Part shown: positions 1 to 64,000 of the stretch, piece by piece
Position numbering within the stretch: position 1 is the first letter of the stretch
Layout: every line of letters starts with the position of its first letter
Assembly (NCBI GenBank): GCA_026392465.1
Contig: JAPLCA010000013.1
Span: 1 to 64,000, forward strand
Direction: 5' to 3'
Source of the DNA: Propionibacteriales bacterium
Lineage (GTDB): Bacteria > Actinomycetota > Actinomycetes > Propionibacteriales > Nocardioidaceae
Length of the DNA stretch: 64,000 nt
Notes under the pieces: model-generated
What the model saw: the letters and a program-made list of their open reading frames with translations, nothing else
The model's database searches: none
What the model was told of the DNA's origin: nothing
Translations under genes and position numbers: made by a program

Positions 1-167
1 GTGGACCGTTCCACGAGAAGGAAGAATCCTTCACCCGTCTGGCCCCGTCAGCGGTGGATGCGCCACCTGAAGAGCGCTCAGAAGGTGGCAGATCCACCGA
101 CGGGGGGCGAGGCGTGTGAAGGATTCTTCCTTCTCGTGGAACGGTCCACGAGAAGGAAGAATCCTTC
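1..167. repeat. Inverted/direct repeat cluster, 32-bp unit gtggaccgttccacgagaaggaagaatccttc
   Basis: 1-32 is the exact reverse complement of 118-149; 118-167 is itself a palindrome with 23-bp arms (gaaggattcttccttctcgtgga / tccacgagaaggaagaatccttc) around acgg. Confidence 0.9.
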
Positions 168-493
168 GTCTCCCCAACCCAAAGGGCACCCAAGATTCTG
201 CATTCACGCGAACCAGGTCGAACGCTTCTGCGTTCACGACGGGATCCCGTAGCAAACGCAGCATCCTTGGCCATTCGGCACGCGAACGCAGATTCTTGCG
301 TCCACCCCGTGCCGAAGCCACAGCCCGAGACCCCAGACCGGCGCAGCTGCCAGCCGCCCGGTCGAGGCCCTTTCGGAGACCAGACCCAGCGTGACCCGGG
401 GCAGCGCAGTGGTGGGTCCAGACCGCCGCAGGCTGCGCACCAGCAAGACAAGACCCCCTGCGGCAGCGCACCAGGCAGGCCGAGCCCCGACGA

Positions 494-1012
494 TCAGCCG
501 TACGTGTCCCGCGGACCGCGACCCTTGACCGAGCGGGGGCCGCGCTTCCAGGAGGGGGCTTGAGGGCCGCGGACCTCGATGCGGACGACGGCGCCGTCGC
601 CGAGCTCCTCGTTGAGGCGGGCGACGAGGCGGGGGGCGAGCAGCCGCAGCTGGGTGGCCCAGGCGGTGGAGTCGGTGGTCACGTGCAGCACTGCGTCCTC
701 GTAGCCGTCGACGGTCGAGTGCCGTGCCACCTCCGAGCCGACGATGGAGGCCCAGTCGGTGAACACGCGCTGCGCCGACAGGCGGTCGTCCCAGCCCTGC
801 TGCCGGACCAGCGCGCCGAGCGCGTCGGCCACGGTGGTCGGGTCCTCCCGACTCTTGCGCCGCCGTGGGGTGGAGCCGTCGGTGCGGCGACGGCGCGGCC
901 GCAGCGGCGCGCCGGTCCCGCGGTAGCTGTCGGCGATCTCGCGGGCCAGGCCGAGCGGGTCGTCGGAGTCGGGCGGCTCCGTGCCGTCGTCGGCGGGAGG
1001 GGTGCCGGACAC
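494..1012 (-). CDS. DUF721 / DciA-like protein
   Basis: 172 aa ORF next to recF; contains VADALGALVRQQGWDDRLSAQRVFTDWASIVGSEVARHS typical of actinobacterial DUF721. Confidence 0.85.
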   Translation of the reverse strand: MSGTPPADDGTEPPDSDDPLGLAREIADSYRGTGAPLRPRRRRTDGSTPRRRKSREDPTTVADALGALVRQQGWDDRLSAQRVFTDWASIVGSEVARHSTVDGYEDAVLHVTTDSTAWATQLRLLAPRLVARLNEELGDGAVVRIEVRGPQAPSWKRGPRSVKGRGPRDTYG

Positions 1013-1013
1013 G

Positions 1014-2147
1014 TCAGGCCTCCGTGACCTTGCCGGCGTGCACGTCGAAGCGGTGCCCGGCGAGCACGGCGGGGACGTCGTCGGCGACGGCCGCCGTCAC
1101 GAGCACCTGCTCGGCGTCGCCGACGAGCTCGGCGAGCTGCTCGCGACGCCCCTCGTCGAGCTCGGCGAACACGTCGTCGAGGATCAGCACCGGGTCGTCC
1201 CCGTCGTCGTCGCGCAGCAGCGTGAACGACGCCAGGCGCAGCGCCAGGGCCAGCGACCACGACTCCCCGTGACTCGCGTACCCCTTGGCGGGGAGCTCGC
1301 CGATGACCAGCTCCACCTCGTCGCGGTGCGGTCCGACGAGAGTGACGGCCCGGTCCAGCTCGTCACGCCGCCGCTCCTCGATCCCGGCGAGCAGGGCCTC
1401 GCGCACGCCGGCGGGACTCTCGTCGTCGCTGACCACGGAGCCCCGGTAGGTGGCCGTGACGTCGCGGCGGTCAGGAGCGGCACGGGTGGCGACCGTGCGG
1501 TAGGACTCGACGAGGAACGGCGCGAGGTCGTGAAGCAGGGCGATGCGGGCGGCGACGATCTCGCCGCCGAGCGTGGCGAGCTTGTCGTCCCAGATGTCGA
1601 GAGTAGACAAGTCGACTTGTCGGTTTGTGTATCTGCCCGACCGAGCCGACTTCAGCAGGGTGTTGCGTTGGCGGAGCACGCGCTCGTAGTCAACCTTGAC
1701 GCCAGCCAGCCGCGGCGTGCGCAGCACGAGCAGACCGTCGAGGAAGCGCCGACGGTCGGAGGGGTCGCCCTTCACGAGGGCGAGGTCCTCGGGCGAGAAG
1801 GTGACGGTGCGCAGCACGCCCACCAGGTCCCGCGTGCGCGGGAGGGCGGCCCGGTTCACCCGCGCGCGGTTGGCGCGGCCCGGGGTGATCTCGAGCTCGA
1901 GGAGGGCCGTGCGGTCACCGCGCACGACCTCGGCCCGCACCACCGCCCGCTCCGCACCGGCCCGCACGAGCGGGGTGTCGGAGGAGACGCGGTGCGAGTC
2001 GAGCCGGGACAGGTAGTCGATGGCCTCGACCAGGTTCGTCTTGCCCTGGCCGTTCGCCCCGACGAACGCGGAGGGCCCGGGCTCCAGCGTGATCTCGACC
2101 TCGGGGTAGGACCGGAAGTCGTGCAGCGAGAGGCGGGCGACGCGCAT
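1014..2147 (-). CDS. recF: DNA replication/repair protein RecF
   Basis: [24 protein letters not shown]; Walker [33 protein letters not shown]. Confidence 0.97.
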
Positions 2148-2150
2148 GCG

Positions 2151-3071
2151 TCAGGAGGGGTCGGCGTCGAGGTCGGCCGGCGCGTGCCCGCTCTCCTCGG
2201 CCGCCTGCACGGCGTGGCCGCCGAACTGCTGACGCATCGCCGCCACCGCCTGCATGGCCGGAGACTCGTCCTGGCGCGAGACGAAGCGCGCGAACAGCGA
2301 CGCGGCGATCGTCGGGGCCGGGACGGCGTGGTCGATCGCGGCCTCGACGGTCCAGCGACCCTCGCCGGAGTCCTCGGCGTAGCCGCGGATCTTCGACAGG
2401 CCCGGATCGTCCTGCAGCGCCTTGACGAGCAGGTCGAGCAGCCACGACCGGACGACGGTGCCGACCCGCCACGAGTCGAAGACGTCGGTGACGTTCTCGA
2501 CGAGCTCGGCCTTCTCGAGCAGCTCGAAGCCCTCGGCGTAGGCCTGCATCATCGCGTACTCGATGCCGTTGTGGACCATCTTCGAGAAGTGGCCCGCGCC
2601 CACCCGTCCGGCGTGCACGAACCCCGACTCGCCCTCGGGCTTGAGGACGTCGAAGACCGGCTGGACCTTGGCGATGTCGTGCGGGTCGCCGCCGGCCATC
2701 AGCGCGTAGCCGTTCTCCAGGCCCCAGACCCCGCCGCTCACGCCGCAGTCGACGTAGCCGATGCCCTTCTCCGCAGCCAGCGCCGCGTGCTTCTCGTCGT
2801 CGGTCCAGCGGGAGTTGCCGCCGTCGACGATGACGTCGCCCTCGTCGAGCAGCTCGACGAGGTCCTCGACCGTGGAGCGGGTGATCTCGCCCGCCGGCAC
2901 CATGACCCACACGACCTTGGGCGAGGGCAGCTCCTCGACCAGGGCCTGCAGCGAGTCGACGTCGGTGACGTCAGGGTTGCGGTCGTAGCCGGTGACGGTG
3001 ATGCCGCCGTTGCGCAGACGGGTGCGCATGTTGCCGCCCATCTTGCCGAGTCCGACGAGTCCGAGGTGCAT
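2151..3071 (-). CDS. gnd: 6-phosphogluconate dehydrogenase (decarboxylating)
   Basis: MHLGLVGLGKMGGNMRTRLRNGG, DGGNSRWTDD, KMVHNGIEYAMMQAYAEG. Confidence 0.95.
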   Translation of the reverse strand: MHLGLVGLGKMGGNMRTRLRNGGITVTGYDRNPDVTDVDSLQALVEELPSPKVVWVMVPAGEITRSTVEDLVELLDEGDVIVDGGNSRWTDDEKHAALAAEKGIGYVDCGVSGGVWGLENGYALMAGGDPHDIAKVQPVFDVLKPEGESGFVHAGRVGAGHFSKMVHNGIEYAMMQAYAEGFELLEKAELVENVTDVFDSWRVGTVVRSWLLDLLVKALQDDPGLSKIRGYAEDSGEGRWTVEAAIDHAVPAPTIAASLFARFVSRQDESPAMQAVAAMRQQFGGHAVQAAEESGHAPADLDADPS

Positions 3072-3116
3072 GGAGGTCCCTCCAGGTGACGACGTTGGTG
3101 CGGTGCGGTGGGCGGG

Positions 3117-4259
3117 TCAGCCCTGGAGCCGCACCGGCATGATCAGGTAGCGGAACGCGCCGTCGGGCGCGTCACCGATCTCGCGGACGCCGGAGATGGC
3201 GGCCGGCTTGGTGTGCTGGGTGAAGGCGAGGTGCACGACCGGGTCGGACATGACGCCGAGTCCCTCCAGCAGGTATCCGGGGTTGAAGCCGATCGAGATG
3301 TCGGCGCCGTCGATGGTCGCCTCGATGGACTCCGACGCCTGGGCGTCGTCGCCGCTGCCGGCCTCGAGCAGCACCTGGCCGTCCGAGAAGGTCAGCCGGA
3401 CGGGGGTGTTGCGCTCCGCGACGAGCGAGACACGCTTGACCGCGTCGACCAGCTCGGACGTGCGGACGTGGGCGACCGTCTCGGACTGTGCCTGGAAGAG
3501 CTGGCGCACCCGCGGGAAGTCGCCCTCGAGCAGCCGGGTCGTCGTGCGGCGCGTGCCGTTGCCGACCGTGCCCTCGAAGCCGATGAGCCCGTCGCCGGCC
3601 TCGCCGGAGGAGATGGCGATGGTGATGTCGGACCCGGAGACCAGGGAGCGCGCCGTCTCGCCGAGCACCCGCGCGGGCACGAGCGCGTGGCCGGAGGCGT
3701 CGCTCGCCTCGGGCGACCACTGCAGCTCGCGCAGGCTGGCACGGAAGCGGTCGGTGGCCATGAGGGAGATCGTCGAGCCGTCGATCTCCAGCCGCACGCC
3801 GGTGAGCAGCGGCAGCATCTCGTCGCGGCCGGCGGCGGCACTGGCCTGCGCGACCGCCGTGGCGAACTCGTCGGCCTTGATGGTGCCCGACGCGGTCGGC
3901 ATCTGCGGCAGCTGCGGGTACTCCTCGACCGGCATCGTGGAGAGGCTGAACCGAGCGCTGCCGCAGGAGACCTGGACCTTGGTGCCGTCGAGGCTCACGT
4001 CGATCGGCTTCGACGGCAGCGACTTGACGATCTCCGACAGCAGCCTGCCCGAGACCAGGGCGCGTCCGTCGTCGGCGACCTCCGCCGGAAGCGTGGCGCG
4101 GGTGGAGGTCTCGTAGTCGAACCCCGACAGCGTGAGCCCGTCGCCAGCGGTCTGGATGAGGAGCCCGGCGAGGACGGGCACGCTCGGCCGGGTGGGCAGG
4201 CTGCGTGCGGTCCACGCCACGGCGTCGGCGAACGTGTCGCGATCGATGCGGAATCTCAC
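3117..4259 (-). CDS. dnaN: DNA polymerase III beta sliding clamp
   Basis: RFRIDRDTFADAVAWTARSLPTRPSVPVLAGLLI ... YLIMPVRLQG; GTG start at 4259 preceded by GAAAGG. Confidence 0.95.
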   Translation of the reverse strand: MRFRIDRDTFADAVAWTARSLPTRPSVPVLAGLLIQTAGDGLTLSGFDYETSTRATLPAEVADDGRALVSGRLLSEIVKSLPSKPIDVSLDGTKVQVSCGSARFSLSTMPVEEYPQLPQMPTASGTIKADEFATAVAQASAAAGRDEMLPLLTGVRLEIDGSTISLMATDRFRASLRELQWSPEASDASGHALVPARVLGETARSLVSGSDITIAISSGEAGDGLIGFEGTVGNGTRRTTTRLLEGDFPRVRQLFQAQSETVAHVRTSELVDAVKRVSLVAERNTPVRLTFSDGQVLLEAGSGDDAQASESIEATIDGADISIGFNPGYLLEGLGVMSDPVVHLAFTQHTKPAAISGVREIGDAPDGAFRYLIMPVRLQG

Positions 4260-4280
4260 GAATCGAGGCCTTTCGGGCAT

Positions 4281-4653
4281 GAGAAGACTAGGACTGCATC
4301 CTGCCACGGACACGGTGCGAAGCGTAGGTCGGGAGAGGCGTCCTGAGGACGTTGTCCCGCTCGTCCACACCCAGGCCGTCCCGTCACTCTTGCGGGGGAT
4401 CCGGACATGTAACTCCCTCGTCGTCGTCGTAGGCGGTGTGGATTCGGTGGACAACCGACGTCGGCGCAGGTCAGGTGGCGTGTCGGGGCGTGGACGGCGG
4501 TGTGGGCGTGCCGTGGACACACCCCAGAGGGCTGTGCACGTCCGCGCGTCGTTCACACCTCGTTCACACGTCGGTCGCGTCTGTCCACCTGAGGTCGAGA
4601 CTTTCCCACAGAGTCGTCCCCAGGTGTGCATGAAGCCCGCGGGCACGACGCGA
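4281..4653. promoter_or_regulatory. Probable oriC (dnaA-dnaN intergenic region with DnaA-box-like 9-mers)
   Basis: tcgtccaca 4361-4369 and ggtggacaa 4447-4455 (each 8/9 to TTGTCCACA), plus weaker ctgtccacc and tttcccaca. Confidence 0.75.
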
Positions 4654-4684
4654 CGAGGCCGACGTCGCTCGGACGTCGGCCTCG
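4654..4684 (-). terminator. Hairpin downstream of dnaA
   Basis: cgaggccgacgt...acgtcggcctcg inverted repeat. Confidence 0.6.
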
Positions 4685-4708
4685 TGGTGGCAGCGGGTGC
4701 CGCGCGGA

Positions 4709-6256
4709 TCAGTTCTGGCGCGCCTGCTGCTTGATGCGGTTCGTCAGCTCCGTGACCTGGTTGTAGACCGCGTGCTTCTCGGCCATGAGCTTGCGGATCT
4801 TGCGGTCGGCGTGCATGACCGTCGTGTGGTCGCGTCCTCCGAAGTCGGCGCCGATCTTCGGCAGCGACATGTCGGTCAGCTCACGGCACAGGTACATCGC
4901 GATCTGCCGGGCGAGGACGAGGTCGCGGCTGCGATTCGTGCCGCACAGCTCCTCGATGCTGAACTCGGAGTAGGCCGCGGTCTGCGCGAGGATCACGCCC
5001 GACGTGATCTCGGGCTCCTCGCCCTCGGCGACGAGGTCCTTCAGGACGATCTGCGCGAGCTGCAGGTCGACGGTCGTGCCCTGCAGGTTCGCGAAGGCGG
5101 TGGCGCGGATGAGCGCGCCCTCCAGTTCGCGGATGTTGGTCTGCACCTTGCTGGCGATGAACTCCAGGACGTCCGCCGGCGCCGTGAGCTTCTCGATGGC
5201 CGCCTTCTTGCGCAGGATGGCGATGCGGGTCTCGAGGTCGGGCGGCAGCATCTCGGTCTGCAGGCCCCACTCGAACCGGTTGCGCAGCCGTTCCTCGAGC
5301 GTGCGCAGGTTCTTCGGCGGCCGGTCCGACGTCATGACGATCTGCTTGTTGGCGTTGTGCAGCGCGTTGAAGGTGTGGAAGAACTCCGTCTGCGTCGACT
5401 CCTTGTTCTCCAGGAACTGGATGTCGTCGACGAGGAGCACGTCGATCTCGCGGTACTTCTGGCGCAGCGCGGCGGTGCGGTTCTCACGGATGGCGTTGAT
5501 GACGTCGTTCGTGAACTCCTCGCTGTTGACGTAGCGCACGCGCGAGGACGGGTAGAGGTTGAGCACGTAGTGGCCGATGGCGTGCAGCAGGTGGGTCTTG
5601 CCCAGACCCGAGTCGCCGTGGATGACGAGCGGGTTGTACGCCTTTCCGGGAGCCTCGGCCGCCGCGACGGCGGCCGCGTGGGCGAAGCGGTTGGACGAGC
5701 CGATGACGAAGTTCTCGAACAGGTACCGGGCGTTGAGCCGGGCCTCGTGCGCGCTGGTCCGACGCTGCACCGGGTCGGGCTCCTGGGCCCAGCTCGGCAC
5801 GAACTCGTCGACGTCGATCTCCTCGCCCTCCTCCTCGGGTGCGGGCGGCACCACGGAAAGTGGATGTGTCGACTTGTCGTCTTTTGGAGGTACTGAGGAC
5901 TGCGGTGCGGTGTGCTGGGGACCGGTCGGGTGCGGGCGGTCCTCGACCTGCGGTGCGGCGGAGGCAGGACGGTCGCGGGCACGGTCGGTGAGCGAGGGCT
6001 CGATGGTGACGACGAGGCGGACCTGTTCGCCGAGGTGCGACGACAGGGCGTGCTCGAGGGCGGGGCGGACCCGCGACTCCAGCTGCGCACGACTCAGGTC
6101 GTCGGGCACGCCGACGATGAAGATCCCCGGGTGCCGGCTGATCGGCTCGGCGCTGTAGACCCAGACGCGGGCGCCGTTCGACAACGTCGAGACGGCGTGG
6201 TCCCACGCCGTGGAGAGCTCGAGGTCGTCCGAGGTCTGCCCTGAGGCGTCGGTCAT
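4709..6256 (-). CDS. dnaA: Chromosomal replication initiator DnaA
   Basis: NPLVIHGDSGLGKTHLLHAIGHY, VDDIQFLENKESTQTEFFHTFNALH, FGGRDHTTVMHADRKI. Confidence 0.98.
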   Translation of the reverse strand: MTDASGQTSDDLELSTAWDHAVSTLSNGARVWVYSAEPISRHPGIFIVGVPDDLSRAQLESRVRPALEHALSSHLGEQVRLVVTIEPSLTDRARDRPASAAPQVEDRPHPTGPQHTAPQSSVPPKDDKSTHPLSVVPPAPEEEGEEIDVDEFVPSWAQEPDPVQRRTSAHEARLNARYLFENFVIGSSNRFAHAAAVAAAEAPGKAYNPLVIHGDSGLGKTHLLHAIGHYVLNLYPSSRVRYVNSEEFTNDVINAIRENRTAALRQKYREIDVLLVDDIQFLENKESTQTEFFHTFNALHNANKQIVMTSDRPPKNLRTLEERLRNRFEWGLQTEMLPPDLETRIAILRKKAAIEKLTAPADVLEFIASKVQTNIRELEGALIRATAFANLQGTTVDLQLAQIVLKDLVAEGEEPEITSGVILAQTAAYSEFSIEELCGTNRSRDLVLARQIAMYLCRELTDMSLPKIGADFGGRDHTTVMHADRKIRKLMAEKHAVYNQVTELTNRIKQQARQN

Positions 6257-6290
6257 GCAGGTCTCCCGAGGGGTCGCGTGGTCCACAGAG

Positions 6291-6299
6291 TTGTCCACA
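6291..6299. promoter_or_regulatory. DnaA box in dnaA-rpmH intergenic region
   Basis: Exact ttgtccaca. Confidence 0.75.
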
Positions 6300-6599
6300 C
6301 GGTGTGCATCCAGCTACCCGCTGGTCCTGCGCTGTGGAAAAAGGCGCAGAGCGGCGACGCTAGCAGCGGTCGCGAGGTGGTTTCAAGCGGGTTGGCAAGA
6401 TTGCCGCGGTGCGCTCGGCGTGTCGCGTGGACCGGTCGGTCGCAGGTAGCCTATGGGGCGGGTTTGACCACGCTCCAGCCGCCCCGTACCGTGGAGCAGT
6501 CGTGCAACACGACCGTTGCCGCATGCCCACGACCGAGATCTTCGCCGTGGGCGAGCGGTGGCCGTCGATCCCGGCCCGAATCGTCGAAGGACCAAACTC

Positions 6600-6737
6600 G
6601 TGAGCAAGCGTACGTACCAGCCGAACAACCGCCGTCGCGCCAAGAAGCACGGCTTCCGCCTGCGCATGCGCACGCGTGCGGGCCGCGCCATCCTGGCCAA
6701 CCGTCGCCGCAAGGGCCGCGCGAACCTCTCCGCCTGA
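6600..6737 (+). CDS. rpmH: 50S ribosomal protein L34
   Basis: (V/M)[47 protein letters not shown] start. Confidence 0.98.
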
Positions 6738-6740
6738 GCC

Positions 6741-7118
6741 GTGCTCGGGCGGCCCCACCGGATGCGTGAGGCCGGCGACTTCAAGGTCGCCGTCCGCCGC
6801 GGGGTGAAGGCGTCGTCGCCGACCCTCGTCGCGCATCTCTCGATCGGAACCGACGGAGACACCTCCGTCGGTTTCGTCGTGTCCAAGGCGGTGGGGTCGG
6901 CCGTCGTGCGCAACCGCGTGAAGCGTCGGCTGCGGCACCGCGTGCGCGACCACCTCGAGCACGGGGCGCTCGCCTCGGTGCCGCCGGGGTCACGCCTCGT
7001 CGTCCGTGCGCTGCCCCGTGCGGCGTCCGTCGACGGCGCGACGTTGTCGGCCGACCTCGCTGCCGTGCTGGGCACCGCGGTCGAGAAGGCGGAGCGTCGC
7101 GCCGGGGTGCGTCCGTGA
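6741..7118 (+). CDS. rnpA: Ribonuclease P protein component
   Basis: [34 protein letters not shown]. Confidence 0.95.
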
Positions 7119-7432
7119 GGACGGTGCTCGTGTGGCTGCTCCGGGCCTACCGGTTCGCCATCAGCCCGCTGTACGGCCAGGTCTGCCGCTACTACCCGAC
7201 CTGCTCCGCGTACGCGCTCGAGGCCGTCGAGACCCACGGTGCCGCCCGCGGATCGTGGCTCGCCGCACGACGTGTGTGCCGGTGTCATCCTTGGGCTGCC
7301 GGTGGCGTCGATCCCGTGCCGCCACGACGGGGCACGCGGTCCGCGCCCGAGGACGAGCAGCACCCCTCTGAACCTCCCGTCGCCCCGGCGACGGTCACCC
7401 CCACCCCTGGAGAACCATGTTCGACTTCCTAG
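7115..7432 (+). CDS. yidD: Membrane protein insertion efficiency factor YidD
   Basis: [62 protein letters not shown]. Confidence 0.95.
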
Positions 7433-8388
7433 GTTCGATCGGCTCGGCCATCATGACGCCGCTGTACTACGCGGTGTCCGGCGTGCTGCTCGTCTGGCAC
7501 GAGATCTTCACGCGGCTCGGCCTCGACCCGTCGGGAGGATGGTCGTGGGCCCTGGCCATCGTCGGCCTGACGGTGACGATCCGTGCGCTGCTCATCCCGC
7601 TGTTCGTGAAGCAGATCAAGAGCAGCCGCAACATGCAGCTCCTGCAGCCGCACATCAAGGAGCTGCAGAAGAAGTACGGCCACGACCGGGAGCGGCTGGC
7701 CCAGGAGCAGATGAAGCTCTGGAAGGAGCACAACACCAACCCGTTCGCGTCGTGCCTGCCCCTGCTGCTGCAGATGCCGGTCTTCTTCGCGCTGTTCCGG
7801 GTGATCGACCAGGCGGCCAAGAACGGTGCCGACGGTGCTCGCGGCTTCATGACCGCGAAGCTGGCCGAGGAGCTGCAGGACGCGGTCTTCCTCGGTGGTC
7901 GGATCGCCGACACCCTCGTCAGCGCGACGCACGTCGAGACGCGCATCATCGCCGTGATCATGGTGCTGACGATGTGCGCCACGCAGTTCTTCACGCAGCG
8001 TCAGCTGATGAGCAAGAACATGCCGCCGGACGCGCTGTCGGGCCCGTACGCCCAGCAGCAGAAGCTCCTCCTCTACGTGCTGCCGGTGGTGTTCGCGGTC
8101 GGCGGCATCGCGTTCCCGGTGGGTGTGCTCATCTACTGGACCACGTCGAACTTCTGGACCATGGGCCAGCAGTTCTACGTGATCCGCAACAACCCCGCGC
8201 CGGGTACGCCGGCGTTCAAGGCGAAGCAGGAGCGCGACGCCAAGCACGGCAAGAACGTCCCGGAGGATCCGCTCAAGGAGATCGAGAAGCCGCACCCGGG
8301 TCTGCAGCGGAACCAGCCGAAGAAGCAGACGCGCAACCAGCGGACCGCCGGGTCCAAGCCGAGCCCGAACAAGAAGAAGAGGAAGTGA
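7417..8388 (+). CDS. yidC: Membrane protein insertase YidC
   Basis: [44 protein letters not shown]; Lys-rich tail. Confidence 0.95.
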
Positions 8389-8395
8389 TCCGGTC

Positions 8396-8869
8396 ATGAC
8401 CGACGCTGCGAAGCTGGAGGCCGAGGGCGACATCGCCGCGGATTTCCTCGAGGAGCTGCTGGACATCGCCGACCTCGACGGCGACATCGACATGGACGTG
8501 GAGAACGACCGCGCGTCGGTCTCGATCGTGGGCGGCGGCCTGGACCACCTGGTCGGTCGCGGTGGAGAGGTCCTCGAGGCGCTCCAGGAGTTGACCAGGC
8601 TCGCGGTGTACCGCGAGACAGGTGAGCGCAGCCGCCTCATGCTCGACGTCGGGGGCTTCCGTGTGCAGCGCCGCGTCGCGCTGGAGTCGGTGGCGGCCGG
8701 TGCGATCGAGCGCGTGCGCGCCGGTGAGCCCCGCGTGGAGCTCGATCCCATGAGCCCGTTCGAGCGCAAGGTGGTGCACGACGCCGTGGCCGCAGCGGGA
8801 CTCGTGAGCGAGTCCGAGGGTGCGGATCGCAGCCGGCACGTGGTCGTCCTGCCGGCGGCGGACGCCTGA
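8396..8869 (+). CDS. Jag/KhpB-like R3H RNA-binding protein
   Basis: [56 protein letters not shown]. Confidence 0.9.
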
Positions 8870-8876
8870 GGTCCCG

Positions 8877-9500
8877 ATGAGTGTTTCACGTGAAACACCC
8901 CCGCCGCCCTCCTCGGCCGCGGGGGTGTTCCATGATCGGCTGCCCCTCGTCGCGCGCTACGCGGGCATCCTCGCGAACGACGGCGTCGAGCGCGGCATGA
9001 TCGGTCCCCGCGAGGTCCCGCGGCTGTGGGACCGGCACCTCCTGAACAGCGGTGTGGTCGTGCCCCGTCTCCCCGCCGGCGCGACCGTCGCGGACGTCGG
9101 CTCCGGTGCTGGGTTGCCCGGACTGGTGTGGGCCATCGCCCGACCTGATGCGCAGGTGACGCTCATCGAGCCGTTGCTGCGTCGCACGACGTTCCTGCAG
9201 GAGGTCGTGGACGAGCTCGAGCTCGCGAACGTGGAGGTGCTCCGGGCCCGCGCCGAGGACGTCGATCGGCAGTTCGACGTCGTCACGGCGCGTGCCGTCG
9301 CCGCACTGGAGAAGCTGGCGAAGTGGTGCATGCCGTTGGTCGCGCCCGGAGGTGTGCTGCTGGCACTCAAGGGTCAGTCGGCGGCGGACGAGGTGAGGGA
9401 CGCCAAGCGCACCCTCGGTCGGCTCGGTGCGACCGCTACGCTGATCCGGACGTACGGTGATGTCGAGATCCCGACCACCGTGGTGGAAGTGTCGAAGTGA
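8877..9500 (+). CDS. rsmG: 16S rRNA (guanine527-N7)-methyltransferase RsmG
   Basis: [51 protein letters not shown]. Confidence 0.95.
8882..8897. promoter_or_regulatory. parS: parS site
   Basis: tgtttcacgtgaaaca, identical to the 16-bp parS consensus. Confidence 0.95.
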
Positions 9501-9527
9501 CGACCCTCGCCCGGACCACGGCGGGGC

Positions 9528-10565
9528 ATGTTTCACGTGAAACGAGGTCCTGTGAGCGCTGACGAGAAGCCGACCGCCAACCAGTCGACGTCGCTGAGCT
9601 CGGTGGCGTCGGGCGCGGCTCCGGCATCGAGCTTCACGTCGACCGAGCCGGACCAGCCCTTCGACACCCCCCTCGCCCGTGAGGCACGCGACCACGTGGA
9701 CCTCGCCCGACGTGCCCGCAGCACGACCCAGCTGCCGCGGCCCGACCAGACCCGGATCTTCGTCGTGGCGAACCAGAAGGGCGGGGTCGGCAAGACGACC
9801 ACGGCCGTGAACGTCGCCGCTGCCCTGGCCCAGAAGGGCCTGCGGATCCTGGTGGTGGACCTCGACCCCCAGGGCAACGCGTCCACGGCGCTCGACATCG
9901 CGCACACCGAGGGGACGCCCGGTGTCTACGAGGCGCTGGTGGAGGACGTGCCCGTCTCCCAGCTGGTGCGCTCCGCTCCGCAGCTGCCGGGTATCACCGT
10001 CCTGCCCGCGACCATCGACCTGGCCGGTGCGGAGATCGAGCTCGTCTCGCTGGTGGCACGCGAGACGCGTCTGAAGAAGGCGCTCGCAGCCCATCTGGAG
10101 GAGCGTGAGCGTGCGGGCGACCGGATCGACTACGTGGTCATCGACTGCCCGCCCTCCCTCGGCCTGCTCACCGTGAACGCCCTGGTCGCCGCGCGCGAGG
10201 TCCTCATCCCGATCCAGTGCGAGTACTACGCCCTCGAGGGACTGGGCCAGCTCGTGCGCAACATCGAGCTGGTCCGCGCGCACCTCAACCAGGACCTCGA
10301 GATCACCACGATCCTGCTGACCATGTTCGACGCACGGACCCGCCTCTCGGCCGGCGTGGCCGAGCAGGTGCGCAGCCACTTCGGTCCGAAGGTCCTGGCC
10401 ACCGCCATCCCGCGGTCCGTGCGGATCTCCGAGGCACCGAGCTACCAGCAGTCCGTCCTCACCTACGACCCCGGTTCGTCGGGTGCGCTCTCCTACCTCG
10501 AGGCCGCCCGGGAGATCGCCCAGGCGGGGACGTCCGACCCGACCACCAGCGAGAGGGGCGCCTGA
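9528..10565 (+). CDS. parA: Chromosome partitioning ATPase ParA
   Basis: [54 protein letters not shown]. Confidence 0.95.
9529..9544. promoter_or_regulatory. parS: parS site (15/16)
   Basis: tgtttcacgtgaaacg overlapping parA codons 1-6. Confidence 0.9.
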
Positions 10566-11464
10566 TGGCACCACGTCGTGGACTCGGCCGAGGGCTCGAG
10601 TCACTCATCCCGTCGACGCCCGCCGAGGCGCAGGAGTCCGGGCTGAAGGAGGTCCAGGGTGCTCGGTTCGCCGAGCTGCCGCTCGACGCGGTCGTCCCCA
10701 ACCCCCGCCAGCCGCGGCAGGTCTTCGACGAGCAGGACATGGCCGAGCTCGTGCACTCGATCCGCGAGGTCGGGCTGCTGCAGCCCGTCGTCGTCCGTGA
10801 GACGTCACCGGGTGCCTACGAGCTCATCATGGGGGAGCGCCGGTGGCGCGCCTCGCGGTCGGCCGGGCTCGAGACGATCGGCGCGATCGTCCGTGACACG
10901 ACCGACGAGGACCTCCTGCGCGACGCGCTGCTGGAGAACCTGCACCGCTCCCAGCTCAACCCGCTCGAGGAGGCAGCGGCCTACCAGCAGCTGCTCGACG
11001 ACTTCGGCTGCACGCAGGAGGAGCTCGCGGACCGCATCGGTCGCTCGCGGCCCCAGGTCACCAACACGCTGCGCCTCATGAAGCTGCCGCCGGCGGTCCA
11101 GCGCAGGGTCGCGGCCGGCGTGCTGTCCGCAGGGCACGCGCGGGCCCTGCTCTCCGTGTCGCACCCCGAGGTGCAGGACAGGCTGGCCGCGCGGGTGGTC
11201 GCCGAGGGCATCTCCGTGCGAGCGCTCGAGGAGATCGTGAAGTTCGGCGACACCGGCGAGCCGGCCACGTCACGCTCGCGCACGCCCGGGCGCACGGTCT
11301 CCGCCCCCCGGCTCGCCGACCTCGCCGCGCGGCTCTCCGAGCGGTACGACACCCGGGTCAAGGTCGACCTCGGCAAGGCCAAGGGCAAGATCACCGTCGA
11401 GTTCGCGACGATCGACGACCTGGAGCGGATCGTGCGACTGATGGACCCGCCACGAAACCAGTAA
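10565..11464 (+). CDS. parB: Chromosome partitioning protein ParB
   Basis: [59 protein letters not shown]; start overlaps parA stop. Confidence 0.97.
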
Positions 11465-11472
11465 TCGATATG

Positions 11473-11500
11473 TCTATAAAGCGTTAGAACGCTTTATAGA
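11473..11500. repeat. AT-rich 28-bp palindrome
   Basis: TCTATAAAGCGTT-AG-AACGCTTTATAGA, 13-bp perfect arms. Confidence 0.9.
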
Positions 11501-11532
11501 TGAGTCGACCCGACCAGGACGTGCGGGAACGA

Positions 11533-11563
11533 CGAAGCCCCGGTGCGCCGCACCGGGGCTTCG
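11533..11563 (+). terminator. Rho-independent-like hairpin after parAB
   Basis: cgaagccccggtgcgccgcaccggggcttcg. Confidence 0.8.
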
Positions 11564-11623
11564 ACGCTTGCCAGGTTTCGATAGAGAGGGGACCGGCTGT
11601 GCCGGTGAGACCACTCGACCTGC

Positions 11624-11660
11624 CTGAACCGCTCGCGCGCTACGCGCGCTCGGGTTCAGT
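11624..11660 (-). terminator. Hairpin downstream of trxA, within a REP-like segment
   Basis: ctgaaccgctcgcgcgctacgcgcgctcgggttcag inverted repeat. Confidence 0.6.
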
Positions 11661-11662
11661 CA

Positions 11663-11986
11663 TCAGGCGTATTCAGACAGCTCGTTGAGGATGGCCGACT
11701 TCGGGCGGACGCCGACGATCGACTTCACGACCTCGCCCTTGTAGTAGAGGTTCATGGTGGGCAGACCGGTGACGCGGTAGTCGCTGGGCGTCTTCGGGTT
11801 GGCGTCCGCGTCCATCTTGACGATGGTGAGCGCCTCACCCTTCTCCGACGCGATCTCCTCGAGGATCGGGGCGAGCTGACGGCACGGGCCGCACCAGCTG
11901 GCCCAGAAGTCGACGAGCACGGGGCCGTCGGCCTGCAGGACCTTCTCGGCGAAGTCGGCGTCGGTGACGGCGGTGATCTCGGGCAT
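11663..11986 (-). CDS. trxA: Thioredoxin
   Basis: VLVDFWASWCGPCRQLAPILEEIA; MNLYYKGEVVKSIVGVRPK. Confidence 0.96.
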   Translation of the reverse strand: MPEITAVTDADFAEKVLQADGPVLVDFWASWCGPCRQLAPILEEIASEKGEALTIVKMDADANPKTPSDYRVTGLPTMNLYYKGEVVKSIVGVRPKSAILNELSEYA

Positions 11987-12026
11987 GGGGTTCTCCTTCA
12001 GCGGATGGGGGTCGTAGGGGTGCGGG

Positions 12027-13025
12027 TCACTCGGCCCACTGGGCCATGGCGACGTCGGGTGCGGGCTGACCGGCCTGCTCGCGGTCGGCGAGGAAGCGCT
12101 CCGCGTCGAGCGCGGCGGCACAGCCGGTGCCGGCCGCGGTGATCGCCTGGCGGTAGGTGTGGTCGACGAGGTCGCCGGCGGCGAAGACGCCGGACAGGTT
12201 GGTGGCCGTGCTGCCCTGCTGGACGAGCACGTAGCCCTCGTCGTCGAGGTCGACCTGCCCGGTGAGCAGCTCCGAGCGCGGGTCGTGACCGATCGCGATG
12301 AACAGGCCGGTCGCGTCGAGGTCGCGGGTCTCGCCCGTGACGGTGTCGCGCAGCGTCACCTTCTCCAGACGACCGTCGCCGTGCAGCTCCGCCACCTCCG
12401 AGTTCCAGGCGAACTCGATCTTCTCGTTGGCGATCGCGCGGTCCTGCATGATCTTGGAGGCGCGCAGCTCGTCGCGGCGGTGCACGAGCGTCACCTTCGA
12501 GGCGAAGCGGGTGAGGAACGTCGCCTCCTCGACGGCCGAGTCGCCACCGCCGACGACGACGATGTTCTGCTCACGGAAGAAGAAGCCGTCGCACGTGGCG
12601 CACCAGCTCACGCCGTGGCCCGACAGCTCGTCCTCGCGGGCGACGCCGAGCTTGCGGTAGCCCGAGCCCATGGCCAGCACGACCGCGTGGGCGCGGTAGG
12701 TGCTGCCGTCGGCGAGCGAGACCGACTTGATCTCGCCGGTGAGGTCGACGGACGTGACGTCGTCGGCGACCAGCTCGGCGCCGAAGCGCTCGGCCTGCGC
12801 GCGGAAGTTGTCCATCAGCGCGGGGCCCATGATGCCCTCGGGGAACCCGGGGAAGTTCTCGACCTCGGTCGTGGTCATCAGTGCACCGCCGGCGGTGACC
12901 GAGCCCTCGAAGACGAGCGGGGCGAGGTTCGCGCGGGCCGCGTAGACGGCTGCGGTGTAACCCGACGGACCGGAGCCGATGATGATCAGGTTGCGGACGT
13001 CATTGGCGGACGACTCAGTGCTCAT
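12027..13025 (-). CDS. trxB: Thioredoxin-disulfide reductase
   Basis: [57 protein letters not shown]. Confidence 0.97.
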
Positions 13026-13131
13026 GGGTGCCTTCTCGTAGACGGTCTTGCTCTGCTCAACGCAGTCTAGGTGGGGATCATTCCGCCGCCCGACCAGAGC
13101 GTCGGCCGCCCCGGGCGACCGGACCGAGGAC

Positions 13132-14712
13132 TCAGCGCCGGCCCTTGAGGCTGATCTCCCGGATCTCGCCCTGGTACTCGCCGGCGCCCACCTGGGGCAG
13201 CGCCGTCAGCCACACCACGACGCGCCGGGTGATGGTGTTCGCGGGGAAGGTGACGGTGACGTCGGTGCCCGCGTCGTCGAGCGTCGCGATGCGCCGCAGG
13301 TCGCGCAGGCTGCCCGGGACCTCGCCGCCGGGGCTGGTCGCGTACACCGTGAGCGCGGTGCCGGAGCCGCCGAGGAGGATCCGCATCGAGTCGACCTCGC
13401 GCGGCCCACCGAGGTCGACCACGAGACCCACCCCGTCCTTCAGGCCACCGAGGTCGGGACGTCGGTAGTAGGTGCTGGTGCGCCAGCCCGTCTCGGGGTC
13501 GCCGTCGACGGCGAGCCCCACGTCCTCGGGGTTCTCCTGTCCGTCCTGGCCCTGCGGGTCGAGGTCGCGCACGGACGCGATCCGCAGCGTGCGTGCCGGT
13601 GCCTCCTCGCTGACGGCCGTCGCGGTCGGCGGTCGGCGGTCCTCGCCGGTGAACCGACCGACCGCGAACGCCAGGAGCCCGACGACGGCGAGCGTGAGCG
13701 CGACACCGGCCAGGACGAGCTTGCGGTCGCCGCCGGCAGTGGCACGCCTCGCGCGGTGCACGCTCCGCTCGAAGGTGGTGGGCGGGGCGGGCTCGAACGC
13801 CTTGGGACGACGTCGAGGCGGCTCCAGGCCCGGCGGCGGCCCCTCGGGCACGATCACGGGGTCGAGGCGCAGCAGGTCGGGCGAGGAGATGTGCAGCGGG
13901 CTCGGGTCGTCGACGTCGGCCTCGTCCTCGCCGGTGAGCCGCAGGGCACGACCGATGTCGGCGGCCGTGCGCAGCGGCGTGCGGTGGTTCAGCGGCGGCC
14001 GGCCCAGGATCCGGTCGACCACGGCGTCGACGTCGCGCGAGACGCCGGCGCGCACCTGGCGGGGTCGCAGCAGCTTGCCGCCCTCGGCCGGTGCGGCGCG
14101 CAGCCCGTCCACGCCGACGCCGGGCCACCGGGCCACGAGGCAGGCGTAGAGCAGCTTGCCGAGCGCCTCGACGTCCATCTGCTCGTACGCGCGCAGGTCC
14201 TCGAAGGTGTCCTGGTGGCCGGCCGGTGCCAGGGCGGTCGCGACGCCGAGGCCGACGATGCGCACCGCGCCGGTCTGCTTGAGGAGCACGTGGTGCGGGG
14301 TCAGGCGGCGGTGGAACAGGTTCTTCTCGTGGGCGTGCGCGAGCGCCTCGGCGACCTCGGCCACGACGGTCGCGGCCCGCCGGTTGGGCAGCGGCGACTG
14401 GCGCAGCAGCTGGTCGAGCGGGAACGCCCGCGCCCACTCGCGGACGATGACGTGGTGGTCGTGGTCGGACTCGACGAGGTCGAGCACGCGCAGGAACCGC
14501 GGGTCGGTGACCGACGTGGACTGCCGTGCCGCCTCGAGGAAGTTGTCGGCGCGCGGGTCGTCGCTCGGGACCATCTCGATGCCGACGTTGCGCGCGAGCA
14601 CGCGGTCGTGCGCGCGCCACGTGGACGACCCGAGCTTCTCCGTGACGAGGTCCTGCAGCACGTACCGGTCGTCGAGCACGTCACCGGCGCCCAGGGCCCG
14701 CCGCTCGGTCAT
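13132..14712 (-). CDS. Pseudokinase-like domain / single TM / discoidin-like C-terminal domain protein
   Basis: [34 protein letters not shown] (kinase-like), [21 protein letters not shown] (TM), C-terminal beta-rich [21 protein letters not shown]; catalytic motifs degenerate. Confidence 0.8.
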
Positions 14713-14779
14713 CGTCACCTCTTCCGTGTGCGGTCCATCGTAGGCCGACGGACCCCACGGCGCCCGCACCGCGAGCGGT

Positions 14780-15217
14780 TCAGCCGACGAGGAACCCCGG
14801 CGGCGGAGCGGCCGGGGTGATGAGCAGCGTCATGCCGGCCTCGGCGGGCGTGCGGTCGGCCTTGCGGTGGTTGCACCGCAGGCACGCCGCGACGGCGTTC
14901 TCCCAGGTGAGCGCGCCGCCGCGGCTGCGGGGCAGCACGTGGTCGACGGTCTCGGCGCGGCCGCCGCAGTAGGCGCACATCTGGTCGCGGGCCTTGACGG
15001 CCGACTTGGTGCACAGGTGGCCGCGGCGGTGCCGCCACCGGGTGACCACGTAGCGCACGAGCCGCAGGACCTTGGGCTTGGGGAACGGACCGAAGGTGCC
15101 CTCGGCCTCCTCCTCGATGACCGCCACCTCGCGCACCAGCATCTTGATGGCGTGCCGCAGGGACACGCGTTGCAGCGGCTCGTAGCTGGCGTTCAGGACC
15201 AGGACGTGCTCGGCCAT
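14780..15217 (-). CDS. HNH endonuclease
   Basis: MAEHVLVLNASYEPLQRVSLRHAIKMLV; CAYCGGRAETVDHVLPRSRGGALTWENAVAACLRCNHRKADRTPAEAGM. Confidence 0.9.
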   Translation of the reverse strand: MAEHVLVLNASYEPLQRVSLRHAIKMLVREVAVIEEEAEGTFGPFPKPKVLRLVRYVVTRWRHRRGHLCTKSAVKARDQMCAYCGGRAETVDHVLPRSRGGALTWENAVAACLRCNHRKADRTPAEAGMTLLITPAAPPPGFLVG

Positions 15218-15296
15218 GGGCGGACCCTTTCCACGGCCAGAGTATCCGCCACGCCCGACATCGGGGGGTGAAGCGCGTGTGTCGCGTCGGTGAAGG

Positions 15297-15629
15297 TCAG
15301 AGCACCCAGACGAGACCGGCCGCGGACGGCACGAGCGAGAGCAGGACCCACGGCCACGAGAACACCGGCCGGGCCGCCAGGATCGCCCGCACGGCGACGC
15401 TGATGCCGATGGCCAGGAACGCCGACATGACGACGAGGACGACGGCCCCGCTCTGCCGACCCTGGCGGGCGATGACGTCGGCCACCACGACGAGTCCGAC
15501 GACACCGTGGATGGCGACGACGAAGAAGCAGATGGCGGTGGTGCGCCGCCGCACCACCTGGAGCGCGCGGGTCTCCTCGGCCGACATGGTGCGGGCCGTG
15601 GGGCGGGGGTGCGACCCGTGGCTGCTCAT
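15297..15629 (-). CDS. Small membrane protein, hypothetical
   Basis: 110 aa with several hydrophobic segments. Confidence 0.6.
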   Translation of the reverse strand: MSSHGSHPRPTARTMSAEETRALQVVRRRTTAICFFVVAIHGVVGLVVVADVIARQGRQSGAVVLVVMSAFLAIGISVAVRAILAARPVFSWPWVLLSLVPSAAGLVWVL

Positions 15630-15648
15630 GGGGGCAGCCTAGGAGCCC

Positions 15649-16722
15649 TCAGTCGTCGCGGGTGGAGCGGCCCAGCACCGCACCGAGCAGCGTCCCGAGT
15701 CCGAGACCCACGACGAGCGGGCGCACGTACCCGACGTCGACCGGCTCCTCCACGAGGTCGTCGTCACCGCGCGCGTCCTGCGCGTCCTCCTCGGCGTCGT
15801 CCAGCGCGGCGAGCTCCGCCAGCGTGGACTCGTCGGTGCACGCCCAGGAGATGCCGTACATCACGAGCCGGGAGAAGAAGTAGATCCAGACCACCAGGGT
15901 CAGCGCGATCGCGAGCGACGCGACTGGCACGGAGCTGGCACCGCGCAGCACGAGGCTCGCGAACTGCTTGATGAGCTCGAACCCGATCGCTGCGAAGAGG
16001 GCGCCTCGCCACAACGCGTTCTCGGGCAGGTCGGGCTTCGGCAGCAGACGGAAGATCGCCCAGAACAGCACGGTGCTGACGGCCACGCCGACGACCACCG
16101 AGAGCAGCGTGAGCAGGACGGTGCCGACCGGTCCCGACAGGCCGACGAGGTCGAGCAGGAAGGAGCCCAGGGCGACGGGCAGTCCGCCGACGGACACCGA
16201 GAGGAGCAGGATGAAGCCCAGCACCACGAGCGTGACCAGGTCGGTGCCCTTGGCCTTCACGAGGTTGCCGGTCTCGGAGGTGGGCAGGTCGAGCATCTGG
16301 TTGAGCCCGTCACGCAGCCCGCTGACCCAGTTGAGGCCCGAGTAGAGCGCAGTGAGCAGGCCGACGGTGTAGATCGCCGGAGCGTTGGAGGCGATCTCCG
16401 TCAGCGCGATGCGACCCGGCTGCGGGTCGACGGACACGATGCCCGGAAGCACCCCGCTGAGCGCTTTCACGAAGTCCTGCTGGGCGTCGGGGTAGATCTC
16501 GGACAGCTGGCTCACGACCGCGAACGAGACGGCGAGCAGCGGGAAGAAGCTGAGGAAGCCGAAGTAGGTGGCGCCGCCGGCGGCGAGGTTGCCCCGGTGC
16601 GCGCCGTAGTGGTCGAGCGTGCGGATGACGTGGGCGAGCACGGGGTGCCAGCCCGCGATCCGGTCCTTGATCCCGGGCTTGGACGCCTCGCCCTGGTCGG
16701 TCCGCTCCCCGTCGTCGCTCAT
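15649..16722 (-). CDS. YihY/virulence factor BrkB family membrane protein
   Basis: AAGGATYFGFLSFFPLLAVSFAVVSQLSEIYP; VVWIYFFSRLVMYGISWACT. Confidence 0.88.
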   Translation of the reverse strand: MSDDGERTDQGEASKPGIKDRIAGWHPVLAHVIRTLDHYGAHRGNLAAGGATYFGFLSFFPLLAVSFAVVSQLSEIYPDAQQDFVKALSGVLPGIVSVDPQPGRIALTEIASNAPAIYTVGLLTALYSGLNWVSGLRDGLNQMLDLPTSETGNLVKAKGTDLVTLVVLGFILLLSVSVGGLPVALGSFLLDLVGLSGPVGTVLLTLLSVVVGVAVSTVLFWAIFRLLPKPDLPENALWRGALFAAIGFELIKQFASLVLRGASSVPVASLAIALTLVVWIYFFSRLVMYGISWACTDESTLAELAALDDAEEDAQDARGDDDLVEEPVDVGYVRPLVVGLGLGTLLGAVLGRSTRDD

Positions 16723-16842
16723 GGCTCGACCCTAGGAGGAAGCGCGCGCCGGGGCCAACCGGCGGGGTGGCTCTGGGGTGCAGGCCGACCGGGTCTCCGC
16801 TAGACAGGTGACGAAACATGATCGACACCTCTCCTCCCTAGG

Positions 16843-18401
<1,559 letters not shown>

Positions 18402-18402
<1 letters not shown>

Positions 18403-18494
18403 TGCTGAGCCGGATCGCGGAGTCGTTGTTCTGGATCGGTCGCTACCTCGAGCGCGCCGATGACCCCCAGCGAGAGGTGGCGGCCGGATGCTGA
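18402..18494 (+). other. Truncated duplicate of the alpha-E gene start (30-codon mini-ORF)
   Basis: 63 nt at 18402-18464 match 18488-18550 with one mismatch (ggtcgc vs ggccgc); reads MLSRIAESLFWIGRYLERADDPQREVAAGC then stop overlapping the next ATG. Confidence 0.9.
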
Positions 18495-19414
18495 GCCGGA
18501 TCGCGGAGTCGTTGTTCTGGATCGGCCGCTACCTCGAGCGCGCCGATGACACCGCGCGGATCCTCGACGTCCAGCTGCAGGTGCTGGTGGAGGACCCGGC
18601 GATCGACGAGGCGGCGTCGTGCCAGCAGCTCCTGTCGGTGATGGGCGTGGAGGACCACGCGGGTGCGGTCAACCGGTGGACCATCCTCGACCTGCTGGCG
18701 CACAACGTCGACTCGCCGGGATCGATCGCGTCGGCCATCACCGCGGCGCGCGAGGGTGCGCGCGGCGCGCGGGAGACGCTGTCGACCGACATCTGGGCGT
18801 CGATCAACACGATGTGGCGGGGCCTGCCGTCGGCGCGGACGAAGCGTCCGCCGGACATGTTCGCGTGGGTGCGGAACCGCACGGCGATGGTCAACGGCAT
18901 CGCCGACGGGACGATGCCGCGCGACGAGGGCTGGAACTTCTTCGTGCTGGGCCGCAGCATCGAGCGGGTCGACATGACGGCGCGGCTGCTGTCGACGGCC
19001 GCGTTGGCCTCGGACACCCAGGTGGCCTGGCCGACGACGCTGCGGGCGTGCGGGGCGTACGAGGCGTTCATCCGCGCGTACCGGGGTCTGGAGGGCGACC
19101 GTCAGGCGGCGGAGTTCCTGCTGCTGGACCGGTGGTTCCCACGGTCGGTGGTCTCGGCGTTGATGGAGGCCGAGCGGGCGCTGAGCCGTCTGGAGGCGCG
19201 CGGTCAGCGCTCGGGATTCGGTGACGAGGCGCAGCGGCTGCTGGGTCGGGCGCGCACGGAGCTGGAGTATCGGCCGCTCGCGGAGATCGTCGAGGCGATG
19301 CCGATCGAGATGGAGCGGCTGCAGCGCACGTGCGCGGCAGCGAGCGAGGCGGTCGGCGCGCGGTACTTCTCGCACTCGGACACGCACGCGTGGACGGGAG
19401 GGGTCTCGCTGTGA
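18488..19414 (+). CDS. Alpha-E domain-containing protein
   Basis: MLSRIAESLFWIGRYLERADDTARILDVQLQVL; downstream of ATP-grasp. Confidence 0.92.
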   Translation: MLSRIAESLFWIGRYLERADDTARILDVQLQVLVEDPAIDEAASCQQLLSVMGVEDHAGAVNRWTILDLLAHNVDSPGSIASAITAAREGARGARETLSTDIWASINTMWRGLPSARTKRPPDMFAWVRNRTAMVNGIADGTMPRDEGWNFFVLGRSIERVDMTARLLSTAALASDTQVAWPTTLRACGAYEAFIRAYRGLEGDRQAAEFLLLDRWFPRSVVSALMEAERALSRLEARGQRSGFGDEAQRLLGRARTELEYRPLAEIVEAMPIEMERLQRTCAAASEAVGARYFSHSDTHAWTGGVSL

Positions 19415-20313
19415 GCATGCAGGGACAGGTGCAGGGCCAGGGGTCGGCGTCGCAGTGGCAGAGCGGGTCGGCGCGACCCATGCAGCTGCGCGTGCGGCAC
19501 ACGACCGGCTTCACGTACGCCGAGGGCGCGGTGGCGTCGTACAACGAGGCGCGGATGACCCCGCTGACGACGTCGGACCAGGTGGTCCTGCGGTCGCGGG
19601 TGGAGGTGTCGCCGACGGCGTGGTCGCAGGAGTACCGCGACTACTGGGGCACGGTCGTCACGGCGTTCGAGGTGCACGAGCCGCACGACGCGCTGACGGT
19701 GGTCGCCACGTCGACGGTGGAGAGCACGCCGCACCCGGTCGACGTCGCCCCGGTGGGCTGGGCCGACCTCGCGGCGGTGGCCGACGAGTGGTGCGAGTTC
19801 CTGGTGCTGGACTCGTGGGTGCGTCCCCACGACGACCTGGCGTCGCGGCTCGACGGGCTGCAGGCCTCCTCCGAGACGCCGGGCGAGTACGCCGTGGGCG
19901 TGTTCGGCCTGGTCCACGACCACCTGCGCTACCTGCCGGGCGTCACGCAGGTGTCGACGACGGCGGCGGAGGCGTGGGAGGCCGGCGCGGGGGTGTGCCA
20001 GGACGTCGCGCACGCGACGCTCGGCGCGTTGCGCCGGGCGGGGATCCCCGCCCGGTACGTGTCGGGCTACCTGCACCCGTCGGCCGAGCCGGTCGTCGGC
20101 GAGACGGTCGAGGGCGAGTCGCACGCCTGGGTGGAGTACTGGGACGGCGACTGGCGCGGGTTCGACCCGACGAACGCGGTCGTGCCCGGCGAGCGGCACG
20201 TGCTCGTCGCCCGAGGTCGCGGCTACGCGGACTGCCCGCCGCTGCGCGGCATCTACTCGACGCCGGGTGCGTCGGAGCTGTTCGTGAGCGTCGAGGTCAC
20301 GCGTCTGCGCTGA
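19411..20313 (+). CDS. Transglutaminase-like family protein
   Basis: LRVRHTTGFTYAEGAVASYNEARMTPL; AGVCQDVAHATLGALRRAGIPARYVSGYL; HAWVEYWDGDWRGFDPTN. Confidence 0.92.
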   Translation: MSMQGQVQGQGSASQWQSGSARPMQLRVRHTTGFTYAEGAVASYNEARMTPLTTSDQVVLRSRVEVSPTAWSQEYRDYWGTVVTAFEVHEPHDALTVVATSTVESTPHPVDVAPVGWADLAAVADEWCEFLVLDSWVRPHDDLASRLDGLQASSETPGEYAVGVFGLVHDHLRYLPGVTQVSTTAAEAWEAGAGVCQDVAHATLGALRRAGIPARYVSGYLHPSAEPVVGETVEGESHAWVEYWDGDWRGFDPTNAVVPGERHVLVARGRGYADCPPLRGIYSTPGASELFVSVEVTRLR

Positions 20314-20713
20314 CGGGTGCCTCGTCGAGCTCGGGCGGCTGACGTCGTGCGCTGGCCGATCCGGCGACCACGAGCAGCGCGGCGAGGGCCAGGGCGGCGG
20401 TGGACGAGCCGAGGTCGATCATCGAGTCGAGCGCGTCGGGCCACCCCCGCAGACCGTTCTCGTCGCTGAACCCGCGCAGGTAGGCGGCCCACGCGACGAC
20501 GGCTCCGACGGAGCCGACCACGGTCAGCACCTTCGCCATCCGGCGCGCCGACGGTGCCGCGCTCGGCTGCGCGACGACCGCCAGCATCGCCACGCCGATC
20601 AGCCCGACGACCCAGGGCGTCGGCGTGACGAGGAACGGCGCCGTGCCGAGCGCCGCAGCCGTGACGATGCCGAGGGCACACGCCCCGAGCACCACGCCGA
20701 CGACCGTTCGCAT
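20297..20713 (-). CDS. Membrane protein, hypothetical
   Basis: MRTVVGVVLGACALGIVTAAALG, four hydrophobic segments. Confidence 0.6.
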   Translation of the reverse strand: MRTVVGVVLGACALGIVTAAALGTAPFLVTPTPWVVGLIGVAMLAVVAQPSAAPSARRMAKVLTVVGSVGAVVAWAAYLRGFSDENGLRGWPDALDSMIDLGSSTAALALAALLVVAGSASARRQPPELDEAPVSADA

Positions 20714-20855
20714 GCCCCTAGGGTGACGGGTCGCGGGCGTTTCGTCACGTTGGGATGGAGCGTGTTCCACCACGGGCCCCGCGCAGCGCGGTCCCGGCGG
20801 TCCAGTGGGGAGCGTCGAGGGGCGAGGTCCACGGGTGGTCGCTAGCGTCGGGACC

Positions 20856-21983
20856 ATGACCGAGGAGCGCTACTGGGCCGACGCCGTGCCCGAGACCCAC
20901 CGTCCGTACGTCGCGGCCGAGGACCGCTACCAGCACCTGGAGTACCGGCGGGTGGGCGACAGCGGGCTGCTGCTGCCGCCGATCTCGCTGGGCCTGTGGT
21001 GGAACTTCGGCGACGACCGCCCCTTCGCGACGCAGCGCGAGATCCTGCGGCACGCGTTCGACCGCGGCGTCACGCACTTCGACCTCGCGAACAACTACGG
21101 CCCGCCGTACGGCTCCGCGGAGGAGAACTTCGGGCGGATGATGCGCACCGACTTCAAGCCCTACCGCGACGAGCTGGTGCTCTCCAGCAAGGCCGGCTGG
21201 GACATGTGGCCGGGCCCGTACGGGAAGCTCGGCTCGCGCAAGTACCTGCTGAGCAGCCTCGAGGCGTCGCTGGAGCGGATGAGCGTCGACTACGTCGACA
21301 TCTTCTACTCCCACCGCACCGACCCCGGCACGCCGGTGGCGGAGACGATCGGCGCGCTCGACACCGCGGTGCGCCAGGGCAAGGCGCTGTACGTCGGCAT
21401 CTCGTCGTACTCGCCGGAGCGGACGGCCGAGGCCGTGGCGGTGGCGAAGGAACTCGGCACGCCGTTGGTCATCCACCAGCCGTCGTACTCGATCGTGAAC
21501 CGCTGGATCGAGGAGGGCGCCGACGCCCGTCCGGCCGGCTTCGGCGGGACCACCGGCTCGGGTGGAGGCACCAGCCTGCTCTCGGTGCTCGACGAGCACG
21601 GTCTGGGATCCATCGGGTTCACACCGCTCGCCCAGGGTCTGCTGACGTCGAAGTACCTCGGCGACGAGCCGGCGGAGCGTTCCGGCGAGCGCGGGTCGTT
21701 CACCGACGACGTCGTCACCCCCGACCTCGTCGAGCGGCTGCGGGGGCTGAACGAGGTCGCCGAGGAGCGGGGCCAGTCCCTCGCCCAGCTGGCCATCTCG
21801 TGGGTGCTGCGGCCGGGCGGCGTCACGTCGGCGCTCATCGGCGCCTCCTCGACCGAGCAGCTCGACGAGAACCTCGCCGCCGCCGCGAAGACCGACTTCA
21901 CCGACGAGGAGCTCGCCCGCATCGACGAGCTCGCCGGCACGGTCGAGGGCGTCAACATCTGGGACGTCTCCAGCGACCTCTGA
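20856..21983 (+). CDS. Aldo/keto reductase (YghZ-like)
   Basis: GLWWNFGDDRPFATQREILRHAFDRGVTHFDLANNYGPPYGSAEENFGRMM; YVDIFYSHRTDPGTP. Confidence 0.92.
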   Translation: MTEERYWADAVPETHRPYVAAEDRYQHLEYRRVGDSGLLLPPISLGLWWNFGDDRPFATQREILRHAFDRGVTHFDLANNYGPPYGSAEENFGRMMRTDFKPYRDELVLSSKAGWDMWPGPYGKLGSRKYLLSSLEASLERMSVDYVDIFYSHRTDPGTPVAETIGALDTAVRQGKALYVGISSYSPERTAEAVAVAKELGTPLVIHQPSYSIVNRWIEEGADARPAGFGGTTGSGGGTSLLSVLDEHGLGSIGFTPLAQGLLTSKYLGDEPAERSGERGSFTDDVVTPDLVERLRGLNEVAEERGQSLAQLAISWVLRPGGVTSALIGASSTEQLDENLAAAAKTDFTDEELARIDELAGTVEGVNIWDVSSDL

Positions 21984-21990
21984 CCCGCAG

Positions 21991-22022
21991 CGGAGATTCC
22001 CAGGTCGACCTGGGAATCTCCG
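21991..22022. terminator. Perfect palindrome / bidirectional terminator candidate
   Basis: cggagattcccaggtcgacctgggaatctccg between converging genes. Confidence 0.7.
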
Positions 22023-22104
22023 CCGGGCACGGTTTCCTCAGGTAAGCACGGAGAGCAAGCCGTGCTGGTCTGAGAAAACCGTGCTTCGCGCGCCGTCGGC
22101 GCGC

Positions 22105-22791
22105 TCAGGCCCCCAGGTGCGCGGCCCGGCGCACGACGTCGGCCGGCACGACGTCGTGCGAGTCCGCCGCCGACACCGGGCTTCCCGCGACCATCGACAG
22201 GGGCACGACGCCCGCCCACGCGCCGGCCTCGACGTCGACGTCGTCGTCCACCGGGTCGCCGGCGCGCACCTTCACCGACGCCTCGCGGAGCGGGACGGCC
22301 AGCACGGCGGTCGCGGCGACCTCCTTGCGGGTGGGCGGCCGCAGGGTCGCCGAGCGGCCGGGCACGACGTGGTCGACGGTCAGGTCGAGGGCGTGCGCCT
22401 TCTCCCGTGGGTCGTCGACGATCCGGGCCTCCCCGACGACCACGGCGGAGCGGTAGTTCATCGAGTGGTGGAAGCCGGAGCGCGCCACGACCAGCCCGTC
22501 GAGCAGCGTCGCCGTGACGCACACCGTCCGCCGGTCCGACCGGGTCAGCCACCGCGCGGCCACCGAGCCGTGCACGTAGAGCGTGCCGTCCGCGTCGGGG
22601 CCGTCGAGGTCGACGGCGATCGCGACCGGCAGCACGACGGGGTGGTCGCCGACGTCGACGCCCAGGTGCGCGACGAGGGCCTCGCGCAGGATCGCGTGCA
22701 GCGCGGCCCGGTCGGTGATTCCCCGCTCGCGCGAGCGCCCGAGGGTCGTGCGGGCGGTGGGTGAGAGCGGCGAGACGTCGGTGCTGGTCAT
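22105..22791 (-). CDS. Pyridoxamine 5'-phosphate oxidase family protein
   Basis: VYVHGSVAARWLTRSD-like core LYVHGSVAARWLTRSDRRTVCVTATLLDGLVVARSGFHHSMNYRSAVVVGEARIV. Confidence 0.88.
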   Translation of the reverse strand: MTSTDVSPLSPTARTTLGRSRERGITDRAALHAILREALVAHLGVDVGDHPVVLPVAIAVDLDGPDADGTLYVHGSVAARWLTRSDRRTVCVTATLLDGLVVARSGFHHSMNYRSAVVVGEARIVDDPREKAHALDLTVDHVVPGRSATLRPPTRKEVAATAVLAVPLREASVKVRAGDPVDDDVDVEAGAWAGVVPLSMVAGSPVSAADSHDVVPADVVRRAAHLGA

Positions 22792-22847
22792 GGTCCCAGC
22801 CTGTGAGGGCGAGTGGACTGTCGTCCAGGTCCACTATCGTGCAAGAC

Positions 22848-24227
22848 GTGCAGACCACTTCGTCGCCGACCCTGCCGCTCCGCCTCGACCGGACGAGCGA
22901 CGTCCCGCTGGCGACGCAGCTCGCCGCCGGCGTCCGACGCCTCGTCGGCACCGGCGCGCTCCGCCGGGGCACGCGGCTGCCCGCGAGCCGGGCGCTGGCT
23001 CTGGAGCTCCAGGTCTCCCGCGCGGTGGTCACGCAGGCGTACGACCAGCTCGTCGCCGAGGGCTGGCTCGAGGCGCGCCACGGGTCGGGCACCTTCGTGT
23101 CGGGCTCCGCCACGGTCCCGGCGCCTGCGGCTCCGCCGCGGCCCGTCGCGACTCCCGACCCGGCGCCTCCCCTGGTGCGCCTCGACACCGGCACGCCCTG
23201 GATCGACCCGCGCCACCGTGCGGGGTGGCGGCGGGCCTGGCGCGACGTGGCCGCCGCCGTCCCGCCCGCCGGCTACGACGACCCCTGCGGGAGCCCCGCG
23301 CTGCGCGCCGCGCTCGCCGAACGTCTCGGCCGGCTGCGCGGTGTGGACTGCGACCCCGACGAGGTGGTCGTCACGCAGGGCACCACCGACGGCCTGCGCG
23401 CCCTGCTGGAGGTGCTGCCCGGTGGTCCCGTCGCGGTCGAGGACCCCGGCTACCGGGCGGCGGTCGCCACCGTGCGGGCCTCGGGGCGAGCCGTGGTCGA
23501 CGTGCCCGCCCGCGGGACCCCGGTCGTGCCGCCGGACGTCGTCGCGACCTACGTGACCCCCGCCCACCAGCACCCGCTCGGGCACGTGCTGCCCGCGGCC
23601 GACCGGGTGGCGCTGCTCGCGGAGGCGACCGGCCGAGGCGTCGTGGTCGTCGAGGACGACTACGACTCCGAGTTCCGCTACGACGTCGCGCCCGTCCCCG
23701 CGCTCGCGTCGCTCGACCGCACCCGCGTCGCGTACCTCGGCACCGCCTCGAAGTCGGTGTCGCCCAGCCTGCGCCTCGGCTGGCTCGTGCCGCCACCGCA
23801 CCTGCTCGACGCCGTCCGTGCGGCTCGCGCGGTCCGGCACGAGGGCGTCTCGTGGCCGGTCCAACGGGCCTTCCTGTCGATGCTGCGCGACGGGTACGTC
23901 GACCGCGTCGTCCGCTCCGCCCGCCGGGTGTACGCCGAACGCGCACCTCGCGTCGCCGACGTGCTCGCCCCGCACGCGGCGCCCGCCGGTCCGAGCGCGG
24001 GCATGTACTCCACCTGGCTCCTCCCGGCCGCCCGCGCGCTCGCGGCGCACGACGCGGCCCGAGCAGCGGGCTTCGACGTGCCCCTGCTCGCCGACTACAC
24101 ACGCGGCTCCACCCTCACCGGACTCGTCGTCGGCTTCGGCGGCGTGAGCGACGTCGAGCTCGACACCGCGCTGGCGGCTCTGGCACGGGGCCTCGAGGAC
24201 CGACCGGACCGCCGCCGGTCACGCTGA
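22848..24227 (+). CDS. PdxR/MocR-type GntR regulator with aminotransferase domain
   Basis: LATQLAAGVRRLVGTGALRRGTRLPASRALALELQVSRAVVTQAYDQLVAEGWLEARHGSGTFV; VEDDYDSEFRYD; YLGTASKSVSPSLRLGWLV. Confidence 0.93.
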   Translation: MQTTSSPTLPLRLDRTSDVPLATQLAAGVRRLVGTGALRRGTRLPASRALALELQVSRAVVTQAYDQLVAEGWLEARHGSGTFVSGSATVPAPAAPPRPVATPDPAPPLVRLDTGTPWIDPRHRAGWRRAWRDVAAAVPPAGYDDPCGSPALRAALAERLGRLRGVDCDPDEVVVTQGTTDGLRALLEVLPGGPVAVEDPGYRAAVATVRASGRAVVDVPARGTPVVPPDVVATYVTPAHQHPLGHVLPAADRVALLAEATGRGVVVVEDDYDSEFRYDVAPVPALASLDRTRVAYLGTASKSVSPSLRLGWLVPPPHLLDAVRAARAVRHEGVSWPVQRAFLSMLRDGYVDRVVRSARRVYAERAPRVADVLAPHAAPAGPSAGMYSTWLLPAARALAAHDAARAAGFDVPLLADYTRGSTLTGLVVGFGGVSDVELDTALAALARGLEDRPDRRRSR

Positions 24228-24263
24228 CGCGGCGGCACGCACGACGCTGCGCCCACGACACGC

Positions 24264-24626
24264 GTGGGGTTCACTGGTGACATGGGTGCCGACACCTCCA
24301 CGATGCCGCTGCCCGGTGGCGGGCACGCCGACCCCCCGGACCGGCTCACGCCGTTCCAGCAGCGGGTCGCCGACGTGGTGGCCGCCCTGCGACCGGGCGA
24401 CCTGATGACCTACGGCGAGGTGGCGCTCGAGGCGGGGCACCCGGGCGCGGGCCAGGCGGTCGCGAACGTGCTGCGTCGCGTCCCGGGACTGCCGTGGTGG
24501 CGCGTCCTGCCCACGAACGGCCGGCTCTACCGCCAGCACCGTGAGGCGGCCACCCCGCTCCTGCAGGCCGAGGGGCACGTCGTGGACGACGAGGGACGCG
24601 TCCGGTCGGGCTCCCCTCAGGCCTGA
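24264..24626 (+). CDS. MGMT-family (alkyltransferase-like) protein
   Basis: TPFQQRVADVVAALRPGDLMTYGEVALEAGHPGAGQAVANVLRRVPGLPWWRVLPTNGRL; no PCHR active-site motif. Confidence 0.85.
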   Translation: MGFTGDMGADTSTMPLPGGGHADPPDRLTPFQQRVADVVAALRPGDLMTYGEVALEAGHPGAGQAVANVLRRVPGLPWWRVLPTNGRLYRQHREAATPLLQAEGHVVDDEGRVRSGSPQA

Positions 24627-25213
24627 CGACGCGCCGCCGCGAGCGCCTCGCGCCGCATCTGCGCGGCGTCGCCCGGGCTCAGGTGACGCACCGCCACCAG
24701 CCGGGCAGGACCCACCGACAGCACCCCGTCGTCGAGCGGCTCGCTGCGGATGCCGGCGTGGCCTCGCATCGCCTGGTGGGCCCCGGGAGCGAGCACCACG
24801 TCCATCCACGCGCACGGGTTCGCCCGGGTGAGCGAACGGAACGTGAGGCTGCGGCCCCCTTGCTCGACCGTGAACTCGCTGTGCACGAGCGACTCGACGT
24901 CGAGCCCGCGCGTCAGCACGTTGCGGCGCGCCAGGAACGGGTCGAGCCCCGGTGCCTCGAGGGTCGCGCCGACCCCCGCGATCTCCTCGACCGCCAGGAA
25001 CGTCACTGCCGCGAACCGGTGCCGGGTGCCGAAGTAGCGGTCGCCGACCAGCCCCTTGTGCGCCCGCACGTCCACCGACGTCTGCCGGTCGGAGCCCATC
25101 GCCGGACGCGGACCGTCGGAGGGCCGACCGTCGTAGCGGTGCCGCGGCGACACGACCAGGCCGACGATCTCGAGGTCGACCGGCTCGACGTCGACGGGGA
25201 GGGCGTCCTGCAC
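24617..25213 (-). CDS. MOSC domain-containing protein
   Basis: DVRAHKGLVGDRYFGTRHRFAAVTFLAVEEI; PGLDPFLARRNVLTRGLDVESL; NPCAWMD. Confidence 0.85.
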   Translation of the reverse strand: MQDALPVDVEPVDLEIVGLVVSPRHRYDGRPSDGPRPAMGSDRQTSVDVRAHKGLVGDRYFGTRHRFAAVTFLAVEEIAGVGATLEAPGLDPFLARRNVLTRGLDVESLVHSEFTVEQGGRSLTFRSLTRANPCAWMDVVLAPGAHQAMRGHAGIRSEPLDDGVLSVGPARLVAVRHLSPGDAAQMRREALAAARRQA

Positions 25214-25357
25214 CCTGACACGCTAGCCCCCGCGCGGTCGCGCCCCCGCGATTTGGCCCGGCATCGTGGGCACCGCTAGACTTCCGTGGTTGCCCGATCC
25301 GGGCACACCTCCTGCTGCGGACCGTCCGTAGCCGTTCAGACCGAAGGAGGACGCACC

Positions 25358-25654
25358 TTGTCGTTGCGTCACTACGAAGTCATGGTCATCCTCGACCCCG
25401 AGCTCGACGAGCGCACCGTCGCCCCGAGCCTCGACACCTACCTCAACGTCGTGAAGAACGACGGAGGCAGCGTCGAGAACGTCGACGTGTGGGGCAAGCG
25501 CCGCCTCGCATACGAGATCAACAAGAAGAACGAGGGCATCTACGCCGTCATCGACCTGACCGCCACGCCGGACACGGTCAAGGAGCTCGACCGTCAGCTC
25601 GGGCTCAACGAGTCCGTCGTCCGCACGAAGGTCACCCGACCCGACGCGAAGTAA
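25358..25654 (+). CDS. rpsF: 30S ribosomal protein S6
   Basis: [26 protein letters not shown] start with gaaggagg RBS. Confidence 0.96.
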
Positions 25655-25781
25655 GGGCTCACCCGAGCTCCCTGTGGACGGTGACCCGGTCACTGTCCGC
25701 ACCCCGGGGTTCACTGGTACAGCATCCACTGGATCGAATCCCACCCACGGCAACCACAGCCACCATCGAAAGGCTGGTCCC

Positions 25782-26348
25782 ATGGCAGGCGAGACCGTCA
25801 TCACCGTCGTCGGCAACATCACCGACGACCCCGAGCTGAAGTTCACCCCGTCCGGCGCGGCGGTCGCGAACTTCACCGTCGCCTCGACGCCGCGGTCCTT
25901 CGACCGTCAGTCGAACGAGTGGAAGGACGGCAACCCGCTGTTCATCCGCTGCTCCGTGTGGCGCCAGATGGCCGAGAACGTCGCCGAGTCGCTCCAGAAG
26001 GGCCAGCACGTCATCGTGCACGGCGCCCTCAACGTCCGGCAGTACGAGCGCCAGGACGGCGGACGCGGCACCAGCGTGGAGATGAACGTCTACGAGGTCG
26101 GAGCGTCGCTGCGCTTCGCCACCGCGAAGGTCACCAAGGCCTCGCGCGGTGGCGGCGGTGGCGGTGGCGGCGACTTCGGTGGCGGCGGCGGTGGTTTCGG
26201 CGGCGGTGGCGGCAGCTACGGCGCAGGACAGGGCGGCGGCAACGCCGGTGGCGGGAACGCCAACCCCTGGTCGCAGCCGCAGTCCGCACCGCAGGGTGGG
26301 AACGACGCCTGGGGCGGCGGCGCGGCCGCCGACGAGCCCCCCTTCTGA
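25782..26348 (+). CDS. ssb: Single-stranded DNA-binding protein
   Basis: [38 protein letters not shown]; Gly-rich linker; C-terminal ADEPPF. Confidence 0.96.
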
Positions 26349-26391
26349 TCCAGCGCACCCCGTTCTTTAGATACACCGTTCAAGGAGAACC

Positions 26392-26628
26392 ATGGCCAAG
26401 CCAGTTGTCCGGAAGCCGAAGAAGAAGAGCAACCCGCTCGCGGCCGCCGGCGTCACCACCATCGACTACAAGGACACCGCGCTCCTGCGCAAGTTCATCT
26501 CCGACCGCGGCAAGATCCGCGCGCGTCGGGTGACGGGTGTCTCCGTCCAGGAGCAGCGTCAGATCGCCAAGGCGATCAAGAACGCCCGCGAGATGGCGCT
26601 CCTGCCCTACACGTCCAGCGGACGCTGA
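26392..26628 (+). CDS. rpsR: 30S ribosomal protein S18
   Basis: [53 protein letters not shown]. Confidence 0.97.
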
Positions 26629-26647
26629 GAGAGGGACTGATCCACCG

Positions 26648-27094
26648 ATGAAGCTCATCCTGACGCACGAGGTCAGCAACCTCGGAGAGCCCGGCGACAT
26701 CGTCGAGGTCAAGGACGGCTACGGACGCAACTTCCTGCTCCCGCGCAACTACGCGATCCGCTGGAGCAAGGGTGCGGCCAAGCAGGTCGAGTCCATCAAG
26801 GCCGCCCGCGACGCGCGCGCCGTGCACGACCTCGAGGAGGCCCGTCAGATCAAGGGTCGTCTCGAGGCCGAGCCGGTCAACGTCGCGGTCCGCGCCGGCG
26901 AGGGCGGCCGCCTGTTCGGCGCCGTCACCGTCTCCGACATCGCCACCGCCCTCGAGGCGGCCGGCGGCTCGGTCGACAAGCGTCGCATCGAGGTCGGCAA
27001 CCCGATCAAGGCGCTCGGTGCCCACACGGTCACCGTCCGCGTCCACCCCGAGGTGACCGCCCAGGTCCGCCTCAACGTGGTCGCCTCCAAGTAG
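26648..27094 (+). CDS. rplI: 50S ribosomal protein L9
   Basis: [46 protein letters not shown]. Confidence 0.97.
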
Positions 27095-27102
27095 GTCCTG
27101 CG

Positions 27103-27143
27103 ACGGGGCTCGGTCCGGCACTGCCGGGCCGGGCCCCGTCGTC
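27103..27143 (+). terminator. Terminator hairpin after rplI
   Basis: cgacggggc...ggccccgtcg inverted repeat. Confidence 0.65.
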
Positions 27144-27181
27144 GTTCACCCGTCCCGAGACCCCGTTCCCCCGAGGTTCCC

Positions 27182-28816
27182 GTGCCCCGTCCCCCGCGCA
27201 CCGCCCTGCTCCTGCCGCTCCTGCTCGCCCTCGTGCTGGCCGGGTGCACCGGCGGGTCCGACCGCGACGCCCGACCCCGGCCGTCCGCGTCGGCCGAGGC
27301 GCGCGACGGGACCACCGCCTGGGTGCGCGCCGACACGTCCGACGTCCGGCGCGGCGGCACGCTGCGGATCGGTCTCGGGTCGCTGCCCGTCACCTTCAAC
27401 CCGCTGCACGCCGACGCCGTCGGCACCGACGTCGAGCGGCTCGTGGGCCCGACGATCGGGCAGGTCGTGCGGATCACCGAGGACGGCGGCTGGGAGGTCG
27501 ACCCTGACCACGCCCGCAGCGTGGAGGTCGTCGGCGACGACCCGCTCACCGTCGCCGTCCGGCTGAACCCCGAGGCCGTGTGGGACGACGGCACCCCGGT
27601 CACGGCCGCCGACATGGTCGCCACCTGGCGGGCCCTGCGCGGCACCGACGAGCGGTACGCCGTCGCCAGCAGCGACGGGTGGGACGCGATCGCCGACGTC
27701 CGCCCCGGTCGCGACCGGTTCGGGTACACGGTGCGCTTCGCCGAACGGCGGGGCGACTGGCCCCTGTTCGTCTCGCCACGGCTGCCCGCGCGGATCGCGT
27801 CGAGCCCCCGCGCCTTCGACCGCGGCTTCCGCGAGCGGCCGTTGCCGTCGAACGGCCCCTTCGTGACCCGCGAGCTCGACGAGGACACCGGCACCATCAC
27901 CCAGGAGCCCAACCCCCGCTGGTGGGGCGACCCGCCGCGGCTGCGGCGCATCGTGTGGCGCGTGGCGGAGCCGTCGGTGCAGGCCGACGCCTACGCCGCC
28001 GGCGAGCTCGACGTCGCGACCCTCGACACCGACCGTGACGTCGCCGCGTCCCAGCTGCAGCGGACGTCGGGCTCGCAGTGGTCGCACCTGTCGATGAACG
28101 CGGGCCGTGGACCGCTGCGCGACGTCGCGGTGCGCCGGGCCGTCGCCCTGGCCCTCGACCGCGACGCCCTCGCGCGCGCCGTGGCCGAACCGCTGGGTGC
28201 CGAGCCGCGCACGGCCGACAGCCTCCTCCTGCTGCCCGGGCAGCGCGGCTACGACGCCGTGGCCCGTCCCACGAGGCGCGACGTCGACCGCGCTCGACGG
28301 CTGCTCGCCCAGGCCGGCTACACCGAGGCACGTCCGCTCCGTCTGTCCCTGCCGGTGGCCGGTGGCAGCGAGGCGCTGGCGACCCGCGCCCGCGCGATCC
28401 GGTCGCAGCTGGCCGAGGCCGGGGTGGAGGTGCGGCTGCGCACCGTCCCGCCCGACGACTTCGCCGCCCAGGTGCTGGTGCCGCTCGACTTCGACCTCCT
28501 GACCTTCAGCTGGGGTCCGTCGCTCCTCGCTCCGGACGGTGCACGCGACCGGTTCCTCCCCGTCACGTCACCGGCGAACGTGACGGGAGTCGCCTCACCC
28601 GCCGCGCCCTGGGACGCCGTGCGCGACGCTCGCAGCGCCCGGGCCCGGACGGCGGCCACGGTCCGGCTCGAGACGGCGTTGCGCCGCGAGGCCGTCGTCG
28701 TCCCGCTCGCCGTCACGCCCACGGTCCTGGCCGTCCGGCCGGGGGTGGTCAACGTCGGAGCCGCGTCGTTCGAGCAGCCGCGGTGGGCGACAGTCGGCTT
28801 CCGGACCGGCGACTGA
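27182..28816 (+). CDS. Family 5 ABC transporter substrate-binding lipoprotein
   Basis: Lipobox LVLAGCTGG; RRGGTLRIGLGSLPVTFNPLHADAVGTD; LNPEAVWDDGTPVTAADMVATWRAL. Confidence 0.88.
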   Translation: MPRPPRTALLLPLLLALVLAGCTGGSDRDARPRPSASAEARDGTTAWVRADTSDVRRGGTLRIGLGSLPVTFNPLHADAVGTDVERLVGPTIGQVVRITEDGGWEVDPDHARSVEVVGDDPLTVAVRLNPEAVWDDGTPVTAADMVATWRALRGTDERYAVASSDGWDAIADVRPGRDRFGYTVRFAERRGDWPLFVSPRLPARIASSPRAFDRGFRERPLPSNGPFVTRELDEDTGTITQEPNPRWWGDPPRLRRIVWRVAEPSVQADAYAAGELDVATLDTDRDVAASQLQRTSGSQWSHLSMNAGRGPLRDVAVRRAVALALDRDALARAVAEPLGAEPRTADSLLLLPGQRGYDAVARPTRRDVDRARRLLAQAGYTEARPLRLSLPVAGGSEALATRARAIRSQLAEAGVEVRLRTVPPDDFAAQVLVPLDFDLLTFSWGPSLLAPDGARDRFLPVTSPANVTGVASPAAPWDAVRDARSARARTAATVRLETALRREAVVVPLAVTPTVLAVRPGVVNVGAASFEQPRWATVGFRTGD

Positions 28817-28835
28817 GCCGGTCTAGGGTGTCCGC

Positions 28836-29639
28836 GTGCCGAAGCTGCGACGAACGACGACGACCCACGTGGCGGTGCTGCGCGAGCTGGAGGTCGTGCG
28901 CGTCGAGGACGTGACGCCGGGCATGCGTCGGCTGACGCTCGCGGGGCCGGCCCTCGGCGAGCGCAGCCTCGACGGGGCGACGCTGCCCGCCTTCGCCTCG
29001 CCGGGCTTCGACGACCACGTCAAGGTCTTCGTGCCCGCTCCCGACGTCGACCGTCCGGTGCTGCCGCGGCAGCGTCCCGACGGTCTCGACTACACGACGG
29101 AGGGTGTGCGCCCGCTCGGCAAGGACTACACGCCACGTCGGGCGACCCCCGACGAGGTCGCCCTCGACTTCGTGCGGCACGGCCACGGGCAGGCGGCGGG
29201 CTGGGCGGAGCGGGTCCGGCCGGGCGACCTCGCGTGGATCGCCGGACCGACCGTCGGCCAGGCGTTCCCGCACGACGTCGACGCGTTCGTGCTGGCCGGC
29301 GACGAGACGGCACTGCCGGCGATCGGTCGCTTCCTCGAGGAGCTGCCGGCGGGCGTGCCCGCGCAGGTCGTCGTCGAGGTCTCCGGACCGCAGGACGAGC
29401 AGGACCTCGCGGTGCGCGACGGCGTCGAGGTGACCTGGCTGCACCGCCCCGCCGGTGCGGAGCCCGGGACGACGACGCTCCTGCTCGACGCGGTCCGTGA
29501 CCTCACCTGGCCGTCCGGGGAGGTCTACGCGTGGATGGCCGGGGAGTCGACCGCGGCCCGTGACGTCCGGACGCACTGGCGTGCCGACCGGGCCGTCCCG
29601 CGCGACTGCCTCGACGTGTCCGGGTACTGGCGGCGCTGA
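28836..29639 (+). CDS. Siderophore-interacting protein (SIP family)
   Basis: VTPGMRRLTLAGPAL; FVLAGDETALPAIGRFLEELPAGVPAQVVVEV; VYAWMAGESTAARDVRTHWRADRAVPRDCLDVSGYWRR. Confidence 0.92.
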   Translation: MPKLRRTTTTHVAVLRELEVVRVEDVTPGMRRLTLAGPALGERSLDGATLPAFASPGFDDHVKVFVPAPDVDRPVLPRQRPDGLDYTTEGVRPLGKDYTPRRATPDEVALDFVRHGHGQAAGWAERVRPGDLAWIAGPTVGQAFPHDVDAFVLAGDETALPAIGRFLEELPAGVPAQVVVEVSGPQDEQDLAVRDGVEVTWLHRPAGAEPGTTTLLLDAVRDLTWPSGEVYAWMAGESTAARDVRTHWRADRAVPRDCLDVSGYWRR

Positions 29640-29642
29640 CGG

Positions 29643-30977
29643 TCAGGCGCCGAGCACCATCCACCGGGTGCCGCGCTGCCGCAGCCAGAGCGTGACCAGG
29701 CGGGCGAGCTGGAACCCGCCGTAGGCGAGCCAGAGCCAGGCGAGTCCGGCGCCGAGCGAGCCGGCCAGGAGGGCCAGCGGGGCGTAGGCGGCCAGCACGA
29801 CGAGGCCGGCCCACGCGAGGTAGACGCCGTCGCCCGCCCCGATCAGGACGCCGTCGAGCACGAACACGACACCGGAGACGGGCTGGATGGCGGCCACCAC
29901 CAGGAGCGCCGGGACGAGTGCGGCGTGGACCTGCTCGTCGGAGGTGAACCACGATCCGGCGATCGGCGTCACGGCGACGAGCAGCAGTCCCGCGACCAGA
30001 CCCGTGCCGACGCCCCACGTGATCATCCGGCGGGTGAGCACCCGTGTGCCCTCGGCGTCGCCCGACCCCAGCGTGCGTCCGGTGAGGGTCTGCCCCGCGA
30101 TGGCGATCGCGTCCATCGCGAAGGCCAGGAAGGTCACGAGCGACGTCGCGATCTGGTGCGCCGCGAGCGGTGCGTCGCCGAAGGTGGCGGCCACCGCCGT
30201 GCCGAGGAGCAGCGCGGCGCGCAGGGTCGCGGTCCGGGCGAGGAGCGGGACGCCGTCACGCGCAGCGCTCACGACCCCCGCCACGTCGGGACGTCCGGAC
30301 GACCCGGCCGCGCGGGCCCGCCGGAGCACCACGGTGACGAGCCAGAGCGCCGCGACCCACTGGGCGATCGCCGTGCCGGCGGCGGACCCGGCCACGCCCA
30401 GCCCCGCGCCGTGCACGAGCAGCAGGTTGAGCACCACGTTGAGCACGTTCGCGACGACGGTGACGACGAGCGGGGTGCGCAGGTCCAGCACGCCGCGCAG
30501 CGCGCCGGTGGCCGCGAGCACGAGCAGCATGGCGGGCACCGCCGGTGCCGAGACGAGGAGGTAGGTCGTCGCGTGCCCCTCGACCTCCGGCGAGCTGCCC
30601 AGCACACCGGCCAGGGGTCCGCTCGCGGCGGCGAGCAGCCCTCCGAGCACCGCGCCCAGCCCGACCGCGAGCCACAGCCCGCCGGTCGCACCGTCGAACG
30701 CCGCGCGTTCGCGACCGGCCCCGTGCAGCCGAGCGACCGTCGCGGTGCTGCCGTAGGCGAGGAACACGCAGAGGCCGACGACGGTGAGGAGCACGCTCGA
30801 CGCGACGGCCAGTCCGCCCAGCTCGGCGACCCCGAGGCGCCCGACGATCGCGGTGTCGGCGAGCAGCATCAGGGGCTCGCTGACGAGGGCGAAGAAGGCC
30901 GGCACCGCGACGGCGACGATCTGGCGGTCGGCGGCGCCCCAGGTGAACAGGTTTCTGCGTCTGGCTGTGGATTTCAC
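29643..30977 (-). CDS. MATE family efflux transporter (DinF-like)
   Basis: IVAVAVPAFFALVSEPLMLLADTAIVGRLGVAELGGLAVASSVL; multiple TM. Confidence 0.9.
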   Translation of the reverse strand: MKSTARRRNLFTWGAADRQIVAVAVPAFFALVSEPLMLLADTAIVGRLGVAELGGLAVASSVLLTVVGLCVFLAYGSTATVARLHGAGRERAAFDGATGGLWLAVGLGAVLGGLLAAASGPLAGVLGSSPEVEGHATTYLLVSAPAVPAMLLVLAATGALRGVLDLRTPLVVTVVANVLNVVLNLLLVHGAGLGVAGSAAGTAIAQWVAALWLVTVVLRRARAAGSSGRPDVAGVVSAARDGVPLLARTATLRAALLLGTAVAATFGDAPLAAHQIATSLVTFLAFAMDAIAIAGQTLTGRTLGSGDAEGTRVLTRRMITWGVGTGLVAGLLLVAVTPIAGSWFTSDEQVHAALVPALLVVAAIQPVSGVVFVLDGVLIGAGDGVYLAWAGLVVLAAYAPLALLAGSLGAGLAWLWLAYGGFQLARLVTLWLRQRGTRWMVLGA

Positions 30978-31114
30978 CGGAAATTCACCGCCGCTGTCGA
31001 CATGTCGATGCGACCAGCAGATGGCCGGAGGATGACGTCCACGTAATGTGGGTCCACACTGTGTGCACGGCATCGCCGCAGGTCAGAGGCGGTTTTCACG
31101 TCCAGATCCCCCGG

Positions 31115-31188
31115 TTCTCCACAAGGCCGTCCACGGACTGTGCACAGGCTTTCCGGCGATTTCCACATTCTCCCCAGCCTTGTCCACA
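31115..31188. promoter_or_regulatory. DnaA-box-like cluster upstream of dnaB
   Basis: ttctccaca 31115-31123 (8/9), atttccaca 31159-31167, ttgtccaca 31180-31188 (9/9). Confidence 0.55.
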
Positions 31189-31346
31189 TGGGCTGTGCGT
31201 GGCGGGCTTTCGTCAGCCCCCACCGGCCCCCTAGTGTGACGCGTCGGCTGTCGCGCAGGACGAGGGACCTCCCCACCGGGGAGGCTGCGCGATCGTGTCG
31301 GAAGGTCGACCTACCGTGGGGTGGGTCGAGAGAGGAAGGCTGCTGC

Positions 31347-32771
31347 GTGACTGTCGCAGATCTGCACGCCAGAGGGCCCGAGCCCGAGGACGACGTCCCC
31401 GCCGGACGCGTCCCGCCGCAGGACCTCCCGGCCGAGCAGAGCGTGCTGGGGGCCATGCTCCTCAGCAAGCAGGCGATCGACCCGGCGAACGACCTCCTGG
31501 AGGGGCGCGACTTCTACCGACCTGCGCACGAGGCCATCTTCGAGACCATCGTCGACCTCGCACAGCGCGGCGAGCCGGCTGACGCGATCACGGTCGCCGC
31601 CGAGCTGCAGCGGCGCGGCGAGCTCGCGAAGGTGGGCGGCGCCCCCTACCTGCACACCCTCGTGGCGGGCGTCCCGATCGCGTCGAACGTCGACTACTAC
31701 GCCGAGATCGTGCGCGAGAAGGCCATCCTGCGCCGGCTCATCGAGGTGGGTCAGAAGATCGCCGGCTACGGCTGGGCCGAGACCGGCGAGATCAGCGAGG
31801 TCGTCGACCGCGCCCAGGCCGAGGTGCTCGACGTCGACGGCAGCAGCGGCACCGACGACTACAAGGTCATCTCCGAGCTGATGGCGCAGACCATCCAGGA
31901 GATCGACGACATCCAGTCCCGTGACGGCGACATGGCCGGTCTGGAGTCCGGCTTCCCCGACCTCGACAAGCTCACGACCGGCTTCCGTGGCGGCCAGATG
32001 ATCGTCGTCGCGGCCCGGCCGGGCGTCGGCAAGAGCACCCTCGGTCTCGACTTCTGCCGCGCGGCGTCGATCAAGAACGGCATCCCGTCGGCCATCTTCA
32101 GCCTGGAGATGTCGGGCGCGGAGATCGCCATGCGTCTGCTGTCGGCCGAGGCGAAGGTCGCGATCCACCACATGCGCGGCGGCGGCATGACCGACCGCGA
32201 CTGGGACTCGGTCAGCCGGGTCATGCCGCGCGTGCAGTCGGCGCCCATCACGATCGACGACTCGCCGAACATGACCATGCCCGAGATCCGCTCGAAGGCC
32301 CGCCGCATCCAGAAGGCGGCCGAGGGCAAGCTCGGCCTCATCGTCATCGACTACCTGCAGCTGATGACGTCGGGCAAGAAGGTCGAGAACCGCCAGGTGG
32401 AGGTCTCGGAGTTCAGCCGTCAGATCAAGCTGCTGGCCAAGGAGATCAACGTCCCGGTGGTGGCGATCAGCCAGCTGAACCGAGGCTCGGAGCAGCGCAC
32501 CGACAAGACGCCGCAGCTGTCGGACCTGCGCGAGTCGGGCTCGATCGAGCAGGACGCCGACATGGTCTTCCTCATCAACCGCCCCGACGCGACCGGCGGC
32601 GGCGAGTCCGAGCGCCCCGGCGAGGCCGACATCATCGTCGCCAAGAACCGTTCGGGTCCCGTCAACAAGGTCGCCGTCAGCTTCCAGGGCCACTACTCCC
32701 GCTTCACCCCCATGGCCCGCGAGGCCGAGGCCCCCCCGGGTGCGGCGGCCGGCGAGTTCTACGGCGGCTGA
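31347..32771 (+). CDS. dnaB: Replicative DNA helicase
   Basis: PPQDLPAEQSVLGAMLLSKQAI; VVAARPGVGKSTLGLDFCR; LIVIDYLQLMTSG; intein-free. Confidence 0.97.
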   Translation: MTVADLHARGPEPEDDVPAGRVPPQDLPAEQSVLGAMLLSKQAIDPANDLLEGRDFYRPAHEAIFETIVDLAQRGEPADAITVAAELQRRGELAKVGGAPYLHTLVAGVPIASNVDYYAEIVREKAILRRLIEVGQKIAGYGWAETGEISEVVDRAQAEVLDVDGSSGTDDYKVISELMAQTIQEIDDIQSRDGDMAGLESGFPDLDKLTTGFRGGQMIVVAARPGVGKSTLGLDFCRAASIKNGIPSAIFSLEMSGAEIAMRLLSAEAKVAIHHMRGGGMTDRDWDSVSRVMPRVQSAPITIDDSPNMTMPEIRSKARRIQKAAEGKLGLIVIDYLQLMTSGKKVENRQVEVSEFSRQIKLLAKEINVPVVAISQLNRGSEQRTDKTPQLSDLRESGSIEQDADMVFLINRPDATGGGESERPGEADIIVAKNRSGPVNKVAVSFQGHYSRFTPMAREAEAPPGAAAGEFYGG

Positions 32772-32843
32772 CCCCGCCCGGAGCGTCCGCGGCCTGTGCA
32801 CGACGGGCTTCGGCGTGTCGGAGTCTGTTCGTACGGTTCACGG

Positions 32844-33284
32844 GTGGACGACGACACCTTCGCGATCCGGTTGGCCGACGGCCGACCACTCCCTCTGCGG
32901 CCGTCGGAGCTGCCAGTCCTCACTCATTCCGACGAGATCCACCTGGTCTCCGGGGATCCGAACAACGAGGACGCGGGTGGTCACGCGTGGGGCGTCGGTC
33001 GGCGGGACAAGACCGAGTTTCCGCAACGGTGGGGGACCGACCTGCGCCCCTGGGTCGAGAAGGTCATGCGACATCCGGACGGCGTCGTCCTCTCGGACGG
33101 CGGCGACCGCCTTGGGTTCACCGCCACGGTCGACGACGTGCGTGTCGTGGTCCGTCTGCGCCGCGACGAGACCGGCCGATGGCGGTTCTCCACGGCGTTC
33201 CCGGTCGGCGGGCGCGGAGTCGTCAAGAACACGCGGCATGGTCGTGTGGACGTTCCCCTGGATGACCAGCGCATCGATGGCTAG
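32844..33284 (+). CDS. EndoU-like nuclease domain protein
   Basis: EIHLVSGDPNNEDAGGHAWGVGRRDKTEFPQRWGTD ... WRFSTAFPVGGRGVVKN resembles the bacterial EndoU signature (HIL.GD, GGH..G.G..GKTEFP..W, T.YP); GTG start. Confidence 0.75.
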   Translation: MDDDTFAIRLADGRPLPLRPSELPVLTHSDEIHLVSGDPNNEDAGGHAWGVGRRDKTEFPQRWGTDLRPWVEKVMRHPDGVVLSDGGDRLGFTATVDDVRVVVRLRRDETGRWRFSTAFPVGGRGVVKNTRHGRVDVPLDDQRIDG

Positions 33285-33293
33285 CCTGGACAG

Positions 33294-33566
33294 ATGACCG
33301 ACGTCGACGAGCTGCTCTCGATCCTGGGCCCGGCCGTGCGGCCGTTCCTCGGGCGCGACGACTCACTCACGATCGACGACCTCGTCGTCGGGGGTGAGAA
33401 GCTCGAGGCGGTCGCGATCCTCGCGCGTGCCGCGTCCCGCCACCGAGCACCCATCGCCGCCGAGTCGCTCGAGCGCCTGCAACGTCTGGCCGACGGCCTG
33501 CCGCCCGACCGGCTGGGTGACGTCGCTGCGACTCGTGACGCGCTGCACCAGCTCGTCCCGGCCTGA
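33294..33566 (+). CDS. Small helical protein, candidate immunity protein for the upstream EndoU
   Basis: 90 aa, 9 nt after the EndoU-like stop codon: MTDVDELLSILGPAVRPFLGRDDSLTIDDLVVGGEKLEAVAIL. Confidence 0.5.
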   Translation: MTDVDELLSILGPAVRPFLGRDDSLTIDDLVVGGEKLEAVAILARAASRHRAPIAAESLERLQRLADGLPPDRLGDVAATRDALHQLVPA

Positions 33567-33567
33567 G

Positions 33568-34419
33568 CTACGACCCGATCGGTGGGGTACCGGACTCGAC
33601 GGCCTCGAGCACCTCGACCGCGTCGCCGACGGCGAGCGTGGCGTCGGCGGGCAGAGGATGGTCGGGGATGACGTTGACGCCGAACCAGACGCCCTTGCCG
33701 AAGCGACGCAGGCGGGCGAGGGTGCGGGTCGGTTCCGGACCGCGCGCGACACTGCCGGCGTCGTGGTCGGGCTCCATCGTGGTCATGACGCACCGGGCGC
33801 AGCCCTTGACCACGCGGAAGGTGACGTCGCCGATCCGGAACCGCCGCCAGGCGTCCTCGGCCCACGGCTGCGTGCCCTCGACGACGAGGTTCGGACGGTA
33901 GCGGTGCATCGGTACCGGTGCGTCAGCGGCCTCCGAGACGACGTCGGCCGAGGCCGTGGTCGTGAGGAGCAGCGGATACCCGTCGGCGAGGCTCACCCGG
34001 TCGTCGGGACCGGAGTAGACCGGACTCGTGGCTCGTCGTCGGGGGTCGTCCAGGTGGACGAGCCGCAGCGGTCGGCCGAGCGTGTCGGACAGCCACCGCG
34101 CGGCGGCCTCACCAGCGTCGGCGGCCGTGAGGCGGGACGACCAGATCGAGATCGGCACCTGCTCCGCCGGATCCGGCACCGGGACCTCGACGGCGGGCTC
34201 GCCGGCCACCGCGAGACGAAGCCCGACGTCGGTGAGCGTCGGGTGCACGACCAGCAGGCGGTTCAGCTCCCGCGCGGTGACCATCGCCCCCGCAGGGTCG
34301 ACGACCATCCACCGTCGATCCTGCGCGACGCCCCACGGCTCCACCTCGACCCGCTCGAGCGACTCCCCGCGGCAGGACTTGACCGGGTAGCGCCAGAGGG
34401 ACGCGACGGTGGGCTGCAC
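33568..34419 (-). CDS. MOSC domain-containing protein (YcbX-like)
   Basis: VASLWRYPVKSCRGESLERVEVEPWGVAQDRRWMVVD; RYRPNLVVEG; CARCVMTTMEPD. Confidence 0.92.
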   Translation of the reverse strand: MQPTVASLWRYPVKSCRGESLERVEVEPWGVAQDRRWMVVDPAGAMVTARELNRLLVVHPTLTDVGLRLAVAGEPAVEVPVPDPAEQVPISIWSSRLTAADAGEAAARWLSDTLGRPLRLVHLDDPRRRATSPVYSGPDDRVSLADGYPLLLTTTASADVVSEAADAPVPMHRYRPNLVVEGTQPWAEDAWRRFRIGDVTFRVVKGCARCVMTTMEPDHDAGSVARGPEPTRTLARLRRFGKGVWFGVNVIPDHPLPADATLAVGDAVEVLEAVESGTPPIGS

Positions 34420-34568
34420 GCCGACACTGTCGCACGGGCGAGGTGCGGCCCACCGCCGTCACCGCTGCGAGACGTTCGCACCGACGTCGCAGCAGGTTCG
34501 CAGTGCCGAGGAACAGGCTCGTGGAGCGACGGCTCGACCCGCGAGCCCCTGGACGGCAGGAGCACCTC

Positions 34569-35153
34569 ATGAACCGACGATCAGCACTCACCTCGACCCT
34601 GGCAGCGATCGCCCTCTGTGCCGGCACCGCCGTGTCCAGCACGGCCGGAACGGCGGGAGCAGCCGAGTCCTCGGCGACTGCGGCGGGAGCGTCGACCGCC
34701 GCCGCCGAACGACCCGCGCTCGAGGTCCCGTTCCCCTGCGGTCAGGAGTGGCGCGGCGAGACCCGGAAGAACCACGACCCGCTGAACGCCATCGACTTCA
34801 ACCTGCCGTCCGGTGGAGACAGCGACCTCGGCAAGCCGGTCCAGGCCAGCAACGGCGGTGTCGTCACCTTCGCGGGCACGGGGCCCGACGGCTACGGCAA
34901 GATGGTCGACGTCTACCACGCGAACGGGTGGTCCACCCGCTACGCGCACCTCAGCGTCATCTCCGTCGTGAAGGGTCAGAAGATCCTGGCGACCCATGGC
35001 ATCGGCCGGGTCGGCAAGACCGGGGGCAGCTTCCCCGCTCACCTGCACTACGAGCAGCGCTACAACGACACCGCCGCCGGGATCTACTTCAAGAACACGA
35101 AGGCGAAGTACTGGGGCGAGCAGATGTACGTCCGCACGACGATGTGCAGCTGA
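34569..35153 (+). CDS. M23 family metallopeptidase, secreted
   Basis: Signal peptide MNRRSALTSTLAAIALCAG; NAIDFNLP, GKMVDVYHANGWSTRYAHLS, VGKTGGSFPAHLHYEQ. Confidence 0.85.
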   Translation: MNRRSALTSTLAAIALCAGTAVSSTAGTAGAAESSATAAGASTAAAERPALEVPFPCGQEWRGETRKNHDPLNAIDFNLPSGGDSDLGKPVQASNGGVVTFAGTGPDGYGKMVDVYHANGWSTRYAHLSVISVVKGQKILATHGIGRVGKTGGSFPAHLHYEQRYNDTAAGIYFKNTKAKYWGEQMYVRTTMCS

Positions 35154-35212
35154 GGCGAGTCCGAGCCGGCCGGGCGGGTCCCTGACCCCCGGCTGGCCCG
35201 TGCGCGGTCCGG

Positions 35213-36358
35213 TCAGCCGACGCGGGTCGCCCTCGGACCGTCGAACGCGCGCGACAGCAGCAGGATCGGCGCGACCAGCACGAGCGGCACGAGGAACGCC
35301 ACCCGCAGCCAGCCACCCTGCGCGACGGCACCGATCACCGCTCCACCGAGGATCGCGCCCACGTAGTTGGCGATGTTCATGCGGGCGATGGCCGCGTCGG
35401 CGGCCTCCGGGGGGACGGCGGCGCCGACGGCAGCGAACGCGAGCGGGGCGATGACTGCGATCCCGAGGCCGGCGACGAGGAAGCCGGGCACGGCGAGCAC
35501 CGCGACCGGCGCGGCCAGCACGACGGCGAAGCCGACGACACCGAGGAACGCACCGCCCGCGACCACCCGGGATGCACCCACCCTGCGCACGAGCTGGTCG
35601 CCGAGGAGTCGCGAGACCAGGGCACCGACCTGGTACGCCGCGTACCCGAGCGGGACCAGCCAGCTCGCCGCGCCGAGCGCCTGCCGGAGGTACACCGCGC
35701 TCCACGAGCCGGTACCGGTGTCGGCCGCGTAGAACAGGCAGATCACCAGCCCGAAGACCAGCACCGGCCGCCAGGGGACGGGGATCGTCGCGGCTGCCGC
35801 GAGGTCGTCGACCTGCGACCCCGGCGCGTCCGGAGCCAGGTGCCGGGCCGACGCCACGGCGAGCGCGACGACCACGGCGGCGGCGACCGACAGTCCAGCG
35901 TCCAAGGGCAGCCCGAGGGCGGCGTACCCGGCGCCGGCGATGCCGCCGATGCTCCAGCACGCGTGGAACCCGGTCATCACGCTGCGACCCCGCAGTGCCT
36001 CGACCCGCACGCCCTGCATGTTCATCGTCGCGTCCACCCCGCCGAGCGCGACGCCGTAGACGGCGAAGGCGGCGACGAGCAGCGGGTACGAGGGCGCCCA
36101 GCCGACCAGGGCAGCCCCCGCGCCGATGCCCACCAGCGACGTCGTCAGGGCCGACCCGCTCGAGCGGCGGGTGGCCAGGACGCCCGCGAGCACGCTGCCG
36201 AACCCCGCCACGACGGCGACCAGCACCAGCAGCACGGTCACGTCGCCCTCGCCGAGGTCGAACCGGTCCTGCAGGCGCGGCGTCTGGGTGACGAGCGCGG
36301 CGAACGTGAAGCCCTGGAGCAGGAAGCCGGTGCTGACGGCGACGCGCGTCCGGTCCAT
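35213..36358 (-). CDS. MFS transporter
   Basis: About 12 hydrophobic segments; GVALGGVDATMNMQGVRVEALRGRSVMTGFHACWSIGG. Confidence 0.88.
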   Translation of the reverse strand: MDRTRVAVSTGFLLQGFTFAALVTQTPRLQDRFDLGEGDVTVLLVLVAVVAGFGSVLAGVLATRRSSGSALTTSLVGIGAGAALVGWAPSYPLLVAAFAVYGVALGGVDATMNMQGVRVEALRGRSVMTGFHACWSIGGIAGAGYAALGLPLDAGLSVAAAVVVALAVASARHLAPDAPGSQVDDLAAAATIPVPWRPVLVFGLVICLFYAADTGTGSWSAVYLRQALGAASWLVPLGYAAYQVGALVSRLLGDQLVRRVGASRVVAGGAFLGVVGFAVVLAAPVAVLAVPGFLVAGLGIAVIAPLAFAAVGAAVPPEAADAAIARMNIANYVGAILGGAVIGAVAQGGWLRVAFLVPLVLVAPILLLSRAFDGPRATRVG

Positions 36359-36403
36359 GCCGTCAGGGTAGGACGGCGGGAGGGTCGCGCGTCGCCTCCG
36401 AGC

Positions 36404-37063
36404 TCAGGCCACGGGACGCAGCTTGAGGGTCACCGACCGCCCGGCCGACCGCGCGGCCTCGTGGGACTCTGCCAGCTGCGCGCGGGCGAGGTCGCGCAGC
36501 TCTGCCATCTGCGGCGTGACGTCCGCCAGGGTCAGCTCGGTCTCGATCACGTCGAGGTCCAAGCCCCACACGTCCTCCAAGATGCGACGCAGGTAGGCGG
36601 TCGCGTGGTCCCAGCCCTCGCGCGGCGTGCCGGGGCCGTACCCGCCGCCCTTCGCCACCACCAGGAAGGCCGGACGTCCCTTCACGGTCTCCGTGCCGGG
36701 CGCGAAGCGCGGGTCCGTGATGACCGTGTCGATCCACAGCTTGAGGTGGGCGGCGACGCCGAAGTTGTACAGCGGCGCGGAGATGATCAGGGCGTCGGCG
36801 GCGGCCACCTCGTCGGCGAGCTCCGCGGCCAGGGCGCGCGCGGCACGCTGCTCCTCCGTCCACGTCTCCTCGGGCACGAAGCCGGCGAAGGCCGACGCGG
36901 CCCACGCGTCGCCGGGGAGGGGACGGGTGCCGACGTCACGGCGCACGACCGTCGTGCCGTCGCCCTCGGACTCGACGATCGCCTTCTCGAGCGTGTCGGC
37001 CACGGCGCGGCTGGTCGAGCCGTCGATGCGGATGCTGGAGTCCAGCCGGAAGATCGTGCTCAT
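36404..37063 (-). CDS. FMN-dependent NADH-azoreductase-like flavodoxin-fold protein
   Basis: MSTIFRLDSSIRIDGSTSRAVADTLEKAIV; ADALIISAPLYNFGVAAHLKLWIDTVI. Confidence 0.88.
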   Translation of the reverse strand: MSTIFRLDSSIRIDGSTSRAVADTLEKAIVESEGDGTTVVRRDVGTRPLPGDAWAASAFAGFVPEETWTEEQRAARALAAELADEVAAADALIISAPLYNFGVAAHLKLWIDTVITDPRFAPGTETVKGRPAFLVVAKGGGYGPGTPREGWDHATAYLRRILEDVWGLDLDVIETELTLADVTPQMAELRDLARAQLAESHEAARSAGRSVTLKLRPVA

Positions 37064-37171
37064 GGGTACTCCTGGGTCAAGTGATAGTCTGCCACACAGA
37101 TCATATACATAAACGATGATCGTGACGGGTGATCGTCGTCACGACCACCCGACGCCCGGTACCCTGGCCTC

Positions 37172-37645
37172 GTGAGCCCGACCCGCCCCGCCCCGAGCCG
37201 TGCCGACCTCGGCCAGGCGCTCGCGGCGGTCCTGCGGCGCTACCTCGAGGCGGCGCACGACGTGGTCGCCGAACTCCCAGGCGGCGCCCGCGGGTTCCAG
37301 GTGCTGTCGGTGGCGGGGTCCGAGGTGTGCAGCAACCAGGCGATGATCGCCTCCGACCTCGGCATCGACCGCACGGTCATGACCTACCTCGTCGACGACC
37401 TCGAACGTGCTGCCCTCGTGGAGCGCCGACCCGATCCCGCTGACCGACGCGCGCGCCGCGTGGTGCTCCTGCCCGAGGGCGAGCAGGTCCTGCGGGAGAC
37501 CTCCCGACGGATCGAGGAGGTCGAGCGGACCGTCCTGGGCGGTCTGTCCGACGCCGAGGCCGAGACCTTCAGGGCGCTGCTGACCCGGGTGGCCGGGGGC
37601 GGTGCCGACCCGTCGATCTGCTCGGGCGGCGTCCCGGAGTGCTGA
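37172..37645 (+). CDS. MarR family transcriptional regulator
   Basis: CSNQAMIASDLGIDRTVMTYLVDDLERAALVERRPDPADRRARRVVLLPEG. Confidence 0.9.
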   Translation: MSPTRPAPSRADLGQALAAVLRRYLEAAHDVVAELPGGARGFQVLSVAGSEVCSNQAMIASDLGIDRTVMTYLVDDLERAALVERRPDPADRRARRVVLLPEGEQVLRETSRRIEEVERTVLGGLSDAEAETFRALLTRVAGGGADPSICSGGVPEC

Positions 37646-37660
37646 ACGGCGGCCTCGCCG

Positions 37661-39136
37661 TCACTGGTACGTCACGAGGTCCGGCCGTGGATGCACGTCG
37701 CGCCAGGTCTGCGGCACGGTGAGCATGGGCTCGTCCTCGTCGAGGAAGTTCTTCCAGCCCCAGTGGACGCCCTGCGGGGAGCCCTGACGGATCGTGTTCC
37801 AGGTGCCGGTCTTCGCCCCCGGCGTGCCCTGGCCGTCGACGTGGACCACCGTCGAGAGCTCCGGGTGGCCGACGTCGAGCGTGCTGCGGTCGCGGATCAT
37901 CGACGTCGAGAACTGGTGGAGCACGAACAGCTTCTGGGGCAGCCGACGCTCGCGGGTCAGCTCGGCCAGCCAGTCGGCGACGGCGTTGACCTCGGAGGCC
38001 CGGACCGACCCGATCTGCGCGAGGTGCTTCTGGTCACGCGCGAGTCGCCACTCGGGGTCGAGCGCGAGCCCGACGTGCGGGTGCTCCAGCAGCGAGCGGT
38101 AGCGCTTGGCCTGCGTGAGGAAGTCGGTCCGACCCGGTTGCAGGTCGATGACCACGTACTGGCCGGCCTTCTCGGCGGCCTCCACGAGCGGCTCCAGGTC
38201 GGCGACGCTGCTCTCTGCCGAGTAGTCGCCGTCGTCGCCCGCCGAGGAGGAGGCGACGGTCGCGATGATCTCCAGCGCCGGCACCACGGGCTGGTCCGAC
38301 AGCTTCTGGTACTGCTGCGCCAGTCGGGCGGCGCGGCGCACCGTGGCCGTGGTGTCCTGCTCGCCGAGCAGCCCGAGCGAGGGGGTTCCGGGGTGGCCGT
38401 ACAGGGCGACCACGTGGCGCCCGGGGAACACCAGCAGACCGCCCCCGGGCTGGGTCAGGTCGCGGCGCACCGCGGTGACCTCGTAGCCCAGCCCGCGCCG
38501 GAACATCCTCCCGACGCCGACCACGGGAGCCTCGGGCTGCTCACGCAGGGCACGGATCGCCCGACGGTCCGCGCGCGGGTCGCCGCCCTTCACGCCGACG
38601 ACGGTCGCGCCCGCAGCCCGGGCGGTGCCGACGGAGGCGAGGTCGGTGCGCGGGGCGTGGACGAGCACGACCACGTCCCGCCCGTCAGACGAGGTGCGGG
38701 GCACGCGGGCCACGGCGCGGTCGACGTCGGCCTGGTCGTCGCCGACGAAACGACGTCCGGGCAGGTCGGGCCAGTCGGCGTCCTTCGGCCCGACGGCGAG
38801 CGTCGTACGCACGCCGAGACGGTCGAGCTCACCGCGCGTGGTGGGACCGACCAGCAGCATCGGGACGCCGAGTCGTTCGGCGACCTTCACGGACCGTTGC
38901 TGCGACCGGGCGCTGCGGGCCGACACGACCGCCACCGCCGACCGCTCGAACAACCGCCGCGAGGTGCCCACGGCGTTCTGCGCGGGCGTGTGGCCGGCCA
39001 CGACGTCGATCGCGCGCGACGGCGTGCGGAACGTCGCCGTCGCGTCGCCGTCCCCGTCGTGACCGCCGGTGCAGGCGGTGAGCAGGAGGAGCGACGCGGC
39101 GAGCACGGTGGCGCTGCGTGTGACCCGAGATCGCAT
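37661..39136 (-). CDS. Hypothetical lipoprotein
   Basis: MRSRVTRSATVLAASLLLLTACTGG lipobox; YVVIDLQPGRTDFLTQAKRYRSLLEHPHVGLALDPEWRL. Confidence 0.75.
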   Translation of the reverse strand: MRSRVTRSATVLAASLLLLTACTGGHDGDGDATATFRTPSRAIDVVAGHTPAQNAVGTSRRLFERSAVAVVSARSARSQQRSVKVAERLGVPMLLVGPTTRGELDRLGVRTTLAVGPKDADWPDLPGRRFVGDDQADVDRAVARVPRTSSDGRDVVVLVHAPRTDLASVGTARAAGATVVGVKGGDPRADRRAIRALREQPEAPVVGVGRMFRRGLGYEVTAVRRDLTQPGGGLLVFPGRHVVALYGHPGTPSLGLLGEQDTTATVRRAARLAQQYQKLSDQPVVPALEIIATVASSSAGDDGDYSAESSVADLEPLVEAAEKAGQYVVIDLQPGRTDFLTQAKRYRSLLEHPHVGLALDPEWRLARDQKHLAQIGSVRASEVNAVADWLAELTRERRLPQKLFVLHQFSTSMIRDRSTLDVGHPELSTVVHVDGQGTPGAKTGTWNTIRQGSPQGVHWGWKNFLDEDEPMLTVPQTWRDVHPRPDLVTYQ

Positions 39137-39200
39137 ACTGCGACGGTAGCCCCGGCGCCACGTCGGCCCCGGCTCGGGTGCGCGCAGGTACCCTCGCCTG

Positions 39201-39881
39201 GTGATCAGCGCAGCCGTGACGTCCGCTCTCGTGCAGTCCGCCAGCTCGACGGGTCCGGACAGCGGTCTGGCTGGTCTGACGGTCGACCTGATGGAGAAGC
39301 TGGGCCTGTTCGGTGTCGCCCTCGCGGTCGGCGCCGACAACATCTTTCCCCCGATCCCGAGCGAGATCATCCTGCCGCTGGCGGGCTTCGCTGCCGCGCA
39401 GGGCACGTTCAGCCTCGCGGGCGCCCTGTTCGCGACCACGGCGGGCTCGGTCATCGGCGCGGCGATCCTGTACTGGCTGGGCCGCGCGTACGGCCGTGAG
39501 CGGACGGTGTGGGTGTTCGAGAAGGTGCCGCTGCTGAAGGTCAGCGACCTCGAGCGGACGGAGGCGTGGTTCGCGAAGCACGGCACGAAGGCGATCTTCT
39601 TCGGTCGGATGGTGCCGATCTTCCGCAGCCTGATCTCCCTGCCCGCCGGCGTGGAGCGGATGTCGTTCGGCCTGTTCCTGACCCTGACGACGGCGGGCAG
39701 CCTGATCTGGAACAGCATCTTCGTGGTCGCCGGCTACCGGCTGGGCGAGAACTGGGAGCAGGTCGAGCCCTACGCCGACACGTTTCAGAAGCTGGTGATC
39801 CTGGCGGTGCTGCTCGTCATCGCCGTGTTCGTGGTGGTGCGGGTGCGTCAGCTGCCGCGGTACCCGCGTCGCCCCCAGTGA
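39201..39881 (+). CDS. DedA family membrane protein
   Basis: FPPIPSEIILPLAGFAAAQG; GRMVPIFRSLISLPAGVERMSFGLFLTLTTAGSLIWNSIF. Confidence 0.92.
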   Translation: MISAAVTSALVQSASSTGPDSGLAGLTVDLMEKLGLFGVALAVGADNIFPPIPSEIILPLAGFAAAQGTFSLAGALFATTAGSVIGAAILYWLGRAYGRERTVWVFEKVPLLKVSDLERTEAWFAKHGTKAIFFGRMVPIFRSLISLPAGVERMSFGLFLTLTTAGSLIWNSIFVVAGYRLGENWEQVEPYADTFQKLVILAVLLVIAVFVVVRVRQLPRYPRRPQ

Positions 39882-40810
39882 ACGACGGTCCAGCGACTGA
39901 CGCACCCGTGAGCGACGGCCCCGTGACGGCGCGACGGATCGCGTCGCTGCTGCCGTCGGCGACGGAGATCGTCTACGTCCTGGGCCTGCAGGATCGACTG
40001 GTGGCCGTGACCTTCGAGTGCGACGAGCCGGCGGCGGCGCGGTCGGAGCACCGGGTGGTGGTGACGGGCGCGGACACCAGCGGGTGGACGCCGGCGGAGA
40101 TCGACTCCTACGTCCGCGCGCGTCGGGCCGACGGTGTCGACCTGTACACGCTCGACGAGGGTGCTCTCGCCGACGTCGATCCCGACCTGGTGCTGACCCA
40201 GGACCTGTGCCGGGTGTGCGCGCTGCCGACCGACCGGGTCGACGAGGCGTTGGCGCACCTCGGCTGCCGTGCCGACGTGGTGACGCTCGATCCCCACACG
40301 CTGGATGACGTGTTCGTGTCGGTGGAGCGGGTGGCGGCTGCGGCTGGTGTCGTCGACTGCGGCCGTGCGGTGGTGGCGGGCCTGCGCGGGCGTCTGGCGG
40401 AGGTCGAGGCCCGGGTGGCCGACCGACGTCGCCCGCGCGTGGCGGTGGTGGAGTGGGTGGACCCGTTGTTCACCGGAGGTCACTGGATCCCCGACCAGGT
40501 GGCGGCGGCCGGCGGCGATCCGGTCGGCATGCACGCCGGGACGCCGTCGGGTCCGTCGGGCTGGGACGCGCTGCGGGCGGAGCGTCCCGAGGTGGTGCTG
40601 GTGGCACCGTGCGGCTTCGGCCTCGACGGCGCCGCCGAGCAGGCCGAGGTCGTCGTGCGGGAGCTCCCGGACACCCAGGTGTGGGCGGTCGACGGCAACG
40701 CGGTCGTCGTGCGACCCGGTCCGCGACTCGTGGACGGTGTCGAGGCGTTCGCGTCGGTCCTGCACCCGGAGGTCTTCGACCAGTCCGCACTGGTCCGTCG
40801 AGTGCGGTAG
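39878..40810 (+). CDS. Cobalamin-binding/BtuF-like periplasmic-binding-fold protein
   Basis: RIASLLPSATEIVYVLGLQDRLVAVTFECDEP; LVLTQDLCRVCALP; no signal peptide. Confidence 0.85.
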   Translation: MNDGPATDAPVSDGPVTARRIASLLPSATEIVYVLGLQDRLVAVTFECDEPAAARSEHRVVVTGADTSGWTPAEIDSYVRARRADGVDLYTLDEGALADVDPDLVLTQDLCRVCALPTDRVDEALAHLGCRADVVTLDPHTLDDVFVSVERVAAAAGVVDCGRAVVAGLRGRLAEVEARVADRRRPRVAVVEWVDPLFTGGHWIPDQVAAAGGDPVGMHAGTPSGPSGWDALRAERPEVVLVAPCGFGLDGAAEQAEVVVRELPDTQVWAVDGNAVVVRPGPRLVDGVEAFASVLHPEVFDQSALVRRVR

Positions 40811-40814
40811 GGCG

Positions 40815-42030
40815 TCAGCCGGCGCGGGCGTGCCGGGGGTGGGACTTGGTGCGGGTGCGCAGGGTGCGGTGGGTCTGGTGCGTGTGGGGGTCGATGGTGA
40901 AGAACCCCTGATGGACTGCCGCGTGCTCCCCCACCGCTACGCGCCCTGTGTGGGGGACCCCCAGTCTCGGACACAGCCCGATGAGGTTGGCGAGGTCGGT
41001 GGCGCCGCCTTCGGACCAGTACTCGATGTGGTGGTAGCCGGCTCGCGCTCGTTCCTCGCGCTCGGCGCACAGCTCGCTGGCGCTCGCTGAGGACCGGCTG
41101 CCGGGCTTCGCCCGGTTGGCTCACTGTGCGGTGGGTGCGGCCGACGTCGAGGGTGGCGTGTCTGCCGGCGGTGAGGATGGGGGTGAGGTCGCTGTCGCAG
41201 AGCATCTGCTGGAGCTGGGCGGGGCCGATGGTCCCGAATCCGGCGAGCTCGGCGGTCGCGGTGTCCGCGTCCTGGGCGAGGTCGGCGAGGTTGGCGGCGA
41301 GGGTGACGTGTGGGCGCACGCCCTTGTCCTGGGGCAGGCCTGAGTCGAGGATGCCGGTGAGGAGCTGGTCGAGGGCGGTCACGCGGCGGACGCTGACGGG
41401 GCGCTCGTCCTCGGCGCAGGTGGGGGCGGAGAGTGACTGCAGGACGGTGCGGAACTTGGCGCCGGTGTCGGCGGGCAGGAACCCGGTGAGGTGGACGCCG
41501 TCGCCGACGGGGGTGAGGGTGATGTCGTGGCGGTCCATGCCCTTGATCCAGGCCTCGTCGAGGTCGTCGGGGTGGGCGGTCTCACGCAGCTTCTTGACGG
41601 CCTTGCGGATCTGGACCGGCTCGGCCCGCTCGGCCAGGCGCAGCATCCAGTCCATCGAGCGCTCGACGACCATCGGGTCGATGTGCTTCGCGGCGTACGT
41701 GAACGCGTCGACATGGTCCAGGGAGACGGCTCCCTCGACGGCCAGCGACTCCAGGTCGGGCATGTCCCGCAGGGTCCGACCGGAGCGGACCAGCTGACCC
41801 GCCTGCTTGCCGTCGAGGTGGAGCTGGTCACGCAGCCAGTTCTTCAGGCTCGAGCAGCCCTCGGCCTCGAAGTCCCGGCGCTCGTCCATCTCCGCGACCA
41901 GAGCCACCTTCTCGCCGTCGATCGCGTTCGAGACTCCCTGCAGCAGCCGCAGCGCATCGGTGGTCGTCGGGTAGGTCCGCAGCTCGGCAGCGACGGCCTC
42001 GAGCCGGTCGGCTAGCTGGGCGCTGGACAT
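40815..42030 (-). pseudogene. DUF222/HNH (13E12-type) protein, frameshifted before the HNH region
   Basis: MSSAQLADRLEAVAAELRTYPTTTDALRLLQGV...HATLDVGRTHRTVS in one frame; HHIEYWSEGGATDLANLIGLCPR...HPRHARAG* in another frame ending at 40815. Confidence 0.8.
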
Positions 42031-42140
42031 ACCCCTACTATACCGAACACATAAGCGAAAGAACACGGACCAAGGCCCTACTTTCAGCGAGGCCAAGGTC
42101 ACCGGGTGCCGACCGACCGCGACCGTCGTAGCCTCGGGAC

Positions 42141-43595
42141 ATGACCTCCTCCGCACTGCCCGACGTCCCCACACAGCTCTTCATCGGCGGCTCTTGGCGG
42201 GACGCGAGCGGGGGTGCGACGTTCGCGGTCGAGAACCCTGCGGACGGCTCGACGCTGGTGGAGGTGGCGAACGGGACGGTCGAGGACGGCAAGGCGGCCA
42301 TCGACGCCGCCGTCGCCGCTCAGCCGGAGTGGGCGAAGGTGCCGCCGCGCGACCGCGGGGAGATCCTGCGGTCGGCGTTCGAGACCGTCGTCGGCCGGGC
42401 CGAGGAGCTCGCCACGATCATGACGCTCGAGATGGGCAAGCCGCTCAGCGAGAGCCAGGCCGAGATCACCTACGGCGCGGAGTTCCTGCGCTGGTTCTCC
42501 GAGGAGGCCGTGCGCGTCTCGGGCCGCTACTCGGTGGCCCCGAACGGCGCGACCCGTCTGCTCACCCTCAAGCAGCCCGTCGGTCCGTGCCTGATGATCA
42601 CCCCCTGGAACTTCCCGCTCGCCATGGGCACCCGCAAGATCGCGCCCGCGATCGCCGCCGGCTGCACGATGGTGGTGAAGCCCGCCGGCCTCACTCCGCT
42701 CACCATGCTGTGGCTGGCGAAGGTGCTGGAGGAGTCGGGCGTCCCCGAGGGCGTGCTCAACGTGGTGACGACGAAGAGCACTGGCGAGGTGATGGAGCCG
42801 ATCATCCGGGACCCCCGTCTGCGCAAGCTGACGTTCACCGGCTCCACGGAGGTCGGCCGCAGCCTCGTGGAGCAGAGCGCGGAGGGGCTGCTGCGGGTGT
42901 CGATGGAGCTCGGCGGCAACGCCCCGTTCCTCGTCTTCGCCGACGCCGACGTCGATGCGGCGGTCGAGGGCGCGATGCTCGCGAAGATGCGCAACATCGG
43001 CGAGGCGTGCACGGCGGCCAACCGGTTCATCGTCCACGCCGACGTCGCCGAGGAGTTCTCGACGAAGCTCGCCGAGAAGATGGGGTCCCTGAAGATCGGC
43101 CCCGGCCTCGAGGACGACGTCAAGGTCGGCCCGCTCGTGGAGGAGAAGCAGCGCGACAAGGTCGCCGAGCTCGTCGACGACGCCGTCGACCAGGGCGCCA
43201 CCGTCGTCACCGGTGGCCAGGTGCCCGACGGTCCCGGCTGGTTCTACCCGCCGACCGTCCTCACCGACGTGCCGCTGTCGGCGAAGGTGGCCACGGAGGA
43301 GATCTTCGGCCCGGTCGCCCCCATCTTCACCTTCACCGACGACGACGACGCGATCCGCATGGCCAACGACACCGAGTACGGTCTCGTCGCCTACGCCTTC
43401 ACCACCGACTACGCCCGCGCCGTGAAGGTCTACGAGGGCCTCGAGACCGGCATGGTCGGCCTGAACCAGGGCATCGTCTCGAACCCGGCCGCCCCGTTCG
43501 GCGGCGTCAAGGCCTCCGGCTTCGGCCGCGAGGGCGGCGCCGAGGGCATCGAGGAGTACCTGGAGACGAAGTACGTCGGCCTCGGCGGACTCTGA
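42141..43595 (+). CDS. NAD-dependent succinate-semialdehyde dehydrogenase-like aldehyde dehydrogenase
   Basis: PWNFPLAMGTRKIAPAIAAGCTMVVKPA; FTGSTEVGRSLVEQSA; MELGGNAPFLVF; NIGEACTAANRF. Confidence 0.95.
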   Translation: MTSSALPDVPTQLFIGGSWRDASGGATFAVENPADGSTLVEVANGTVEDGKAAIDAAVAAQPEWAKVPPRDRGEILRSAFETVVGRAEELATIMTLEMGKPLSESQAEITYGAEFLRWFSEEAVRVSGRYSVAPNGATRLLTLKQPVGPCLMITPWNFPLAMGTRKIAPAIAAGCTMVVKPAGLTPLTMLWLAKVLEESGVPEGVLNVVTTKSTGEVMEPIIRDPRLRKLTFTGSTEVGRSLVEQSAEGLLRVSMELGGNAPFLVFADADVDAAVEGAMLAKMRNIGEACTAANRFIVHADVAEEFSTKLAEKMGSLKIGPGLEDDVKVGPLVEEKQRDKVAELVDDAVDQGATVVTGGQVPDGPGWFYPPTVLTDVPLSAKVATEEIFGPVAPIFTFTDDDDAIRMANDTEYGLVAYAFTTDYARAVKVYEGLETGMVGLNQGIVSNPAAPFGGVKASGFGREGGAEGIEEYLETKYVGLGGL

Positions 43596-43600
43596 CGCGG

Positions 43601-44434
43601 ATGGACGGCGCTGCGGTGGCGGCCGGTCGTCGTCACTCGGTGGGTCTGCGACGAGGTGGCACCGTCGTGGCCGCAGGTCGCCCCGGTTCGCAGGAATGCT
43701 CCGTCGAGGGATGGAGCGGCATCGTGGCCGTCGCGGCTGGGAACGTCCACGCAGCCCGCAACACGGGCCGGTCGCACACGGTGGGCCTGTGCGCCGACGG
43801 CACGGTGGTGGCGACCGGCTGGAACGGCGACGGCCAGTGCGACGTCGCGGGATGGGCGGACGTGGTCGGCGTCGCGGCCGGGTGGCGACGCACTCTCGGT
43901 GTCACGTCCGACGGTCGGGTCCTCGCTGCCGGTCGGTGGGAGGACAGGGCGTGCGAGGTCGACGCGTGGCGCGACGTCATCGCCGTCGCGGCCGGTGACT
44001 GGCACTCCGTCGGGCTGCGGTACGACGGGACGGTGGTCGCGGTCGGCAACGACACACGAGGGCAGTGCGACGTCTCCGGCTGGCGTGGTGTCCGCTCGGT
44101 GTCTGCGGGCTACCTGCACACGGTGGCGGTGGACCACCAGGGACGAGTGCTGGCCACGGGCGACGTTCGCTGCGGTGTCACCGAGGTTGCCACGTGGCGT
44201 GACATCGTCGAGGTGAGCGCCGGAAGCCTGCACGTCCTCGGCCTCGACGCCGGGGGCCGGGTGCACGTCGCGGGCGCAGCGAGGTCAGACCATGCCGACG
44301 TCGAACGATGGCGTGACGTCGTCGCTGTGGCCGCCGGCGCCGAGCACAGTCTCGGTCTACTCGAGGACGGACGCGTCGTGTCGACCGGCTCGGCGGCGGA
44401 CGGTCGGCGGGCGACGACCGGGTGGACGCTCTAG
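43601..44434 (+). CDS. RCC1-repeat protein, predicted seven-bladed beta-propeller
   Basis: Seven repeats of about 38 aa: V(A/S)AG..H.(V/L)G(L/V)...G.V.A.G......C.V..W. Confidence 0.85.
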   Translation: MDGAAVAAGRRHSVGLRRGGTVVAAGRPGSQECSVEGWSGIVAVAAGNVHAARNTGRSHTVGLCADGTVVATGWNGDGQCDVAGWADVVGVAAGWRRTLGVTSDGRVLAAGRWEDRACEVDAWRDVIAVAAGDWHSVGLRYDGTVVAVGNDTRGQCDVSGWRGVRSVSAGYLHTVAVDHQGRVLATGDVRCGVTEVATWRDIVEVSAGSLHVLGLDAGGRVHVAGAARSDHADVERWRDVVAVAAGAEHSLGLLEDGRVVSTGSAADGRRATTGWTL

Positions 44435-46392
44435 ACGCTGACGTCCGCCCGCCGCTCGTCGGCTCGCCGCGGGCCCCGGCCGGACTGGAACTGCTCGACG
44501 TATAGACGGGCGTAGAGGCCACCGGCGGCGAGCAGCTCGTCGTGGGTGCCCTGCTCGACGACACGGCCGTCCTCGACGCCGAAGATCACGTCGGCGTCGT
44601 GGATGGTCGACAGGCGGTGGGCGATGGCGATGGTCGTGCGGTTCGCGCGAGCGCGTTCCAGCGCCTCCTGCACGAGCCGCTCGGTCTCGGTGTCGAGGGC
44701 CGACGTGGCCTCGTCGAGGATGAGGATGCGGGGGTCGGCGAGCAGCACGCGGGCGATCGCGAGACGCTGCTTCTCACCGCCCGACAGCCGGTAGCCGCGC
44801 TCGCCCGTCACGGTCTCGTACCCGTCGGCGAAGCTGAGGATCCGGTCGTGGATGTTGGCGTCGCGGGCAGCCTGCTCGATCTCCTCGGCGCTCGCGTCGG
44901 GTCGGGCGTAGGCGAGGTTGTCGCGGATCGTCCCGTGGAACAGGTACGGCTCCTGGGTGACCATGCCGACCGCGCCGGTGACCGTGTCGAGGGTCAGGTC
45001 GCGCACGTCGTGCCCGTCGATCAGCACGGCGCCGCGCGTGACGTCGTAGAAGCGCGGGACCAGGTAGGTGGCGGTCGTCTTGCCCGACCCCGACGGCCCG
45101 ACGATGGCGGCCAGCTGACCCGGCTCGACGCGCAGCGACACGTCGCGCAGCGCCCACGCGTCGGTCGGCACCGGTGCGGCGACGCCGTCGGGCCGGTCGA
45201 TGCGCACCGTCGAGTCGCCGAAGCGGTCGCCGGTGCGGCCACCGCTGAGCGAGCGCGGCTCGGGGTAGCGGAACCAGACCCCGCGCATCTCCACCTCGCC
45301 CCGCACGGTGGGCAGGGTGACCGCGCCAGGCTTCTCGACGACGGCGGGCCGGAGGTCGAGGTACTCGAAGATGCGGCGGAACAGGGCGAGCGACGTCTGC
45401 ACGTCGAGGGTGACGCGCATGAGCTGCAGCAGCGGCATCTGGAGCCGGGCCTGCAGGGTCGTGAAGGCGACGAGCGTCCCGGCGGTGAGCGTGTCGGCCC
45501 CGCCGGGCAGGCTGCCCGTGATCATCAGTCCTGCCAGCAGGTAGATGAGCGCGGGCGTGATCGCGAAGAACGTCTGGACCGTCGCGAAGAACGTGCGCCC
45601 GGTCATCGCCTGCGCGACCTGCAGCCGCGCCTGCTCCCGGTTGGCCTCGCGGTAGCGCTCGGTCTCGGACTCCGCGCGGCCGAACACCTTCGAGAGCAGG
45701 ATGCCGGAGACGCTCAGCGACTCCTCGGTGATGGCCGTCATCTCCGACAGCGACTCCTGCGTGCGGCGGGCCAGCTTCTGGCGTCGTCGACCGACCCGCA
45801 GCTGGATGGCGATGAACGCCGGCATGAGCACCAGGGTCAGGACGGTCAGCTGCCACGACAGCAGCACCATCGAGATGACCGCGGCGACGACCGTCACCGT
45901 GTTCTGCAGGATGGTCGTCGCGGTGTCGGTGAGGACGGTCCGCACACCGGCCACGTCGTTCGCGAGCCGCGACTGGATGGCACCGGTCTTCGTGGCCGTG
46001 AAGAAGGCCAGCTCCATCGTCTGCAGGTGCGCGAACAGCTGGCTGCGCAGGTCGGCCATCGCGGAGTTGCCGATCGTGGCCGTCAGCCAGTTCTGCCCGA
46101 CGGAGATCAGCGCGGTCACGAGCGGGATGAGGCACATGAGGCCGACGAGGCGCCCGAGCAGGCCGAGGTCGGCGGGACCGCCGTCCGTGGGGAAGAGCGC
46201 GTGGTCGAAGACGGCGCGGGTGAGGAACGGGATGACCGACGTCAGCGCGGCGCCCGCCACGACCGCGGCGCAGACGAGCACCAGCTGCCTGCGGTACGGC
46301 CGCAGCAGGGAGGCGATGCGGCCGAGCACGGGACTGTCCGCGGCGGCCACCTCCTCCCGCGACAGGTGCGTGACCTGGGCACCCCGTGGCAT
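44431..46392 (-). CDS. ABC transporter ATP-binding/permease protein
   Basis: IVGPSGSGKTTATYLVPRFYD; YRLSGGEKQRLAIARVLLADPRILILDEATSALDTETE. Confidence 0.95.
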   Translation of the reverse strand: MPRGAQVTHLSREEVAAADSPVLGRIASLLRPYRRQLVLVCAAVVAGAALTSVIPFLTRAVFDHALFPTDGGPADLGLLGRLVGLMCLIPLVTALISVGQNWLTATIGNSAMADLRSQLFAHLQTMELAFFTATKTGAIQSRLANDVAGVRTVLTDTATTILQNTVTVVAAVISMVLLSWQLTVLTLVLMPAFIAIQLRVGRRRQKLARRTQESLSEMTAITEESLSVSGILLSKVFGRAESETERYREANREQARLQVAQAMTGRTFFATVQTFFAITPALIYLLAGLMITGSLPGGADTLTAGTLVAFTTLQARLQMPLLQLMRVTLDVQTSLALFRRIFEYLDLRPAVVEKPGAVTLPTVRGEVEMRGVWFRYPEPRSLSGGRTGDRFGDSTVRIDRPDGVAAPVPTDAWALRDVSLRVEPGQLAAIVGPSGSGKTTATYLVPRFYDVTRGAVLIDGHDVRDLTLDTVTGAVGMVTQEPYLFHGTIRDNLAYARPDASAEEIEQAARDANIHDRILSFADGYETVTGERGYRLSGGEKQRLAIARVLLADPRILILDEATSALDTETERLVQEALERARANRTTIAIAHRLSTIHDADVIFGVEDGRVVEQGTHDELLAAGGLYARLYVEQFQSGRGPRRADERRADVSV

Positions 46393-46694
46393 CAGGCGTC
46401 GACTCGCGACAGCTGCAGCTCCTCGCGCACGGTGACCAGCTCGGGGGTGCCCCACACGCCGACGTCGGTGCGCAGCATCGCCCAGAGGCGCAGGGTGTCG
46501 GCGTCGGGGACGAGGGCGGTGTCGACGGACAGCTCGAACGGCGTGGGCCCGTCGCCGGCGACGCTGGCGACGGCCGCCAGGACCTCGCCGTCGGGCGAGA
46601 CGAGCTTGACCGTGAGCACGCCGCCGCCGGGCAGCGCGATCTTCTCGCGGGTCGTGGCGGTCCCGGTGACGGTGAGGGTGCTGATGGAGGCCAT
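46392..46694 (-). CDS. Hypothetical protein
   Basis: 100 aa ORF directly upstream of the ABC transporter, same strand. Confidence 0.55.
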   Translation of the reverse strand: MASISTLTVTGTATTREKIALPGGGVLTVKLVSPDGEVLAAVASVAGDGPTPFELSVDTALVPDADTLRLWAMLRTDVGVWGTPELVTVREELQLSRVDA

Positions 46695-46767
46695 GTCCTG
46701 AGCCTAGGCCGTCAGCCCTCGGCGAACATCTCTGGCGAGTCGGCGCACGGCCTGGTCAGGTGGGGGC

Positions 46768-47745
46768 ATGGGACGGTGGCTGGTGCTCGGTGGGACGGCA
46801 TGGCTCGGCCGCGAGGTCGCGCGGACCGCGGTGGAGCGGGGGCACGACGTCACCTGCCTGGCTCGTGGCGAGAGCGGTGGGGTCGTCGACGGCGTGCGCT
46901 GGGTGCGGGCCGACCGCGACGGTCCTGGCGCGTACGACGAGGTGGTGGGGCCGTGGGACGCCGTCGTCGACGTCGCACGCCAGCCCGGCCACGTGCGGTC
47001 GGCCCTGGCCGCGCTCGGGGAGACGACGGGTCGCTGGACGTTCGTGTCCACCGGCAACGTCTACGCGGACCTGTCGGGACCGCTGCACGAGGACGACGCG
47101 CTCCGTGAGCCGGCGACGACCGACGTCGTGGACGCCGAGCTGTACGGGGAGGGCAAGGTCGCGTGCGAGCGGGCCGTGCTCGCGCACCCCGCCCCGCTCG
47201 TGCTGCGGTCCGGTCTGCTGGCCGGCCCGGTTGACCCGTCGGACCGGTTCGGGTACTGGCCCGCCCGGTTCTCCCACGCCGGCACGGACGACGTCCTCGT
47301 GCCCGACCCGCCGGCCGCGTGGTGCCAGGTGGCCGACGTCCGCGACGTCGCGACGTTCGTGGTGGACGCCACCGAGCGTGGCGTCATCGGCGTCCTGAAC
47401 GTCGCCGGCGAGGGGTTCCCGCTCGGGGAGGTGCTGCTCCGGGTCGCGGACACGGTCGGGTTCGCAGGACGACTGGTGCCCCTCGGCCCGGAGCGCCTCG
47501 AGGCGCTGGACGTGCGGCCGTGGTCGGGCGAGCGCTCGCTGCCGCTCTGGCTCCCCGAGGGGTACGGCGGCATGATGCGCATGGACACCGACCGGGCCGA
47601 GGCCGCCGGCCTCGTCCGCCGCCCCCTCGAGGAGACGGTCGCCGACGTTCTCGCCGACGAGCGTGCGCGGGGTCTGGACCGGCCACGCGCCGCGGGGCTG
47701 ACGCGCGAGGAGGAGCGGGCGGTCCTGGCCGACGCGACGGCGTGA
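46768..47745 (+). CDS. NAD-dependent epimerase/dehydratase family protein
   Basis: MGRWLVLGGTAWLGREVARTAVERGHDVTCLARGESG; FVSTGNVYADLSGPLHED. Confidence 0.88.
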   Translation: MGRWLVLGGTAWLGREVARTAVERGHDVTCLARGESGGVVDGVRWVRADRDGPGAYDEVVGPWDAVVDVARQPGHVRSALAALGETTGRWTFVSTGNVYADLSGPLHEDDALREPATTDVVDAELYGEGKVACERAVLAHPAPLVLRSGLLAGPVDPSDRFGYWPARFSHAGTDDVLVPDPPAAWCQVADVRDVATFVVDATERGVIGVLNVAGEGFPLGEVLLRVADTVGFAGRLVPLGPERLEALDVRPWSGERSLPLWLPEGYGGMMRMDTDRAEAAGLVRRPLEETVADVLADERARGLDRPRAAGLTREEERAVLADATA

Positions 47746-47749
47746 GGCG

Positions 47750-48586
47750 TCAGCGAGCCGCGGAGAGCGCCTCGGCGAGCGAGAGCGCAGGACGCCCGAG
47801 CAGGCGCGGGACGTCGTCGCTCACGGTGGCGAGCTCGCCGTCGCGGATCGCCGTGTAGGTGCTGACCCAGGCGTCGACCTGCCAGTCGGGCGCGCCGTAG
47901 TGGGCGCGGCTGGCGCGGGCTTCCTCGAGCGTCTCGTCGTGGAAGCGGTGCGGGCGGCCGGTGACCTCCGTCAGGATCGTGGCGATCTCCGCGAGCGTCA
48001 GCGCCTCGGCACCGGTGAGGTCGTAGGCCCGCTCCGCGTGGTCGCCGGGGTGGAGCAGCACCTCGGCGGCCACGGCGGCGACGTCGCGCTGCGAGACCGC
48101 CGCCACGCGCCCCTCGCCGGCGGGTCCCCGGATCACGCCCTGCTCGTCAGCGAAGTGCGGGAACACCTCGGCGTAGAAGCTGTCGCGCAGGAACGTCCAC
48201 GCGAGCCCCGCGTCGCGGATGAGGTCCTCGGTGGCGCCGTGGTCCCGGCCGAGCGTGAACGTGCTGTCGGCCGACGCGCCCACGAACGACGTGTAGACGA
48301 CGTGCCCGACTCCTGCGTCGACGGCGGCCTCGACGACGGAGCGGTGGTCGGCCATCCGGTCGGCGCTCTCGTGCCCGGAGACGAAGAAGAGCGCGTCGAC
48401 GTCGGCCAGCGCCTCCCCGAGCGCGGGCCGCTCGTCGTACGCGCACTGCCACAGCGGCAACCCGAGGTCGGGTGCGCGACTCGGGTCGCGGACGAGCAGG
48501 CGGGCCTCGGCGCCGGCCTCGGCGAGGTGGCGGGCGACGAGCCCGCCGACGGTCCCGGTGGCGCCGGTCACGGCGATGGTGGTCAT
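47750..48586 (-). CDS. NmrA/SDR family NAD(P)H-binding protein
   Basis: MTTIAVTGATGTVGGLVARHLAEAGAEARLLVRDPSRAP. Confidence 0.9.
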   Translation of the reverse strand: MTTIAVTGATGTVGGLVARHLAEAGAEARLLVRDPSRAPDLGLPLWQCAYDERPALGEALADVDALFFVSGHESADRMADHRSVVEAAVDAGVGHVVYTSFVGASADSTFTLGRDHGATEDLIRDAGLAWTFLRDSFYAEVFPHFADEQGVIRGPAGEGRVAAVSQRDVAAVAAEVLLHPGDHAERAYDLTGAEALTLAEIATILTEVTGRPHRFHDETLEEARASRAHYGAPDWQVDAWVSTYTAIRDGELATVSDDVPRLLGRPALSLAEALSAAR

Positions 48587-48653
48587 GCCGGGTGCAACGA
48601 CGGAGGGCGGGCCGGATGTTCCGCGACGGGCGGGTGTGCGGGCCGTCGGCGGG

Positions 48654-49340
48654 TCACGGTCTCGTCCCGTCGGCGGCAGGACCCCAGTGCATCGCCGCCG
48701 CCACGACACCGTCGCGTGCACCCCACCGTCCCCGCAGACGGGCAGGGAGGGAGGCTCGGTGGACGGGTCCGAGGGTGACCTCGACGCTCCCGTCGGGGTC
48801 GAGGCGCACGTCGGCGTCCTCGAAGCCCAACCAGCGTCGTTCCACGGGGAACCAGACCTTGTAGCAGGCCTCCTTGGCGCAGAACAGCAGCCGGTCCCAC
48901 GGCACGGAGCCGTCCTGGTCGGCGAGGTCGGCGAGGTGACGACGCTCCTCCGGCGTCGCGACCACCTGGAGCACTCCCGGCGGCAGCGGCAGGCTGGGCT
49001 CGACGTCGATCCCGAGCGCGCTGACGTCCGCAGCGTGCGCCGCGGCGCACGCCGCGTAGTCGTCGCAGTGCGTGATGCTGCCGACCACGCCATCCGGCCA
49101 CAGCGGCTCGCCCCGCTCCCCGCGCCGCAGGACCGGCACGTCCTCGCCGAGCTCGGCCAGGGCAGCGTGCGCGAGGAGCCGACCGGTGGCCCAGTCGTCC
49201 CGGCGACGCTCACCTGCACCAGGCACCTCACGGCGTTCCTCCTCGGCGAGGAGCCGCCACGCGCGACCGACCGCACCGGTCCGTCGGGTCTCGTGGACCA
49301 CGACCTCGGGCGGCAGCAACGACGCGACGAGCGAGGTCAC
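48654..49340 (-). CDS. 4'-phosphopantetheinyl transferase superfamily protein
   Basis: GVVGSITHCDDYAACAAAHAADVSALGIDVEPS; LLFCAKEACYKVWFPVERRWLGFEDADV. Confidence 0.92.
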   Translation of the reverse strand: MTSLVASLLPPEVVVHETRRTGAVGRAWRLLAEEERREVPGAGERRRDDWATGRLLAHAALAELGEDVPVLRRGERGEPLWPDGVVGSITHCDDYAACAAAHAADVSALGIDVEPSLPLPPGVLQVVATPEERRHLADLADQDGSVPWDRLLFCAKEACYKVWFPVERRWLGFEDADVRLDPDGSVEVTLGPVHRASLPARLRGRWGARDGVVAAAMHWGPAADGTRP

Positions 49341-49420
49341 GGGTCGACCGCGGGGGCGGCAGGCCGGCAGGGACGGTCCACGCCGCCAGGCTAGTGGTCG
49401 TCGGTGCGAGGATCAGGGGC

Positions 49421-49903
49421 ATGACCCACGTCCGTCCCGCGGTGCTCGCCGACGACGCCGTCCTGCTCGGTCTCGACCTCGCGACCTGGAGCCCGCGGTG
49501 GTCGCCGGGGCCCCCGCCCGCACGCGACGCGTTCTTCGGGGAGCGCAACGGCGGGCCCGGAGGCTTCCTGGTGGCGGAGCGGGACGGCGCGGTGGTCGGC
49601 TACGTGGCGCTCCACCGGGCGGGCGGTCTGGCCACGCACGCGCACGTGCGGATCATCGACGGCCTGGCCGTCGACCCGTCGGCGCAGGGTCGGGGGATCG
49701 GCGAGACGCTCGTGCGGGCCGCCGTCGAGCGGGCGCGCGCCGAGGGCGCCGCGAAGGTGACGCTGCGCGTGCTCGCCACGAACCCGGGCGCCCAGCGGCT
49801 CTACGAGCGCTGCGGCTTCGTCGTCGAGGGCGTCCTCGTCGGGGAGTTCCTCATCGACGGCTCACCCGTCGACGACACGTGGATGGCACTGCACCTGCGC
49901 TGA
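49421..49903 (+). CDS. GNAT family N-acetyltransferase
   Basis: IDGLAVDPSAQGRGIGETLVRAAVERARAEGAAKVTLRVLATNPGAQRLYERCGF. Confidence 0.92.
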   Translation: MTHVRPAVLADDAVLLGLDLATWSPRWSPGPPPARDAFFGERNGGPGGFLVAERDGAVVGYVALHRAGGLATHAHVRIIDGLAVDPSAQGRGIGETLVRAAVERARAEGAAKVTLRVLATNPGAQRLYERCGFVVEGVLVGEFLIDGSPVDDTWMALHLR

Positions 49904-49913
49904 GGTGGGCCGC

Positions 49914-50261
49914 TCAGATGGTCTGGGCGACGACGTCGAGCTCGACGGGCACGCTGCGGGCGCTCGACCCGGCGCTGATCCACAGGCCCACGGTGCGGGC
50001 GGCGTCGGGCTCGCCGGGGATCCACTCCGCGATCCACGCGGCCACGGCGCGGTCGGCGGTGCCGGGCCAGACGCGGTGCACGGTGACGCGGGCGGGCGTG
50101 TCGAGCACGGGCAGCTCGACGTCGGGATCGATCTCGACGACCACCTGGCCGTACACGTCGGCCGGCAGCAGCGCGAGCGCCGACTGCAGCACCACGAGGT
50201 CGTCGGCGCAGCCGGCGAGCAGCACGTGCTGCAGCGGGACGCGGCGACGGTGGGACCTCAT
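49914..50261 (-). CDS. Short SIP-like (siderophore-interacting C-terminal-like) protein
   Basis: VLLAGCADDLVVLQSALALLPADVYGQVVVEID resembles the SIP NADPH-binding segment; 115 aa. Confidence 0.55.
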   Translation of the reverse strand: MRSHRRRVPLQHVLLAGCADDLVVLQSALALLPADVYGQVVVEIDPDVELPVLDTPARVTVHRVWPGTADRAVAAWIAEWIPGEPDAARTVGLWISAGSSARSVPVELDVVAQTI

Positions 50262-50290
50262 GGACTGAGTATAGGCTTATCTGGCCCACC

Positions 50291-50313
50291 TGAGGCAAGG
50301 GTTGCCTATCTCA
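50291..50313. promoter_or_regulatory. DtxR/IdeR-like iron box
   Basis: tgAGGCAAgggTTGCCTatctca, 6-bp perfect arms; upstream of the 49914-50261 gene. Confidence 0.5.
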
Positions 50314-50458
50314 CAGCGGATCCCGTCACCCACCCCGCGTTCTGTGGACGTGACGACGGTCCGTGGTCGAGAGACCGTCGCAAGGTCCACGAGACGCGTC
50401 GAGCCCGGCCCGCGCGGAGGCGGACCGGGCTCGACGACCCGTGGGGTCGGCTGGGCGA

Positions 50459-50953
50459 TCAGGCGGCGACGTGCGCCTGGAGCAGCCAGCGGTCCTTCGT
50501 CAGACCGCGCTCGATCTCGATGGCGACGTCCTGGCTCGACAGGTCGATGTCGTCGAGGCCGGTGATCGCGGTGCGGATCGTGACCAGCGCGGCGTCGATC
50601 TGCGCGACGGTCTGCGCGACCGTGGTCTGCCAGGGCTGGAAGCCGTCGGACAGCGCGGGGAGCGTCGACTTCGCGGCGACGGTGGCCAGGCGCGAGTCCA
50701 GCGGCAGGCCCAGGGCGACGATGCGCTCGGCGGCGGTGTCGGCGTAGTCCTGCGCGTGGGCGACGAGCTGGTCGAGGGTCTCGTGGACGCCGGCGAAGGC
50801 GCTGCCGCGCACGTGCCAGTGGGCCTGCTTGCCGTCGACGACGAGGGCCTCGAGGTCGTGGACGACGGGGGTGAGGAACTGGGCGACGCCGGCCGCGATC
50901 TCCGACGTGGTCGCGAGGGCCGAGGGGGTGTCGGTGTGGGTGGTCGAGGTCAT
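50459..50953 (-). CDS. dps: Dps family DNA-binding/ferritin-like protein
   Basis: LEALVVDGKQAHWHVRGSAFAGVHETLDQLVAHAQDYADTAAERIVALG. Confidence 0.93.
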   Translation of the reverse strand: MTSTTHTDTPSALATTSEIAAGVAQFLTPVVHDLEALVVDGKQAHWHVRGSAFAGVHETLDQLVAHAQDYADTAAERIVALGLPLDSRLATVAAKSTLPALSDGFQPWQTTVAQTVAQIDAALVTIRTAITGLDDIDLSSQDVAIEIERGLTKDRWLLQAHVAA

Positions 50954-51031
50954 GGGTGCACGTCCTTCTCAGTCAGGGTCTCTGATCTCTACAACGCACA
51001 TCGTTCCCAAGAATTCCATCGCGTGCAACGT

Positions 51032-51075
51032 AGATCAGGCTCGCCTCACGGAGCCCAGGCTTGCCTCGCCCGCCT
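51032..51075. promoter_or_regulatory. DtxR/IdeR-like boxes upstream of dps
   Basis: agatcaggctcgcctcacg and ccaggcttgcctcgcc; first one reads tgaggcgagcctgatct on the minus strand. Confidence 0.4.
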
Positions 51076-51109
51076 GGAACGACGGGCGAGGCGCCCCCTC
51101 CGAGGCAGG

Positions 51110-52534
51110 TCAGCCGACCGGCAGGTCCTCGCGCGGACGCTCCTCCTCGTCGACCTCACGCCGACGGGACCGGGCCGCGAGGACCAGGTCGAGGAGGAGG
51201 AACAGCGCCAGCGAGACGCCGAGGAGCGGCACGAACCACCCGACCGCCAGCGTCACCAGGACGACGCTGACCAGCACGCCCGGCGAGAGGCGTCGCCACG
51301 TGCCGCGTCCCGGCGCACGCCCGACCCGGGCGGTGCCCCGGGTGGGGCGACGCTGCCACCACGACCGGTAGCCGAGCAGCGTCACGGCGATGAGCCCGAG
51401 CGCGACGGCCGCGAGCACCAGCTGGTTGAGCAGGCCGAACAGGACGCCGACGTGGGCGTCGATCGTCCAGCGGGTGAGCTTCGCCGCGAGTGGCTCGTCG
51501 GCGAAGCGGATCTCGTCGACGACCGACCCGTCGCGGGGGTCCACGGCCACCGAGTCGAGCCGTGTGGGTGCGCTGCGCTTCTTCTCGGCGACGGTCCACG
51601 CCGACGTGTCGTCGATCGGCGCGGTGAGGAGGAGCGGGTCCTGCAAGCCGGCCGCGCGCGCCGACGCGAGCACGCCGTCGACGCCGACGCCACCGGTCAC
51701 GACGTCGTCGGAGACGCCCGCGCCGGACCCGCCGTGACCGCCGTGGCCCGACGCTGCCTCGGCGTCGCCGTCGAGCGACGTCGCCAGCGTCGTGCCGGTC
51801 CACGACAGCGCCGTGCGCACCTCGGCCACGTGCTCGCCGGCGTAGCGCGACCAGGTGAGGCCGGTGGCGGACAGGAAGAGCGCGCCGACGGCGAGCCAGA
51901 CGCCGAGCGTCGCGTGCCACGACAGCGTGCGCCGCCGTCCGGTCGCCGCCGTGTCGGGGAGCAGCAGTCGGCGTGCCCGACGGTCGGTGCGTCGCTTCGT
52001 GAACCAGAGCGCGAGACCGCCCAGCACGACGACCCACAGCCAGCTGGCGGCGAGCTCGCTGTAGTAGCGCCCGACCGTGCCGAGGTGCAGGCTGCTGTGC
52101 AGCTCGTTCAGCCAGGCGCGCACGCCCAGCCACTGGCCGTACTGTCGCTCCTGCCCGAGCACCTCGCCGGTGTAGGGGTCGACCATGACGGCACGGTAGG
52201 AGTTCTCGGGCACGTCAGCATCGGTGAACACGACCCGCGTGCTGCTCTCCGGGGTGGCCGGCGGTCGGATCTCGACGAGCGTGCCGTCGGGGTGCGCCTC
52301 GCGGGCGACGGCGAACTGCTCCGAGAGCGGCAGCTGGGCGCCTCGGGGCTCGACGGTGAGCTCGTGGGCGTAGACGGCGCGCTCGATCTGCGGTGCCGCG
52401 GTGTAGACCAGCCCGGTCACGGCGGCGACGAGGATGAACGGGGCCACGAGGACGCCGGCGTAGAAGTGCAGGCGCAGCACGAGCGGCTTGAGCTGGGCCC
52501 AGACGCCCGGTCGGGCGTCGGAGGTGGAGGTCAT
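51110..52534 (-). CDS. PepSY domain-containing membrane protein
   Basis: KPLVLRLHFYAGVLVAPFILVAAVTGLVYTAAPQIE; LNELHSSLHLGTVGRYYSELAASWLWVVVLGGLALW. Confidence 0.9.
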   Translation of the reverse strand: MTSTSDARPGVWAQLKPLVLRLHFYAGVLVAPFILVAAVTGLVYTAAPQIERAVYAHELTVEPRGAQLPLSEQFAVAREAHPDGTLVEIRPPATPESSTRVVFTDADVPENSYRAVMVDPYTGEVLGQERQYGQWLGVRAWLNELHSSLHLGTVGRYYSELAASWLWVVVLGGLALWFTKRRTDRRARRLLLPDTAATGRRRTLSWHATLGVWLAVGALFLSATGLTWSRYAGEHVAEVRTALSWTGTTLATSLDGDAEAASGHGGHGGSGAGVSDDVVTGGVGVDGVLASARAAGLQDPLLLTAPIDDTSAWTVAEKKRSAPTRLDSVAVDPRDGSVVDEIRFADEPLAAKLTRWTIDAHVGVLFGLLNQLVLAAVALGLIAVTLLGYRSWWQRRPTRGTARVGRAPGRGTWRRLSPGVLVSVVLVTLAVGWFVPLLGVSLALFLLLDLVLAARSRRREVDEEERPREDLPVG

Positions 52535-52558
52535 GGGGGTCCTTCGCAGGTCAGGAGG

Positions 52559-53755
52559 TCAGGTGAGGAGGGACTGGCCGAGCTGCTCGCCGCGGCGCGC
52601 GCCGGGCAGCACCGCGAACACGGCCGAGCCGATCGGGGTGGTCCACTGGTTGAGCAGGTCGAGCTCGGCGAGCCGGCGCTGGAGGGGCACGAACTGCCGC
52701 TCCAGGTCGGCCTGGAAGGACACGAAGACGAGGCCGGCGTCGGTCAGCTCACCGGGTGGCGGCGGGTCGTCGTAGTTGTAGGGGCGACGCAGGATGCGCT
52801 GGCGCCGGTCGTCCGTCCTGGCCCGCCGGACGTGGGCGAAGGGGTCGATGACCTCCAGCCCGTTGGCGTCGACCGCGTCGAGGTCGGGGTCGTCCTCGAG
52901 ACGGCCGCCCGTGAGCGGCCGGCCGTCGTCCAGCCGACGGCCGATCGTGCGCTCCCGCGCGGTCCGGTCGATCTCGTCCCACGTGTCGAGCTCCATGCGG
53001 ATGCGGCGCACGACCATGGTCGTCCCGCCATCGAGCCAGCGGGGCCCGTCGGGCGTGGTCGTGGGGCTGCGCCACACGAGCGCGTCGTGGTCGGCCGGTC
53101 GGGGGTTCGCCGTGCCGTCGACCTGACCCATGAGGTTGCGGGGCGTGCGGTCGCGACCCAGCGGGCCCCGGAAGCCGCGCTGCACCCACCGGACGGTGGC
53201 GAACGTCCGCGCCTCCTTCGTGAGCAGACGGAGGGCGTGCGACACGACGAGCTCGTCGTCGGAGCAGATCTGCAGCAGCAGGTCGCCCCCGCTCCAGCGG
53301 TCCTCGAGCCGGTCGACGCTGAAGGCCGGCAGGGGTCCGAGCCAGGACGGCACGTCGACCCCAGCAGCCTCCACCGCCCCCGGGCCCACGGCGAGCGTGA
53401 CGGTGAGCCCGCTCGGCCGCAGCGCCAGCTCGGGCTCGGTGTCGGCGAGACCCGCGCGGCCGGCCGTCAGGCGCGCCACGTCGTCGGTCCAGATCGCGAA
53501 CAGCCGGCGGAGCGCGTCGGCGTCGGCTCCCTCGACCAGGTCGTAGGCCACCAGCACGCCGTGGTCCTGCGGGGGCGTGACGACCCCGGCCTGGTGCGCC
53601 CCCCGGAACGCGACGGTGCGCGTCCCGGGGTCGGCGGCAGGTGCCTCGCGGGCGACGGCGGAGGCGCCCGCCGCACCCACGACGGCGCCCGCCGCACCCA
53701 CCGAGCCGGTCGTCAGGAGCGCCCGCCGCGACAGTCCGCGGCGCGGCTCACCCAT
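52559..53755 (-). CDS. Dyp-type peroxidase, Tat-exported (EfeB-like)
   Basis: Tat motif GLSRRALLTTG; GFRGPLGRDRTPRNLMGQVDGTANP; VVRRIRMELDTWDEIDRTARERTIGR. Confidence 0.92.
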   Translation of the reverse strand: MGEPRRGLSRRALLTTGSVGAAGAVVGAAGASAVAREAPAADPGTRTVAFRGAHQAGVVTPPQDHGVLVAYDLVEGADADALRRLFAIWTDDVARLTAGRAGLADTEPELALRPSGLTVTLAVGPGAVEAAGVDVPSWLGPLPAFSVDRLEDRWSGGDLLLQICSDDELVVSHALRLLTKEARTFATVRWVQRGFRGPLGRDRTPRNLMGQVDGTANPRPADHDALVWRSPTTTPDGPRWLDGGTTMVVRRIRMELDTWDEIDRTARERTIGRRLDDGRPLTGGRLEDDPDLDAVDANGLEVIDPFAHVRRARTDDRRQRILRRPYNYDDPPPPGELTDAGLVFVSFQADLERQFVPLQRRLAELDLLNQWTTPIGSAVFAVLPGARRGEQLGQSLLT

Positions 53756-54290
53756 GGTCCCCGTGGTCCATGTCCCCGTGCTCCATGTCCCCGTGGTCCG
53801 TGCCGCCCTCGTAGTCCTCCTCGGCGCCGGCGAAGGAGCGCGCGGGAGCCGTGAACGACATCGTGGAGTCGTCGGAGAACCGGACGGTCACGCGCACGTC
53901 CTGCCCGGGCTCGACCGGACGGGTGAGGTCCATGAGCATGATGTGGTCGCCACCGGGCTCGAGGGTGTGGGTCTTCCCGGCCGGCACGACGATGCCGCCC
54001 TTCTTCTGGCGCATGACCATCTGGCCGTCCTCGTCGGTGGCCATCTCGTGCAGCTCCACGCGGCCCGCGACGCCGTCCGTGGTGGCGGAGACGATGGTGA
54101 CGTCATGGTCGGCGGCGTTGCGGAAGGTGCCGAAGGCGGCGGTCATGCCGGAGTCGGCGGCCTTGACCCAGGGGTCCTGGACCGACACGGTCGACGCCTC
54201 GGTGGCGGGGTCGGCGTCGCTCGAGGAGCCGCAGGCGGTGAGGCCGACGGTCGTGGCGGCGAGGAGCAGGAGGGTGGTGAGTCGCTTCAT
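53748..54290 (-). CDS. PCuAC copper chaperone
   Basis: Lipobox GLTACGSS; VELHEMATDEDGQMVMRQKKGGIVVPAGKTHTLEPGGDHIMLMDL. Confidence 0.93.
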   Translation of the reverse strand: MKRLTTLLLLAATTVGLTACGSSSDADPATEASTVSVQDPWVKAADSGMTAAFGTFRNAADHDVTIVSATTDGVAGRVELHEMATDEDGQMVMRQKKGGIVVPAGKTHTLEPGGDHIMLMDLTRPVEPGQDVRVTVRFSDDSTMSFTAPARSFAGAEEDYEGGTDHGDMEHGDMDHGDHG

Positions 54291-54841
54291 GCGGTGTGGT
54301 CCTTGTCCGAGGTCTGGGTGGTGCGGGAGCGGCGCACGAGGACGACGACGGCGGCGAGCAGCACGAGGGCTGCGAGGCCTCCGAGCGCGTACGCGCCGTA
54401 GCGGGACGTCGAGGAGACGTCGGTCGCCGTGCGCTGGGTGGGCGCGGCGGTCGCCGGGGCTCGTCCGTCGCCGAGGGTGAAGGCGACGACGCCGTCGACC
54501 GGGTGGCCGTCCGCGGAGACCACGCGCCAGACGAGCGTGTAGCGCCCGTCGGGCAGCGTGGTTTCGGGGGCGTCGGCCACGAGCCGGGTGCCGTCCGCGC
54601 GGGGCGTGAGCGTGGCCACGGTGTCGCCGTCGCGGCGCAGCACCATGGCGGGGCTGATGTCGCTGACGGGCTCGTTGAAGCGCAGCTCGAGCTGTTCCGG
54701 CAGGGTCGCGATGGTCGAGCCGGTCTGGGGGTTGGAGCCGATCAGTGCGCTGTGCGCCGACGCGGCGAGCCCGGGCAGCAGCACGAGCAGGCCGGTGAGC
54801 AGGCACAGCAGCACGGACCGACCCCGGAGGGTCGGGTGCAT
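54287..54841 (-). CDS. CopC-domain copper resistance protein
   Basis: ASAHSALIGSNPQTGSTIATLPEQLELRFNEPVSD; YTLVWRVVSADGHPVDGVVAFTLG. Confidence 0.93.
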   Translation of the reverse strand: MHPTLRGRSVLLCLLTGLLVLLPGLAASAHSALIGSNPQTGSTIATLPEQLELRFNEPVSDISPAMVLRRDGDTVATLTPRADGTRLVADAPETTLPDGRYTLVWRVVSADGHPVDGVVAFTLGDGRAPATAAPTQRTATDVSSTSRYGAYALGGLAALVLLAAVVVLVRRSRTTQTSDKDHTA

Positions 54842-54875
54842 GGGTGTCTCTTCCGGGAAGGGGGTGGATCGGTGG

Positions 54876-55400
54876 TCAGACCGACGCCGGTGGTGCCCTT
54901 CCGAGAGGCAGCGCGATGCGCGCGACGCCGTGCAGGGACGACGTCGTGGAGACGAGGAGAGCGGCGCGCGGCGCAGGCGCGAGGACGCGCCGGATCCGCA
55001 GCGCCCGCAGGGCGAGGTGGTCGAGGATCGACAGCAGCGCGCGCTCGGCGCGCGGGACGACGGCCACGAGGAGCGCGGCGGCCAGGCCGTGGGTGAGCAG
55101 CATCAGGGCGCCGTCGCCGCCCAGGTCAGGGTGCTGCACCATCGACACGCCGTGGACGGCGCCCTGCGTGAGCAGGAACGCCGCGAGCAGGGTGCGGGGC
55201 GTCCAGCGCTGACCGCTGAGCAGCCAGGCGAGCGCCCCGACGCCCACGGTGATCGCGCCCAGCGCGGGGAGGGAGGGGGCCGCGCCTCCGGCGGCCTCGT
55301 GCGCCCCGACGCCGAGCCCCGTGGTGAGCGCGCCGACGAACGCAGCCCGGACCGTGCGGGCGTGGCCCGAGGTCAGGCGGCGGTCTGCGCTCACCGGCAC
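54876..55400 (-). CDS. Hypothetical membrane protein
   Basis: Several hydrophobic helices; lies immediately upstream of copC. Confidence 0.6.
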   Translation of the reverse strand: MPVSADRRLTSGHARTVRAAFVGALTTGLGVGAHEAAGGAAPSLPALGAITVGVGALAWLLSGQRWTPRTLLAAFLLTQGAVHGVSMVQHPDLGGDGALMLLTHGLAAALLVAVVPRAERALLSILDHLALRALRIRRVLAPAPRAALLVSTTSSLHGVARIALPLGRAPPASV

Positions 55401-55494
55401 ACGGTACTACGCGGCGTCGTAGACCCACGAGACACCGGCACTGCGGGCAGGACCCGGAGGTCCTGCCCGCAGTGGTCTCTCCCCAACCGGGAGG

Positions 55495-56178
55495 TCAGTT
55501 GCCGTCGTCACCCGAGGTGGTGTTCACGGTGATCTTGGCGACGCCGACCAGGAGGTCCGACGTGACGGCGTCGGTCTTGAACGTCTGGTTCAGCAGATCG
55601 GCGGCGACCGGGCTCACGAAGACCTTCGTGCCCTCGAGGATCGCCGTGTCGCCCTCGGTCTGCAACGGCTTCAGCGTGCTGCCGTTCAGGGTGAAGATGT
55701 AGGCGCTGGTCACGACGGACTTGCCGTTCACCGACACGTCGCCGTAGACGCGCGAGACACCGGGGTCGACGTTCAGGTTGGTGATCTCGACGGTCGTGCC
55801 GCCGGCGGACAGCGAGAAGCCGGAGCCCTCGTGCTGGATCTGGCCGATCACATAGGGCGAGACCTGCCCCGGCTTGAAGACCTCGACGTTGCCGCCGGTG
55901 ATCGGGAAGACGAGCGACCCGTCGGTCAGCGCGCCGTCACCGACGGTGCCGGGGGTGAGGCCGAGCGAGGTGAGGGCGTCGGTGAAGCCTGAGTCGAGCG
56001 CGACGGCGGTGTCCTCGCCGGTCAGCGCGGTGATGGAGGCGACGGGCTTCGGCGGCGTCGAGCTCGACGAGCTGCTGGAGGAGGAGCTGGAGTCCGAGCC
56101 GGAGCTGCAGGCAGCGAGGGGCAGTGCGGCGACGGCCACGACGGCCAGGCTGGCGAAGAACTTCTTGGTGGGGTTCAT
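55495..56178 (-). CDS. Secreted lipoprotein with poly-Ser linker, HtaA-like (tentative)
   Basis: MNPTKKFFASLAVVAVAALPLAACSSGSDSSSSSSSSSSSTPP; beta-rich remainder. Confidence 0.65.
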   Translation of the reverse strand: MNPTKKFFASLAVVAVAALPLAACSSGSDSSSSSSSSSSSTPPKPVASITALTGEDTAVALDSGFTDALTSLGLTPGTVGDGALTDGSLVFPITGGNVEVFKPGQVSPYVIGQIQHEGSGFSLSAGGTTVEITNLNVDPGVSRVYGDVSVNGKSVVTSAYIFTLNGSTLKPLQTEGDTAILEGTKVFVSPVAADLLNQTFKTDAVTSDLLVGVAKITVNTTSGDDGN

Positions 56179-56323
56179 GGTGCTCACGAGAGCCACGTCC
56201 TTGATCTGTTGGTGTACCTCTGGTTCGCGGCGGCGGCACCGGCCGATGGGTCGGGAGCGCCGATAACATCCAGGAGAGACGTAGGTCACACCGGCTGGAC
56301 GGGTCGGGTGCACCGGGCCGAGG

Positions 56324-58513
56324 TCAGGCGAAGCGCCGCAGGCGCAGGCTGTTGGTCACCACCAGCACGCTGCTGGCCGCCATCGCGACGCCGGCGATCA
56401 TCGGGTTCAGCAGACCGGCGACGGCGAGGGGCAGGGCGGCGACGTTGTAGCCGAACGCCCACACCAGGTTGGACCGGATGGTCCGCAGCGTCGCCCGCGA
56501 CAGCCGCACGGCGACGACGGCGGCGGAGAGGTCGCCGGAGACGAGCGTCAGGTCCGACGCGGCGATCGCGACGTCGGTGCCGGTGCCCATCGCGATGCCC
56601 AGATCGGCGGCGGCGAGCGCTGCGGCGTCGTTCACGCCGTCGCCGACCATGGCCACCACGCGACCCTCGGCCTGCAGGCGCTGGACCGCGCGCAGCTTGT
56701 CGTCGGGCGTCACCTCGGCCTCGACCCGCTCGATCCCGACCTCGGCGGCCACCGCGTCGGCGACGCGGCGCGCGTCGCCGGTCAGCAGCACCGGCTCCAG
56801 GCCCAGGTCGCGCAGCTCGGCGACCGCCTGGCGCGACGTCGGCCTGACCGTGTCGGCCACCGTCACGGTGCCGACGAGGCGGCCGTCGGCCTCGACGGCG
56901 ATGGTCGTGCCGACGACGTCGACCGGCTCGACGTCGTGGCCGAGCCACGACTCCCGTCCCGCCCGCACGCGGCTGCCGTCGACCACGCCGCTGACGCCCT
57001 GGCCGGGGTGGTTGGCGAAGTCCTGGACGGGGAGGGGCTGGTCGACGAGGGCCGCGACGGCGCGGGCGACGGGGTGCTCCGACGCGTGCTCGACACCGGC
57101 TGCGAGGGCGCGGAGCCGCCCGACGTCGACACCGGGGACGGGCCGCACGTCGACGACGCGCATCTCGCCCGTGGTGACCGTGCCGGTCTTGTCGAGGACG
57201 ACGGTGTCGATGCGGCGGGTCGACTCGAGCACCTGCGGCCCCTTGATGAGGACGCCGAGCTGCGCACCGCGACCGGTGCCGACCATGAGGGCGGTCGGCG
57301 TCGCGAGGCCGAGGGCGCAGGGGCAGGCGATGATCAGGACCGCCACGGACGCGACGAACGCCTGGGTCAGGGTGCCGCCGAGCAGCAGCCATCCCGCGAA
57401 CGTGGCCACCGCCAGGGCGATCACGGCGGGCACGAACCAGGCGGCGACGCGGTCGGCGAGACGTTGCACCTCGGCCTTGCCCTCCTGGGCCTCCTCGACC
57501 AGCCGCGCCATCTGCGCGAGCCGGGTGTCGGCGCCGACGGCCGTGGCGCGGACCACGAGCCGACCGCCGACGTTGACCGTCGCCCCGGTGACCGCACGAC
57601 CCTCGTCGACCTCCACGGGCACGGACTCGCCCGTCAGCATCGACTCGTCGACGGCTGACGCACCCTCCACGACCTCGCCGTCGGTGGCGATCGTCTCGCC
57701 CGGCCGGACGACGAAGAGGTCGCCGACGCGCACGTCGTCGACGGGGACGCGCGTCTCCAGGCCGTCGCGCAGCACGGCGACGTCCTTGGCGCCGAGGTCG
57801 AGGAGCGCCCGGAGGGCGGCGCTCGACTGACGCTTCGCGTTCGCCTCGAGGTAGTGGCCGAGGAGCACGAACGTGGTGACGACGGCCGCGACCTCGAGGT
57901 AGATCTCGTGGGCGCCGCCGCCGGTGAGCGACCACTCCATCCGCATCCCGATGTGACCCGCCCCGCCGAGGAGGAGGGCCCACAGCGACCACAGGTACGC
58001 CGCGCCGACGCCGACCGACACGAGGGTGTCCATCGTGGCGGCGCCGTGGCGCAGGTTGGTGGCTGCGGCCCGGTGGAACGGCCAGGCGCCCCAGGTGACG
58101 ACGGGGGTGGCCAGGGCGAGGGCCAGCCACTGCCAGCCGGGGAGCTGGGTGGCCGGCACCATCGACAGGACCAGGACCGGGAGGCTGAGCACGCCGGAGA
58201 CGAGCGCACGTCGCCGCATGGAGGCGGCCCGATGGAGACCGTCCGTGTGGTCGTGCGCCCCGCCGTGGTGCTCCTGCGGCAGCGTCGCGGAGTAGCCGGT
58301 GGCGGCGACGGTGTCGAGCAGCAGCTGGTGGTCGGTGCCCTCGGGCACGCGCACGGTCGCCTTCTCGGTGGCGTAGTTGACGCTCGCCTCGACGCCGTCG
58401 AGCCGGTTCAGCTTCTTCTCGATGCGCGCCGCGCAGGCCGTGCAGCTCATGCCGTGCACGTCGAGCCTGACGGTCTCCTGCCCGGCGTTCTGGCCGGGGT
58501 TCTGGAGGGTCAT
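56324..58513 (-). CDS. copA: Copper-translocating P-type ATPase
   Basis: [63 protein letters not shown]. Confidence 0.96.
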
Positions 58514-58525
58514 GGTGTGCTCCCC

Positions 58526-58729
58526 TCAGGCCAGGGCGTACCCCGCCTCGGCGACGGCCTCACGGACCGCGTCGGACGAGGGGTCGCCGGTGACGGTGAC
58601 GTGGGAGGTGCCGCCGGCGACGAGGTCGACGGTGACGTCGGTGACGCCGTCGAGGGCGCTGAGCTCCTCGGTGACGGCGGCGACGCAGTGGGCGCAGGTC
58701 ATGCCGGTGACGTCGTAGGTGGTGGTCAT
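58526..58729 (-). CDS. copZ: Heavy-metal-associated domain copper chaperone
   Basis: MTTTYDVTGMTCAHCVAAVTEELSALDGVTDVTVDL. Confidence 0.93.
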   Translation of the reverse strand: MTTTYDVTGMTCAHCVAAVTEELSALDGVTDVTVDLVAGGTSHVTVTGDPSSDAVREAVAEAGYALA

Positions 58730-58772
58730 GGTGGTCCCCTCTCGGGATCGGGTCGGGCGGGTTCGGGTCGGG

Positions 58773-59081
58773 TCAGGAGCGGACGAGCCGGGCGATGGCG
58801 TCGGAGGCCTCCTTGACCTTCGCGTCGGCCTCGGGCCCGCCCGCACGCGCCGCGTTGACGACGCAGTGGGCGAGGTGCTCGTCGAGCAGCTTGAGCGCCA
58901 CCGCCTCGAGCGCCTTGGTGGTCGCACTCACCTGGGTGAGCACGTCGATGCAGTAGGTGTCGTCCTCGACCATGCGGGTGAGGCCGCGGACCTGGCCCTC
59001 GATGCGCCGCAGTCGGGCGAGGACCGCCTTCTTGTCGTCGGAGTAGCCGGGCGCCTCGGGGTGCTCGTGCGTGGCGCTCAT
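58773..59081 (-). CDS. csoR: CsoR-family copper-sensing repressor
   Basis: LARLRRIEGQVRGLTRMVEDDTYCIDVLTQVSATTKALEAVALKLLDEHLAHCV. Confidence 0.94.
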   Translation of the reverse strand: MSATHEHPEAPGYSDDKKAVLARLRRIEGQVRGLTRMVEDDTYCIDVLTQVSATTKALEAVALKLLDEHLAHCVVNAARAGGPEADAKVKEASDAIARLVRS

Positions 59082-59638
59082 CCGAGGAGTCCCTTCATCT
59101 GGGTGATCTCGGCGGTCTGGGCGTCGATGATGGCGCGCGCCAGCGCCTTCGCGCGCGAGTCCTGGCCGTCGGCGAGCTCGGTCCGGGCCATCTCGACGGC
59201 GCCCTCGTGGTGCTCGACCATCAGCTCGAGCCAGAGCCGGTCGAAGGTCGCGCCGTCGGAGTCGGCGAGCCTCGACAGCTGGTCCTCGCTCATCATCCCG
59301 GTCATCGCGTGCCCGGCGCCGCCGTGGTCGCTGTGGTCACCGTGCTCGCTGGGCACGTCCTCGCCCCAGCCCTCGAGGAAGCCGGTCAGCTCCTCGATCT
59401 CCGGCTTCTGGGCCGCGCGGATGCGGGTGGCGAGGTCGGTGACCTCGGCGGAGGCGCCGCGCGCGGGGTCGAGCGCGAGGTCGCTCATCTCCACGGCCTG
59501 CTCGTGGTGCGGGATCATCTGCTGCGCGAACGTGACGTCGGCGCCGTCGTGCCCCTCGTCGCTGGTGTTGGGCGAGCCGCAGCCGGCCAGCAGGAGGGCC
59601 GAGGCGGCCAGGGTCAGGAGGAGGCGACGAGGACTCAT
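59078..59638 (-). CDS. DUF305 domain lipoprotein
   Basis: LLLAGCGSP; FAQQMIPHHEQAVEMSDLAL; LMVEHHEGAVEMARTEL. Confidence 0.92.
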   Translation of the reverse strand: MSPRRLLLTLAASALLLAGCGSPNTSDEGHDGADVTFAQQMIPHHEQAVEMSDLALDPARGASAEVTDLATRIRAAQKPEIEELTGFLEGWGEDVPSEHGDHSDHGGAGHAMTGMMSEDQLSRLADSDGATFDRLWLELMVEHHEGAVEMARTELADGQDSRAKALARAIIDAQTAEITQMKGLLG

Positions 59639-59648
59639 GGAGTCAGTG

Positions 59649-59663
59649 TACCCCTAGGGGGTA
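59649..59663. promoter_or_regulatory. CsoR-type operator candidate
   Basis: tacccctagggggta, G/C-tract palindrome 11 nt upstream of the DUF305 start. Confidence 0.7.
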
Positions 59664-59761
59664 TGGGTAACCCATGTACCCGTGGACCTCCACCATCGGA
59701 CGGTGCCTGTCTCGTCCGAAACTCGCCGGAAGGAGGCAGCCGAGCCCGCTTGACTGGCGCG

Positions 59762-60568
59762 GTGAACACCACGATCGAGCAGGCCGCAGCCTTCCACGCC
59801 CTTCACGCCGACCCGAGCCGACCACTTGTCCTCGCCAACGTCTGGGACGTCGCCAGCGCCCGACTGGTCGAGGAGGCCGGCGCATCGGCTGTCGCGACGA
59901 CCAGCGCCGGTGTCGCGTGGGCGCTCGGCTGTTCGGACGGCAACGCCCTGGAGCGCGCGGACGCCGTCGCAGCCGTTTCTCGGATCACGGGCGCGGTCTC
60001 GGTGCCGGTCACCGTGGACGTCGAAGCCGGGTACGCAGCCGATGCGGACGGCGTGGAGCGAACGGTCGACGCCGTGCTCGAAGCCGGCGCCGTCGGGATC
60101 AACATCGAGGACGGCGCCCTTCGCCCGGACGAGCTCGCGGACCGCATCAGCGCCGCCCGGCGCTCAGCGCTCCGGGCGGGGGTGCCGCTGTTCATCAACG
60201 CGCGGACCGATGTCTACCTCCGGGGCCTCACCGTCCCCGACGACCTCCTCGCCGAGACGCTCGAACGGGCGCACCGCTACCTCGACGCGGGAGCGGACGG
60301 CGTCTTCGTCCCAGGAGTCGGCGACCGCGAGACCGTCGCGGCGTTGGCGGAGGCAGTAGCCGGCCCGCTCAACGTGATGTCCGGACCCGGTGACCTGACC
60401 GTCGCGGAGCTCTCACGGCTGGGAGTGGCGCGCGTGAGCGTCGGCTCGAGCGTGGCGCAAGCCGCCTACGCCGTTGCCCGGCGAGCGGCCACGGAGCTGT
60501 TCGATGCTGGCACGTACGAGTCCCTGGCTCGTGGTCTCGACTACGGCGAGCTGAACTCGCTCTTCTAG
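59762..60568 (+). CDS. Isocitrate lyase/PEP mutase family protein
   Basis: FHALHADPSRPLVLANVWDVASARLVEEAGASAVATTSAGVAWALG; VDVEAGYAAD; GINIEDG. Confidence 0.93.
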   Translation: MNTTIEQAAAFHALHADPSRPLVLANVWDVASARLVEEAGASAVATTSAGVAWALGCSDGNALERADAVAAVSRITGAVSVPVTVDVEAGYAADADGVERTVDAVLEAGAVGINIEDGALRPDELADRISAARRSALRAGVPLFINARTDVYLRGLTVPDDLLAETLERAHRYLDAGADGVFVPGVGDRETVAALAEAVAGPLNVMSGPGDLTVAELSRLGVARVSVGSSVAQAAYAVARRAATELFDAGTYESLARGLDYGELNSLF

Positions 60569-60658
60569 CGCCCAGCGAGAGGAAGCAGGGGGAGGACCGT
60601 CGTGCGCTCGGGCGGCGAGCGACCCTGTCCGGCCGTGCCGGCGTGGTGGAATGACCCC

Positions 60659-61105
60659 ATGCCCGACGCCGTCGATGGTCCGTTCCGCCCGGTCCTGCAG
60701 GACTACCAGCCGGTCGAGCCCTCCTACAACGTGTTCTCCGGGGTGTTCCCGGCCATCGTCGGCGGCAGCGTCGGCACGACGCTCGGCATGCTGGCGATCG
60801 CGCGCCGGCTGCGGGTGTCGCCTGCCGTCCAGGCCGCCGTCGTCGGGATCGGGGTCGTCGGGGTGGCGCTGGGCGTTGCCCTCGCCCTGGGGACGACGCT
60901 CAGCAATGCCGTGTCGTTCCGCGTGGGCGGGCTGGCCGCCTTCGCCGGCCAGCTGCCGCTGCTGCTGCGACCGTTCCGCGCCTGGCAGGCCCGCGGCGAC
61001 GACGTGGCGTCGTTCTGGGGGGTGGGCGTCGCGGTGACGAGCGCCGGCCTCCTGGCGTCGGCGGTGATCGGTCTGTCCGTCCCGGGCATCCGGGACACCC
61101 TGTGA
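60659..61105 (+). CDS. Small membrane protein, first gene of TPR-AAA+ operon
   Basis: MPDAVDGPFRPVLQDYQPVEPSYNVFSGVFPAIVGGSVGTTLGMLAIARRL; about four hydrophobic segments. Confidence 0.7.
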   Translation: MPDAVDGPFRPVLQDYQPVEPSYNVFSGVFPAIVGGSVGTTLGMLAIARRLRVSPAVQAAVVGIGVVGVALGVALALGTTLSNAVSFRVGGLAAFAGQLPLLLRPFRAWQARGDDVASFWGVGVAVTSAGLLASAVIGLSVPGIRDTL

Positions 61106-61971
61106 TGAGCGACTCCGCGCCGACGCGCGCCGAGCACTGGCTCGAGGTCGGCCGCCCCGAGCGCTGCCTCGAGGAGCTCGCGCAGGCGGGTGCCGAACCG
61201 GACCCGCGCGGTCTCGCCCTCCAGGCCATGGCGCTGCGCCAGCTCGAGCGGTGGCAGGAGTGCGTCGACGTGACGTCCCGTGGTCTGGCCCTCGCCCCGG
61301 ACGACCTCGAGCTGCGCTTCCAGCGCGCCGTCGCCGTCGAGCAGCTGGGCGACGTCGCGCAGGCCGAGCGCCTCCTCCTCGCGTGCCTCGAGGCGCAGCC
61401 TCGCCACGTCGTCCTGCTGACCGGCTACGCGTCGCTGCTCCTGCGCCACGGACATCCCGACGAGGCCGAGCGGGTGCTCACGCGTGCTGCGGCGGAGGCG
61501 CCCGGCTCGCCCGAGGTCGAGATGGTCCGGGCACGCCTGCTGATGGTCCGGCGGCGCGACGCGGACGCCGTCGAGGTGGTCCGCGGGGTGCTCGCCCAGG
61601 ACCCCACGCGTGCGGACGCCCTCTGGCTGCTGGGCGCGCTGGAGCACGAGCGGGGCCTCAGCAGGCAGGCGGCACCCCGTCTGCGCAGTGCTGCGCTCAG
61701 CAACCTGGACGACCGCGAGCTCGCGAGCGGAGCGCGGGACGTCGGCCGCGAGGCGCGCTGGTTCGCCTGGCCGTTGCGGCTCGTCCGACGCCTGCCCGAC
61801 GCGCTCGTCGTGCCTGCCCAGCTCGGTGTCGTCCTGGCCGCGGCCCTCCTGCTCGGCTACCGTCCCACGCAGGCGGCCGGTGCGGTGCTCCTCGCGGCCT
61901 TCCTGGTCTTCGTCGCATGGTTCTGGATCGCCGTGCTCGTCAGTCGTGCTGCTAGCAGGAGGAACCGATGA
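61105..61971 (+). CDS. TPR protein with C-terminal TM segment(s)
   Basis: HWLEVGRPERCLEELAQAG, repeated TPR-like helices, C-terminal hydrophobic LGVVLAAALLLGYRPTQAAGAVLLAAFLVFVAWFWIAVLV; start overlaps upstream stop. Confidence 0.8.
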   Translation: MSDSAPTRAEHWLEVGRPERCLEELAQAGAEPDPRGLALQAMALRQLERWQECVDVTSRGLALAPDDLELRFQRAVAVEQLGDVAQAERLLLACLEAQPRHVVLLTGYASLLLRHGHPDEAERVLTRAAAEAPGSPEVEMVRARLLMVRRRDADAVEVVRGVLAQDPTRADALWLLGALEHERGLSRQAAPRLRSAALSNLDDRELASGARDVGREARWFAWPLRLVRRLPDALVVPAQLGVVLAAALLLGYRPTQAAGAVLLAAFLVFVAWFWIAVLVSRAASRRNR

Positions 61972-63206
61972 CCGACTCGAGGATCGACGCGCTGCAGGCC
62001 GCTGTCGCGGCCGACCCGACCAACGTCGCGCTGGTGGGGCTCCTCGCCGACCTGCTCGTCGACGCGGGACGCGTCGACGAGGCGGTCACGCTGCAGGCCG
62101 GCCTCCTGTCGGCCGGCGACCTCGGACCCGAGGACGCCCTCGTGCTGACCCGGCGCGCCCTCGACGTCGACCGGCTCGACGTGGCGCGTGGCGCTCTCGA
62201 GGTGGCCCGTGGTGGCGGTCTGGTCGAGGGCCTGGCCGAGCTGGAGGCGTCGCTGCAGCAGGCGATCGCGCGACGGGGAGTCGCGCTGGACGCCGGTGCC
62301 GACGCGGCGCCGAGCCTGGCCGAGGAGGTCGGCCTGACCTTCGCCGAGGTCGGCGGCATGGACGACGTCAAGAAGCTGCTGCACCGCATGATCATCCTGC
62401 CGTTCGTGCGACCCGAGCTGTACGCGAAGTACAACCGCAGCGCCGGCGGCGGTGTGCTCCTCTACGGGCCTCCCGGCTGCGGGAAGACGCTGCTCGCCCG
62501 GGCCATCGCCGGGGAGTGCGGCCTCCCGTTCTTCTCGGTCGGCATCGACGACGTGGTCTCGCCGTTCCAGGGCCAGGCCGAGCTGAACGTGTCCGAGATC
62601 TTCGCGCAGGCGCGCGACCTGCGGCCGGCTGTCGTGTTCATCGACGAGATCGACGCGATCGGGTACGCGCGTCAGCGGGCGCAGGGCGAGATGGGCCGTC
62701 GGCTGACCAACGCCCTCCTGCAGGAGCTCGACGGCGTCGGCCGCTCGACCGAGGGCCTCCTGGTGCTGGCGGCGAGCAACGCCCCCTGGGACGTCGACAG
62801 CGCGCTGCTGCGGCCCGGACGCTTCGACCGCCGCGTCTTCGTGCCTCCGCCCGACGAGGCGGCTCGCGAGGCGATCCTCGACGTCAGGCTGCGGGGCGTG
62901 GAGACGTCCGGCGTGGACCTGCGCGCGCTCGCGCGGGCGACCGAGCTGTTCACCGGCGCCGACCTGCGCGCCACCGTCGAGCGTGCCCTCGACGAGGTGA
63001 TCGAGACGGTGCTCGACACCGGCGAGGAGATCCCCGTCGGTCAGCAGCACCTGACCGCCGCGCTCGCCCAGGTGACCCCGTCGGCGCTGGACTGGCTGGC
63101 CCGGGCCCGCGACTACGTCGAGTTCTCCAACGCGAGTGGTCAGTGGGCGGACGTCGAGTCCTACCTCGGTCAGCGTGCCGTGCGGCGGCGGCTCACGGGT
63201 CGCTGA
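61968..63206 (+). CDS. AAA+ ATPase with N-terminal TPR-like region
   Basis: N-term DPTNVALVGLLADLLVDAGRVDEAV; GVLLYGPPGCGKTLLARAIAGE; VVFIDEIDAIGYAR; RPGRFDRRVFVPPP. Confidence 0.92.
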   Translation: MTDSRIDALQAAVAADPTNVALVGLLADLLVDAGRVDEAVTLQAGLLSAGDLGPEDALVLTRRALDVDRLDVARGALEVARGGGLVEGLAELEASLQQAIARRGVALDAGADAAPSLAEEVGLTFAEVGGMDDVKKLLHRMIILPFVRPELYAKYNRSAGGGVLLYGPPGCGKTLLARAIAGECGLPFFSVGIDDVVSPFQGQAELNVSEIFAQARDLRPAVVFIDEIDAIGYARQRAQGEMGRRLTNALLQELDGVGRSTEGLLVLAASNAPWDVDSALLRPGRFDRRVFVPPPDEAAREAILDVRLRGVETSGVDLRALARATELFTGADLRATVERALDEVIETVLDTGEEIPVGQQHLTAALAQVTPSALDWLARARDYVEFSNASGQWADVESYLGQRAVRRRLTGR

Positions 63207-63207
63207 C

Positions 63208-64000
63208 GTGGACGAGCGCACCGTCAGCCTCGCCCGGCACTGGCTGCAGACCGACCGGCCCGACCGCTGCCTCGAGGTCCTCGACGGCGCGGACCCGACC
63301 GACCCGCAGGTGCTGCTGCTGCGGGCGTGGGCGCTCTCACGGCTCGAGCGCCGGGACGACGCGGAGTCCGTCGCCCGGTCCGGCCTCGCGGGCGACCCCG
63401 GGTCGGTCGAGCTGCGCCGCGTGCTCGCCCACGTCCTCACCGGTCGCGGTCGCCTGAGGGAGGCGGCCGAGGTGCTCGCGTCGGCCGCCGCCGACGCACC
63501 CGAGGACGTCGAGGTCCGGGCCCAGCTGGCGGCGAACCTCGTCGTCCGGCGGTTCGAGGACGAGTCGGCCCGGGCGATCGACGCCCTCGCCGCGCTCGCG
63601 CCGGGCTCGGGCCGGGTCGCCCTCCTCCGCGCCCACTGGCACCTGGAGTTCGGACGTCGCGAGGACGCCCGGCGACACGTCCTGGAGGCGCTGGAGGTCG
63701 ACCCTGCCGACCCGCAGGCCCGCGCGCTGCTCGGCGACCTGACGGCTCGGTCCGGTGACGCGCAAGGAGTCGACCACCTCCGACGCGCCGCGCTGGACGA
63801 CTTCGGTTCCCGAAGCACCGTCGCCCGTGCTCGACAGGCGGGCGTGCTGAGCCGCTACCCCGGACGCCTCCTGCTCCCGGCGCTGCGCGTGCACCCGGGG
63901 TGGGCCGCGGCCGGCTGCTTCGTCCTGCTGTGGGTGTCGGCGCGGGTCTTCGTCGTCGGCGACGCGGTGGTGGGCGGGCTGATGCTGGCGGTGTCGCTGG
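63208..64000 (+). CDS. TPR protein with TM segments (truncated by window end), paralogous to 61105-61971
   Basis: GTG start 2 nt after the AAA+ stop; VDERTVSLARHWLQTDRPDRCLEVLDGAD...; no stop before 64000. Confidence 0.8.
   Translation, partial: MDERTVSLARHWLQTDRPDRCLEVLDGADPTDPQVLLLRAWALSRLERRDDAESVARSGLAGDPGSVELRRVLAHVLTGRGRLREAAEVLASAAADAPEDVEVRAQLAANLVVRRFEDESARAIDALAALAPGSGRVALLRAHWHLEFGRREDARRHVLEALEVDPADPQARALLGDLTARSGDAQGVDHLRRAALDDFGSRSTVARARQAGVLSRYPGRLLLPALRVHPGWAAAGCFVLLWVSARVFVVGDAVVGGLMLAVSL

What the first reader, a model, noticed from the sequence alone, without database searches (positions are those of the whole stretch)
32844..33566. Compact EndoU-like nuclease with an adjacent candidate immunity gene, directly after dnaB
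Seen: 146-aa protein with IHLVSGD...GGHAWGVGRRDKTEFPQRW...STAFP, followed 9 nt later by a 90-aa helical ORF. Known: bacterial EndoU domains (PF14436-type) are usually C-terminal warheads of large polymorphic toxins (CdiA, LXG, WXG proteins), with the immunity gene next door. Here only about 30 residues precede the nuclease domain and there is no secretion signal or delivery domain. Inference: a stand-alone toxin/antitoxin-like pair or an intracellular RNase; both putative catalytic His positions look preserved.
Basis: partly seen in the sequence, partly recalled or inferred. Interest (0 to 1): 0.7.

Follow-up and report, generated by a model that had tools for sequence, protein, structure and literature searches.

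The report
Stand-alone EndoU toxin-immunity gene pair
Two adjacent bacterial genes look like an RNA-cutting toxin and its antidote, the kind normally attached to large delivered weapons (including proteins inside virus capsids), here living alone as a small self-contained unit with a separate predicted on-switch for each gene, in a way that seems to have arisen several times.

Summary
32844-33284 encodes a 146-aa EndoU-like nuclease, and 9 nt later 33294-33566 encodes a 90-aa all-helical protein. The curated EndoU model (PF14436) misses the window protein. A profile built from 32 relatives without it finds it at E=2.5e-22, and both catalytic-type histidines (H33, H47) are kept. The best match is to warheads of phage-capsid MuF toxins (83 bits) rather than to secreted Hint/RHS warheads (35 bits).

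Both genes start exactly 6 nt after a TANNNT -10 box, the signature of leaderless actinobacterial genes. The antidote's promoter overlaps the toxin's stop codon. The pair is under purifying selection (dN/dS about 0.22 and 0.10-0.16). It sits as a clean ~785-bp insert between dnaB and a MOSC gene; a related species has the empty site. No delivery domain or polymorphic-toxin gene is apparent near it.

Stand-alone EndoU pairs occur in other actinobacteria and arose at least three times; two lineages group with MuF phage toxins. I read the pair as a toxin-antitoxin-like chromosomal module, probably a liberated warhead-immunity cassette. RNase activity, neutralisation and biological role are inferred, not shown. 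It is a new variant of a known kind.

The parts
32832..32837 (+). TACGGT, predicted -10 box of a leaderless toxin transcript (6 nt before the GTG)
   Evidence: TANNNT-N6-GTG; TANNNT kept in the sister species (TACCGT). 21 of 23 TANNNT-N6/7-RTG sites in the window open an ORF of 60 aa or more
32844..33284 (+). Stand-alone EndoU-like nuclease (146 aa), predicted RNase toxin
   Evidence: Independent EndoU profile E=2.5e-22; AF2 model pLDDT 89.8; dN/dS about 0.22
32868..32915 (+). N-terminal segment RLADGRPLPLRPSELP shared with other stand-alone EndoU proteins; these share it with MuF-toxin linkers
   Evidence: Shuffle test p=0.001 against Nocardioides-group stand-alone proteins; those against MuF linkers p=0.001; window directly against MuF linkers only p=0.01-0.05 at best
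32919..33257 (+). EndoU nuclease domain (residues 26-138)
   Evidence: Profile alignment
32940..32942 (+). His33, first catalytic-type His (H in HIL.GD)
   Evidence: Conserved column in A5 and A6
32982..32984 (+). His47, second catalytic-type His (GGH)
   Evidence: Invariant in A5 and A8, nearly invariant in A6
33282..33287 (+). TAGCCT, predicted -10 box of the antidote gene, overlapping the toxin stop codon
   Evidence: Conserved in the sister species. Equivalent boxes before immunity genes of stand-alone and MuF EndoU loci, absent from 12 secreted-type loci
33294..33566 (+). Candidate immunity/antitoxin protein (90 aa, five predicted helices), distantly MafI-like
   Evidence: BLASTP E=9e-4 to the MafI-family gene next to the genome's other EndoU; AF2 pLDDT 84.7; dN/dS 0.10-0.16
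32783..33567 (.). Inserted segment (about 785 bp, left edge approximate) between dnaB and the convergent MOSC gene
   Evidence: A related species (G007) has dnaB and MOSC about 11 bp apart at this site with nothing else between them

Best explanation
A two-gene, self-contained toxin-antitoxin-like module. The 146-aa protein is an EndoU-type metal-independent RNase that stays in the cytoplasm and would cleave cellular RNA (tRNA or mRNA, target unknown). The 90-aa helical protein binds and blocks it. Each gene is transcribed as its own leaderless mRNA, so antidote is made even when the toxin is not. The unit is a liberated warhead-plus-immunity cassette. The nuclease resembles phage MuF-capsid toxin warheads more than secreted ones, and an immunity promoter inside the toxin's 3' end is a feature found in MuF EndoU loci. 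Shown: homology, selection, clean insertion, promoter architecture as sequence, no linked delivery gene. Inferred: RNase activity, neutralisation, intracellular role, MuF origin of this particular copy.
For: EndoU identity without circularity, E=2.5e-22, with MuF-only profile 83 bits against secreted-only 35 bits. Both His kept. Both genes TANNNT-N6-start, the spacing reported for leaderless bacterial genes (PMC3160421); in M. tuberculosis leaderless mRNAs predominate among toxin-antitoxin pairs, 32 of 37 (PMC3898074). Immunity -10 box in 14 of about 20 stand-alone or MuF lineages against 0 of 12 secreted-type loci, Fisher p=1e-4; background at stops of long frames 3.6%. Purifying selection on both genes. 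Empty site. No delivery domain in the toxin, and no second EndoU, phage-like or large toxin-like ORF recognised elsewhere in the 64-kb oriC-proximal core region. Similar compact pairs in the Nocardioides group and others; at least three changes on the tree, with the Nocardioides-group copies sister to MuF L045 (99/98). EndoU neutralisation by a downstream MafI is experimentally known for MafB (PMC4287609).
Against: PF14436 does not match the protein directly. The window's branch in the tree is long and unresolved, so its MuF origin is not shown. P0002 does not match the MafI model and profile comparison is weak (probability 4%, E 0.0095). Fold searches gave no significant PDB match. P0002 has no recognised DNA-binding domain, unlike classical type II antitoxins. 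Patchy distribution (2 of 49 Aeromicrobium). Window neighbours were inspected by ORF, and only some were scanned with HMMs.
Confidence: 0.6

Rival explanations
1. Orphan warhead cassette: a displaced tip of a polymorphic toxin, kept as a reservoir for recombination, with the immunity gene protecting against relatives' weapons.
For: Stand-alone toxin-immunity cassettes are known beside polymorphic toxins (PMC3482391). The same genome carries a second, Hint-EndoU-MafI cassette on contig 17 whose upstream frame shows no recognisable RHS part.
Against: No polymorphic toxin gene recognised in the 64-kb window. Own start codon and predicted promoter. Purifying selection on the nuclease itself. Recurrent, independently placed compact pairs.
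Confidence: 0.15
2. Anti-toxin shield: the antidote is the selected part, protecting against incoming MuF phage or competitor EndoU toxins; the toxin gene is along for the ride or addicts the cell to the shield.
For: In the Nocardioides group the antidote is more constrained (dN/dS 0.03-0.06) than the toxin (0.15-0.19), and one genome has a broken toxin frame with the antidote ORF intact. Predicted separate promoter for the antidote.
Against: The toxin is also under purifying selection in both lineages. No phage toxin closer than about 41% identity was found in the phage or IMG/VR collections.
Confidence: 0.15
3. Secreted or cargo effector: the compact EndoU is delivered by an unlinked machine (for example type VII) and acts on other cells.
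For: One compact relative (G858) lies between rplM-rpsI and an FtsK/SpoIIIE-type ATPase with an EspC-like gene nearby, resembling an ESX-4 locus.
Against: No signal peptide or WXG/LXG/EspC-like delivery domain recognised in the window protein; flanks are dnaB and MOSC; other stand-alone copies sit by xerC/tsf-type and UDG/GntR genes.
Confidence: 0.07

Closest known systems
MuF polymorphic toxins of temperate phages, EndoU subtype (e.g. Gordonia phage Ewald gp7-gp8, Bifidobacterium phage Bbif-1)
   Same: EndoU warhead (Ewald 41%, Bbif-1 30% identity; MuF-only profile 83 bits), small downstream immunity ORF, in Ewald and Dogfish a TAGCAT-N7-ATG box overlapping the toxin end
   Different: No MuF/head-maturation domain, not in a prophage, own toxin promoter, 146 aa instead of 400-500
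MafB(MGI-1)-MafI of Neisseria (EndoU with downstream immunity)
   Same: EndoU domain followed by a small immunity gene; the genome's contig-17 EndoU neighbour is a MafI-family protein distantly similar to P0002
   Different: MafB is large and secreted; P0002 is below the MafI model's reach
Hint/RHS-EndoU toxins (own genome contig 17; L016, L024)
   Same: Same nuclease core and gene order
   Different: Large delivered proteins; immunity gene abuts or overlaps the toxin stop with no TANNNT box (0 of 12 secreted-type loci)
Type II toxin-antitoxin modules with BECR-fold RNases (RelE/HigB class)
   Same: Small cytosolic RNase-type toxin plus protein antidote, leaderless genes as in M. tuberculosis TA pairs
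   Different: EndoU rather than RelE sequence family; antidote lacks a known DNA-binding domain; separate promoters

Membership tests
Bacterial EndoU nuclease (PF14436) | Match to the curated PF14436 model | tested here: not met
   No match for the window protein at E<=10; genome search finds only the contig-17 copy; yet 29 of 34 aligned relatives do match
Bacterial EndoU nuclease (PF14436) | Homology to established EndoU domains | tested here: met
   Profile built without window sequences: E=2.5e-22
Bacterial EndoU nuclease (PF14436) | Two catalytic histidines | tested here: met
   H33 and H47 in conserved columns
Bacterial EndoU nuclease (PF14436) | Third catalytic residue (Lys, or S/T in strand 4) | tested here: inconclusive
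   K56 nearly invariant and T117 in the STAFP strand, but the S/T column varies in MuF members; equivalence to the CdiA-CT STEC_O31 triad not tested
Bacterial EndoU nuclease (PF14436) | RNase activity | not testable with these tools
   Needs protein
MafI immunity family (NF033691) | Match to the NF033691 model | tested here: not met
   P0002 no match
MafI immunity family (NF033691) | Distant sequence similarity to members | tested here: inconclusive
   BLASTP E=9e-4; hhalign E=0.0095, probability 4%
MuF polymorphic toxin | N-terminal MuF / head-maturation domain | tested here: not met
   Only about 25 residues precede the nuclease; no phage gene recognised in the window
MuF polymorphic toxin | EndoU warhead of the MuF subtype | tested here: inconclusive
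   MuF-only profile 83 bits against 35 for secreted-only, but the tree position is unresolved
Type II toxin-antitoxin module | Small non-delivered toxin with adjacent small protein gene | tested here: met
   Gene anatomy and neighbourhood
Type II toxin-antitoxin module | Antitoxin with DNA-binding, autoregulating domain | tested here: not met
   No Pfam or NCBIfam domain in P0002
Type II toxin-antitoxin module | Antidote neutralises the toxin | not testable with these tools
   Needs co-expression
Known anti-phage defence system (PADLOC) | Match to a defence-protein model | tested here: not met
   No match

The most novel reading that the evidence does not exclude
Phage capsid-delivered (MuF) EndoU warheads and their self-promoted immunity genes are repeatedly captured by actinobacterial chromosomes as leaderless toxin-antitoxin modules, which then act inside the cell, for example aborting infection by, or giving immunity to, phages carrying related MuF toxins.
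Probability: 0.3. Interest if true: 0.75.

Novelty: new variant of a known kind. Interest (0 to 1): 0.5.

Why it matters
It gives a concrete path by which delivered weapons become intracellular toxin-antitoxin systems. It also offers a cheap sequence test: an independent promoter for the immunity gene separates MuF and stand-alone EndoU loci from secreted-type loci, which fits the need of a lysogen to be immune while the late-expressed toxin gene is silent. I did not find this in the papers searched, though the library is incomplete.

Tried and rejected
P0002 hits in two other Aeromicrobium genomes (L009, L010) are shadow-frame matches antisense to an oxidoreductase gene and were dropped. No plasmid match. 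PDB and viral fold searches gave nothing decisive. No tRNA in the window and no Rfam family near the site, so no sign of tRNA-site insertion. No flanking repeats that would mark a transposon. My first dnaB query was read out of frame; it still located dnaB, and later calls used the right frame. L121 and L128 were not stand-alone pairs of this kind on inspection. Viral-contig searches with the Nocardioides-group stand-alone and L045 proteins found nothing.

Full report
WHAT IS THERE. At 32844-33284 a 146-aa ORF starts with GTG and carries IHLVSGD, GGHAWGVGRRDKTEFPQRW and STAFP; 9 nt after its stop a 90-aa ORF begins (33294-33566). The window is a core, oriC-proximal chromosomal stretch: ORF starts look like recF, rnpA, yidC, rsmG, parB, trxB, ssb, rplI and dnaB (by reading, not by HMM). 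The genome appears to be Aeromicrobium: its close relative in the named collection is Aeromicrobium sp. CnD17-E.

ARE THEY GENES. The pair is present with 91% protein identity in one other Aeromicrobium at the same place. dN/dS is about 0.22 for the nuclease and 0.10-0.16 for the small protein; dnaB gives 0.056. Only 2 of 49 genomes of the genus carry the nuclease. Two further hits of the small protein are antisense shadows.

IS IT EndoU. Pfam PF14436 does not match directly. Iterated searches link it to the contig-17 EndoU of the same genome, a Nocardia polymorphic toxin, Gordonia and Bifidobacterium phage MuF proteins, and many actinobacterial toxins. 29 of 34 aligned relatives match PF14436. 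A profile from 32 relatives with the window and its sister left out finds this ORF among 557 window frames at E=2.5e-22; a MuF-only profile gives 83 bits and a secreted-type-only profile 35 bits. H33 and H47 occupy the two His columns; K56 and T117 are candidate third residues. The AF2 model is confident (pLDDT 89.8), but fold search returned only weak matches, among them a BECR-fold CDI toxin (6cp9, E about 0.5).

THE SMALL PROTEIN. It is modelled as five helices. It has no Pfam, NCBIfam or PADLOC match. It resembles the protein encoded next to the genome's contig-17 EndoU, which is a clear MafI-family member (E=1.5e-13), at BLASTP E=9e-4; profile comparison is weak. Position, size and this similarity make immunity the best reading.

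PROMOTERS. The toxin reads TACGGT-tcacgg-GTG and the antidote TAGCCT-ggacag-ATG, the latter -10 box overlapping the toxin's TAG stop. TANNNT-N6/7-RTG occurs 23 times on both strands of the window, and 21 of these open ORFs of 60 aa or more. First T about 12 nt before the start codon is the reported signature of leaderless bacterial genes (PMC3160421); in M. tuberculosis 32 of 37 toxin-antitoxin pairs with a primary start site are leaderless (PMC3898074). Across relatives, a TANNNT-N6/7-ATG box before the immunity gene is found in all stand-alone lineages and most actinobacterial MuF loci, and in none of 12 secreted-type (Hint/RHS/other) loci. My lineage count of 14 of about 20 against 0 of 12 gives p=1e-4; the grouping of near-duplicates was done by hand. 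The background at the ends of long frames is 3.6%. Phage Dogfish shows the same TAGCAT-N7-ATG as Ewald.

INSERTION. In G007 the dnaB stop and MOSC stop lie about 11 bp apart; in the window and G027 a segment of about 785 bp with only the two genes and their promoters lies between them, without flanking repeats. G027 and G007 are the closer pair by dnaB and MOSC, so either G007 lost the segment or it moved by recombination.

RELATIVES THAT ALSO STAND ALONE. Three genomes of another genus in the family (called the Nocardioides group here; genus g18, name inferred, not given by the tool) carry a 117-aa EndoU plus 87-aa partner. In them the partner is under stronger constraint (dN/dS 0.03-0.06) than the nuclease (0.15-0.19). 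A fourth genome has a broken nuclease frame and an intact partner. G445 and G858 have further compact pairs; G858's lies beside a secretion-ATPase locus and so is less clearly solitary. The N-terminal DGxxxPxRPS segment of the window protein matches the Nocardioides-group proteins (p=0.001), and theirs matches MuF linkers (p=0.001); the window directly against MuF linkers reaches only p=0.01-0.05 at best. The tree needs at least three changes for stand-alone EndoU; the Nocardioides group is sister to MuF L045 (99/98), and G445/G858 group with MuF L026 (91/89). The window branch is long and unplaced.

HOW IT WORKS (COMMITTED READING). Inference: a cytosolic EndoU RNase held in check by a directly binding helical antidote that has its own leaderless promoter; loss or dilution of antidote frees the nuclease. 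Direct binding and neutralisation are established for the EndoU toxin MafB and its MafI (PMC4287609), and EndoU is a known MuF warhead (PMC5576092). Stand-alone cassettes are known but usually accompany polymorphic toxins (PMC3482391). The biological role (phage defence, stabilisation, or shield against delivered toxins) is open.

LIMITS. No experiment. Genome surveys were samples. The secreted/MuF labels rest on HMM hits for the main loci and on context for the rest. Catalytic geometry was not measured.

Noticed in passing
L142:7378-8436 and the gene after it (own genome, contig 17): A second EndoU in the same genome: Hint-EndoU with a MafI-family immunity gene, the upstream frame showing no recognisable RHS or delivery part, so it looks like a displaced toxin tip.
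   Followed up: partly
L111 / G318 contig 17: Nocardioides-group stand-alone EndoU with a broken frame while the partner gene stays intact with its TAGCAT-N7-ATG box.
   Followed up: partly
L020, L137, L026, L028, L030, L037, L040, L042, L043, L045, L060: Immunity genes of MuF EndoU phage toxins carry a leaderless-type promoter at the toxin's 3' end, a possible general rule for lysogen immunity.
   Followed up: partly
L141:1683-9979 (G858): A compact EndoU pair sits between rplM-rpsI and an FtsK/SpoIIIE ATPase, with an EspC-like gene nearby, resembling an ESX-4 locus; possible type VII effector.
   Followed up: no
L124, L135 (G681 contig 17): Two EndoU-like matches in one open frame reported as 19,630 codons, extraordinarily long.
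   Followed up: no
window 34443-35153: A predicted exported M23 peptidase gene lies just beyond the MOSC gene.
   Followed up: no
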